Shown: positions 1-40,102 of the stretch, piece after piece
How positions within the stretch are numbered: the stretch's first letter is position 1
Layout: the number at the start of each line of letters is the position of its first letter
The notes under the pieces: model-generated
What the model saw: the letters and a program-made list of their open reading frames with translations, nothing else
The model's database searches: none
What the model was told of the DNA's origin: nothing
Made by a program: the position numbers and the translations under genes
Source of the DNA: a virus
Virus record (IMG/VR): IMGVR_UViG_3300005289_000602
Location: 1-40,102 of that record
Length of the DNA stretch: 40,102 bases
Direction: 5' to 3' (one strand)

Positions 1-1590
1 ATGACGCAAGCAGCTATAATCTATGCCCGCTTTTCAACCTCAGAACAGAGCAAGGGCCACTCGTTAGAACGGCAAGCCCAGTATGGGCTTGAATATGCTC
101 AACAGCAAGGCTGGGCCGTTGAGGCCACTATAAAGGATGAAGGCAAGAGCGCCTTCAAGGGCGGTAATCGCGCTGAAGGCTCCGCATTGGCGACCTTTGA
201 AACCGAAGCCAGCCAAGGCGTTCATCATGGTAAGGTGTTGATTGTTGAGAACATCGACCGCCTTTCCCGTCAGGGCGCAAAAACGACAGCCCAGCTTATT
301 TGGGCACTCAATAAGGCTGGCGTTGATGTAGCCACTTGGCAGGACAATCAGATTTATCGCGCAGATGGCAACGGCGATATGCTGGAGTTGTTCAGCATCA
401 TCATCAAAGCCCAATTGGCATACGATGAGAGCAAAAAGAAATCGGACAGGACCGCCGCAAACTGGAAAAAGCGGCATGAGATGATCGCTAGCGGTGATTA
501 TTCCTTGGCCAAGAGCCGCCCTCCCCTTTGGCTGAATGTCGTGGATAATGAGTTTGAGGTAATCCCAGACAAAGCAGCCCTTATAAACCGCATGTTTGAT
601 ATGTTCATTGATGGCTTTGGGTATCAACGCATTGCCAAGCAGTTCAATGATGAAGGCATAGAGGCGTTCAAAACCACCAAGAGCAATACCAATGGATGGT
701 ATGGCCTAACAATAGACCGCTTCCTTAGAAACAGGGCTGTGATTGGGGAATATGTGACGAGCGAAGGGGAAACGCTGGCAACAGATTTTTATCCCCTCAT
801 CGTCCCTGTGGACAAGTTCAACCGCGCCCAGGCGATTATGAGTTCGCGCGTAAGGCGCAGCACAGGCGGCAGCTTGGAAACACGATCCCGCAATTTGTTT
901 GGCGGCATCGCCACTTGCCACAAGTGCAATGGCCACATGGGTTATGAAGGCAAATACAGCGAGAAAAAGCACCGCAGGAAAGACGGCGGGATTAGCATCT
1001 ACAAGCAGCAACCCCAGCAATATCTCAGATGCGACAATGCCCGCAGAAAGCACCTGTGCGACAACACATTTAGCTATCGCTATGGTGAAATGGAAAAGAC
1101 CATCCTCGATCACATCCTACATTTTACCCTTGATGACGATGAGCAGCCCAACGAGCATCTGAATAAAATTAAGGAAGCCCATGCAGAGTTAGGGCGTCAG
1201 ATTGCCGTTGATGAGCAGAAGCGGGACAACCTGTTGGACGCCATATCCAACGGCGGCGGCGCTGCCTTCATCACCAAAGTTAACGAATTAGAGGAAGGTA
1301 TCAAAGCTGCTCAGGAGCGCCTTGGCCAACTCAAGCAGGACATAGCACAAGAAGAAGCCAAGCCCCGCAAAACTGACGATCAGGAGGCTTTGCGCCTGAT
1401 GATTGGTAAGCTGAATAGCGAGGACATGGACGAACGCATTTACGCCAGGACAAAAACCAACACACTACTCAGACAGATTGTTGATGGATTGATCCTGATG
1501 GAAAACGGCGAATTTGCCCTGTGGATTGACAGCGAAGTTACCTACCATTGGGATAAGGATGGCAACATGCTTAGCGGGCAGATGCTCTAA
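1..1590 (+). CDS. Large serine recombinase (phage integrase)
   Basis: This 529-residue protein has the layout of large serine integrases, which join phage and host attachment sites without homologous recombination. The N-terminal resolvase domain begins with YARFSTSEQ, placing the likely nucleophile at Ser12. An arginine pair typical of the active site lies in DRLSR near residues 86-90. A recombinase DNA-binding domain follows (about 160-280). Next comes a zinc ribbon with cysteines near 306, 309, 344 and 353, and a long coiled coil (about 385-455) of the kind that controls synapsis and direction. The length is normal for the family and all key parts are present, so it should be active. The window opens exactly on its ATG, so its promoter and any attachment site lie outside. 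The next gene faces it. A second, tyrosine-type recombinase is encoded 4 kb away. Confidence 0.93.
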   Translation: MTQAAIIYARFSTSEQSKGHSLERQAQYGLEYAQQQGWAVEATIKDEGKSAFKGGNRAEGSALATFETEASQGVHHGKVLIVENIDRLSRQGAKTTAQLIWALNKAGVDVATWQDNQIYRADGNGDMLELFSIIIKAQLAYDESKKKSDRTAANWKKRHEMIASGDYSLAKSRPPLWLNVVDNEFEVIPDKAALINRMFDMFIDGFGYQRIAKQFNDEGIEAFKTTKSNTNGWYGLTIDRFLRNRAVIGEYVTSEGETLATDFYPLIVPVDKFNRAQAIMSSRVRRSTGGSLETRSRNLFGGIATCHKCNGHMGYEGKYSEKKHRRKDGGISIYKQQPQQYLRCDNARRKHLCDNTFSYRYGEMEKTILDHILHFTLDDDEQPNEHLNKIKEAHAELGRQIAVDEQKRDNLLDAISNGGGAAFITKVNELEEGIKAAQERLGQLKQDIAQEEAKPRKTDDQEALRLMIGKLNSEDMDERIYARTKTNTLLRQIVDGLILMENGEFALWIDSEVTYHWDKDGNMLSGQML

Positions 1591-1611
1591 CGTGCCAGAC
1601 GAGGAAGCCGC

Positions 1612-2478
1612 CTAGTTCGCCCTGCGCTGTCTTCTCTCTGCCACCTTCCGTTGCCGTTGCTGCTCAACCCTATCCAAATCCAAAGCCATCGCGTGTGGGC
1701 AATTCTCATAGCTTGGGAAGATGCCCCTCGCCGCGTTCTCCGCGATCATATGCCCTCGTTTGAAGGCACGGCTGGTCAACTCCTTCAGCTTAGTGCGCTG
1801 CACCAGAGACCCTATTCGATCCTCAGACTGCTTTATCAGGTTCGTGTAGGTGTAGCTCAACTGAGCAATAATGCCGATGCGCCATAGCGGCTTCGTTGAA
1901 TAGACTGATTTTGCCTGCAAAACATCGTGATATTTCACCACGCTGTCGCGGTGTAGCTTCGAGCCGTGTAGCGAATATCTCGCATTCATAGCCCTGCGCT
2001 CGATGGGATCGACTGAGGGCATGTCATCCAAAAGCTGCCCAATCTGCCGCATAATTTGCGACTTAGGCAATCCTAACGGGATAGCGGCAATCAGTGCTGC
2101 TGGTTGCCCTTGCTCAGTCCATGTGCGCGAGTGGTAGCCTCTAAGGGCGTTCTCAAGCTCAGACAGGGGCACGTCGCCCCCATCGTGGACCATGCCAATG
2201 CGCTCCACTGATGGGCGCTTATCCCCAGCGAATCCAAACTGCTGGAAGCGAATGGGTTGCCACCATTCGCTGAATTCATTGAAGCGCACAGGCCCAAGAT
2301 CGTCATAGACCCGCAGCACTGTTTCAAAGTCCGCTGGCAGCACCTCTACGCCTGTCAGTTCGCCCATCCTACTTTTGCGGGCCAGTTCGTAGCTTGGGCT
2401 GAAAACGAGGAAGCGGTGCCAAAGCGTCATCCACCTCACAATCTCGTGACGGGCGCGCATAGCCTGATGGTCTGCCAT
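1612..2478 (-). CDS. Hypothetical protein, 288 aa
   Basis: I do not recognise the family. The predicted protein is soluble, with no signal peptide or membrane segment. It is rich in aromatic and basic residues and ends in a strongly basic tail (QRQRKVAERRQRRAN), which may bind nucleic acid. It converges on the integrase, with stop codons about 20 bases apart, and diverges from the early cluster at 2588. The intergenic region in front of its ATG carries a near-perfect 14-base inverted repeat (2480-2531), so this gene and the early cluster are probably controlled from one operator. No clear Shine-Dalgarno sequence precedes the ATG at 2478; an internal ATG at 2460 is an alternative start. A regulatory role would fit the position but is inference. 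Confidence 0.72.
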   Translation of the reverse strand: MADHQAMRARHEIVRWMTLWHRFLVFSPSYELARKSRMGELTGVEVLPADFETVLRVYDDLGPVRFNEFSEWWQPIRFQQFGFAGDKRPSVERIGMVHDGGDVPLSELENALRGYHSRTWTEQGQPAALIAAIPLGLPKSQIMRQIGQLLDDMPSVDPIERRAMNARYSLHGSKLHRDSVVKYHDVLQAKSVYSTKPLWRIGIIAQLSYTYTNLIKQSEDRIGSLVQRTKLKELTSRAFKRGHMIAENAARGIFPSYENCPHAMALDLDRVEQQRQRKVAERRQRRAN

Positions 2479-2479
2479 A

Positions 2480-2531
2480 GGTTAGCTTGATAGCTCAAAA
2501 TTCATCTTGCCAACTGCCTATCAGGCTAACC
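2480..2531. promoter_or_regulatory. Inverted repeat in divergent promoter region
   Basis: GGTTAGCTTGATAG (2480-2493) and CTATCAGGCTAACC (2518-2531) are inverted copies matching at 13 of 14 positions, with 24 bases between. They lie between two divergent genes and abut the start of the leftward one. A third related word, AGCCTGATGG, lies at 2461-2470, and AGCCTGATAG recurs at 10111-10120. This is a good candidate operator. Confidence 0.55.
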
Positions 2532-2587
2532 CTGACGTATCAATCTCTCACGACGCCGCACAGTGCCGCGTCAAGGGAGAATGAAAA

Positions 2588-2989
2588 ATGAACACTGCTG
2601 AAACTACCACTGACAACGCCAATGATGACGATAACGTCCGCATTGGTTTGGACCTCAAGCGCGTCTTTGCGCCCAAGCCCAAGAAAGCCGCCTTCACCAA
2701 GTATGATCGTCTGCTCTATGAAATTGAACAGCGCCGTGACCATGGGGCAGTAAACTACCTCAAAGCCATGTCCGCAATGCGCTGGCTGGCTGTCGCAAAC
2801 AGCGCCAACGATAATGTTGGTTCGCTCAGTCCTCAACAAATCCAGCTTCTCGCGGAGGATTGTTATTCCCCTGACAACGAGGAATCTCTTGTTCAGGATA
2901 TGAACGCCTATTTCAAGGCAGTTACCAAGGTTGATGAGGATGAGCCTGTTATCAGCAACAGCCGCTTCGCTCACCTCTTCAACGCCTAA
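2588..2989 (+). CDS. Hypothetical early protein, 133 aa
   Basis: This is the first gene of the rightward early cluster. The family is not recognised. The N-terminus is acidic and low in complexity (about residues 1-16), followed by a basic patch with KPKKAAF and a mostly helical remainder. There is no membrane segment. The start is supported by a GGGAG ribosome site shortly upstream. The gene is followed by a strongly structured leader (3005-3052) belonging to the next gene. Function is unknown; small soluble proteins at this position in phages are often early takeover or regulatory factors, which is inference only. Confidence 0.72.
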   Translation: MNTAETTTDNANDDDNVRIGLDLKRVFAPKPKKAAFTKYDRLLYEIEQRRDHGAVNYLKAMSAMRWLAVANSANDNVGSLSPQQIQLLAEDCYSPDNEESLVQDMNAYFKAVTKVDEDEPVISNSRFAHLFNA

Positions 2990-3004
2990 CTAATCCAACA
3001 ATCA

Positions 3005-3052
3005 GCGCATTGCCATGCGTGGGGACGGCCGCCTCACGCAATGGCTTTGCGC
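3005..3052 (+). promoter_or_regulatory. Long structured hairpin in leader of the 3076 gene
   Basis: GCGCA-TT-GCCAT-GCGTG (3005-3021) pairs with CACGC-A-ATGGC-TT-TGCGC (3035-3052) to give a 15-pair stem with one TT/TT internal loop, one bulged A and a GC-rich 13-base loop. It ends about 12 bases before the ribosome site of the next gene, with no T-run behind it. It is better explained as a leader structure than a terminator. Confidence 0.5.
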
Positions 3053-3075
3053 GTCCAAAATGAAAGGAAACACAA

Positions 3076-3390
3076 ATGAACGGATTGGAACGACGAGCCA
3101 CCAACTTTCTTTTGCGAAACAAAGGAAGGGATGATGAGGCTATATGTATCGCATATGAATATCAAAACGATGTTAAAGCGCAAGTCATAATCGCCAAAGG
3201 GGATTATCTCAATCACCTCAAGCACGACTTAAAGCTATTAGTTGAGTATCAAAACTCTCTTCGCCAATTTGGTATTCACCGCGAAATAACCACTATTATT
3301 TCCACCAAAAGCGAAGCCAAGCGGCGCGAAATCAAAGCAGCCATTGATAGCATTCTTGGCCCTATCTTCCCTTGGAAAGCAATCAACTAA
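3076..3390 (+). CDS. Hypothetical early protein, 104 aa
   Basis: This is a small basic soluble protein of unknown family. Its mixed beta/alpha pattern (ICIAYEYQNDVKAQVIIAKG, then helical LNHLKHDLKLLVEYQ) suggests a compact fold. The leader is unusual: a long hairpin at 3005-3052, then the sequence AAAATGAAAGGAAACACAA directly before the ATG. That leader resembles those of the genes at 3885 and 5250 (minus), so these genes may share translational control. The next gene follows after 14 bases. Confidence 0.7.
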   Translation: MNGLERRATNFLLRNKGRDDEAICIAYEYQNDVKAQVIIAKGDYLNHLKHDLKLLVEYQNSLRQFGIHREITTIISTKSEAKRREIKAAIDSILGPIFPWKAIN

Positions 3391-3404
3391 AGAAAGGAAA
3401 TCAT

Positions 3405-3770
3405 ATGAATAAGCAGGAAATTGCGGAACGTGACAGGCGGCAGGATGCCATCTGGGCTTGGCGGCGGTCCAACGATCTTGACAAAGCAGATGGCGTTTAT
3501 CTGCGCGCAGAATATGGCGGGCGTGAGTTTATAAGGCACGTTCCCTATCCTATGGATGATGAACGCCCTTATGGTTGGCATGTAAGTGATGCCTACTATT
3601 TCCTACAGAGCGCATTCAACACCAAGCACACTGACAAAATCCAGTGGGCATCACAAACTGCCATTGGCGGCGATTTTGGCGATCAGGTCCAATATCATGT
3701 GATGGTGCTTTGCTGTGGGAATGGTGGCGCATTCAACCCACGCACTCAGCTTTATGTTCGCATGTTCTAA
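3405..3770 (+). CDS. Hypothetical early protein, 121 aa
   Basis: The protein is unrecognised and soluble, rich in Trp, Tyr and Arg, with a charged N-terminus (ERDRRQDAIWAWRR) and a C-terminal stretch containing CC. The ATG at 3405 is preferred over an in-frame ATG 33 bases upstream because AAAGGAAA sits at the right distance before it. The upstream ATG would also overlap the preceding gene. It probably shares a transcript with the 3076 gene. A hairpin (3778-3798) follows shortly after the stop. Confidence 0.68.
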   Translation: MNKQEIAERDRRQDAIWAWRRSNDLDKADGVYLRAEYGGREFIRHVPYPMDDERPYGWHVSDAYYFLQSAFNTKHTDKIQWASQTAIGGDFGDQVQYHVMVLCCGNGGAFNPRTQLYVRMF

Positions 3771-3777
3771 AAACGCC

Positions 3778-3861
3778 TGCTGACACGTCACGTCAGCAAA
3801 AACCAACAACCCAGCACTCACCCCAATCGCTTTGCCCTGCGCTCAGTGAGCGGGTGACGTG
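3778..3861 (+). promoter_or_regulatory. Structured leader with nested inverted repeats
   Basis: TGCTGAC (3778-3784) and GTCAGCA (3792-3798) form a perfect 7-bp local hairpin. CACGTCAC (3784-3791) also matches GTGACGTG (3854-3861) perfectly as a distant inverted copy. The two foldings share bases, so only one can form at a time. GCTCAGTGAGC at 3841-3851 is a further palindrome. The arrangement resembles an attenuator-like switch ahead of the gene at 3885. Confidence 0.4.
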
Positions 3862-3884
3862 CGCCCAAATGAGAAGGAACGCAC

Positions 3885-4175
3885 ATGGAAAACCACGAAA
3901 TGAACTCGGCTTTTGAGGCTGAATACGAGAAGATCAAAGCCACGATGGCAAGCAGCCCCCTCTATCGCTCGCTCCAAACCATCAGCGAGCAAACCACGGC
4001 GGTATTCAATGCCGTTCATGATGGGATTGAGGAACTTTGCGGCCTCTACCTCAACCACGACCAGCACAACACTGTTACCTGTGACCTGACAGAAATGATC
4101 CTCGATGCCGCGCTCAGGCATGGCCGCGAGGACTCAGACCTCACTTTCGACGTGGAGGGCGCAGACAATGACTAA
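3885..4175 (+). CDS. Hypothetical early protein, 96 aa
   Basis: This is a small acidic, mainly helical soluble protein of unknown family. AGAAGGAAC upstream of the ATG is a good ribosome site. It lies within a leader (CCAAATGAGAAGGAACGCAC) that resembles that of the 3076 gene. A long structured segment (3778-3861) precedes it. Its last 8 bases overlap the next gene, so translation of the two is probably coupled. Confidence 0.68.
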   Translation: MENHEMNSAFEAEYEKIKATMASSPLYRSLQTISEQTTAVFNAVHDGIEELCGLYLNHDQHNTVTCDLTEMILDAALRHGREDSDLTFDVEGADND

Positions 4176-4782
4176 GCCCCTCGCCGTAAAGCGCCGCCGC
4201 CCGCGCAAAGGGGCCAAGTGCCCTGAGCTTTACAAGCTACACGACAAGCTAAACCTGGCCTACCTCAATGGCGCAAACAGCTACGTCAATTTGGTGGTGC
4301 TGAACCAGCAGTTCAATTCTGACAAGCCCGTGGATTTACAGGCACCCTTGCCAGATAGCCCCATATACGTTCGCGGCGAAATCAATGCCGTGGAAGCGCC
4401 TGTGCTGTTGCCGCCATCGCTCAAAACCGCAAAGGCCATCCGTCAGCACATTCGCAAGCTGGGGTTGGAACGGGTGGAACTGGTGCTGGCTGAGTTTCTG
4501 AAAGACGTTCCTGGGACCACATATGTTCATCGCTGCGATCAGTTTCCAGACCTGAGCGCGGTCCCATACCAGTTCGTCGTGTGGCTTCACTTTGGCGTGA
4601 CGATACGGGCGATGAGCGAAGGTCGCTATCTGCTTCCTTATGCGGAGGGATATAAGCTGGATAGGGACGGCGATAAACGGCCTACCTATATGGAAAGCCA
4701 CGTTGAGCAGTTGCTTTGTATTGGCTGCGGACCTGATTTTGATGGCGAGACAATCAAGACCGTGCTGGCTATCATCCAATAG
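4168..4782 (+). CDS. Hypothetical protein, 204 aa
   Basis: This is the last gene of the early cluster and of unknown family. It opens with a strongly basic segment (KPLAVKRRRPRKGAKC), typical of nucleic-acid binding, followed by a mixed domain with no membrane segment. The ATG at 4168 overlaps the previous stop by 8 bases and has GGAGG 10 bases before it. An earlier in-frame ATG at 4105 lies deep inside the previous gene and has no ribosome site. A strong terminator follows the stop. Confidence 0.7.
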   Translation: MTKPLAVKRRRPRKGAKCPELYKLHDKLNLAYLNGANSYVNLVVLNQQFNSDKPVDLQAPLPDSPIYVRGEINAVEAPVLLPPSLKTAKAIRQHIRKLGLERVELVLAEFLKDVPGTTYVHRCDQFPDLSAVPYQFVVWLHFGVTIRAMSEGRYLLPYAEGYKLDRDGDKRPTYMESHVEQLLCIGCGPDFDGETIKTVLAIIQ

Positions 4783-4794
4783 CAACAGCCCATG

Positions 4795-4832
4795 AAAAGC
4801 CCCGCCGCTGATAGCCAGTGACGGGGCTTTTT
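4795..4832. terminator. Bidirectional rho-independent terminator
   Basis: AAAAGCCCCG (4795-4804) pairs with CGGGGCTTTT (4822-4831). The stem ends in a T-run on both strands and lies between two convergent genes, so it should stop transcription from each side. Confidence 0.85.
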
Positions 4833-4854
4833 AGCGTCTGAGGTAAGCCTGGGC

Positions 4855-5250
4855 TTACTTGGCAGCTTTCTTAGCAGCAGCCATCTTCTGGCCCCGCGCC
4901 TTGCTGTTGGCTTCCAGCGGAGCAAGCTGGCTATCAAACTCACCAGCCAGGACAGCGCCCTTGATCGCGGCGTAGATTTCCTCAAACTTATCAGCAGGGA
5001 CGACGAACTCGCTTTCCTTGCCGTCCAGCTTGAGAGCCGTGTTGGCGTAGCGAACGCTGAACTTCACCTCATCGCCCTTCTTGACGATGGTAGGGCGCTT
5101 GATGTCGGCGTTGCCACCCTTGAACGCGGCCAGTGCCTTATCCATGCTTGCGGCAGCGCGGGCGCTTGCAGACATTTTGCCAACAGCGGCGGGCTTGAAC
5201 TCCTTGCTCTGCGAGACGGGCTTGAGAGCGGCTTTCCAGTTGAGTGCCAT
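4855..5250 (-). CDS. Hypothetical Lys/Ala-rich protein, 131 aa
   Basis: This is a basic soluble protein of unknown family. A Lys/Ala-rich N-terminal third (about 1-50) leads to a beta-rich centre (VKFSVRYANTALKLDG) and a histone-like basic tail (GQKMAAAKKAAK). The composition suggests nucleic-acid binding, which is inference. The leader ends AATGAAAGGAATGTTAA before the ATG, like those of the 3076 and 3885 genes. It lies just downstream of the tyrosine recombinase on the same strand and may share its transcript, and it ends at the shared terminator. Confidence 0.7.
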   Translation of the reverse strand: MALNWKAALKPVSQSKEFKPAAVGKMSASARAAASMDKALAAFKGGNADIKRPTIVKKGDEVKFSVRYANTALKLDGKESEFVVPADKFEEIYAAIKGAVLAGEFDSQLAPLEANSKARGQKMAAAKKAAK

Positions 5251-5323
5251 TTAACATTCCTTTCATTGCTGCTTTGTTGGTATCAATCAGATATACAGAC
5301 GAATAAGACGGTCAACCTATTTT

Positions 5324-5863
5324 TTAAGCTGCAACAGCCATCCACTTGGAAACCATGCTGTCAGTAACACCAATATAGTGCATCGTGCTGCTGAGGTTCT
5401 TATGTCCCAAGATACGTTGCACGACAGGCAACGGCGCGCCTTGATCCACCAAGCGAGTAGCAAGCCCACGACGCCCGCTATATGTGCTGCCCTTAATCCC
5501 AACGCTGCCATAGAGTTTCTTAAATCGCTCGCTCAAGCTATGGGCTGAATATGGCTTGTCCTGCCTTCCCAAGATGAGGAAGCCAGATGCGCGATTACCA
5601 GTCAAAATCCTAACAGCCTCTAAAGCCGTGGAAGTAAGCGGAATCTCACGCGCCTCACCAGTCTTTGAAATCTCAGCCCTCACAACCAGCTTGGGATTAT
5701 CTGTGTAGATAACGTCCGCAACGAGCAGCCCAGCCAATTCCGCACAACGCAGGCCAGTAGCCCAAGATAGCTGTAGGAGTGCCTTGGCTTTCTCTGGATT
5801 GTGCCCACGGACATTATCAAGAATGTGCGCCCGTTCCGCATCGCTATGTATGACAGCTTTCAT
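5324..5863 (-). CDS. Tyrosine recombinase, catalytic domain only
   Basis: This 179-residue protein consists almost only of the tyrosine-recombinase catalytic domain. Expected landmarks appear in order: Arg39 in ATGLRCAEL, Lys67 in SKTGEAREIPL, Arg131 in YSGRRGLATRL, His154 in LGHK and the likely nucleophile Tyr163 in MHYIGVT. The first histidine of the usual H-x-x-R box is replaced by Tyr128. There is no N-terminal core-binding domain, and the protein is far shorter than typical phage integrases (300-400 residues). It may be a minimal invertase or dimer resolvase, a partner for another protein, or a relic of an older integrase. The phage already has a serine integrase at its left end, so integration is probably not its job. 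The promoter region at 5864-5998 is shared with the rightward gene at 5999. Confidence 0.85.
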   Translation of the reverse strand: MKAVIHSDAERAHILDNVRGHNPEKAKALLQLSWATGLRCAELAGLLVADVIYTDNPKLVVRAEISKTGEAREIPLTSTALEAVRILTGNRASGFLILGRQDKPYSAHSLSERFKKLYGSVGIKGSTYSGRRGLATRLVDQGAPLPVVQRILGHKNLSSTMHYIGVTDSMVSKWMAVAA

Positions 5864-5923
5864 GATACAAACTCCATCGCCTATATCATCGGCCTGCTAT
5901 GGAATTATCCTGAAGTCGATACC

Positions 5924-5973
5924 ATACCTGTGCTTAAAGCATGTTTTTTAGCACGATCTAATAAATACCTGTG
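5924..5973. promoter_or_regulatory. Direct repeat ATACCTGTG beside the tyrosine recombinase
   Basis: ATACCTGTG occurs at 5924-5932 and 5965-5973, spaced 41 bases (about four helical turns). GTGCT and AGCAC lie inverted between the copies. The segment sits in the divergent promoter region of the recombinase and the 5999 operon. It could be an operator or a recombination site. Confidence 0.35.
5962..5967 (+). promoter_or_regulatory. TAAATA box upstream of the 5999 operon
   Basis: This copy reads ATAAATACC, 31 bases before the ATG at 5999. It matches the boxes ahead of the head and tail genes, so this small operon may be expressed with the late genes. Confidence 0.5.
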
Positions 5974-5998
5974 AAACAATGTTCATGGGGACTGAATT

Positions 5999-6202
5999 AT
6001 GGAAAACAACAGAATTGATAGCGCGATAGATCGTTTAGGGGCAGCAATCGACAACTTAGACAACAGGGTAACATGCCTCGCCGTCACCTTGGAAATCCTC
6101 CTCGCTGAGCAGCAGGCAACACAAGCGCATGAAAACCCAAGCGATAGCAACCAGCAGATTTGGAACGGCCCTGACCTTAATCATAAGGAGGTCAGCGAAT
6201 GA
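5999..6202 (+). CDS. Small helical protein, 67 aa
   Basis: This short soluble protein has a heptad-like N-terminal half (IDSAIDRLGAAIDNLDNRV), suggesting a short coiled coil and self-association. The family is unknown. GGGG lies at moderate distance before the ATG. Its last four bases overlap the start of the next gene (ATGA-type overlap), so the two are translationally coupled. It is the first gene of a three-gene operon. Confidence 0.65.
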   Translation: MENNRIDSAIDRLGAAIDNLDNRVTCLAVTLEILLAEQQATQAHENPSDSNQQIWNGPDLNHKEVSE

Positions 6203-6621
6203 GCGATGCTCCACAATACCGCAAAGCGACACCAGAAGAGAAAGCCCGCATTGAACAGCTTGCCGCAGAAGGAAAGCCCCTAACTGCCATCGCCAAGGAG
6301 GTGGGCTTCTCACAGACCTACGTCGGCAAGATTGTTCGTCAGAGCAAGCAGCGTCTTTGGATCGAACATCGACGTGCAATCGACAGCCACGAACGATCCC
6401 TTGCGAACCTCGCGGAAAAGATCGAGCGCAACACCAGGGCGATTGAGCGCCAAACGAATTATCTCAAACTGGTCATGGGCCGCGTTTCTATGGCTATCAA
6501 CGGCGTCAGCAAAACCCGCGGGGTCCTAAAAAACATACAGGGCCGCATCACCAAGCTAATCCAGAATGAGGAAAAACAGCAGTCCCTCAGACCAAGCGTG
6601 TGGGGGAAGAGGCAACGATGA
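6199..6621 (+). CDS. Helix-turn-helix protein, 140 aa
   Basis: Residues about 8-50 look like a resolvase- or sigma-type helix-turn-helix (EEKARIEQLAAEGKPLTAIA, then VGFSQTYVGKIVRQ). The rest is a basic coiled-coil-like segment (about 60-135). It is probably a DNA-binding regulator, or a small adaptor of the kind seen in phages. AAGGAGG lies just before the start and the gene overlaps its neighbours on both sides by 3-4 bases. It is the clearest candidate DNA-binding regulator in the window. Whether it recognises any of the repeats described here is unknown. Confidence 0.7.
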   Translation: MSDAPQYRKATPEEKARIEQLAAEGKPLTAIAKEVGFSQTYVGKIVRQSKQRLWIEHRRAIDSHERSLANLAEKIERNTRAIERQTNYLKLVMGRVSMAINGVSKTRGVLKNIQGRITKLIQNEEKQQSLRPSVWGKRQR

Positions 6622-6857
6622 ACTACGAGGTCCATCATTTTGATAAACACGCCTGCGCTGACCTCCCACACCTCATCATCAGCGGCCCATATCCTGAGGA
6701 AGTCCGCGCGTTCTGGAACGAACATGGTATCGGCTATTCCATTTGCGTCTTGATTGACGAGGATATGCTCAATGAGCCTGCGACGCTCTGGGACATAACG
6801 ACGATCACGATTTTTGAAGACACGGCAGACCTGCTCGCGGCCATGCTGATTTTGTAG
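6618..6857 (+). CDS. Hypothetical protein, 79 aa
   Basis: This is a small acidic protein of unknown family with an alternating beta/alpha pattern (HLIISGPYPEEVRAFWNEHG, then SICVLIDED). The ATG at 6618 overlaps the previous stop and has GGAAGAGG before it; an earlier in-frame start at 6600 is less well placed. It is the last gene of the operon that begins at 5999. Confidence 0.65.
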   Translation: MNYEVHHFDKHACADLPHLIISGPYPEEVRAFWNEHGIGYSICVLIDEDMLNEPATLWDITTITIFEDTADLLAAMLIL

Positions 6858-6960
6858 CTAGCGCTCGACACTCTGTTCATTTCTTTAGCGAAACCTATTG
6901 TTCAGTCTGGCTGTCTGCTGTTAACGCGCTTGCCCAATAGGGGATTGATTGAGGGAAGTA

Positions 6961-7797
6961 ATGGCAGCGAACCAGTTTGAGCGGCACGGTAAGGGGCGCA
7001 AAGTCCTGAAAGGCCTCTTCGCCAACCCAGAGAAGGTGAGCGTCATTCATTACTCCTGTGAGAGCTTCTACGACCTGCCAGAAGGACGGTCGCCACGCAT
7101 CACTTCCATCGCCATTCGAAAATTGGATAATGCCCAGACAGAGTCGTTTTCGATCCATCAAGTTGCAGAAATGCGCGGAACTGGTTTGTCCGCAGCGGAG
7201 ATCGAGCCATTCTACAACAAATATGAGAAGGCGATGCTCGACGCCTACTTCAAATTCATGAAAAACAACAGTGAACGCACCTATGTCCATTGGAACATGC
7301 GTGACACGAATTATGGATTTCGAGCGATCGAACACCGTTATCGTGTTCTGAAGGGCGACCCCTACCTAATCCAAGATGATCGCAAAGTGGACCTATCTCG
7401 CTTGCTAGTAGATCTCTACGGTGTCGGTTATATCGGCCACCCTCGGCTAGAGACACTGCTTGCGAAGAATAACATCGAGGCGTTGGACTTCATGACAGGC
7501 GCACAAGAAGCTGAGGCTTTCGAGAAAGGGAAATACGTAGATCTGCATAGATCGACCCTTCGCAAGGTCGATGTTTTTTGCAATCTGGTTCAGCGAGCGT
7601 TCGATAAGTCTCTCAAGACCAATTCGTCATGGAAGGAGCAGCATGGCTTGTCATTCAAGACTGCCCTCTATCTGGCGAAGAAGCACTGGATTTATACGGG
7701 CATAATCGTGGTTGGTGGCCTGGGTAGCGCGATTTTTGGAGTGTCTCGCGGATACAGCACCATTGCTGGCTTACTTGGGTTTGGCGCAACTCCATAG
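6961..7797 (+). CDS. Accessory protein with possible degenerate exonuclease fold and C-terminal membrane segment
   Basis: The 278-residue protein starts at ATG 6961, preceded by GAGGGA; a TTG 12 bases earlier is less likely. The central part resembles a DEDD-type exonuclease in outline. A strand with an acidic residue (HYSCESF, then ITSIAIRKLD) is followed by a helix-rich block with YVHWNMRDTNYGFRAIEHRY. The canonical paired acids are incomplete, so activity is doubtful. The C-terminus has a hydrophobic segment (about 243-262) followed by a short tail, so it is probably membrane-anchored. It stands alone in its orientation beside the AbiTii locus, where a phage-carried defence or host-modifying gene would be plausible. 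Family not recognised with certainty; the fold is inference. Confidence 0.6.
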   Translation: MAANQFERHGKGRKVLKGLFANPEKVSVIHYSCESFYDLPEGRSPRITSIAIRKLDNAQTESFSIHQVAEMRGTGLSAAEIEPFYNKYEKAMLDAYFKFMKNNSERTYVHWNMRDTNYGFRAIEHRYRVLKGDPYLIQDDRKVDLSRLLVDLYGVGYIGHPRLETLLAKNNIEALDFMTGAQEAEAFEKGKYVDLHRSTLRKVDVFCNLVQRAFDKSLKTNSSWKEQHGLSFKTALYLAKKHWIYTGIIVVGGLGSAIFGVSRGYSTIAGLLGFGATP

Positions 7798-7829
7798 GGG
7801 TTCAGGCAATGCCGATGCCCTAGGATTTC

Positions 7830-8144
7830 TTACCAACCCATCAGCTTGCTCAAGCCCTTGTAGAAGATGCTTCCCCAACAAAAGGTGGCCAGCCCAATTA
7901 CAATCAGGCAACCAAACTCATTCCGCTTGTTTCGCCAACTGCTCACCGCCAGGTCGATAAAAGCGATCATGCCGCACACAGTCAGCGCGGCCATGAACCA
8001 TAGGCCAAACGTAATGCCTTGCGGCAATCCAATACCTAAGAACGCGCCTGCATAGAGAAGCACGAACGGACCAAACAGAAGGGCGATTACCGCATAGGTG
8101 GCATATCGCTTTACCCGCGATTGCGGCTTGTCCACCCTCTCCAT
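7830..8144 (-). CDS. Small membrane protein paired with AbiTii protein
   Basis: The 104-residue protein has three predicted membrane helices (about 15-37, 45-66 and 78-96), with basic residues before the first and between the second and third. Its start lies 4 bases after the stop of the AbiTii-type gene, so the pair is an operon with probable translational coupling. The family is unknown. In defence operons a small membrane protein is often the effector or the anchor, so a joint role with its partner is possible, but this is inference from position. Confidence 0.7.
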   Translation of the reverse strand: MERVDKPQSRVKRYATYAVIALLFGPFVLLYAGAFLGIGLPQGITFGLWFMAALTVCGMIAFIDLAVSSWRNKRNEFGCLIVIGLATFCWGSIFYKGLSKLMGW

Positions 8145-8148
8145 TCGA

Positions 8149-9024
8149 TTAACCAGCGAGTTGGCTCAGTGTAGGAAAGAACGGCCCCAGCACGGTGGCA
8201 TACTCAGCCAAGTAGCCGACCCATTTCTGGAAGAGGGGTTTATAATCCTCCGTGCCTTGAGACGCCTGCATCGCCTTAACAAGATCGAGGATCGCTTCAC
8301 GATCATTCTCGTTGCCAATGCTGCTATCGACAGCCTGGATTAGCTGGTCAAAGACATTCTCTGTCGTGATCGTATTGACGGAATTATCAGTTGAAGCAAT
8401 GACTGTCTTATTCTGATTACCATGGGTGTCACCATTATGGATATGCCCATAGTTGATGGTGATACTCTGTGCCGCTTGCTCAGCCTTCTGTTTCTCTTCC
8501 ATAGAGAAGCTAATCCCTTCGCCTAAGATGCCCTGCCGTTCCAACGCGCAAGCCCAATCCAGAACCATATCTCGAACATGAGACATGATCGCTATAGGAA
8601 CGCTCTTATCGAACTCGACATGATACGAGCGGTTATATCCGCCGCCGACTTTCAAGATGGTGGCCTGAATGTCAGCATCCACGATCATCGCCAATTTGCC
8701 ATCTGCCTTAGATAGCTCGTTAAGGCTGCTGATGGATTCCTTCAAAACAATGAAGGACAGAAAAGCGATTGTTTTTGGATCACCCAGAGCGGGCTTAGTC
8801 CCCCAATGCTGACTCACTTCCATCAATCTGCCGTGAACGTAACGGTATGGAGGAACGTCCTTGTCCTCAACGCCACCATATCCTTTCAGTTCGAGATCAA
8901 CCCATTCGACGGCATCCTGCAAATTCAGTTTAACGGCGGCCAGTTTCACGCGGCGCAACAGGTCAGCAATGCCTACTGTCGGATCAAGAGATAGTGCTTG
9001 GATTTCCTCAATCAGACCAGACAT
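8149..9024 (-). CDS. AbiTii-domain protein (abortive-infection family)
   Basis: The first roughly 190 of 291 residues match my memory of the AbiTii domain: an opening like LIEEIQALSLDPTVGIADLL, then VKLNLQDAVEWVDLELKGY, then an RYVHGRL block. Proteins with this domain have been linked to abortive infection of phages. A linker (about 190-215) contains ITINYGHIHNGDTHG, of a type often found between sensor and effector parts. The C-terminal domain (about 220-290) is helical and ends in a hydrophobic stretch (about 275-289), perhaps membrane-active. It is encoded with a small membrane protein and without head or tail genes nearby, so it is likely prophage cargo that protects the lysogen. Activity cannot be read from sequence. 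Confidence 0.68.
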   Translation of the reverse strand: MSGLIEEIQALSLDPTVGIADLLRRVKLAAVKLNLQDAVEWVDLELKGYGGVEDKDVPPYRYVHGRLMEVSQHWGTKPALGDPKTIAFLSFIVLKESISSLNELSKADGKLAMIVDADIQATILKVGGGYNRSYHVEFDKSVPIAIMSHVRDMVLDWACALERQGILGEGISFSMEEKQKAEQAAQSITINYGHIHNGDTHGNQNKTVIASTDNSVNTITTENVFDQLIQAVDSSIGNENDREAILDLVKAMQASQGTEDYKPLFQKWVGYLAEYATVLGPFFPTLSQLAG

Positions 9025-9235
9025 TTCACCCCCGTAATAGATCGCTGGAACATGGGACTGCCGATTGAAAATTCAAGGAAGTCACGAAGCCTGAAACACG
9101 ACCATCAAGCGGCCCCACTGGAGCGAATGCTGAGCAACTAAGCTGAATGAAGGCGGCCAGATAGAAAGTCGGGTGAATTTGGGCCTTTTTTCTGACCACC
9201 CTGTCAACCAGAAAAGGCCAGAAAACCGAAGAAAA

Positions 9236-9697
9236 TCACCATTTTGTTTCTCTTCTAAGTGCTGAGAACCGCTCCATATCCTTGTCAATATGGTAGGCTT
9301 GGAAAACCTGTTTTGCGACCTTGGGTTCGATCCAGATGAATGGCCAAGGATCGACCTCATCCAGATTCTTATTGGTCACTTCCATGCCAAGGAGGTGAAC
9401 GTCAGCCCCATGCTTGGTGTAGGTTCTCAGAACGTCGCGGAACTGCGTGGCTGGTCGAAGCTGATACTCAGCCCCTTCAAACGTCACATATGACTGGCGG
9501 TTTTTCCGCTTGAGAACCCGCTGGGCAGTCTCAGTCACATTGACCCATGTGCCGCAGAGTTGGACCACATAGAAGCGCACAGAGTCATTCACGCGATAGC
9601 GATTGTCCGTCCGTGGAGCCTCTTGCCCATCAGTGGCACTACCAAGCTGCTGGACCTGCCTACCGCCCGATAGGCTGCTATCGTTTACCTTAGCCAT
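9236..9697 (-). CDS. Hypothetical protein, 153 aa
   Basis: This soluble protein of unknown family has a polar, probably disordered N-terminus (about 1-30) and a beta-rich centre (VRFYVVQLCGTWVNVTETAQ). It is on the same strand as the AbiTii pair but separated from it by 211 bases, so it may have its own transcript. No clear ribosome site is visible before the ATG, which would fit a leaderless or weakly translated message. Its upstream region is the repeat-rich segment at 9698-10265. Confidence 0.6.
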   Translation of the reverse strand: MAKVNDSSLSGGRQVQQLGSATDGQEAPRTDNRYRVNDSVRFYVVQLCGTWVNVTETAQRVLKRKNRQSYVTFEGAEYQLRPATQFRDVLRTYTKHGADVHLLGMEVTNKNLDEVDPWPFIWIEPKVAKQVFQAYHIDKDMERFSALRRETKW

Positions 9698-10265
9698 ATG
9701 TGCCGATTATCACGCTCATATATTGGGAACAACCATCTGCCTGATTAACTATAAAAAGGCCAATCCCTTCTGATTCTAGATCGACTCTAGCAGGTTAGGT
9801 GTTAGGTTCACTATGTCTGGATCATTCCAACATCGAGCAGATCAAGGTGGTCAGACCTCCATATCTCCTGATAAACTATCCGCCTGTCTAATCGAGTAGA
9901 AATCAGAAATAATATCTTTTTTATGTCTGATTGTTCGATTGACATGGTTTCGCTGCTTGGTTCCGTCCATCATCGGCTTAATCGCAGACAGGCAGACCTC
10001 CATACCTTCTACCTATATCCAGTCATGTCAAAGTCAAGCCATATGTCTAAAATATCTGGTATTGACTTCTTCATTATGGCTGTATGGTTCGTGATGATGG
10101 AGGAATGATAAGCCTGATAGCCATGGTAATGTCAGGCTTGTTCTGTTTTCATTTGACATTCTTTGGTCGTGGAATGGGAAAGACATAGGATCGTATGGCC
10201 TATGAATGGCAAGGCACTACCTGTCTGACACACGCCAGCTTTCTACCTTTTGGGATGGTATCAAG
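9698..10265. promoter_or_regulatory. Repeat-rich control region without a convincing gene
   Basis: The 568 bases hold no ORF with a credible start. Short repeats are dense. CCTGATTAACTAT (9740-9752) and CCTGATAAACTAT (9867-9879) differ at one base. CAGACCTCCATA occurs at 9852-9863 and 9993-10004. TATGTCT occurs at 9812, 9922 and 10042. AAGCCTGA (10110-10117) and TCAGGCTT (10132-10139) form an 8-bp hairpin followed by a T-rich tract. The region separates the accessory genes from the lipoprotein gene and looks like a promoter/operator cluster. Confidence 0.5.
10110..10150 (+). terminator. Terminator-like hairpin
   Basis: AAGCCTGA (10110-10117) pairs with TCAGGCTT (10132-10139), 14-base loop, followed by GTTCTGTTTTC. 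It may end a short rightward transcript from the control region. The left arm contains AGCCTGATAG, also found in the operator-like repeat near 2480-2531. Confidence 0.4.
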
Positions 10266-11003
10266 CTATGGACGAAATGCTGCTTCGTTGTGAACGAATG
10301 GCGCATTCGCGAGTAATGAGCAGGCTTTTGCTTTATCATTGCCGAGATGGAAACTCACCGTGCCGTCGATAACAAGCTGTCTGAAACGAGTGGCAGAGGC
10401 CGCATCGTCAGCCGTAAATCGTCCTCGCATTTCCTCAAATTGGGGCTGCTGGCTGTAGGAGTTCAATATGGCGACCGTTTGCTGATGCCATGCTGCTCCA
10501 CGAATACCGCACTCCAGCATAACATTGGAGAGGCCAATTTTCTGATAGATTGGTTCTACGGCGTTCTCATAAGCTTGAAGCAGTGGGGTCTTGACCCGCT
10601 CCTTCTCTCGCATCCAGCCATCATCAATAGGCGTGATCGCAGACGCATCCTCTTCAGTTAGATTGTCTGTGTCGTAATCGCCGCAATGGTGCCAGTCATT
10701 GTCTGCCGCTGATTTGGATAGTGGGGCACCCCAGCACCAGCCATTCTTGCGAAGCTGCTCTGTGAGGCGTTCGCGCACGTCACAGGGCTTGCTGTCCTGT
10801 CCACCAACGCAAGCTTCGTGCTGCGTTCCCCATTCTTCCATGAGCGCCTTGTCTTTTGAATTTGCGCCCTTCGGAAACTCTGACACGAATGTATCGCTGG
10901 CGTTGGCCTGGGTGTTCGTCAGGTTTTCAGATGGCTGTGGGGAATTGCATGAGGCGAGAGCGAGCATTGCCAATGAGACTGTTGTGATGGAAAATGCTCG
11001 CAT
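10266..11003 (-). CDS. Predicted lipoprotein, 245 aa
   Basis: Starting at ATG 11003 gives a signal peptide (MRAFSITTVSLAMLALASC) that ends in a lipobox with the lipidated Cys at residue 19. An upstream in-frame ATG would place 17 extra residues before it and spoil the signal. The mature protein is polar, with a low-complexity linker and then a Cys-containing domain (GWCWGAP, HHCGDYD, ACSLL). It should be anchored to a membrane facing the periplasm. Phage-encoded lipoproteins often change the host envelope or block superinfection, but I do not recognise this family and the role is inference. It stands alone and diverges from the morphogenesis block. Confidence 0.72.
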   Translation of the reverse strand: MRAFSITTVSLAMLALASCNSPQPSENLTNTQANASDTFVSEFPKGANSKDKALMEEWGTQHEACVGGQDSKPCDVRERLTEQLRKNGWCWGAPLSKSAADNDWHHCGDYDTDNLTEEDASAITPIDDGWMREKERVKTPLLQAYENAVEPIYQKIGLSNVMLECGIRGAAWHQQTVAILNSYSQQPQFEEMRGRFTADDAASATRFRQLVIDGTVSFHLGNDKAKACSLLANAPFVHNEAAFRP

Positions 11004-11063
11004 TAAAATTCGCCCCGCTTCGCGTGTAACTACGTCTTTACCTTCGCAGGGCATAGTTGCTGT

Positions 11064-11381
11064 ATGTTAATAATCCAATGCCTTCTCGCCGCAATCGCGC
11101 TCATCCTGATCGTGGGATTTGGTATCGTGGTGGCCTATCTTCATGACCTCCACCAGAACCAGAACCGTGGCGCTGCTGCTCAACTGGATTATCTCAGCCG
11201 TATCCTTGGGACGCCAAATGAAGGCGAGGCATCGCACCTGATCCGCGACCTCAGCCGCTTCCTCAAAATGGTGGAAGGTGGTCAATATCCCAATCTGCGC
11301 CATGACGCTTGGGTGCCTACCAAAGCGGATATGAAGCGGTGGGAGAATGCTGAGAACGATAGGGCTTATCTGGACCGTTGA
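11064..11381 (+). CDS. Small membrane-anchored protein, 105 aa
   Basis: One N-terminal membrane helix (about 2-25, rich in Leu, Ile and Ala) is followed by a charged soluble domain of about 80 residues with SHLIRDLSRFLKMVEGGQYP. The family is unknown. It precedes the terminase genes on the same strand, and its 3' end lies shortly before the hairpin at 11409. The ribosome site is weak. It diverges from the lipoprotein gene across about 60 bases. Confidence 0.6.
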   Translation: MLIIQCLLAAIALILIVGFGIVVAYLHDLHQNQNRGAAAQLDYLSRILGTPNEGEASHLIRDLSRFLKMVEGGQYPNLRHDAWVPTKADMKRWENAENDRAYLDR

Positions 11382-11408
11382 TTGGGGTCATTACTCCCTA
11401 AGACATGC

Positions 11409-11431
11409 TCATCCCGCTAAATACGGGATGA
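11409..11431 (+). promoter_or_regulatory. TAAATA box in a hairpin covering the start codon
   Basis: TCATCCCG (11409-11416) and CGGGATGA (11424-11431) form a perfect 8-bp stem whose 7-base loop is CTAAATA. The ATG of the next gene (11428-11430) is in the right arm. A close twin lies on the minus strand at 36463-36483. Confidence 0.6.
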
Positions 11432-11970
11432 CAGACAAAGACGATCCCCGCGCCGTAGAGCGCCGTGCTGCCCGCAACAGCCCCAAATCTCCGTTTGCCG
11501 CGCCCTACGAGCGTGATCCCATGCACACATACATTGAGGACGAGGAAAGCGGGAAAGAGCTTATCAGGGCTATCATTGACGACCCCATTGCGCCGGCGGT
11601 TCCGCATGTGCGCCTTCACACGCCAGCCGCATGGAAGAATGAGGCTGAGGATATTGTCGTCTCAGTCCGCAAGAAGATCAAAGCAGTCTATGTCAGCGGC
11701 ATGGGCAAAGAGGAATTTGCAGAGAAGCATGTTGATTCTGCTTTAGATATTGCCCTCATGGAATTGCTCTATGGGGATATGAAATCCAAGGACAAAGCAG
11801 CCAATGCTATCAAGGTAGAGGAAGCTATCTTGAAGAAGTATGAGGCTGAGGAAAAACGCATCCAGCATCTTGAGAAAATGGAGTTGGCTCAGGCTAAGAC
11901 ACTCAGCAAAGCACTCAATGTTATTGATGCTCAGATAGCGGAATATAACAAGGAGAACGATGTTGAGTGA
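11428..11970 (+). CDS. Probable terminase small subunit, 180 aa
   Basis: The gene lies directly before the large terminase and overlaps its GTG start by 4 bases, the usual place for the DNA-recognition subunit of the packaging motor. The N-terminus is basic and polar. The C-terminal half is helical with a long charged coiled coil (about 120-175, ILKKYEAEEKRIQHLEKMEL), compatible with ring assembly. I see no clear helix-turn-helix, and sequence similarity to known small terminases is not obvious, so the call rests on position and architecture. The ATG at 11428 is inside a perfect hairpin; an upstream in-frame ATG at 11347 would overlap the previous gene and has no ribosome site. Confidence 0.6.
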   Translation: MTDKDDPRAVERRAARNSPKSPFAAPYERDPMHTYIEDEESGKELIRAIIDDPIAPAVPHVRLHTPAAWKNEAEDIVVSVRKKIKAVYVSGMGKEEFAEKHVDSALDIALMELLYGDMKSKDKAANAIKVEEAILKKYEAEEKRIQHLEKMELAQAKTLSKALNVIDAQIAEYNKENDVE

Positions 11971-13349
11971 GTCTATTAAAAGAACGAAAGAGGGTTAAGG
12001 CGTGGATCAAAGCCCAAATCCGCCAAGGGTATAATGGAAACCAGATATTAGAATTAGCTTACAGGCTAGACCCTGCCCTACATCAATCCGTCTTATATGA
12101 GCTACAAGACCCAGCCTTTACTCTGCGACCAAAGCAGGAAATGCCAGATGGCGACTGGTTTATATGGCTGCTCAATCCTGCGCGTGGCTGGGGGAAAAAC
12201 CACGCTGCATCAAGTGCCGTCAACAGACTGGCCCGCTACACATTCCCTGAACGAAAAGGCCTGATTGTTGCGGCTACCCATAAGGACTTTTGGTCCACCA
12301 TCTATGAAGGGGAGTCTGGATTAAAGGCTCTCTCACCCCCAGATTTCCAGCCCACCTACAGCGAACGCCATTTAGAAGTTAGATGGCCTAATGGGTCATC
12401 CGCCGCCGTTAGAACTGCGGATAATCCGCAAGATATTCGTGGTTTGTCTGTTTCGTGGGCCTATGGGGACGAGCTGCTTAAATGGCACGGCGGCGAGACA
12501 AGCTGGCACAATATCCTTGCCTGTGTCCGCGAGGGCAAAAACCCAAAGATAGTCCTCACAACCACGCCAAAGTCAGACCAAAAATGGGTCCAAAAGATAC
12601 GAGACATGCCCAACACCGTCGTTGTGGACGGCAAACAGCATGAGAATACCGCGCTACCAAAATCCTACCTGAAAATGATGGAAGCCAACTTAGGCGTTGG
12701 CACCAAACGATACCGCGAGGAAGTTCTAGGCGAATGGGTTGAGGACAACGAAAATCTCTGGACCAAGCCGCAGCTTGAGGCCGTCACACGCAAACCACAG
12801 GTATCGTTGGCCGTCTTTGCTGAGTCGATGGATGAGCGCATGATTACCATCGACCCGTCAGGCGGTGGCCGCGACGAAAACGGCATCATCCTACTTGGGA
12901 AGAAGGGTGACGACATATGGGTGCTGGGCGACTTCACCTGTAAGGGGAAGGCATCCATATGGCGTGAGGAAGTTATCAAGGTGTGGCGCACATTCTGCCA
13001 GCCAGGCGACCGCGTTCTTGTGGAAACCAACGCCAACCAAGGCATTGACGAATATCTCAGCGATGGCGAACCCGCCATGTGGGTTGAGGGTATCCAGCAG
13101 ACAGCCCGCGCTGGCAAGAAAGAAAGGGCTGAGCAGGCGCAGGCGCTATATGAGCAAGGCCGCGTCCAGCATTTCGACCATTTTAATGACCTGATGAAGC
13201 AAATGGTGGATTTCTATGACGTGCTGGACGACCGCAATGCGTCTCCTGACCGCGTTGACGCATTGGCCACTGGATTGCGCGAGATAGCGAAGGCAAGACC
13301 ATATTTTGGAGTTGGCTTCACTGTGCCAAACTACACCCTCCGCTTCTAA
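11967..13349 (+). CDS. terL: Terminase large subunit
   Basis: The 460-residue packaging ATPase-nuclease starts at GTG 11967 (GTGA overlap with the previous stop). The ATPase half has a Walker A-like loop RGWGKN at about 73-78, a Walker B in WAYGDEL (Asp168, Glu169), and a coupling motif LTTTPKS near 198-203. The nuclease half has IDPSGGGRDENG and a late Asp in SPDRVDALATG, typical of the RNase H-like fold. The Walker A loop has Asn78 where Thr or Ser usually coordinates magnesium. The protein drives DNA into the prohead through the portal encoded next. Length is normal for the family. Confidence 0.92.
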   Translation: MSLLKERKRVKAWIKAQIRQGYNGNQILELAYRLDPALHQSVLYELQDPAFTLRPKQEMPDGDWFIWLLNPARGWGKNHAASSAVNRLARYTFPERKGLIVAATHKDFWSTIYEGESGLKALSPPDFQPTYSERHLEVRWPNGSSAAVRTADNPQDIRGLSVSWAYGDELLKWHGGETSWHNILACVREGKNPKIVLTTTPKSDQKWVQKIRDMPNTVVVDGKQHENTALPKSYLKMMEANLGVGTKRYREEVLGEWVEDNENLWTKPQLEAVTRKPQVSLAVFAESMDERMITIDPSGGGRDENGIILLGKKGDDIWVLGDFTCKGKASIWREEVIKVWRTFCQPGDRVLVETNANQGIDEYLSDGEPAMWVEGIQQTARAGKKERAEQAQALYEQGRVQHFDHFNDLMKQMVDFYDVLDDRNASPDRVDALATGLREIAKARPYFGVGFTVPNYTLRF

Positions 13350-13374
13350 TGAACGCATAAACCCATCACTTAGC

Positions 13375-13398
13375 TAAATACTGGAAATTACATTCCAG
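13375..13398 (+). promoter_or_regulatory. TAAATA box followed by hairpin, portal leader
   Basis: TAAATA (13375-13380) is followed directly by CTGGAA (13381-13386) and TTCCAG (13393-13398), a 6-bp hairpin with a 6-base loop. The hairpin ends at the AGGG ribosome site of the portal gene. Confidence 0.55.
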
Positions 13399-13404
13399 GG
13401 CTAA

Positions 13405-14760
13405 ATGATGGGTTTCATTCAAAAAATACGAAAGGGCAACTTTCAAGATCAAGCGATTGATGAGGTTAAAAGCCTAGATTACTCTCAATATGAGCAGCAG
13501 AACGAATTTTCCTACGACATAACCTCTCTCTTTGTATCACCATTAGAACCTAAGAAGTGGACTGATGCGTCCAACTTCTCAAAGCGTGTCAACAAGCTGT
13601 ATTTCCAATGCTCCGTTAGCCGCGCCTGCATTGAAAAGCGCGCTCAGGGCATCAGCGACGTTGAAATCATCGTGACGGGCAAAGCCAGCACGAAAAAGCT
13701 GATAAAATCCCCAAATCCTACTGATAAAACCACATCGAACGCGCTTCGTGTGTGGGAAACCAGCCTATCTTTGGGCGGTGATTTGTATCTTTTCTACGAC
13801 CTGAGAAACCCAATCGAGCCATATATTTGGACACTCAGACAGGACTTAATCAAGAACGATACCGTCAAGAAGCAGTTTGAATACATACCAAGCCGCTTGA
13901 GCAGCAAGAAAGAGCCGCCATTATACATTTTCGAGTATGATGACTTAGGAAACACTAAGCGATGCCTTGAGCGCGTGGGCAACAGCTACAAGGTCATTGA
14001 TGGCTACCTACAGCGCATAGCCTATCACAATCCCCTAACCGCCTCAGAAGGCGCAGGAGCAGGCGATAGCGCCCTCCGTGCGGTGGATATTCTGCTCGCC
14101 ATAGACGAACTGGCCCACAACAAATTTGGCAGCGGTGGCGCAAAGAGCGGGATGATTGAAGCCCCTGCCATCAGGTCCGCAAAAGACCTCGCAGATGCCA
14201 AAGCCGCCCTTGAGAATTTGAACCAGCAGAACGGCATCAATGTGCTGGTGAACGGCATGAAGTTCAACGACACCCAGCTAACATTCGCGGAAATGGACCT
14301 CATCAATATGAGGGCTGTCCAAGCTGCCAGCGTTCAGGATGCTTTCAAGGTTCCAGGCGTGCTTTTGAACAGCACCACACAGACCACATACGCAAACATG
14401 CGTTCAGGCGATAAGATATTTTACAGGACGTTCATTGGTCCAGAAGCCAAGTGGCTAATTGGTCAGGTTGAATGGGGAATCCGTAAATACATAGATGAAA
14501 CTGCTACATTGGCTGTTGATGAAACTCAGATAGATCACATTCAAGACGATCAGTTACAGATGGCCAAAGATATGGCCTCAATGGGTTGTTTCACAGCAAA
14601 CGAAGTTAGGGAAGTCCTTGGCAAGAAGCCAGTTGATGGTGGCGATGAGCTAATGAAGCCAGTTTCCGTTCAGAATGGCCAGCCAGAGGAAAAGCCAAGA
14701 GGCGAGACAGCTTTCAACGCGGACGCAGGAGACAGAGGAGACGCAAATACGAATGACTAA
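13405..14760 (+). CDS. Portal protein
   Basis: This is a 451-residue HK97-type portal, which forms the dodecameric gate at one capsid vertex and docks the terminase and neck. Recognisable features are the early FSKRVNKLYFQCSVSRACIE helix, the GGDLYLFYD strand, the DELAHNKFGSGGAKSGMI segment and the QAASVQDAFKVPGVLL region that leads into the clip and crown. The C-terminus is polar and disordered. It starts at 13405 (a second ATG follows at 13408) after AGGG. Its last 8 bases overlap the prohead protease. Confidence 0.92.
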   Translation: MMGFIQKIRKGNFQDQAIDEVKSLDYSQYEQQNEFSYDITSLFVSPLEPKKWTDASNFSKRVNKLYFQCSVSRACIEKRAQGISDVEIIVTGKASTKKLIKSPNPTDKTTSNALRVWETSLSLGGDLYLFYDLRNPIEPYIWTLRQDLIKNDTVKKQFEYIPSRLSSKKEPPLYIFEYDDLGNTKRCLERVGNSYKVIDGYLQRIAYHNPLTASEGAGAGDSALRAVDILLAIDELAHNKFGSGGAKSGMIEAPAIRSAKDLADAKAALENLNQQNGINVLVNGMKFNDTQLTFAEMDLINMRAVQAASVQDAFKVPGVLLNSTTQTTYANMRSGDKIFYRTFIGPEAKWLIGQVEWGIRKYIDETATLAVDETQIDHIQDDQLQMAKDMASMGCFTANEVREVLGKKPVDGGDELMKPVSVQNGQPEEKPRGETAFNADAGDRGDANTND

Positions 14761-15472
14761 CGGACTTAATTTCAAGGAGTTCAAAATCAGCGCATATGAT
14801 GCTGAGAAAGGGACGGTAGAAGGTTACGCCAGCAAGTTTGGTAACAAAGATCAAGTTGGTGATGTTGTCGAAAAGGGCGCTTTCACAAAGAGCATCCAGC
14901 AAGGCGCTCAGCGAGTCCGCTTCCTGTGGCAGCACAATAAGCAGGAGCCAATTGGGATCATCCAGGAGATACGCGAGGATGACCACGGCCTGTTCATAAA
15001 GGCTCAGTTTGCCAATACCCAACGCGCCCAAGAGACGCGCGAACTTATGAAGATGGGCGCGTTAGATTCCTTCTCCATTGGGTATCGCGTTCCCAAGGAC
15101 AAGATCGTCGTTGAGCAGACCAAGGACGGTCAAATCCAGCGATTGAAGGAAATCCACCTGTTTGAGGTGAGCGTCGTCACGTTCCCTTGCAACGTGGAAG
15201 CCCGCCTAACGGGCATCAAGAGCAGCCTAGAGGGCCGCTTTGCTGACCTCACCTTAGACCAGCAAAAATCCGTCTCAGACTTCATGGATTTCCTTGTCGC
15301 CAAACAGGCTGACGACGCCGCGAATGACGATGAGCCTGAGTTGGTGGACGATGTAGCCCAAGAAGCTGCTGAGACGCCCGCTGACAGTGTTGAGGACGAG
15401 GAAGCCGCCAAAGCTGCTGCTGAGGCGATCCAGAGCGAATTGAACCGTCTCTTCGCAGTTCTGGGCAAATAA
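14753..15472 (+). CDS. Prohead protease with acidic C-terminal tail
   Basis: This 239-residue HK97-family prohead protease has the conserved opening (FKISAYDAEKGTVEGYASKF). The probable catalytic residues are His61 in WQHN and a Ser in LDSFSIGYR (Ser106 or Ser108). The serine protease cleaves the capsid N-terminal segment during maturation. Its last 60 residues are very acidic and Ala-rich with helical character, perhaps serving as a scaffold since no separate scaffold gene is seen. The start at 14753 is chosen because GAGGAG lies before it; the longer reading from 14675 would lie in the portal gene. Confidence 0.9.
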   Translation: MTNGLNFKEFKISAYDAEKGTVEGYASKFGNKDQVGDVVEKGAFTKSIQQGAQRVRFLWQHNKQEPIGIIQEIREDDHGLFIKAQFANTQRAQETRELMKMGALDSFSIGYRVPKDKIVVEQTKDGQIQRLKEIHLFEVSVVTFPCNVEARLTGIKSSLEGRFADLTLDQQKSVSDFMDFLVAKQADDAANDDEPELVDDVAQEAAETPADSVEDEEAAKAAAEAIQSELNRLFAVLGK

Positions 15473-15494
15473 CAGCCCTTCCAAAAGACAGAAC

Positions 15495-15500
15495 TAAATA
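15495..15500 (+). promoter_or_regulatory. TAAATA box in capsid-gene leader
   Basis: This copy (GAACTAAATAATCC) lies 112 bases before the capsid start. It is followed by a hairpin, CTCAAC-AAG-GTTGAG (about 15513-15527), extended on both sides by GCCC and GGGC. Confidence 0.5.
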
Positions 15501-15567
15501 ATCCTGTAGCCCACTCAACAAGGTTGAGCAGGGCAAAGGACTCCTATGTGAACAGCTAAGCGCATTC

Positions 15568-15607
15568 CCTGAGTCAATAAAAACAATAATAATAAAAAGG
15601 ACTCAGG
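15568..15607 (+). promoter_or_regulatory. Perfect stem-loop over capsid ribosome site
   Basis: CCTGAGTC (15568-15575) and GACTCAGG (15600-15607) are exact inverted copies. The 24-base loop consists almost only of A and T. The ribosome-binding purines of the major capsid gene lie in or beside the right arm, 5-12 bases before the ATG. The structure could protect the message or gate translation. Confidence 0.6.
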
Positions 15608-15612
15608 AAAAC

Positions 15613-16857
15613 ATGAGCGATTTAACACCAGAACAAATCAAAGCTCTTACTGATAGCGTCGAGGCATTGCGCACAGAAACAGAGACTAACATTAAAAGCA
15701 ATGATGCCGTAACTCAGGATAAAATCACTAAGATTGAAACCGCAGTCTCAGAATTGCTTGCAGCAAAAAATGCTCCAAACGTCGCTGCTATTGAAGAAAC
15801 AGCAGAAGCAGCAAAAGAAGCCATTGGCATTTGGTTCAAGCACGGTGATTCAGCGTTGGAACGTGGCGAAGGCCGCGACATGCTTATCAAAGCAACTGGC
15901 GATCAAATCTCACTTACCACTGCTGTTGAAGGCGGCAACCTCCTTCCAAAGATCTTTGGGGGATTGATTGATACCCAACTCCGTCAAGCCAGCCCTGTGC
16001 GTCAAGTGGCTCGCGTCATCCAGTCAGGCATGAACTACACTCAGCCATTGAAGACTGCGAAGGGAACAGCTGACATTAGAACTGAAACTGGCGCTATCCA
16101 CAGTTCACCAGCACCACAATTCAACACCATCACATTCACCAACTTTGAAATCAACGCAGAAGAAATGGTGACACACTGGGCGCATGAAGGCGATGCCATC
16201 ATTAACTTGGTTGATGTTGTGACCTCAGACATTATCGCAGCTTTGGCGGAAGAAGAATCAGAGCAGTTCCTTACTGGTCAAATTCAAAACCCATTGGCAA
16301 CTGCTGTTGGTGGCGTAAGCACTGTTAAGAACGGCTTGCTCTCACAGACCAAGTTAGTTGCTGGCGTCACAGAGCGCACCTCTGTCCTCGCATCATTGGC
16401 AGGCGTTGAAACCGTCAACGAAGCAGACTCAACCACTGGCACTGTTGGGTTTGACGACTTTGCTAAAGTTCGTTCCTTGCTCTCAGGCCGTTACACCAAC
16501 GCACGTTGGATGTTTGGCAAAGACACTGAATTGGCTCTTATGACAGTTAAGGACTTGGAAGGCCGTTACATCTGGTCAATGGGCGATGTTACCCAAGGCC
16601 AACGCGGCACTATCTTTGGTGACAGCTACGTTATCTCAGATTTCTTCCCTGCTTTCGCTACTGCTGGCAACGTCCCTGTTGCTGTATATGGCGATTTCAG
16701 CCGTGGTTTCGTTATCGCAGACGCAAGCCCAATCCGTTGGACCGTCGATAACCTCACCAACAAGGTATATGTGAAGTATCTCGCACGTCGCAGAACATCA
16801 TCCTCAGTGGTTGATTTCGGCGCATTGCGTGGCCTTTACGTCAAAGCAGCTTCCTAA
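15613..16857 (+). CDS. Major capsid protein, HK97 fold
   Basis: The 414-residue protein forms the icosahedral head. The N-terminal ~100 residues are helical and charged, like the HK97 delta domain, which the prohead protease would remove. The core then follows with landmarks such as GGNLLPKIFGGLIDTQLRQ (E-loop and N-arm region), a P-domain with NFEINAEEMVTHWAHEGDAI, and a late DFFPAFATAGNVPVAVYGDF segment. Codon usage is more A/T-rich and regular than in the neighbouring genes, as expected for a very highly expressed protein. A structured leader (15568-15607) precedes it and a strong terminator follows. Confidence 0.94.
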   Translation: MSDLTPEQIKALTDSVEALRTETETNIKSNDAVTQDKITKIETAVSELLAAKNAPNVAAIEETAEAAKEAIGIWFKHGDSALERGEGRDMLIKATGDQISLTTAVEGGNLLPKIFGGLIDTQLRQASPVRQVARVIQSGMNYTQPLKTAKGTADIRTETGAIHSSPAPQFNTITFTNFEINAEEMVTHWAHEGDAIINLVDVVTSDIIAALAEEESEQFLTGQIQNPLATAVGGVSTVKNGLLSQTKLVAGVTERTSVLASLAGVETVNEADSTTGTVGFDDFAKVRSLLSGRYTNARWMFGKDTELALMTVKDLEGRYIWSMGDVTQGQRGTIFGDSYVISDFFPAFATAGNVPVAVYGDFSRGFVIADASPIRWTVDNLTNKVYVKYLARRRTSSSVVDFGALRGLYVKAAS

Positions 16858-16880
16858 TCTCAGGTAGCATTACAGATATG

Positions 16881-16912
16881 GGGCCGTTGGACTAACCAGC
16901 GGCCCTTTTCTG
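16881..16912 (+). terminator. Rho-independent terminator after capsid gene
   Basis: GGGCCGTTGG (16881-16890) pairs with CCAGCGGCCC (16896-16905), with one G-T pair, 5-base loop ACTAA and a following TTTTCTGTTT. It separates the capsid gene from the connector genes, which have their own TAAATA box at 16921. Confidence 0.85.
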
Positions 16913-16920
16913 TTTCCTCA

Positions 16921-16926
16921 TAAATA
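16921..16926 (+). promoter_or_regulatory. TAAATA box after the capsid terminator
   Basis: The copy reads CATAAATACC, directly behind the terminator, 26 bases before the ATG at 16953. TTTTCTG and CAGAAAA flank it as inverted copies. A promoter here would restart transcription for the connector genes. Confidence 0.6.
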
Positions 16927-16952
16927 CCAGAAAACAAGGGGAACCAGAGTGA

Positions 16953-17528
16953 ATGAGCATCGAAACCAGCGGTCCTAATCAGAATTCATACATCACAATC
17001 GCGGAAGCAAATGCCATTCTGCTCACTGTCCACGCCAGCTTTATGGAAGTGGGCACTCAGCTTGATCCCCTAAAGGACGAAGCATATTTGATTGAGGCTG
17101 GCCGCGACTTGGCCCAGCTTTTCGCTTGGGTAGGACAGCCCACCAGCACAGAACAGAATATGGCATGGCCGCGCAAAGGCGTCCCCAAGCCAGGATATGT
17201 CACGCAGGGCGAACCTCAATGGAGCGTCCCAGGCACAGACCTCGATTTCCTCGCCTATAAGGTGAACTGGCTCAGCGGCAGCTCGTCCGCGCCAATGCTG
17301 GATGAGAATGTCGTCCCATTGGAAATTAGAGAAGCGCAGGCGCTTATTGCCGTCCTTCGCAAAGAGGGCTTGAACCTCGTTTCAGACAACCAAGGCGATA
17401 GCCAAGGGCTTCAATTGCCAGGCGGTTTGAAAGTCGCGTATGTCAACGCAGTCCGCGAAAGCGCAGACATTCATAAGCGCACGGCGCAGTTTGGTGTGTT
17501 CGTTGGACAGTCAATTGTGGGGGCGTAA
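16953..17528 (+). CDS. Head-tail connector, DnaT-like fold family
   Basis: The 191-residue protein matches the pattern of proteins annotated as phage DnaT-like: SYITIAEANAIL near the start, a helical EAYLIEAGRDLAQLF block and the MAWPRKGV motif near the middle. In phages these lie just after the capsid gene and act as adaptor proteins under the portal, so a neck role is more likely than single-stranded DNA binding. AAGGGG precedes the ATG at moderate distance. It ends 2 bases before the next gene. Confidence 0.75.
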   Translation: MSIETSGPNQNSYITIAEANAILLTVHASFMEVGTQLDPLKDEAYLIEAGRDLAQLFAWVGQPTSTEQNMAWPRKGVPKPGYVTQGEPQWSVPGTDLDFLAYKVNWLSGSSSAPMLDENVVPLEIREAQALIAVLRKEGLNLVSDNQGDSQGLQLPGGLKVAYVNAVRESADIHKRTAQFGVFVGQSIVGA

Positions 17529-17530
17529 CC

Positions 17531-17851
17531 ATGTCCCTGCAAACCACGATCTACAAAACCATCAAGCGCCACGGCCAGCCAGCTATCGTCACGTGGCAAG
17601 CCAGCACTGATTTAGCCCTGAAAGCGCCCAAGAAGCAGACTGTCAGCACCGTTGCCTATTTGGCTACCAAGGACAGCCTGACAGCCGCAGGAGAGCGCGT
17701 CTCCCAGCAATATGTCTATCTGCCCATGCTGGAACGATCCATCATGGGGGCAACCATCGTCGTCAATGGTCGCAAAATGACCGTGACGGACACTCAGGAA
17801 TATGTCGCAGGCGTTCGCGGCCCGCTCCTACAGAGGGCGACCGTCGTATGA
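17531..17851 (+). CDS. Probable head closure protein
   Basis: This small beta-rich protein (106 residues) lies between the connector and the gp10-like gene, the standard slot for the head-closure ring that stops packaged DNA from leaking. Features include alternating strands (AIVTWQASTDLAL, QYVYLPML, IVVNGRKMTVTDTQEY) and no membrane segment. The call rests mainly on gene order and fold pattern. It overlaps the next gene by 4 bases (ATGA). Confidence 0.62.
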   Translation: MSLQTTIYKTIKRHGQPAIVTWQASTDLALKAPKKQTVSTVAYLATKDSLTAAGERVSQQYVYLPMLERSIMGATIVVNGRKMTVTDTQEYVAGVRGPLLQRATVV

Positions 17852-18189
17852 GCATCAAGGGCATAGACGTTTTCATACGCAAGGCGCGGGACATTAAAGC
17901 CGCCATGCAGCAAGACGCCTTCATGGGCGCTGCTCAGGATTGGGTGGACAATGATGTTGTTCCTTATGCTCAATCCATCGCCCCTGTGGATACAGGCGAG
18001 TTTCGTGACGGCATAGGCGGCGCGGTCAATCCAAACCAAATCCGCATTTACGCCAGCGCGCCTCATTCCAGCTTTGTTGAGGACGGCACCAGCACAATGC
18101 CCGCTCGCCCAACACTGCGCCCAGCCATCCAGAAAATGCGCCCTAAGCTGCTGGCTCGTGTGCGCGCCAAGCTAAGGGAGTTGCTATGA
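17848..18189 (+). CDS. HK97 gp10-like tail completion protein
   Basis: The 113-residue protein shows the typical pattern of this family: an N-terminal helix, then APVDTGEFRDGI, a short strand pair, and a PHSSFVEDGTSTMPARPTLRPA segment followed by a basic C-terminal helix. It belongs to the neck or tail-completion ring between head and tail. The start overlaps the previous stop, and the next gene overlaps its own stop, so the three form one translational unit. Confidence 0.85.
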   Translation: MSIKGIDVFIRKARDIKAAMQQDAFMGAAQDWVDNDVVPYAQSIAPVDTGEFRDGIGGAVNPNQIRIYASAPHSSFVEDGTSTMPARPTLRPAIQKMRPKLLARVRAKLRELL

Positions 18190-18548
18190 ACCTAACTGAT
18201 TTAATCGACACGATCTCAGATGCGATTGGAAACGACACTGAGTTGAAATCGCTCAATATGCCATTCCACTTGGGCATCCCACCAGCAGATGAAAACGGCA
18301 ATGCGCTCGTCCCATGCGTGACATTGGACGGCCTTGTTTGCTTGGATGACAAGATTGGAACATGGACAGCTAATATCCACCTATGGAGCGATGATATGAC
18401 ATTATCATTCACGCTCCTAAGCCAGCATTTCCTCTCCGTCCTTGATAGCACTGGCACCATCCAAACCAACGGCTTTCTAAACCGACCAGAGCCGCAGAAC
18501 GCCGTCAACTCATCACTCTATCCAGTCAGGTTCTACATCAAAGGATAA
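18186..18548 (+). CDS. Probable tail terminator protein
   Basis: The 120-residue protein has the alpha/beta pattern of tail terminator or DUF3168-like proteins, which cap the tail tube and join it to the neck. A first helix (LIDTISDAIGNDTELKSL) precedes strands and a helix-rich middle. Position directly before the tail tube gene supports the call. Overlap of 4 bases with the gp10-like gene. Confidence 0.65.
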   Translation: MNLTDLIDTISDAIGNDTELKSLNMPFHLGIPPADENGNALVPCVTLDGLVCLDDKIGTWTANIHLWSDDMTLSFTLLSQHFLSVLDSTGTIQTNGFLNRPEPQNAVNSSLYPVRFYIKG

Positions 18549-18568
18549 TATAAGAGCCAATTCAGCAC

Positions 18569-18601
18569 CTCCATAAATACCTTAACAAGTATAATGGAGG
18601 A
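18569..18601 (+). promoter_or_regulatory. TAAATA box in a hairpin that holds the tail-tube ribosome site
   Basis: CCTCCAT (18569-18575) and ATGGAGG (18595-18601) are perfect inverted copies around TAAATA (18575-18580). GGAGG, the ribosome site for the tail tube gene, is inside the right arm. Confidence 0.62.
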
Positions 18602-18609
18602 TTCCAGAA

Positions 18610-19089
18610 ATGGCCTTATTCAAAGGTAAGAACTTAAAGCTATTCATTGCAAATGTCGCTGAACCAGAAGACGACACTGACTATGTGATGGTTGGCACTG
18701 AAAATGAGATTACAATCGGCATTAAATCAGACGTAGAAAGCTATAACACTAAATCATATGACGTCGTTAAGGATGCTGGCCCACGTCAGATAACAATCAA
18801 AGGGACCGCTGAAACAGTCGTTGAGAATGACCCAGGCCACAACGCCTTACTCGCTGCTGACGGTGAAACTGTCCGTTTCCAAGTCCGTGACGTCAGCGGA
18901 CGTGTGAAGGAAAATATCTCAGCAGGCAATGACCCATTAGATAAAATCTACATTGAAGGCGCCTTCCTCGTTTCAGAGACCGAAGAAAAAGCATCCGCGA
19001 CGGGATTAGTGGAGTTCACCTTCACCTTAGAAAGTTCAGGCACCTATGCGCGTAATTTACCTGCTAGAGCATACGAACCGGGCGAATAA
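18610..19089 (+). CDS. Major tail tube protein
   Basis: The 159-residue beta-rich protein (GKNLKLFIANVAEPEDD, ESYNTKSYDVVKDAGPRQIT, ASATGLVEFTFTLESSGTY) has the size, composition and position of siphovirus tail tube proteins, which polymerise into the flexible tail around the tape measure. GGAGG lies 8 bases before the ATG, in a hairpin arm. It is the second most A/T-biased structural gene after the capsid, in line with high expression. A GC-rich hairpin follows the stop. Confidence 0.9.
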   Translation: MALFKGKNLKLFIANVAEPEDDTDYVMVGTENEITIGIKSDVESYNTKSYDVVKDAGPRQITIKGTAETVVENDPGHNALLAADGETVRFQVRDVSGRVKENISAGNDPLDKIYIEGAFLVSETEEKASATGLVEFTFTLESSGTYARNLPARAYEPGE

Positions 19090-19091
19090 AC

Positions 19092-19137
19092 TAAATACGT
19101 GAGTGAGGGCGGCGCTGGATTCCTTCTAGCCGCCCTC
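19092..19137 (+). promoter_or_regulatory. TAAATA box followed by strong hairpin
   Basis: TAAATA (19092-19097) is followed by GAGGGCGGC (19105-19113) and GCCGCCCTC (19129-19137), a perfect 9-bp GC stem with a 15-base loop. There is no T-run after it, so it may be an attenuator or a 3' stabiliser of the tail tube message rather than a full terminator. Confidence 0.6.
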
Positions 19138-19161
19138 AAATAACTATAAGGATGCTCGCGT

Positions 19162-19593
19162 ATGAACTTTAAAGACCGCTTTGGAACAGCCACATTCTCG
19201 CTGAAAGACAGAGATAGCGGAAATACCTACTCCATGAAGTTACAAGCAAACTTCATCAATCTAATGAAATTCAAGAAAGCAACAGGAACAGACGACCCAA
19301 TGGTCTATATGCTGCTGTATGGCGCAGAGGGAGGAATAACCTCAGTCGTTGAAGTTCTACATAGTTTTATGATTGACTTTTATGACGAAGCAAAGCCGAC
19401 AACTTCACTTATTGACCAAATGGACCGCGACAACGTGATGGGATGGCTTCTAAATGCCGATGAAGAAAGCAATAAGGGAAGTGGTGACAAATTAAAAGAA
19501 GCCCTAAAAGTCATTATGGGGGAGCAGTATCAAAAACTACTCGATCAATCCGAGAAGAAGTCTAAAAAAAAGGCGGACTCAAAAGCAGCATAA
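19162..19593 (+). CDS. Tail assembly chaperone, short form (lambda G-like)
   Basis: This 143-residue protein precedes the tape measure gene, the standard place for the tail chaperone that coats the tape measure before assembly. It is acidic and helical, ending in a lysine-rich segment (EKKSKKKADSKAA). TCT-AAA-AAA-AAG near the end is a slippery sequence for -1 frameshifting, producing the longer form. The ATG has a modest AAGGA upstream. Confidence 0.85.
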   Translation: MNFKDRFGTATFSLKDRDSGNTYSMKLQANFINLMKFKKATGTDDPMVYMLLYGAEGGITSVVEVLHSFMIDFYDEAKPTTSLIDQMDRDNVMGWLLNADEESNKGSGDKLKEALKVIMGEQYQKLLDQSEKKSKKKADSKAA

Positions 19594-19826
19594 CGTCTGG
19601 GATTGATATAGCTTACACCACCCTGATTGAAGTTGGCATTCAGCCTAGCGAAATCTGGGAAATGACTATGGCTGAATATCTGCTCATTGCCCTCCATAAA
19701 ACTGAAATGATGGACAAGGCAGAGAACGAGAGACTAGGCATCATCGACTTTGGTGACGACTTATCTGCCCTTGATGCTGCTCTTGGCAAAGCTGAGGCAG
19801 ATGCCGCGAAGAACGCATCAGCATAG
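19162..19826 (+). CDS. Tail assembly chaperone, frameshifted long form (lambda GT-like)
   Basis: At 19564-19572 the message reads AAA-AAA-AAG, which contains the heptamer A-AAA-AAG. A -1 slip there lets ribosomes bypass the stop at 19591 and continue in the other frame to TAG at 19824-19826, adding 84 residues for a total of about 221. The extension (GGLKSSITSGIDIAYTTLIE, then GIQPSEIWEMTMAEYLLIAL) has the Trp-Glu pattern and acidic tail typical of gpT-like extensions in siphoviruses. The extension has no start codon of its own. Such frameshifting sets the ratio of the two chaperones around the tape measure. Confidence 0.85.
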
Positions 19827-19834
19827 CTCTTCCA

Positions 19835-19840
19835 TAAATA
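19835..19840 (+). promoter_or_regulatory. TAAATA box before tape measure gene
   Basis: TCCATAAATAAAAG, directly after the frameshift stop and 24 bases before the GTG start of the tape measure gene. The upstream CTCTTCC and downstream AAAAAGGAG may pair weakly. Confidence 0.5.
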
Positions 19841-19864
19841 AAAGAAAAAGGAGCGCGCTTATAG

Positions 19865-22800
19865 GTGGCAGAAGACAGGTTAGAATTCAGTTTAGATGGT
19901 GATGCCTCAGGTGCCGTCAGACAGCTAAATCAATTCATATCAGCAGCGGAGGGAGCCGAAAAAAGGGCTTCCACCGCTTCCAACACAATCCGAAATGCGC
20001 TGGGTTCGATCAGCAATGTTAAGGTCAGAGCCGCATTCCTTGGCAACCTGCCTAATGAATCTCAGCGAGCTACTACAGCACTCAGCAACACTCGACAGGC
20101 GCTTCAATCCATCGCTGGCGTCAGACCGCCAACAGCCCCCCTTGGTTCACTCCCTGACGATGCCCGCGCAGCACAGGCAGAATTAGCCCGTCTTCGCCGC
20201 GAACTGGAGCAGATCAGAAGCCAGCGAATTGGCAATCCTCTTGGGCAAATCAACGACGCGCCAGTCACTCGCGCCAGCGGCGCATTAGGCGCACTCCGCA
20301 CCAATGCCATAGATGCTGCTGCCAGTATGAACCCGCTTGGCGGGTCCATCATGTCCCTTGGTTCTGGTGCTGTTGCTGGTGCTACGCTTGCCGTTGGCGG
20401 TGCTATCGTTGGTGTTGGTGCCGCTGCCCTGAGCGCGGGCGCAAAGGTCGAATCCTACAAGGCGAGCCTTACCACTGTTGTTGGCGATGCTGATCGCGCA
20501 GGCGTTGCGTTCCAGGCTCTCGCTCGCTTTGCACAGGATACTCCGTTCTCTTTGGACCAAGCCATTGAGGGCTTCGTTAAATTGAAGGCGCTTGGCCTCA
20601 CGCCATCTGAGGCTGCTCTTACCAGCTACGGCAATACCGCTGCTGCCATGGGCAAAGACCTCAATCAGATGATCGAGGCTGTTGCTGACGCATCTACAGG
20701 CGAATTTGAACGCCTCAAGGAGTTTGGTATCAAATCCAAGCAGGAAGGCGACAAGGTAAAGTTCACCTTCCAAGGCGTGACCACTGAGGTTTCCAAGAAC
20801 GCCGCTGACATTGAAAAATATCTACAAGGCATTGGGAACAACCAGTTTGCGGGCGCTATGGAGCGTCAGACAGCGACACTGGCAGGCGCATGGGCTGGCC
20901 TTACTGACCAGATATTCCTTGCATTCGCCGCCATTGGCGAAGGTGATTTCAGCAAATCCATTGCGGATATCGTCAACGGACTGACTACTGGCTTAGCCTC
21001 TGCGACGCCTATGTTGCAAGCAATAGGCTCCGTATTTGGAAGCATCGTCAGTATCGCATCTGAACTGGTTGCAGGTATTGCCAGTGTATTTTCCGCGTTC
21101 GACGCAGGTGGTGACAGCCTGACCATACTTGAAACACTCACCTTAGAATTCAACCTCGTTGGTCAAGCGGCATCAGTCGTAGCTACATTGATCGGCGAGT
21201 ATTTTACCGTGTTCAGTTCCGTCATCAAGACGGTTGTTGGCACAGTGCAAGGACTGTTTGGATCACTATGGGAGTGGCTCGGCTTATCCAGCAATCAATC
21301 ATCCCAGACAATGCAACAGGCTTTCATAGGCGTCTTACGTGCTGTCAAAGTCGTCGCGTTGGACATTCCAAAGTTGTTCAAAGCCGCATTTGCTTCTGTC
21401 ACTGGTATATTCAAAGAAATTGGCGGTCGTATCGCCTCTTTCCTCAGCGGCAATTTTACAGCCTTTGACGGCGTTGGTGCTGCATTGCAAAAGCAAATGG
21501 GCATTGCCAGCAGCGCAATCAAAGAAACAGCATCAGAAGCCGCAAAGGTCTATAGCGATGCTCGCGCCAATCAGGCGGCATTGGATCGTCTGTCTGGCCG
21601 CAACAAAGGCAAGACGGCCAGCCTGGATAGCGTCGGTGGAACAGCTACACCTACGACCAAAGACACCCCTAGCAGCGATGCAGCTTCCAAGAAGCAGAAG
21701 GCAGCGGACGATGCAGCTAAGAAGGCCGCGAAGGAGAAGGCTGACGCAGCCAAGAAATATGATGATACGATCCGCGCCCTCAATGACAGCATCCTCCAAC
21801 TAGGCGAAGCTGAGGAAGAGAAAGCTATTAGGGACGCATTGGTCCGTGCTGGCCTTCCACGTGACATATCCTTGACCAATGAAAAGGCCGCAGCAGCGGT
21901 CAAGCTGGTGAAAGCCCTACAGGCTGGCCAGCAGGCAAAGGGTATGCGCGATGAACTCACCGCGCTTGAGCAAAAATACAGCGATATGCGCCTCAGCGAA
22001 GAGGACTTGTTTGTCGCGGAAGCTCGTCGCCGTGCTGGCATCAAAGACGGGCAAGACCTCAACACGGCTGAGATTAAGGCGTTTGATGACAAGACCCGCG
22101 CCATTTACCGCCAGATTGAAGCCCTCAAGTCCGTTGATAAACTCAAGCAGTTAGACAAGAGCATTGGGCAAGAGGAACAAGATACAAAGCTACAGCTTCT
22201 TGAAAAGGTAAATCCTAATCAGGCGCAACAGCAACGTGACGTTGCTCAAATCCAGCAACGCGCTCAGGCTTTGCGTGATGAAGCGAAAGCATCTGGTGCA
22301 TCCAATGAGGAAATCCAGAAGCGCATAGAGCGTATCAATGCACTTGAACAAGCCCAGCTTGATAATGTCAGTATCACGGCGCAGCTTGAACAGGCTGACC
22401 AGTTACAGAGCATATTGAGCGACCTTTGGGATGATCCAGAGGCGGCTATGAAGTCGTTTTTCAGCAACTTCCTACAGAACATCGCCAAGGCAATCATCCA
22501 GTCCATCATATTGGGCGACAAGATGAAGGACATTGGCGGCGCAGGCGGCATAGGGGGCTTGCTTACTGGCGCTATCACAGGTGCGCTTGGCTTTGGTGGC
22601 GGTCGCGCTGGCGGTGGATCAGTCAACAGCGGAACGGCTTATATGGTTGGCGAGCGTGGGCGCGAGTTGTTCGTTCCCAACACAGCAGGCCGCATCATCA
22701 ACAATCGTGACCTTGGCGGCTTAGGTGGACCAAACGGCATCGCCGTAGGTGGCACGAACATTAATATCTACGGCACAGCCAACGATAACACAGCCCAGCA

Positions 22801-22885
22801 GATGAAAAGCCAGTTGGACGCTTACAGACGTGATTTGCGTTCAGACATTAGAAGAGAGATTGAAAGGAGCAAGCGTATTGGATGA
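19865..22885 (+). CDS. Tail tape measure protein
   Basis: At 1006 residues this is among the longest proteins, with a helical, Ala/Gln-rich composition. The tape measure domain lies at about 195-330, with DTPFSLDQAIEGFVKLKALG and SYGNTAAAMGKDLNQMIEAV. Hydrophobic helices fill about 340-420, and a Lys/Ala-rich coiled-coil stretch covers about 600-640. The C-terminal end is glycine-rich (GGAGGIGGLLTGAITGALGF), followed by a conserved-looking YMVGERGRELFVPN motif. The protein sets tail length and passes DNA across the host membrane. It starts at GTG 19865 after AAGGAG. It overlaps the next gene by 4 bases. Confidence 0.93.
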   Translation: MAEDRLEFSLDGDASGAVRQLNQFISAAEGAEKRASTASNTIRNALGSISNVKVRAAFLGNLPNESQRATTALSNTRQALQSIAGVRPPTAPLGSLPDDARAAQAELARLRRELEQIRSQRIGNPLGQINDAPVTRASGALGALRTNAIDAAASMNPLGGSIMSLGSGAVAGATLAVGGAIVGVGAAALSAGAKVESYKASLTTVVGDADRAGVAFQALARFAQDTPFSLDQAIEGFVKLKALGLTPSEAALTSYGNTAAAMGKDLNQMIEAVADASTGEFERLKEFGIKSKQEGDKVKFTFQGVTTEVSKNAADIEKYLQGIGNNQFAGAMERQTATLAGAWAGLTDQIFLAFAAIGEGDFSKSIADIVNGLTTGLASATPMLQAIGSVFGSIVSIASELVAGIASVFSAFDAGGDSLTILETLTLEFNLVGQAASVVATLIGEYFTVFSSVIKTVVGTVQGLFGSLWEWLGLSSNQSSQTMQQAFIGVLRAVKVVALDIPKLFKAAFASVTGIFKEIGGRIASFLSGNFTAFDGVGAALQKQMGIASSAIKETASEAAKVYSDARANQAALDRLSGRNKGKTASLDSVGGTATPTTKDTPSSDAASKKQKAADDAAKKAAKEKADAAKKYDDTIRALNDSILQLGEAEEEKAIRDALVRAGLPRDISLTNEKAAAAVKLVKALQAGQQAKGMRDELTALEQKYSDMRLSEEDLFVAEARRRAGIKDGQDLNTAEIKAFDDKTRAIYRQIEALKSVDKLKQLDKSIGQEEQDTKLQLLEKVNPNQAQQQRDVAQIQQRAQALRDEAKASGASNEEIQKRIERINALEQAQLDNVSITAQLEQADQLQSILSDLWDDPEAAMKSFFSNFLQNIAKAIIQSIILGDKMKDIGGAGGIGGLLTGAITGALGFGGGRAGGGSVNSGTAYMVGERGRELFVPNTAGRIINNRDLGGLGGPNGIAVGGTNINIYGTANDNTAQQMKSQLDAYRRDLRSDIRREIERSKRIG

Positions 22886-23217
22886 CAGCATTACCACAAC
22901 AAGGCTATTTGATAACGCCTATTGATTGGCAAGGATCGGTTAAAAAGATAACTATGGAAACTGGTTCGCTCAAAATGAGCGGGACAGTAGGCATAAGACC
23001 ATGGACTGAAACAGCCACCTTAGTTTGGGTTCTTCCAAAGGCAGATGCCTTAGCCTTAATGAACTCACTCAAAGCAGGCTACTTCAACGAGGTTTACGAA
23101 TACACCTGCAATGTCAGAGGCGCGATCAAACTCCGCCCAACTGATACCTTCGCTTTGCAAGAGCGTGAAGATGGAAGGAATTTGACGACATTCAGCATGG
23201 GGTTCGATCTCGTATGA
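22882..23217 (+). CDS. Minor tail protein, lambda M-like
   Basis: The 111-residue protein lies between tape measure and L-like genes, as in lambda, and has the beta-rich pattern of distal tail/M proteins (GSLKMSGTVGIRPWTETATL, YEYTCNVRGAIKLRP). It probably forms a ring at the tip end of the tail tube. Overlaps of 4 bases on both sides show a tightly coupled tail-tip operon. Confidence 0.75.
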   Translation: MTALPQQGYLITPIDWQGSVKKITMETGSLKMSGTVGIRPWTETATLVWVLPKADALALMNSLKAGYFNEVYEYTCNVRGAIKLRPTDTFALQEREDGRNLTTFSMGFDLV

Positions 23218-23723
23218 CGAACCTTCATAAATCTACCTTCAACCAGCTTGTAGAGTTTTGGGAATTGGACCTGACTGCTTTTGGCGACATTGCATATCGC
23301 TTCGTCAACAGCAGCACATTCAACGGCCCTACTCCTGCTGAGGGCTATGTCACATGGGATGGCGAACAATGGACTCCCCTACCCTTCGTCACTTCTGGCT
23401 GGGAGCGTGGCGGCGAGAACCTTGTTCGTCCGTCCATCAGCTTACCAGACGTAAACGGGCTGCTCTATGTTACCCTGCGCCAATATGAGTTGGCATCTGG
23501 CGCACCAGTGACCCGCTATCAGGCGCTCTATGAGGACGTTGTTTCCAACAATCCATATGCGGCCTTTAGCGAGGAACGATACTTACTCAATTCCGTGTCA
23601 GGCAATGGCAGGCAGATTGATATGGAATTTGCCACGCACATAGATTTCCAGATTGCGAAGATACCCAGCTTCAAAATGACCCGCGAGCATTACCCAGGCT
23701 TGGGCAGTCAGCTTCAACGCTAA
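23214..23723 (+). CDS. Minor tail protein, lambda L-like
   Basis: The 169-residue protein resembles lambda L: a first segment (NQLVEFWELDLTAFGDIAYR) and a conserved central pattern (RPSISLPDVNGLLYVTLR). Lambda L carries an iron-sulfur cluster bound by cysteines in its C-terminal region, but this protein has no cysteine there and is shorter, so that cluster is probably missing. It belongs to the tail tip hub. Confidence 0.82.
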   Translation: MTNLHKSTFNQLVEFWELDLTAFGDIAYRFVNSSTFNGPTPAEGYVTWDGEQWTPLPFVTSGWERGGENLVRPSISLPDVNGLLYVTLRQYELASGAPVTRYQALYEDVVSNNPYAAFSEERYLLNSVSGNGRQIDMEFATHIDFQIAKIPSFKMTREHYPGLGSQLQR

Positions 23724-23729
23724 GTCCGC

Positions 23730-23760
23730 TAAATATGTGATGAAACACCTCATCACGGAC
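23730..23760 (+). promoter_or_regulatory. TAAATA box with start-codon hairpin, K-like gene
   Basis: TAAATA (23730-23735) is followed at once by GTGATGA (23737-23743) and TCATCAC (23750-23756), a perfect 7-bp stem that includes the ATG at 23740. GTCC (23724-23727) and GGAC (23757-23760) add an outer pairing around box and stem. Confidence 0.55.
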
Positions 23761-24522
23761 AAGCAATGGGCAGAGATCAAGCCCGTTTTCCTCAAAGCCT
23801 ATCCACGCGAAGCGGTCGTTGCCATTTGGGATGACGATTCATGGGAAGAGATTGAGAACATCGCGCAAGGCACGGACGGCGCCTTTGAGTTCAAGCTGTC
23901 ACAGAAGGACGAGGCGAGACTTCTACAGCGCAGGCCGCGGTTGTTCCTCCATAGCCATCCCAATGGAAATCCAGAGCCAAGCGACAGGGACACAGAGACG
24001 CAGATTGCGACTGGATGGAATTGCGGCATCGTCGCGGTCAGCGGAAACCCTGATACGCGCCCTGTCAGCGTCTATGACGCAGCTTTCCCAGAGATATGGG
24101 GTCCAGATGCGTCTCAGGGCGCTTTACTTGGCAGATCGTTTCTTTGGGGCGTTCGTGACTGCTGGACGCTCTGCGCGGATTGGTATGCTGCCCACGGCAT
24201 CAAGATAGATCCCATTCCCCGCGTGAGACAGCCAGGCGCACACCATCATCATGCGCGCGGCCTAGATCCCTTTTCCTACTGGCCGCTGCGCTTGGGCTTC
24301 AAGCGCATCGAGCGTCACCAGCGCAGACGGGGCGATTTAGCGTTGATGAATTGGCGCAGTCCCACCGTGAACCACTGCGCCATCTACCTTGGCCAAGGCA
24401 CTTATCTCCATCAGCCAAACATGAAGCTGAGCGAAGAATGGGTGATGAAGGACGAGGAACTACTGTTGGAAAGATGGGCAGTCAGCTTTTGGAGACACAA
24501 GGAGAAACTTATTGAATGCTAA
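23740..24522 (+). CDS. Tail tip assembly protein, lambda K-like (JAB/MPN plus NlpC/P60)
   Basis: The 260-residue protein joins two enzymatic domains, as in lambda K. The N-terminal JAB/MPN metalloprotease domain has LFLHSHPNGNPEPSDRD (metal ligands His71, His73 and an Asp in SDRD, with Glu farther upstream). The C-terminal NlpC/P60 domain has RDCWTLCADWY with the nucleophile Cys141 and the partner His212 in NHCAIYLGQ. Such proteins process tail tip components or cut peptidoglycan on entry. GTG at 23737 is an alternative start. With no separate endolysin seen, this is the only wall-active fold found. It overlaps the I-J gene by 7 bases. Confidence 0.88.
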   Translation: MKHLITDKQWAEIKPVFLKAYPREAVVAIWDDDSWEEIENIAQGTDGAFEFKLSQKDEARLLQRRPRLFLHSHPNGNPEPSDRDTETQIATGWNCGIVAVSGNPDTRPVSVYDAAFPEIWGPDASQGALLGRSFLWGVRDCWTLCADWYAAHGIKIDPIPRVRQPGAHHHHARGLDPFSYWPLRLGFKRIERHQRRRGDLALMNWRSPTVNHCAIYLGQGTYLHQPNMKLSEEWVMKDEELLLERWAVSFWRHKEKLIEC

Positions 24523-27461
24523 TTACCGTTCAACTTCATGGCACATTCAAGGATAAGATGCCCAAAGGGCACAAGCGACCAAAGAAATTCTATGTTTCCC
24601 GTATCAGGGACATTTTTGATTTCCTTGAGCAGTATTATCCAATCAAGCAGTTCATGGACACGATGCCCGCGATGGTCCGCGTTGGTCCAACTCTGGAAAA
24701 TTCAGTCAGCTTAGACCGCCACCAAATAGCGGGTTGGAAAGTGCCTGATGGCGCAACGATCCACATCGCTCCATTTGTCAGCGGACATGAGATAACGAGC
24801 GCGATGCTCATAACTGCCCTTGTTTCAACGGCAGTCAGCATTGGCATCAGCCTGCTAATGTCCATCCTGTTTCCGCCGCCACAGACCAAGAACGATAAGC
24901 GCAAATCCGCCCTCTATGAGAACGGCCTGAACACGAATGAGGAAGGCGTTGTTCTCCCATATGTGGCTGGCGACAATGTGCTTTGCGGCTTCAACGTCAT
25001 TGAGACGAATGTTGATATTACCAACTCAGGCGGCGCGAACACCACTGGCAGCGGCTGGGCCGCTATCATCGAGCAGAAAACAGGCAATCAGGTATTAGAC
25101 CCGCTGGGCAAAGGCGATGCTGGCGGAACAGCCGTCTATGACCCAGGCGAAGGCGGATACATCGCTGAGGTTGTCCAAGGTGAAAAAGGCGGCGGCAAGA
25201 CCATCGCCAACACGACATTTTCAGATGCCACATTGCGCCTGCTCGCGGCCTATGGCGCTGGCGAGGTTGGCGGGATCGTTGGCAGCACTTGGGAGGAAAA
25301 AGAGAAGAATATCCTCATCAACGAAGTGCCATTGCGCGACCGTGGATCAGGCCAACGAAACTACAGAGGCATAAGCTGGACAGAGCGCCGTGGCATCCCA
25401 GGGCAAACCGCCTCCCCTATCACTCCAGGCGTAACCAACGTCTTTGACTCAGCCGTTGAACTAAAGAAACTCAACACGGGCGGAAGTCAGGTTTACATAA
25501 CTAACACGGTCACTGACAACCAAGTGAACCGTATCAAGGTCCGCATTAGATACAACGCGCTTGTTAAAACGAGTAAGAAGGGAAACCAAAGCACAACATC
25601 AGTTGCCATTGGTGCAGAGGCTAAGCTGGCCAATGATAGCGTTTGGCGTCCAGCAGGCACATGGCGCATCAATGAAAAAACCAGCGATCCTATAGACCGT
25701 GAATATGAGATTGTTGCTCCTATTGGCGCTGCTGATGACACGGCCCCTTGGATGTTCCGCGTTTTCCGTATCACGGACGACAGCACGGACGACAAGCTAC
25801 AGAACGATACTGCTTTCCGTGGCTGGGTTGAGGTTCAGGACCGTGAATTGGCCTATGATGGCAGCGGCGGCGAAGTCCCTACGGCTCTCTTTGGCGCAGC
25901 GATCGACCTCGCGCAGTTTGATGCAAATTCCAGCCCTGAGATTGCCCTTGTCTGCGCTGGGCAGAAAGTCCGCGTCCCTGACAATTACGACCCTGTAACC
26001 CGCACATATACAGGCGCATGGAACGGCGCATTCAAATATGCCGTGACCAGCAATCCAGTCTGGCACTGGTATGAGCTGGCTACGAACGCGGCCATAGCCT
26101 GCGGCGTCCCTGAGAGTTTCTTCAACACCTTCTCACTCTACCAGTGCGCTCAATACTGCGATCAGAACGTAAATGGGCGTCCTCGTTTCACGCTCAACAA
26201 GCAGTTCGTGGACGAACAGGAAGGATGGCAAGCGCTCAGAGAATTGGCGCAGTCATTCCGCGCTTTCCCATATTTCGCTGGGCAGCAAATCATATTGATG
26301 CAGGACCGCCCGCAAACGGCAGTGGATCACTTCGTCAACAATGCCGTCATTCAAAGCGGTTTGTTCCGTTACAAAAGCACCAACATTCAAGAACGAGTCA
26401 ATGAGACGTTCGTTGAATATGACAATATGGATGATTACGGCAGAAAAGGTCTTGTCGTTTATCGTGATGATGAGGCCATAACCCGCAACCGTGCGCTCAA
26501 TCTATCGAACAATGGCATTGTCTCAAGCAGAGTTTATAAAGTTGGATGCACCAATAAGCAGGAAGCATATGACTATGCTCGCATCCTAACTTTCATCAGT
26601 CAGAAAGAGCATGAGACTATCGAGTTTGATACCCAATTAGCTGCCGCTGCATATATCCCAGGACAGCTTATTGAGGTTCACGATTGGAACCTGTCAGGCT
26701 TAGCCCCAACTGGCCGCGTTGAAGTCGTCACGCCTACCTTTGCGCGCATGGACAACGCCATCACTTTGAAGGCGAACACCAGCTATAATGCCCGCATCTA
26801 TGTAGGCGATAACGGCATGACCGTCCGCCCTGTTGTGGTCCAGAGCGTTGACACCCTCACCACGGACATTCCTTTCGACACGACGGATTTAGAGCCAGAT
26901 ACCCCAATCAGCATCGTGGAAGTTGGCGCGAATGCGATCCAGCCGCGCGTTTTCCGCATCATCGACATTAAGGAAAACAGCCCAGCCAATTACACCGTGA
27001 CGGCCCAGCTTCACATTGAGGGAAAATATGCTTGGCTGGATGGCAATGTTCCTGTGCCAGAGATTCCTTGGTCACAGATTCCTACCTTCATTCCAAAGCC
27101 AACGGGATTGAAGGCGCAGAACAATACCTATGTGGACGAAATCACCGGCGTTCACCACGAAATCAACCTGTCGTGGGATGCCGTGAACGTCCTGCCAGTG
27201 GGCGAGAACCTTGGGCAGCAGCTTCCTTTGAATGGCTATGTCGTGGAAGTCCTGCGCCCTTACACCAGCGTTTGGGAACGTATCTACAGCGGCAATAGCA
27301 CAAGCTGCCAACTCATTGATGCTGAGCAAGGAACATACACGTTCAGCGTTAGAGCAATAAATATCCTAAATAGGTCAGGTGAAGCAGCACTCTTAAAGCA
27401 TGAGTTTTCTTATGGAAGCGGCGCAGAGGTATTGCCACCTATATTCATAGGATTTGATTGA
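24516..27461 (+). CDS. Fused tail assembly protein I and central fibre J (N-terminal part)
   Basis: The 981-residue protein joins two lambda functions. Residues 1-90 resemble lambda I (a ubiquitin-like fold), followed by a hydrophobic stretch (about 95-119) and a VVLPYVAGDNVLCGFNVIE segment typical of I. From about 250 the sequence turns J-like, with an NEVPLRDRGSGQRNYRGIS motif, a large hub domain and a later fibronectin-like domain (about 870-965). In lambda I and J are separate proteins. J proteins form the tail tip hub and host-binding centre. This one ends shortly after the fibronectin-like domain and the rest of J is in the next gene. GGAG precedes the ATG. Confidence 0.85.
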   Translation: MLITVQLHGTFKDKMPKGHKRPKKFYVSRIRDIFDFLEQYYPIKQFMDTMPAMVRVGPTLENSVSLDRHQIAGWKVPDGATIHIAPFVSGHEITSAMLITALVSTAVSIGISLLMSILFPPPQTKNDKRKSALYENGLNTNEEGVVLPYVAGDNVLCGFNVIETNVDITNSGGANTTGSGWAAIIEQKTGNQVLDPLGKGDAGGTAVYDPGEGGYIAEVVQGEKGGGKTIANTTFSDATLRLLAAYGAGEVGGIVGSTWEEKEKNILINEVPLRDRGSGQRNYRGISWTERRGIPGQTASPITPGVTNVFDSAVELKKLNTGGSQVYITNTVTDNQVNRIKVRIRYNALVKTSKKGNQSTTSVAIGAEAKLANDSVWRPAGTWRINEKTSDPIDREYEIVAPIGAADDTAPWMFRVFRITDDSTDDKLQNDTAFRGWVEVQDRELAYDGSGGEVPTALFGAAIDLAQFDANSSPEIALVCAGQKVRVPDNYDPVTRTYTGAWNGAFKYAVTSNPVWHWYELATNAAIACGVPESFFNTFSLYQCAQYCDQNVNGRPRFTLNKQFVDEQEGWQALRELAQSFRAFPYFAGQQIILMQDRPQTAVDHFVNNAVIQSGLFRYKSTNIQERVNETFVEYDNMDDYGRKGLVVYRDDEAITRNRALNLSNNGIVSSRVYKVGCTNKQEAYDYARILTFISQKEHETIEFDTQLAAAAYIPGQLIEVHDWNLSGLAPTGRVEVVTPTFARMDNAITLKANTSYNARIYVGDNGMTVRPVVVQSVDTLTTDIPFDTTDLEPDTPISIVEVGANAIQPRVFRIIDIKENSPANYTVTAQLHIEGKYAWLDGNVPVPEIPWSQIPTFIPKPTGLKAQNNTYVDEITGVHHEINLSWDAVNVLPVGENLGQQLPLNGYVVEVLRPYTSVWERIYSGNSTSCQLIDAEQGTYTFSVRAINILNRSGEAALLKHEFSYGSGAEVLPPIFIGFD
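27358..27372 (+). promoter_or_regulatory. Double TAAATA box inside the I-J gene
   Basis: TAAATA occurs at 27358-27363 and 27367-27372, in the last 105 bases of the I-J gene and about 95 bases before the next start. Both copies could drive the separate J C-terminal gene. Confidence 0.4.
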
Positions 27462-27465
27462 GAGA

Positions 27466-29415
27466 GTGGCGACAGTTAATTTTACAGGAAAAGACCTAAC
27501 AGTCAGATTTGAGGAAGAACCCCTAAACGGACGCGAGTTTCAATACCGTATCAGGTATGAGTGCGCGAATGACTCCGTGGTCCATCATGTTAAGGCAGAT
27601 GGCACAGAGCAATATACCAAGCCAGATGGAATGCGCGGTTACAAAGACGTTCTCACCTTTGAAGAGAACATAAAGGCTGGGCTTACACGCTCCCCCAAAG
27701 TCTATCTGTCCACAATGGATGGCGCAGGAAATTGGTCCATTGAAAAAGAGATTGATGCCTTAAACCCAGCACCAGCCGTTCCGCCCATGTCATATTACAA
27801 TGGATATGACACAGTGGTTTTCCGCTTCACTAAGCCAGATGACACGGATTGGGCGGGCTTCTGCGTATGGGCTGACACTCAAAACCCTGTCCGCAAGGAT
27901 CAGATAACTTCCAAATATATAGGGCCAAACAACGAGGTTTCTCTAAGCCTGCTTCCTGACACAGATTATTGGATCACCTACGCGGCATATGATGCCTTTG
28001 GAACGGACCTACTTAACGAAGCTACCATTCAAATCCATACGCTGAGTGAAGAGAGCATATTGCTGCCTACCCTCAATGAGCGTTTGGAAGCTATCGCCGC
28101 ATTAAATGTCAAAAGCAGCACGGCCTTTCTCAAAGTAGCGAATGCCTATTCCAACAATGCCCATCGCGCCATTGAGGAACTGAAAACCTATGTGGATAGC
28201 GACGGAACCTTAGTCGCACAGAAGCTGCTCATCCTTGAAACTCGCGTCGGTGATGCTGAGAGCGTCCTACAGCTTGTCCAACAAACGCAGGCCAACTCAG
28301 AAGAGGCATTTAGTCAGCAACTACTATTGATGGGCGGGCGCGTGGACGACGCAGAGGCCGCCCTCTCTAGTGAGTCTGAGGTAAGGGCCAGAGAGGACAC
28401 AGCCCTTGCTAGGCAGCTAACAGAGCTTGCGGCCCGCGTGGGCAGCAATGAGGCTCAATATAGCATCGACATAACCAACCTTGTGAACGCGGACAGCGCC
28501 TTATCGCAGCGCATTAATTTACAGGCCGCCCAATGGAACGCTGACATCAATACCAAGGTGACTGCCGCGCAACAAAGCATCACGACCGCATACGTGAATG
28601 CTGATAGCGCCCTCAGTCAGCGCATAGACACATTATCCGCACAAGTTGGAACGGGCGGCTGGACTGCCGCCCTACAGACGGAACAGACAACCAGAGCGAA
28701 CGCTGACAGCGCCCTTGGGCAGCGCATTGATACGATAACGGCTGGCTACAACGGCCAGTTCGTCACGATCCAACAGACGATGACCGCGCAGGGCAACACA
28801 TTATCAGGATTGAGCGCACAATATACCCTCCGCATTGACAACAATGGGCGTGTCTCAGGCTTTGGCCTTGCCAGCGATCCGTATGGCAACAGCGAATTCG
28901 CCGTGAATGTGGACCGCTTCCTTATCGCTCACCCTGGCAGCGCAGAGCGCATTTTTGAAGTCGTGTCAGGCCAAGTCAGGATCAGACAAGCCGTCATAGA
29001 TAGAGCCACGATCAATGGCGCACAGATATATGACCTAACGATAGGCACAAATAAGATCGCGCTTAATTCAGTCACAGTTACCCACTTTGCTCAGCGCACT
29101 TCTGCCATGTATGGCAACGGATCATACTACGACGCTTTAAGCTACACAGTGAACGCACCTTACGAATGCGACCTAAATATATGGGTCAGTGCTTCACAGG
29201 GTTTCCCCAATGGCGACAGAACTTGGAATGGCCGTCTATTAGTCAATGGCAACCAGATTGGTGCTGGCGGCGGTCAAAAGACGGCAGATACCTTTTCACT
29301 CGCTGGCTATGCACACGTTGGCCCAGGGCAGCATAATGTTCTGATTAGGTGGCAAGGCGCAAGCAGCGTCACACTGGCAGAATTGAAGGTGATGATATTG
29401 GAGACAAGAAGATGA
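27466..29415 (+). CDS. Tail tip protein, J-like C-terminal part
   Basis: The 649-residue protein continues the J architecture. It has fibronectin-like beta domains (about 1-200), a long helical/coiled-coil region with repeats of the type ADSALSQRI (several copies between 330 and 420), a DUF1983-like domain (TLRIDNNGRVSGFGLASDP), and a terminal beta domain that may bind the receptor. GTG 27466 is chosen; TTG 27454 is the other option but lacks a well-placed ribosome site. Because J is normally a single chain, the two halves must assemble together. The end overlaps the next start by 4 bases (ATGA). Confidence 0.8.
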   Translation: MATVNFTGKDLTVRFEEEPLNGREFQYRIRYECANDSVVHHVKADGTEQYTKPDGMRGYKDVLTFEENIKAGLTRSPKVYLSTMDGAGNWSIEKEIDALNPAPAVPPMSYYNGYDTVVFRFTKPDDTDWAGFCVWADTQNPVRKDQITSKYIGPNNEVSLSLLPDTDYWITYAAYDAFGTDLLNEATIQIHTLSEESILLPTLNERLEAIAALNVKSSTAFLKVANAYSNNAHRAIEELKTYVDSDGTLVAQKLLILETRVGDAESVLQLVQQTQANSEEAFSQQLLLMGGRVDDAEAALSSESEVRAREDTALARQLTELAARVGSNEAQYSIDITNLVNADSALSQRINLQAAQWNADINTKVTAAQQSITTAYVNADSALSQRIDTLSAQVGTGGWTAALQTEQTTRANADSALGQRIDTITAGYNGQFVTIQQTMTAQGNTLSGLSAQYTLRIDNNGRVSGFGLASDPYGNSEFAVNVDRFLIAHPGSAERIFEVVSGQVRIRQAVIDRATINGAQIYDLTIGTNKIALNSVTVTHFAQRTSAMYGNGSYYDALSYTVNAPYECDLNIWVSASQGFPNGDRTWNGRLLVNGNQIGAGGGQKTADTFSLAGYAHVGPGQHNVLIRWQGASSVTLAELKVMILETRR

Positions 29416-29789
29416 CAATATACGCGATTGGCGTTCCAGGAGAGAAAATCAGATTTGCTTTGGCTGCTATGGAAGAGTCTCACGCTATCGCTCAGCTTCA
29501 AGCCAATGAGGTATTTCTGGAAATTGACAGCTTTGTTGATGGTGTCATTTCCAGCGACGGAACGAAATTCACCCCAATTTTAGTCGATATGGAATTTGAG
29601 CAGATGCGTATCCGTTCAGCGCGAACGGCACTGCTATCTGGCTGTGATTGGACACAGACCATAGATGCCCAGCTTACCCCTGAGCAGCAGGCAGCATGGG
29701 CCGCATATCGCCAAGCCCTCAGAGACATTCCAGACGATCAACCCAATGTCTGCTTCGATGATGTAATCTGGCCAGAACCGCCTCAGTGA
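29412..29789 (+). CDS. Tail fibre assembly chaperone-like protein
   Basis: The 125-residue protein ends with the pattern LSGCDWTQTIDAQLTPEQQA, then YRQALRDIP and WPEPP, shared with tail fibre assembly chaperones that help fibre trimers form. Placement directly before the fibre genes supports this. The ATG at 29412 overlaps the previous stop; an earlier in-frame start lies well inside the J-like gene. Confidence 0.8.
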   Translation: MTIYAIGVPGEKIRFALAAMEESHAIAQLQANEVFLEIDSFVDGVISSDGTKFTPILVDMEFEQMRIRSARTALLSGCDWTQTIDAQLTPEQQAAWAAYRQALRDIPDDQPNVCFDDVIWPEPPQ

Positions 29790-29802
29790 TAGGCGATGAA
29801 AA

Positions 29803-29825
29803 TAAATACTCCGTATAAAACGGAG
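29803..29825 (+). promoter_or_regulatory. TAAATA box and hairpin, fibre leader
   Basis: TAAATA (29803-29808) is followed directly by CTCCGT (29809-29814) and ACGGAG (29820-29825), with loop ATAAA. GGAG, the only plausible ribosome site for the fibre gene at 29837, is in the right arm. Confidence 0.6.
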
Positions 29826-29836
29826 AAAACTACCGA

Positions 29837-32800
29837 ATGGCTTGGTATAAGACTGGAACGATAAACCTCACTAACAACTCAGACATTGTAACTGGCAACG
29901 GAACACAGTTTACAAATTCCATCAAGCGCGGCGATATGCTCAAAATCGGCAATTCTCTGTATGAGCTTGATGGCGTTGTTAATTCCACGCAATTGAAACT
30001 CGTTCAACCATATTCAGGCACGACTTCCAGCAACACAGCTTATGCGATTATCCCAACCCAAGCCACTACTCAGGAGTTGAACGACAAAGTAACCGACTTG
30101 GTGGACATTGTAGGCGACCTGATCGAGAACGGCGGCGGAACAGGCGGTGGCACTGGCCAAGACGGAAAATCCGCCTATGAGATTGCCGTCGAAAACGGCT
30201 TTGTTGGAACAGAAGCAGAGTGGCTTGCCAGCCTCAAAGGTGAGGACGGAGAAGATGGCGTTGGCGGCGGCGGTCAAGGCGCAATCATCAACTTGAACGA
30301 ATACAGCGGCCAGCCAGCAGGCGGCAGCGGCATCAGCGTTATCGTTCCTGTTGCCGTTGGCGATCCGCCAATGAACCTGACACAAACCGCTCAGGTCATC
30401 ATTCCAAACAGCACACCAGACGCAGGCATTGCGATTTGGGCAAAGTCCACCACGTCAGGCATTGCCGTGGTTTTGGGCTTGGTGAATGCCCCTGAGCCAC
30501 AGCCAGGCGGAAGTGACGAAGAACTCGATTTGTCAGGCTCAGGCACCGTTTACGGCGACCCAGGCACCATATTCCCATTGGGAATCTATTTGGCCGGCAG
30601 CACGTCGAATTTCACCCTGACTGTGCCATCAGGCTTCCCTCTTGCCATCGAGCGCCGCAACGAAATCACGATCCCTGTCGCAAGCCAATGGAACATTACG
30701 AGCGCTGGCTCGCCATGGCCAGTTAGCGGCGATGCCGTTGGATTGTCCAATGTCATTTACAAGCGCGTCTATACGGGATCAGGCGGCACCTCGTCTGATA
30801 ACAGCAGCATGGTTAGCGGGCGCTTGCGCCTCATGAGGCACATTTACCTCGCAACTGATCCGCTGGCTTTGTCCTTCAAGCAGACCACAAATGACGGCAC
30901 CACACAGGCACCAGCCCGCATAAGACTGACATTCTCAGGCGTTGTGAATGAGGAATATCCAATCCTCGCCACCCTATATGATTACATGATTGGCGAATTC
31001 ACTTTGCGCCGTCACTGGTCAGGAACAGGCACCCTTTCCGTGACAGTTGGCCGTGGTAGCTCAACCACGGAAATTATCAGCGACGACAATGCTGCATTCG
31101 AGGCTGGATCGCTCAAAACATGGTCCGTCGAGTATATCGACAATGTAGGCGGTGCTGGCGGCTCAGTCCGCTTCTATGCTGATGGCGTCCAGATTGGTGC
31201 AGATAAGCCATGCGAGGTGAAGCTACGCATTACACCAGCCATGGCGCTCGAATGTAATTCATCTGGCAACAACACCTCAGACAGCGTGAACAATCTCGAC
31301 GTTGCATATGTGGGCGTTTCGTTCGGCAAGCCTGAGATTGAAAGCACCTATGACCCAGCAGTCAGCGGTTCAATTGCGGCGGCTGACTTGGAAATGCTCT
31401 GTGTCGATGCTCGCGGCTTCTCAACACCACAGGCACCCGTCACAGTCAGCTATCAGGCGACAGGCCAAGACCCCTTCAACATGGAAGTCGTTGTAGGCGA
31501 AATGACATTGCCTGCTGGACGAGCTTACAAAGCTGTCCTTGAAGTTTGGTCCACTGGCGAAGGTGTAGCCCATCCAAATGAGTTGGTGATGACCAAACCA
31601 GCGGCGCAGAACTGCCGCTTTGAGGACTCTACCCTATACAGCGCACAAGCGCCGTGGACTGAGGTTTTGCCAAAGGGAGCCGTGCCAAACATCAATGGCA
31701 TCAACTACTATTGCGAAGGCATCCGTATAGGAACCTATGTGCAGTTCCAGTTTGGCTATGATTGGGATACGACTCAAATGCCTGCAAATCCGTTTGGTGA
31801 TCCGCAGGGCAAAGACAGCTACATGGTTCCCCATAAATGGCTGATCTACGACAACACAGGAACATTGCTTGGCCGCATTGAGCAGCCAAACGGCCAGCCT
31901 TTGAACACCACAGCGACAGCCGTTTCATGGAGCGGGTCACTTGACGGGCGCGGCAATCCAATGGTGACGGCCGCAAACAAGTGGTATCCAAAGGGAACGG
32001 TGCGTTCAGGCATTATCTGGCGCTCCCACGCAGAGCCGCCAGCTTATACCCAGCAGGAGATTTGGGACCGCGTTCCTACCTATGACATTGCCGTGCCGTT
32101 CGCTTCTCAGGGCGGCGCATCAGTCAACGGCGGCGACTTACGCACAGGCTCAGGCGAACAGCTAAATGGCTTCGCCAACTATCGCTGGATGCCGTGGGAA
32201 AGCAGCACCTACAACGACCTCATCACCGCTGGCGCGAACACACTCAATCCGTGGAAATATGGCTCTGACCAAAACGGCATGGTGCCAAACGCCAACACAT
32301 GGCTGAAATATACCCCGTTCAATCAAATGGGGCGTTCGCCAATTACAGGTCCAGGCGGTGTGCGTGATGATCGTCAGATTATGCCTGAGCCTGTTGCCCG
32401 CTATGCGCGAGACGTGACGGTAAAGCGCCTGCACGACAATCGCAGCATGAAGGAAATAGCCCTAGATTATCTCACTGGCTACGCATCAGACCCATTCCAC
32501 TGCTTTGAAAATGGACGCCTAACGCCGCTGTTCAAAGGCGATGCGCGCCGCAATATCACGATGCGTAACCACTATTATGGCGCGGGCGAAGCTGGCACTC
32601 CACCAGAGCAAGCCTATTACGTTCAGGGCGGTCGCCCATATGAATTTGTCACCGCGAACAATCCGCTTCGCGTCCAAGTCCCATATGCTGGCGCTACCTC
32701 TGACAAGCCATATTTTGGCACTAACCAGATTGACCAAGACCACGCTCACCAATTCCCGCATTGGGGATCGCTCATGTGGCAATCGCCTGAATTTGCGATG

Positions 32801-33703
32801 CTGGGTCACAAGTTTGGCGATCAAGCGCGCCTCTACCTACCTTGGATTTTGAACAACGGCTGGGGCGAAGCAGGCGAGTTCGCATCACGCGGCGCTGCGT
32901 GGAAATATATGCACGCCGCCATCGCGTGGAAAACAGCGTCCAGCAATTCCAGCAGGCTCTATAGCCGTGCTGACATTCTCGATTGGGTCGTGTTCGATTT
33001 TGAGGGCTTCTACGACACTTACTATGCCAGCGAAGTTGGGTTCCTAACGCCGCCAACCAACATCAACGGCGGCGGTAACAATGCGATCTTTGCTGGCGCT
33101 CAGCGTTTTGGTCCATGCCTTTGGAGCGACGATTACGGCGTCTGGCAGCATGACTTCATGATTGGCTATTGGACCAGTGCGCTCCACGCGGCTGAGAAAA
33201 TTGGTTTCAACGACGCGCTCAGAGCGGCTTCTGACAAAGCTGAGGCTGTCGTGAACTGGCTCATCACCATGCACCAGAAGCGCGCCACTGGAAGGCTCAA
33301 CGGCGGCATGAACATCAATTCATATGAGATTGATTACACCGTACCGCTTTGGACGCCTGCAATGATCGCGTCTGCTGGTGGCGTAGCTGCAAGCCTGCCT
33401 CAGACCTATTCCGCTATCGTAACCGCCCAAGGCTCAAATGCAGCCTTTAGCTGGGATAGCTGGAACAACAACGGCACGGCCAGTTTGCGTGATGGACAGG
33501 CAATGGACCAGCTTTTGGCCGCGCCATCATTGATCTTGGATATGGGCAGAACGGACAGCGCCTTGGTCCAAGCAGAGACAAACGCCCTCGCCTATCGCCA
33601 GAGCAAAATCGACAGCGAAACCGCTAAGGGCGCTGCGACTGCTGGCAGCACATGGTTCCAATACCATCAAACAACCAACAATCCACCATATAAGCCAAGC
33701 TAA
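29837..33703 (+). CDS. Large tail fibre/tailspike with possible carbohydrate-active domain
   Basis: This 1288-residue protein is the longest in the window. Residues 1-100 form an attachment domain (YKTGTINLTNNSDIVTGNGT). A short collagen-like stretch carries the module GKSAYEIAVENGFVGTEAEW near 110-135. Residues 160-600 are beta-rich. The last ~650 residues change character: rich in Trp, Tyr, His and helices (HAHQFPHWGSLMWQSPEFAM, YLPWILNNGWGEAGEFASRG), as in helical-toroid polysaccharide lyases or hydrolases. I suggest a depolymerase-type spike that digests surface polysaccharide, but the enzyme family is not identified. Its ribosome site is masked in a hairpin. Confidence 0.78.
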   Translation: MAWYKTGTINLTNNSDIVTGNGTQFTNSIKRGDMLKIGNSLYELDGVVNSTQLKLVQPYSGTTSSNTAYAIIPTQATTQELNDKVTDLVDIVGDLIENGGGTGGGTGQDGKSAYEIAVENGFVGTEAEWLASLKGEDGEDGVGGGGQGAIINLNEYSGQPAGGSGISVIVPVAVGDPPMNLTQTAQVIIPNSTPDAGIAIWAKSTTSGIAVVLGLVNAPEPQPGGSDEELDLSGSGTVYGDPGTIFPLGIYLAGSTSNFTLTVPSGFPLAIERRNEITIPVASQWNITSAGSPWPVSGDAVGLSNVIYKRVYTGSGGTSSDNSSMVSGRLRLMRHIYLATDPLALSFKQTTNDGTTQAPARIRLTFSGVVNEEYPILATLYDYMIGEFTLRRHWSGTGTLSVTVGRGSSTTEIISDDNAAFEAGSLKTWSVEYIDNVGGAGGSVRFYADGVQIGADKPCEVKLRITPAMALECNSSGNNTSDSVNNLDVAYVGVSFGKPEIESTYDPAVSGSIAAADLEMLCVDARGFSTPQAPVTVSYQATGQDPFNMEVVVGEMTLPAGRAYKAVLEVWSTGEGVAHPNELVMTKPAAQNCRFEDSTLYSAQAPWTEVLPKGAVPNINGINYYCEGIRIGTYVQFQFGYDWDTTQMPANPFGDPQGKDSYMVPHKWLIYDNTGTLLGRIEQPNGQPLNTTATAVSWSGSLDGRGNPMVTAANKWYPKGTVRSGIIWRSHAEPPAYTQQEIWDRVPTYDIAVPFASQGGASVNGGDLRTGSGEQLNGFANYRWMPWESSTYNDLITAGANTLNPWKYGSDQNGMVPNANTWLKYTPFNQMGRSPITGPGGVRDDRQIMPEPVARYARDVTVKRLHDNRSMKEIALDYLTGYASDPFHCFENGRLTPLFKGDARRNITMRNHYYGAGEAGTPPEQAYYVQGGRPYEFVTANNPLRVQVPYAGATSDKPYFGTNQIDQDHAHQFPHWGSLMWQSPEFAMLGHKFGDQARLYLPWILNNGWGEAGEFASRGAAWKYMHAAIAWKTASSNSSRLYSRADILDWVVFDFEGFYDTYYASEVGFLTPPTNINGGGNNAIFAGAQRFGPCLWSDDYGVWQHDFMIGYWTSALHAAEKIGFNDALRAASDKAEAVVNWLITMHQKRATGRLNGGMNINSYEIDYTVPLWTPAMIASAGGVAASLPQTYSAIVTAQGSNAAFSWDSWNNNGTASLRDGQAMDQLLAAPSLILDMGRTDSALVQAETNALAYRQSKIDSETAKGAATAGSTWFQYHQTTNNPPYKPS
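30161..30240 (+). repeat. Fibre module copy 1
   Basis: This is an 80-base segment encoding DGKSAYEIAVENGFVGTE and WLASLKG. It is similar in DNA and protein to copies at 34204-34283 and 34631-34710 in the second fibre gene. Confidence 0.8.
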
Positions 33704-33717
33704 GGAGACTGCCTATA

Positions 33718-34062
33718 GTGTTACATTTGAGATATTATCCAGAGGATGACGAAAGCGGCATTGTGTTCCGCAAAGTCCATGTGATCCAAGGCAAGGACAT
33801 TGACGGCAATCCTATTGATAGGACCGTCACAGATGCACGTTTCAAGATTGCTGTTGATGGCACTGAGATTGTGGACCTCAGCTTAGGCCAAGGCGTCTCT
33901 TGGAATGATACAACCAAGACCCTCACATTGACGCTTACCAATGGCGACCTAAGCGAAATCATCGCCTCAGTTGATGGCGAGTATCAATATTACATAACGA
34001 TAGAAACTGGCAGGATCATAACCCTGTTCTCAGGACGAACTTTCATGGAGCGCAGCCTATAA
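33718..34062 (+). CDS. Small beta-rich tail accessory protein, 114 aa
   Basis: The protein lies between two fibre genes and consists mainly of predicted strands (LHLRYYPEDDESGIVFRKVH, FKIAVDGTEIVDLSLGQGV, EYQYYITIETGRIITLFSGR). It resembles the small N-terminal domains of baseplate accessory proteins and probably joins a fibre to the tip. The start is GTG with AAGGAG 10 bases before it. It ends immediately before the next gene. Confidence 0.65.
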   Translation: MLHLRYYPEDDESGIVFRKVHVIQGKDIDGNPIDRTVTDARFKIAVDGTEIVDLSLGQGVSWNDTTKTLTLTLTNGDLSEIIASVDGEYQYYITIETGRIITLFSGRTFMERSL

Positions 34063-34063
34063 G

Positions 34064-35593
34064 ATGAAGAACAATGAAGTCACGATTATTGAACAGGTGG
34101 ACGACACAACAACGATCATTGAGATAAACGACCTTGGCGGCATCACTGTTGAAGGGACACAAGGCCCAGCAGGACAGGACGGAGCAGACGGCCAAAACGG
34201 CGCAGATGGCAAATCCGCATTTGAGATTGCCCTTGAGAATGGATTTGTAGGCACTGAGACAGCTTGGCTTGCTTCGTTGAAGGGAGAGCCAGGGCAGGAA
34301 GGTCCGCAAGGCATTCAGGGCCAGCCAGGACCAGCAGGCGAGACAGGTCCAACAGGCATTGGCATCCCATTTGGAGGCGAAGAAGGACAGGTTCTTCGCA
34401 AAGTCGATAGCGTCAATTTCAACACTGAATGGATCACGCTGCCAGACCCTCAACCGCACTACTCATTGATTGATGGATTTAACGCTGCTGGCGATCCAAC
34501 TGGCATGGGCGTTGATCGCGTTGCCTTTTCAGATGACTTCATTGTGGCATTTGACGCCCCGCTTGATGATGACTCCGTTGCTACAGTGACCCTCCGCAAT
34601 CCCAATGGCGGCGGCGGTGGAACGGGCGAGGATGGAAAATCCGCCTATGAAATTGCTGTTGAAAACGGCTTCGTTGGAACTGAGGTCCAATGGCTTGCTT
34701 CCCTACAAGGTCCACAAGGCATTCAAGGTCAAACGGGTGCCACTGGAGCAAAAGGCGACAAAGGGGATCAGGGCGACCAAGGCCCAGCAGGCCAAGATGG
34801 CCAAGACGGCGCGCAAGGTGCGAAGGGCGACAAAGGGGATAAAGGCGATAAGGGAGACACTGGCGATACTGGCGCGGCAGGCTCCAATGGCCAGGGCGTT
34901 CCTACTGGCGGCGCAGCAGGCCAAATCCTATCCAAAATCGACGGAACTAACTTTAATACGCAATGGATAGATGCCCCATCAGGCGGTGGCGGCGGCTCAG
35001 GCCAGCCTTGGTATTTCAATCCACCATTGGCGAGTTCATTCACCTTGTTGAGCGCGGACGCGACCAACCTAACCGTAGCTGACGACGCTGACGTTGGCTT
35101 GATGGTGAAATCTGGTGCGAGCGCGAGCGGCGACCTTAGCCGCGTTGCTTATAGAACATTGACCAACAAAGCACTTGATTGGGAAGTGGTAGCCCACATT
35201 CAGATTTTGATGAATGATGCAGACTACCGCAAGGCTGGCTTGATGCTGATGGACAGCACCTCCAATCGCCACATCATCTGCGGACAGATGAACGAGTATG
35301 CGCCATTTGGTATCATCAAGTTCGCCAGCCTGAGCGGCTACGATGGAGCAATTGAGAGCATCACGTTCAAGACGCAGCCATCATTTTTCCGTGCTACATC
35401 AGTTGGAACAACGCTAACCTTCTATGTCAGCCATTGCGGAAAAAACTGGATACAAGTTGCGTCAACTCCTGTGCTGGATCATTTCAGCGCACGTCCTGAC
35501 CGCATTGGTTTCGGCTATAACATATCCACAACTGATCCTTGGCAGTCCAGCATGACGATTGATTGCTTCAACCTAACTGGCCCAGCGGTATAA
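34064..35593 (+). CDS. Collagen-like tail fibre with duplicated module
   Basis: The 509-residue fibre has two tandem copies of one architecture. Copy 1 has a short Gly-X-Y stretch (30-50), the KSAFEIALENGFVGTE module (50-75), more Gly-X-Y, and GIPFGGEEGQVLRKVD with NFNTEWI (99-125). Copy 2 has KSAYEIAVENGFVGTE (192-216), a longer collagen-like run (220-275), and GVPTGGAAGQILSKID with NFNTQWI (278-303). The last 190 residues form a jelly-roll-like domain (SFTLLSADATNLTVADDADV, LSGYDGAIESITFK) that could bind sugars. The fibre probably forms a collagen-type trimer. It lacks the large catalytic-looking domain of the first fibre. Confidence 0.85.
   Translation: MKNNEVTIIEQVDDTTTIIEINDLGGITVEGTQGPAGQDGADGQNGADGKSAFEIALENGFVGTETAWLASLKGEPGQEGPQGIQGQPGPAGETGPTGIGIPFGGEEGQVLRKVDSVNFNTEWITLPDPQPHYSLIDGFNAAGDPTGMGVDRVAFSDDFIVAFDAPLDDDSVATVTLRNPNGGGGGTGEDGKSAYEIAVENGFVGTEVQWLASLQGPQGIQGQTGATGAKGDKGDQGDQGPAGQDGQDGAQGAKGDKGDKGDKGDTGDTGAAGSNGQGVPTGGAAGQILSKIDGTNFNTQWIDAPSGGGGGSGQPWYFNPPLASSFTLLSADATNLTVADDADVGLMVKSGASASGDLSRVAYRTLTNKALDWEVVAHIQILMNDADYRKAGLMLMDSTSNRHIICGQMNEYAPFGIIKFASLSGYDGAIESITFKTQPSFFRATSVGTTLTFYVSHCGKNWIQVASTPVLDHFSARPDRIGFGYNISTTDPWQSSMTIDCFNLTGPAV
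34204..34283 (+). repeat. Fibre module copy 2
   Basis: An 80-base copy encoding DGKSAFEIALENGFVGTE and WLASLKG. It is the most diverged of the three copies. The shared DNA could support recombination with 30161-30240 or 34631-34710. Confidence 0.78.
34631..34710 (+). repeat. Fibre module copy 3
   Basis: An 80-base copy encoding DGKSAYEIAVENGFVGTE and WLASLQG. Its first 20 bases are nearly identical to copy 1 in the other fibre gene. Confidence 0.8.
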
Positions 35594-35619
35594 ATGTCAT
35601 AGGTTTCAGTGGTTTCTCT

Positions 35620-35625
35620 TAAATA
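35620..35625 (+). promoter_or_regulatory. TAAATA box before the 35651 gene
   Basis: CTCTTAAATAATAG lies between TTTCT (about 35613-35617) and AGAAA (about 35628-35632), inverted copies. GGAGGA follows as the ribosome site of the gene at 35651. Confidence 0.5.
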
Positions 35626-35650
35626 ATAGAAATAGGAGGACCATTGAAGC

Positions 35651-36046
35651 ATGACCACAGAACTAACGACAACGACAGGAACGCACGTTCCGCCTACTGT
35701 GGTTATGCCCACCCCTTACGATACCGCCCTCAGCTTCATGCCCGTTCTCCTGCTCATTGGCGCAGTCCTTGCCATCATCAAAGGCTGGGGATGGATCACA
35801 GACAGGCGCGACAAGGACGTTCAAAACAGCACTGTCATTGAAACTCGATTGGATGATTTAGAAAAGTCATCCAAAGCCATTAAAGAACACACTGAAAGGC
35901 TGAACCATCATGAAAACCGTATAACGGTCATTGAGACAAACAATGCCCATATCTACACCACGCTTGGCGAGGTGAAAGAAGGCATCAAGCAGCTAAATGA
36001 CAATGTGTTGGTTTTGGCGCGGCAATCGCTGCGCAAAGAAGACTAA
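35651..36046 (+). CDS. Membrane protein with coiled coil (possible lysis accessory)
   Basis: The 131-residue protein has a short polar N-terminus, one membrane helix (about 28-48, ALSFMPVLLLIGAVLAIIKG), and a long coiled coil (about 55-125, with ETRLDDLEKSSKAIKEHTER). This resembles holin-associated or XhlA-like membrane proteins, but family assignment is uncertain. GGAGGA lies before the ATG. Its stop overlaps that of the minus-strand gene, with no terminator in between. Confidence 0.65.
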   Translation: MTTELTTTTGTHVPPTVVMPTPYDTALSFMPVLLLIGAVLAIIKGWGWITDRRDKDVQNSTVIETRLDDLEKSSKAIKEHTERLNHHENRITVIETNNAHIYTTLGEVKEGIKQLNDNVLVLARQSLRKED

Positions 36047-36465
36047 ACTTCCCTGATCTGATAGCGAACGCGGCCTAAGAATGTCTGTTTGGGGTAGCCC
36101 TCCAAATCTGGATTTATGGCTGCTTCGCTCTCCCCTATCCCATCCAGATCGAGGAAACCCATCTTACACAGCCAGCATAATTCCTGCCCAATCTGCCTCC
36201 ATTCTGGACGCTCAACCAGCTCGTCTAGGTTCACGTCTTGGACAACAAAGCGGCGGTAGATCGCCCGCAGACGGCGCAAACCCATTCCATTGAGGAACCC
36301 GCTGCCGTCCAGGTCCAATATGGCCTGTTCCACTATGTCAGGCGTGGATTTGAGTTGGCGGGCGAAATAGGCAAGCTGGCGATCGTTCTTGATGCCTTGG
36401 TTGAAACCTGAGCGCAGATACAAGTCTATCAGGTTATGAGGGGGGAATGAGGGGACCGTTTTCAT
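36043..36465 (-). CDS. Hypothetical protein, 140 aa
   Basis: This soluble, mostly helical protein is unrecognised. It has a middle segment (LKSTPDIVEQAILDLDGSGF) compatible with a small winged-helix or primase-accessory-like domain. The ATG at 36465 is preferred because a hairpin and TAAATA box lie exactly in front of it, as before the 11428 gene. The longer reading adds 13 residues through the hairpin. It follows the 36473 gene on the same strand with a few bases between. Confidence 0.65.
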   Translation of the reverse strand: MKTVPSFPPHNLIDLYLRSGFNQGIKNDRQLAYFARQLKSTPDIVEQAILDLDGSGFLNGMGLRRLRAIYRRFVVQDVNLDELVERPEWRQIGQELCWLCKMGFLDLDGIGESEAAINPDLEGYPKQTFLGRVRYQIREV

Positions 36466-36483
36466 CCCGTATTTATTGGGATG
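36463..36483 (-). promoter_or_regulatory. TAAATA box in start-codon hairpin (minus strand)
   Basis: Read on the minus strand, CATCCC and GGGATG form a 6-bp stem around a loop with AATAAATAC. The box occupies 36470-36475, and the ATG at 36465-36463 is in the right arm. The element closely matches that at 11409-11431: both read TAAATACGGGATGA. TAAATA here begins with the TAA stop of the upstream gene. Confidence 0.58.
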
Positions 36484-37351
36484 CGCGCTCTGACAGCCCC
36501 TCAATGAAGCCCTTGATGTCTGGATGGCTGCTTTTCCTCTTTGTCCAGTTATCCGTGCCAGCCAGTGCGGTTATTGGATATGCGGACTGGACGAACACCA
36601 CGGACTTTTTTGCTGGGTTTGCGTGTGGGGTGGCCTTGATGACGATACAGTCATTGTTGCTGGGCGCTTTCTTGCCCTTTGGGTCGTTCTCGCCGTGGAC
36701 GATGCCAAGCTGAATGTCGCATTCGTCCATACCATCCAGCGCAATCTCAAGGGAGCGCCATAGGCTGTCTGGGGCGCCAGCCTTTTCCAGCTTCCTCTTT
36801 GCCTCAGCAGGGGCATAGAAAACGACATGCTCCTTACCGCCGTCCTTGTAATCAAGATTGCCAGAGCCAAAGCCAGAGCCTTCCCAAATGCTGACAGTCA
36901 CTTGCTGATTGCGGTCTAAGGGCTTCGCAGCCACGGCCTGCTGCTCTGAGGCTGTTGGAGTGCTGTCTGGCTGAACAACGCCCTGAAAGCGATCTACGGC
37001 GGCATGTGCAACAGCTTCCAAGCTGCCATAGTGCGCCAACAGCGCCTGCCAGTGATCCTCAACAGTGAGCGATTGGACAGTCTTAGGGGCAGCGGAAACG
37101 CCTTGCTTCTTCCATTTCCAAGCAGTCGTGCGGCCGATTTTGACAATCTGGCTGGGGATGGTGATGCCAAGGTGAATGTCTATGTTGCGGATCAGGCCAG
37201 CAGATTGCTTCTCTGTAAGGCTGCCTTTGTCCAGCAATGTATCTATGTATGATTGGATATAACGGATAGTCTTAGCATCGCTGCTCAGCTTTGGATTTTG
37301 TTTGTCTATAATTTTACGGGCAAGACTCACCCAATTGATTTGCTTTGTCAC
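36473..37351 (-). CDS. Possible DNA-binding protein, 292 aa
   Basis: The protein is of unknown family. Residues about 45-85 contain IRNIDIHLGITIPSQIVKIG and GRTTAWKWKKQGV, which look like a helix-turn-helix. A linker (about 120-145) is followed by a C-terminal beta-rich domain (about 145-290, SIWEGSGFGSGNLDYKDGG, DSLWRSLEIALDGMDECDIQ). GTG at 37351 is preceded by AAAGGGA. It is the gene nearest to the repeat array at 37846-37930 and reads away from it, so it could be the protein that binds these sites, as a regulator or origin-binding protein. That is inference. Confidence 0.65.
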   Translation of the reverse strand: MTKQINWVSLARKIIDKQNPKLSSDAKTIRYIQSYIDTLLDKGSLTEKQSAGLIRNIDIHLGITIPSQIVKIGRTTAWKWKKQGVSAAPKTVQSLTVEDHWQALLAHYGSLEAVAHAAVDRFQGVVQPDSTPTASEQQAVAAKPLDRNQQVTVSIWEGSGFGSGNLDYKDGGKEHVVFYAPAEAKRKLEKAGAPDSLWRSLEIALDGMDECDIQLGIVHGENDPKGKKAPSNNDCIVIKATPHANPAKKSVVFVQSAYPITALAGTDNWTKRKSSHPDIKGFIEGLSERASQ

Positions 37352-37427
37352 TTATATGTTATCCCTTTCGTTGATAATAATGAGATACGTTTCCAGTCGT
37401 ATCTTTGCCCGTCTCCATCCTTTCCTG

Positions 37428-37484
37428 CTGTGGGCAGCAACATCAACGAAAGGAATCTGGAAATCGGGACAATTGCTGCCCACA
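37428..37484. repeat. Perfect 12-bp inverted repeat
   Basis: TGTGGGCAGCAA (37428-37439) and TTGCTGCCCACA (37473-37484) are exact inverted copies, 33 bases apart, upstream of the leftward gene at 37351. On the minus strand a TAAATA box lies just before it (37488-37493), so this is again a box followed by a stem. Confidence 0.7.
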
Positions 37485-37487
37485 TTT

Positions 37488-37493
37488 TATTTA
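37488..37493 (-). promoter_or_regulatory. TAAATA box on the minus strand
   Basis: GCAATAAATAAAATG on the minus strand, ahead of the 12-bp inverted repeat and of the gene starting at 37351. CAGCTA (37501-37506) and TAGCTG (37512-37517) form another small palindrome just upstream. Confidence 0.45.
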
Positions 37494-37845
37494 TTGCCTA
37501 CAGCTAAAATATAGCTGAAATGACCCCGTAAAGTCGATATTTCCGCGCCGCCATTCTTTAAGATACTCGTTGGGCGACAGCCTCATGGCTTAATGTGCTT
37601 CCAGACTGCGAAGCTGAGAATGGAGCGAGTTTTAAGCGAGCGTAATGAAAGCGAGTTTTCAACGAGCATGATAATGTTCATTTGACTCCCATGATTTTCT
37701 CGACTTATTTTATGAGCGCCGCTGGCGCTTGAATGTAGAGCGAAGCGACGAAGTAATAATGCGCTTCATGATATTTTATTTTATATTATTCTACATTATA
37801 GAGGCTCGAAAACCGCTGATTTACGGGGGTTTCAAGGGCATTTTT

Positions 37846-37930
37846 GTTTAACTGGTGTTTGACCGATGTTTGACTTATGTTTAACTGACGTTTGACTCGC
37901 GTTTAACTATAGTCAAACATATGTTTGACC
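37846..37930. repeat. Array of eight GTTTRACY sites, 11-bp pitch
   Basis: Six direct copies of GTTTRACY begin at 37846, 37857, 37868, 37879, 37890 and 37901, exactly 11 bases apart. An inverted copy (AGTCAAAC, 37911-37918) fills the seventh slot and a direct copy follows at 37923-37930. Copies vary only as GTTTAACT, GTTTGACC and GTTTGACT. A spacing of about one helical turn puts the sites on one face of the DNA, as in iterons or cooperative operators. Confidence 0.88.
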
Positions 37931-37995
37931 CAGGAAAATTCCTGTTTTCCGCAAGAATGTGGAAAAATCGTAAAATCGCTGAAACTGCCCGCGAA

Positions 37996-38018
37996 AAACC
38001 CCCGTTTCCTGGGGGTTT
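37996..38018. terminator. GC-rich hairpin after the repeat array
   Basis: AAACCCCC (37996-38003) and GGGGGTTT (38011-38018) form a perfect 8-bp stem with a 7-base loop. T- and A-runs beside the stem are short, so it may be a terminator on either strand or a structural part of an origin. Confidence 0.45.
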
Positions 38019-38050
38019 CAGAGGGATGGAAATCGCAGATTTCAGCAGTC

Positions 38051-38066
38051 AGCTATAGGTATAGCT
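38051..38066. promoter_or_regulatory. 16-base palindrome AGCTATA-GG-TATAGCT
   Basis: Near-perfect dyad with a two-base centre, similar to the palindrome at 37501-37517 (CAGCTA...TAGCTG). Two related palindromes on either side of the repeat array could be binding sites for one dimeric regulator. Confidence 0.5.
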
Positions 38067-38111
38067 GAACGGTCGCCTATTGCAGAAACCACGGATTTTT
38101 CAGCAGAATAC

Positions 38112-38117
38112 TAAATA
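38112..38117 (+). promoter_or_regulatory. TAAATA box before terminator
   Basis: ATACTAAATAGTAATG: the box is part of the short dyad ACTAAATAGT. It lies 60 bases before the terminator at 38177 and has no gene directly behind it, so it may mark a short non-coding transcript. Confidence 0.35.
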
Positions 38118-38176
38118 GTAATGAAGACTGTAACCATAGTTTTCAAAGAGTAGATATTTGTAAAGTCATATTGGAG

Positions 38177-38209
38177 AACCCCTTTAGCGAAAGCTGGAGG
38201 GGTTTCTTC
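38177..38209 (+). terminator. Rho-independent terminator
   Basis: AACCCC (38177-38182) pairs with GGGGTT (38199-38204). An inner AGC-GAAA-GCT hairpin with a stable tetraloop completes the stem, and TTTCTTCTT follows. It isolates the holin-like gene from the region to its left. Confidence 0.8.
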
Positions 38210-38217
38210 TTGCTCAA

Positions 38218-38223
38218 TAAATA
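38218..38223 (+). promoter_or_regulatory. TAAATA box immediately before holin-like gene
   Basis: CAATAAATATCAGTATG: only five bases separate the box from the ATG at 38229. If it acts as a -10 element the transcript would be nearly leaderless. No ribosome site fits in the gap. Confidence 0.5.
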
Positions 38224-38228
38224 TCAGT

Positions 38229-38516
38229 ATGTTCCAGGCAATCAAAGATAGGATCAAGAAGGTTATCAGCGCATTGAAGCCGCTGACTGACAATGACGGC
38301 ATGGCTACGGGTATCATGCGCTGGCCAAGGCCCACGGCGTTCTTCCTGTTGGTGATCCTCTTTATCGTGGGCTGGTTCAACCCCACCACACTGCTGGCCT
38401 ACGCGAGTGCGCTCGCCGCGTTCCCACAGGATTTTTGGAACGTAGTTTTTATCATTTTGGGCAGCATCGCAGGCAGCAAGGGGCTGGCTGATATAGGGAA
38501 GCTAATCAAGCGATGA
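38229..38516 (+). CDS. Holin-like membrane protein, 95 aa
   Basis: The 95-residue protein has a charged amphipathic N-terminus and then two or three membrane helices (about 33-50, 52-66 and 70-86). The pattern RPTAFFLLVILFIVGW, then FWNVVFIILGSIAGSKGLAD, and a short basic tail resembles three-helix holins of phages and gene transfer agents. Holins make the inner-membrane lesion at lysis. The gene overlaps the next one by 4 bases. No endolysin is adjacent, which is unusual. Confidence 0.68.
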   Translation: MFQAIKDRIKKVISALKPLTDNDGMATGIMRWPRPTAFFLLVILFIVGWFNPTTLLAYASALAAFPQDFWNVVFIILGSIAGSKGLADIGKLIKR

Positions 38517-38671
38517 AAAAGAGAAAGCTCATATTCCGCATTGTTGAGGATCATCAGCACTTAGACACGATCATGAAGCTGTTGGACGATCCATATCCAA
38601 AGCCATTTATAAGCGAGTTGGAGCAGACGATACTGGACGATCTATACGCGAGAGGGGCCAAGAAGCCCTGA
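38513..38671 (+). CDS. Small charged protein, 52 aa
   Basis: ATG at 38513 overlaps the stop of the holin-like gene (ATGA) and runs to TGA at 38669-38671. The protein is MKKRKLIFRIVEDHQHLD onward, basic at the N-terminus, then helical and acidic (FISELEQTILDDLYARGA). No membrane segment. Coupling to the holin-like gene suggests a real gene, perhaps a lysis regulator, but the function is unknown. It is too short for routine ORF listing. Confidence 0.5.
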   Translation: MKKRKLIFRIVEDHQHLDTIMKLLDDPYPKPFISELEQTILDDLYARGAKKP

Positions 38672-38686
38672 AAACGCAGAAGTCAA

Positions 38687-38730
38687 TAAATATCCTTGAA
38701 ACGTGACGCTTTGTTACGTTTGTTTATGAG
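38687..38730 (+). promoter_or_regulatory. TAAATA box followed by hairpin
   Basis: TAAATA (38687-38692) is followed by AAACGTGAC and GTTACGTTT (about 38699-38721), a 9-bp stem with one G-T pair. ATCCT before and AGGAT after the stem add an outer pairing, which would cover AGGA, the only ribosome site of the gene at 38740. Confidence 0.5.
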
Positions 38731-38739
38731 GATTTTTAT

Positions 38740-39435
38740 ATGACAATTCACCTGACAGGCTTCAAAGCCTCAACTGTAATAAAGCCATCAAGAGATACAC
38801 AGATCGAGATAGGCGACCTTAAAGACACCTTTCAGGCCATTTGCGACATTATCCCCCACGACAAGGATGTTCCGACATATTGGTGCATGAACAGCTACGA
38901 TCCAGCGGGGAAGCATAATAAGCAAAGCGTCAGGCAACTCACTGGCATCATATTGGAATATGAGTTGCGCTATGCCAAAGACCTCATAGCAGCACTCAAG
39001 GACATACCTTGGCATTATCTGCTTGTGGAAACGGAACGCAAAAGCGGGCCAGGCATCAGCCTATTTTTCCCGCTCGCGTTTGAGCCAGATATAGGCCGCT
39101 ACATGCGTATTGCGGGCGTCCTGGCCTATCAGCTTGGCGTCTATGGGTTGAGCCACGGCAGCGGCACACCAACATTCCTCGTCAAACTGGCTGGTGGACA
39201 GCAGATAGCAGAGAGTGCAGGCCCAGCCATAAGCATGAGTTTCATCAAAGAGACGTGGGACATTGGGGAAGCGTCAAAGACGGCGCTGGACGACTTTCAG
39301 GGGCCAAAGCCTGTCAAACAAGGAGCGAGCGAATTCGTCGTTCACGCTGACAAGTTCATCATCAAGGCAAATGGCAAGGAGCAGCAGATTGCATCCCATT
39401 TCAGAATGCTCGCCGATCTTTTTGACCCTGAGTAA
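38740..39435 (+). CDS. Possible primase-related (AEP-like) protein, 231 aa
   Basis: Family not certain. The segment SVRQLTGIILEYELRYAKDL and then a LLVETERKSGPGISLFFPL block recall the N-terminal part of archaeo-eukaryotic primase-type proteins (an acidic pair after a hydrophobic strand, then a strand ending in a basic patch). Here the first acidic site reads E-Y-E instead of D-x-D. Later PTFLVKLAGG would correspond to a following strand. The last third is polar. If correct, it would be a minimal primase in a phage with few replication genes; otherwise an unknown soluble protein. It ends in a strong terminator. Confidence 0.55.
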   Translation: MTIHLTGFKASTVIKPSRDTQIEIGDLKDTFQAICDIIPHDKDVPTYWCMNSYDPAGKHNKQSVRQLTGIILEYELRYAKDLIAALKDIPWHYLLVETERKSGPGISLFFPLAFEPDIGRYMRIAGVLAYQLGVYGLSHGSGTPTFLVKLAGGQQIAESAGPAISMSFIKETWDIGEASKTALDDFQGPKPVKQGASEFVVHADKFIIKANGKEQQIASHFRMLADLFDPE

Positions 39436-39450
39436 GCAGCCAAAGAAATA

Positions 39451-39483
39451 CCCGCCCCAGACACGACTGAGGCGGGCTTTTTT
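39451..39483 (+). terminator. Rho-independent terminator
   Basis: CCCGCC (39451-39456) pairs with GGCGGG (39471-39476) with a 14-base loop and a run of six or more T. It lies between convergent genes. On the other strand it is A-rich upstream, so it may serve in both directions. Confidence 0.8.
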
Positions 39484-39490
39484 GTGAGTG

Positions 39491-39844
39491 TTAGGCTTTG
39501 AGCGTTCCAGCAGCCCTTGCTTCCGCCGCATAGGCTGACAGCGTTTTATCAGGCTGGAAATACAAGTCCTGTTCCAGACGGAAAACTCCACCAATGCGGG
39601 CGGCGGCTAACTCGTCCATCGAGACATATCCCATCTCAGGGCATCCAAACCCCAAATCAGTGATGCCAAAGGCTAAGCCGTCCTCGTCGCATTCAGTTAG
39701 CAGGATCGTGATAGCCCCGCCAAACAGCTTCACGACAGGCTCAAAATCTCGCTCTCCTGCCGTTCCTTTCAACGGCTGCTGCTCTTTCCAGTTATCATGC
39801 AGCTTGAGAACATCAGCAGCGCGTATCATATTTTTCCATTCCAT
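39491..39844 (-). CDS. DUF2958 family protein, 117 aa
   Basis: The pattern PVVKLFGGAITILLTECDED, then GLAFGITDLGFGCPEMGYVS, a DELAAARI helix and a late LYFQPDKTLSAYAAEARAAG, is that of DUF2958, a family common on mobile elements and of unknown function. ATG 39844 is preceded by AGGAG; the longer reading from 39889 adds 15 residues without a ribosome site. It is the only gene here with a typical plasmid or conjugative-element family assignment. Confidence 0.82.
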   Translation of the reverse strand: MEWKNMIRAADVLKLHDNWKEQQPLKGTAGERDFEPVVKLFGGAITILLTECDEDGLAFGITDLGFGCPEMGYVSMDELAAARIGGVFRLEQDLYFQPDKTLSAYAAEARAAGTLKA

Positions 39845-39979
39845 CTGTTGGCTCCTTTTGTTTGTGCCAACAGACTCACCTAAATCCATCTTCCTTGATT
39901 GCGATAGAAAAAGGCATCGAAGGTATCGACTTCAAGACTCGTTAGTTCAGACTGACATTCTAACTTAAAGGAGAATGTT

Positions 39980-40102
39980 ATGTTTAAGCCGTGGGAGAAG
40001 TTGATTTTAATTGCAGGCGCATTGTGCATTGTTGGACAGTTTGCGTTTACGTCTGAGAATGAGATTTATCCGAAAGAAGCTACACACTTTGCTTCTAAAT
40101 AA
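39980..40102 (+). CDS. Tiny membrane protein, 40 aa
   Basis: ATG 39980 follows AAAGGAGAA and the ORF ends at the last base of the window. The protein (MFKPWEKLILIAGALCIVGQ, then FAFTSENEIYPKEATHFASK) has one membrane helix (about 8-24) and a polar tail. No homologue is recognised. The strong ribosome site makes it a plausible real gene. The function is unknown. Confidence 0.55.
   Translation: MFKPWEKLILIAGALCIVGQFAFTSENEIYPKEATHFASK

Follow-up and report, generated by a model that had tools for sequence, protein, structure and literature searches.

Eight GTTTRACY units spaced at 11 bp, together with their flanks, are probably the replication origin of the phage represented by an IMG/VR virus record, which we analysed over its whole length of 40,102 bp (hereafter, the window). 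The best reading, by analogy, is an intergenic origin of the iteron type that would work like the origins presumed to lie inside the DnaD-like helicase loader genes of other phages. The phage itself is temperate, uncharacterised and without a recognised replication gene.

Geometry of the array

The array consists of the following elements:

37846, 37857, 37868, 37879, 37890 and 37901 (span 37846..37911), plus strand: six direct GTTTRACY units
37912..37918, minus strand: inverted seventh unit, GTCAAAC on the plus strand (an inverted GTTTGAC)
37923..37930, plus strand: eighth unit, direct, GTTTGACC
37912-37929: perfect 18-bp palindrome GTCAAACATATGTTTGAC, made by the inverted seventh unit

The pitch is exactly 11 bp across all eight slots. 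Both the positions and the spacing given in a preliminary description of this DNA were confirmed, with a small correction of register: the octamer of the inverted unit lies at 37911-37918, one base off register, whereas its heptamer is in register. The palindrome GTCAAAC-ATAT-GTTTGAC, which had been attributed to the inverted unit, is perfect over 18 bp, and GTCAAACATATGTTTGAC exceeds all other perfect inverted repeats of the 40 kb in length. Stop codons are present in all six frames across the array, which is therefore inside no ORF. Read on the minus strand, the order is GTCAAAC, inverted GTTTGAC, GTTAAAC, GTCAAAC, GTTAAAC, GTCAAAC, GTCAAAC and GTTAAAC, followed after 43 bp by TATAATGTAGAATAATATAAAATAAAATATC.

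Six consecutive units at 11-bp pitch have a chance expectation of about 1e-21. No other 7-base word in the window occurs in at least five copies on a fixed pitch of 8-40 bp, and none of 40 Markov resamples contained a 7-base word in that number of copies and range of pitch. When scored as self-identity at lag 11 on the minus strand, the array reached 26/33, the next best value in the 40 kb being 19.

Since the linkers that follow the Y of the six direct units are all distinct (GGT, GAT, TAT, GAC, CGC and ATA), a recent tandem duplication can be ruled out. They also bear on the possibility that the array is a minisatellite or a decaying tandem repeat without function, which we consider highly improbable. 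In favour of a minisatellite, a scan for four direct GTTTRAC units at 11-bp pitch detected such arrays in unrelated viral contigs and genomes (8 viral contigs and 21 genome stretches), and their frequency in viral contigs was close to that of a reversed-word control (CARTTTG, 6 viral contigs). However, nearly all arrays at these 29 other loci have identical or near-identical linkers, mostly 1-3 distinct ones over 4-13 units, whereas the window array has all-different linkers, with the 8-bp core kept, and an inverted unit, a combination that replication slippage does not produce. Given their minisatellite-like linkers and the similar frequency of the reversed word, the 29 loci were rejected as relatives, and direct GTTTRAC tandem arrays elsewhere are minisatellite-like and uninformative on function. 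Three contigs of Clostridia MAGs (L022, L023 and L024) carry as many as 19 GTTYAACYATY units in tandem between genes. A second scan, for direct-inverted-direct GTTTRAC at 11-bp pitch, retrieved five viral contigs compared to one for the reversed-word control; L048/L049 and L052, among these five, led to the loader genes described below. In a literature search of incomplete coverage, no paper naming the GTTTRAC 11-bp unit was found.

The gene-free gap around the array

The array lies in the longest stretch of the record without genes (37352-38228, 877 bp), which also contains the following features:

37751..37802, minus strand: putative DNA-unwinding element (DUE), with the most AT-rich 50-mers of the record (up to 82% AT)
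37809..37841 (left) and 37995..38027 (right), plus strand: 33-nt repeat pair bracketing the array, 73% identical
37931..38070: run of consecutive hairpins, including AAACCCCC/GGGGGTTT and TCAGCTATA/TATAGCTGA
37958..37966, minus strand: weak DnaA-box-like sequence TTTTCCACA, with one mismatch to TTATCCACA

Gene-free surroundings with an AT-rich tract and hairpins had been described before, and all three were found again here. The 50-mers highest in AT over the whole window begin at 37748-37765, 45-100 bp from the array, and the hairpin run occupies the opposite side of the array, with a single-strand DNA fold z of -5.4. On the minus strand, the AT tract displays a weak periodicity at lag 5 and lag 10 (0.61 and 0.65, with scores of 19 of 33 at lag 5 and 20 at lag 10). 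After shuffling of the tract, the lag-5 value was reached in 15 of 5000 cases, while 175 of 5000 shuffles equalled it at one or another lag between 2 and 12; a 5-bp pitch feature in this tract is only suggestive. No clear switch of GC skew was observed at the array.

The main rival to an origin is an operator array, which we regard as possible but unlikely. A phage regulator of the ribbon-helix-helix or HTH type would bind the heptamers cooperatively, and silence or activate a promoter in the 877-bp region, serving for example the genes 36043-37351 on the left or the lysis genes on the right. The units are indeed flanked by divergently oriented genes, and a pitch of nearly one helical turn with both direct and inverted sites would suit the stacking of dimers. 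Moreover, there are cases of similar units next to a promoter-like sequence: two related marine viral contigs, L050 (1650-1726) and L051 (205-330), carry GTTWAAC units of mixed orientation at 11-bp pitch upstream of a MazG-like gene, and in L051 two clusters of them (4 + 4) are located just downstream of a consensus-looking TTGACA-N17-TATAAT. In the window, by contrast, no convincing promoter overlapping the array was found, the nearest gene (36473-37351) starts 495 bp from it, and an operator function would leave the adjacent AT-rich maximum unexplained. The gap also contains CAGCTA-N5/6-TAGCTG palindromes at 37501-37517 and 38050-38067, which occur nowhere else in the 40 kb (0.02 expected). 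These rarer palindromes are candidate repressor operators and make a better operator candidate than the array.

Towards the right end of the gap, the stretch 38100-38215 is strongly structured on the plus strand (RNA fold z = -5.2) and has a good plus-strand terminator at 38176-38205, despite the fact that no plus-strand gene is present between 37352 and 38228. This stretch could possibly encode a small RNA; a search of Rfam gave no match.

Gene content of the record

The 40,102-bp record starts with an ATG and ends with a stop codon, as would be expected if a provirus had been cut back to whole genes at both ends. Genes for terminase, portal, capsid and tail extend up to 35593, and the following genes were also recognised:

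1-1590: large serine recombinase
5324-5863, minus strand: tyrosine recombinase of 179 aa, with little beyond the catalytic domain
8149-9024, minus strand: AbiTii (Pfam E = 2e-31)
35651-36046 and 38229-38516: holin-like proteins
39491-39889, minus strand: DUF2958 protein

The two recombinases are typical of an integrating phage and suggest integration; a search for an att site by exact repeats gave nothing convincing. This single phage thus carries both a 179-aa tyrosine recombinase and a large serine recombinase, and its AbiTii-family protein is a candidate anti-phage defence gene located on a phage. Given that the best plasmid matches of the DUF2958 protein are mostly alphaproteobacterial, the host is probably an alphaproteobacterium.

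None of the proteins tested could be assigned as a replication initiator, helicase, primase or partition protein. The DnaD-like, O-like, RepA and Rep_3 families had no match among the window proteins tested, and no Rep family matched the products of 36473-37351, 36043-36504 or 38740-39435 in Pfam, NCBIfam and PHROGs. By eye, 38740-39435 had given the impression of a degenerate AEP-type primase, which no search supports; its single-sequence AlphaFold model (mean pLDDT of 33) was unusable. DNA similarity searches with the region returned no match or chance pieces only, and searches for relatives by protein (36473, 38740 and terminase) in viral contigs, phages, plasmids and genomes returned none or remote terminase/portal matches.

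A further reading, which we judge improbable, is that the prophage is extrachromosomal and the array its parC/parS-like partition centromere, recognised by a protein resembling ParR or a small ParB. Eight units at 11-bp pitch fit the 10-11-bp repeats bound by ParR proteins: R1 ParR requires a minimum of two 11-bp repeats, and the repeats bound by the pB171 ParR are 10 bp long (PMC9426499). Both R1 parC and the window contain 11-bp direct repeats, but no ParM/ParR genes were recognised in the window: parM and parR had no match among the neighbouring genes in Pfam, PHROGs and NCBIfam, and ParA, ParM, TubZ, ParR and ParB had none in any protein tested. Besides, the large serine and tyrosine recombinases suggest integration.

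The array was also compared with iteron plasmid origins (RK2, P1, F, R6K and pPS10), whose iterons are 17-22 bp long (PMC4980987). Direct repeats and an AT-rich DUE adjoining the iterons are common to these origins and the window, and the weak DnaA-box-like sequence, with its one mismatch, may be a further resemblance. However, the 11-bp pitch of the window is about half of theirs, and no Rep winged-helix protein was found. The preliminary description had offered an operator array or an iteron-type origin, the latter implying a plasmid-like replicon. Of these, an origin is favoured by the anatomy of the region and by the comparison with loader genes described below. A plasmid-like replicon is not supported, given that no Rep or Par family protein was found, that the pitch is halved and that the two recombinases are of the integrating-phage type.

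Arrays in DnaD-like helicase loader genes

Iteron arrays at 11-bp pitch were found within DnaD-like helicase loader (replisome organiser) genes of Firmicutes phages:

L048, 7295-8035, minus strand: loader gene with array
L052, 9198-9914: loader gene with array
L063-L072: ten further annotated loader genes with arrays

In L048/L049 and L052, the array is located mid-gene in loaders assigned to phrog_5708/8489 (E of about 1e-44 to 1e-47) and is directly followed by AT-rich pentamer repeats; the array stretch is where the L048/L049 and L052 loader proteins align poorly. The ten further loader genes, from phages of Brochothrix, Streptococcus, Lactococcus, Ruminococcus, Enterococcus and Lactobacillus, contain 3-5 iterons at 11-bp pitch in nearly the same place of the gene. 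Their iteron words differ (TGACAACCANN, TGTCAACCANN and GTATMCANNNN), and the iterons are followed on the 3' side by A/G-rich AGGATAG/AGGTTAG repeats with a pitch of 5/15 bp. In several loader arrays, the last slot is occupied by an inverted unit (GTATCC...GGATAC), so that the inverted unit of the window, suggested earlier as a possible nucleation site, has counterparts there. As 11 bp do not make a whole number of codons, the 11-bp pitch is a feature of the DNA and not the result of peptide repeats.

Scoring was based on self-identity at lag 11 plus a lag-5 tract 3' of the iterons. Both features were present in 12/12 loaders and in 0/124 control ORFs, the 12 loaders being related genes with at least four iteron words among them and not 12 independent events. 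Lag-11 scores ranged from 21 to 29 in the loaders and did not exceed 20 in 123 of the 124 control ORFs, while lag-5 scores of the loaders were 20-27.

When the window is read on the minus strand, the order and polarity of iterons and tract match those of the 12 loader genes. Other shared traits are the exact 11-bp iteron pitch, a core of 7-9 bp, variable linkers, one inverted unit (in some loaders) and an AT- or A/G-rich tract on the same side. The window differs in that its array is intergenic, has eight units and is separated from the tract by a 43-bp gap, and in that no DnaD-like gene was recognised among the proteins tested. Its 5-bp periodicity is weak, with a lag-5 score of 19 compared to 20-27 in the loaders. 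Its palindromic pair of units occupies the end far from the AT tract, whereas in some loader arrays the inverted unit is found at the AT-proximal end.

Judging from their anatomy and from the precedent of SPP1 and lambda, the loader-gene arrays are presumably replication origins. Both SPP1 origins, oriR and oriL, combine direct repeats with an AT-rich DUE; the initiator gene contains oriL, whereas oriR is located at another site (PMC6316719). Hence, oriR, apart from the initiator gene, provides a precedent for an intergenic origin in the window. Direct repeats next to an AT-rich DUE are common to SPP1, which uses the gp38 replisome organiser, and the window, where no gp38-like protein was found. 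The lambda origin likewise has iterons followed by an AT-rich region, but its iterons are of 18 bp, with a pitch of 20, 24 and 23 bp, and lie inside gene O. We found no paper on the 11-bp/5-bp layout of loader genes in literature of incomplete coverage. An 11-bp iteron pitch and a 5-bp tract, shared despite differing words, would offer a simple signature for phage origins in raw sequence.

Candidate initiator and proposed mode of action

The genes closest to the array on its left side are:

36473..37351, minus strand: nearest gene, 292 aa, reading away from the array
36043..36504, minus strand: second gene of the leftward unit, 139-153 aa, overlapping the end of 36473-37351; no family

By its position, 36473-37351 is plausible as the best-placed candidate binder or initiator. 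Its product contains the segment RTTAWKWKKQGVS, which by eye resembles an HTH recognition segment with no database match behind it, and has no detectable homologue in viral contigs, phages, plasmids or sampled genomes, absence from the latter being weak evidence. The single-sequence AlphaFold model of this protein was unusable (mean pLDDT of 39). The product of 6199-6621, proposed earlier as another binder, gave weak HTH matches only, and its gene has no positional link to the array.

The minus-strand leader of 36473-37351 (37352-37500) can form two mutually exclusive long stems. The first pairs 37473-37484 with 37429-37440 (12 bp, perfect), and the second 37442-37456 with 37361-37375 (15 bp, one mismatch in the DNA), which would leave the AAAGGGA ribosome-binding site almost fully paired (unpaired probability 0-0.09). 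From these predicted folds, the leader looks like a translational RNA switch.

Counted in favour of an origin were the geometry and non-randomness of the array, the longest gene-free gap, the nearby AT-rich maximum and the weak DnaA-box-like site, together with the loader-gene comparison (12/12 vs. 0/124), the lag-11 score and the position of the AT tract 3' of the array on the minus strand. Counted against it were that no initiator was found, that the array is outside an initiator gene, the weak pitch-5 signal, the AT-distal palindromic pair, the lack of a clear GC skew switch, the late/lysis gene setting and that no relative of the region was found.

We infer that, at such an origin, an initiator would be a phage protein, with the product of 36473-37351 as the best-placed candidate, which would bind each GTTTRAC heptamer, successive sites being one turn apart and thus facing almost the same side of the helix. 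Stacking of its protomers could then form a nucleoprotein array whose strain would open the AT-rich tract (37751-37802). To this opened tract, the initiator, together with a loader or that of the host, would bring the host DnaB helicase. The 18-bp palindrome could take a symmetric initiator dimer, which might set polarity or directionality, or else serve autoregulation.

A more specific version, which we put forward only tentatively and consider doubtful, is that the intergenic origin depends on initiators of a family not yet described, to which 36473-37351 and perhaps 36043-36504 would belong; an RNA switch at 37361-37484 that sequesters the ribosome-binding site would control their translation. 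If this reading were true, 11-bp iterons plus a short-pitch tract would be an origin design common to unrelated initiators. If the region is an origin, there is now a defined site, with a few candidate initiators, for a phage in which no replication gene was recognised, and a new initiator family could thereby be found by pull-down or by cloning of a minimal replicon.
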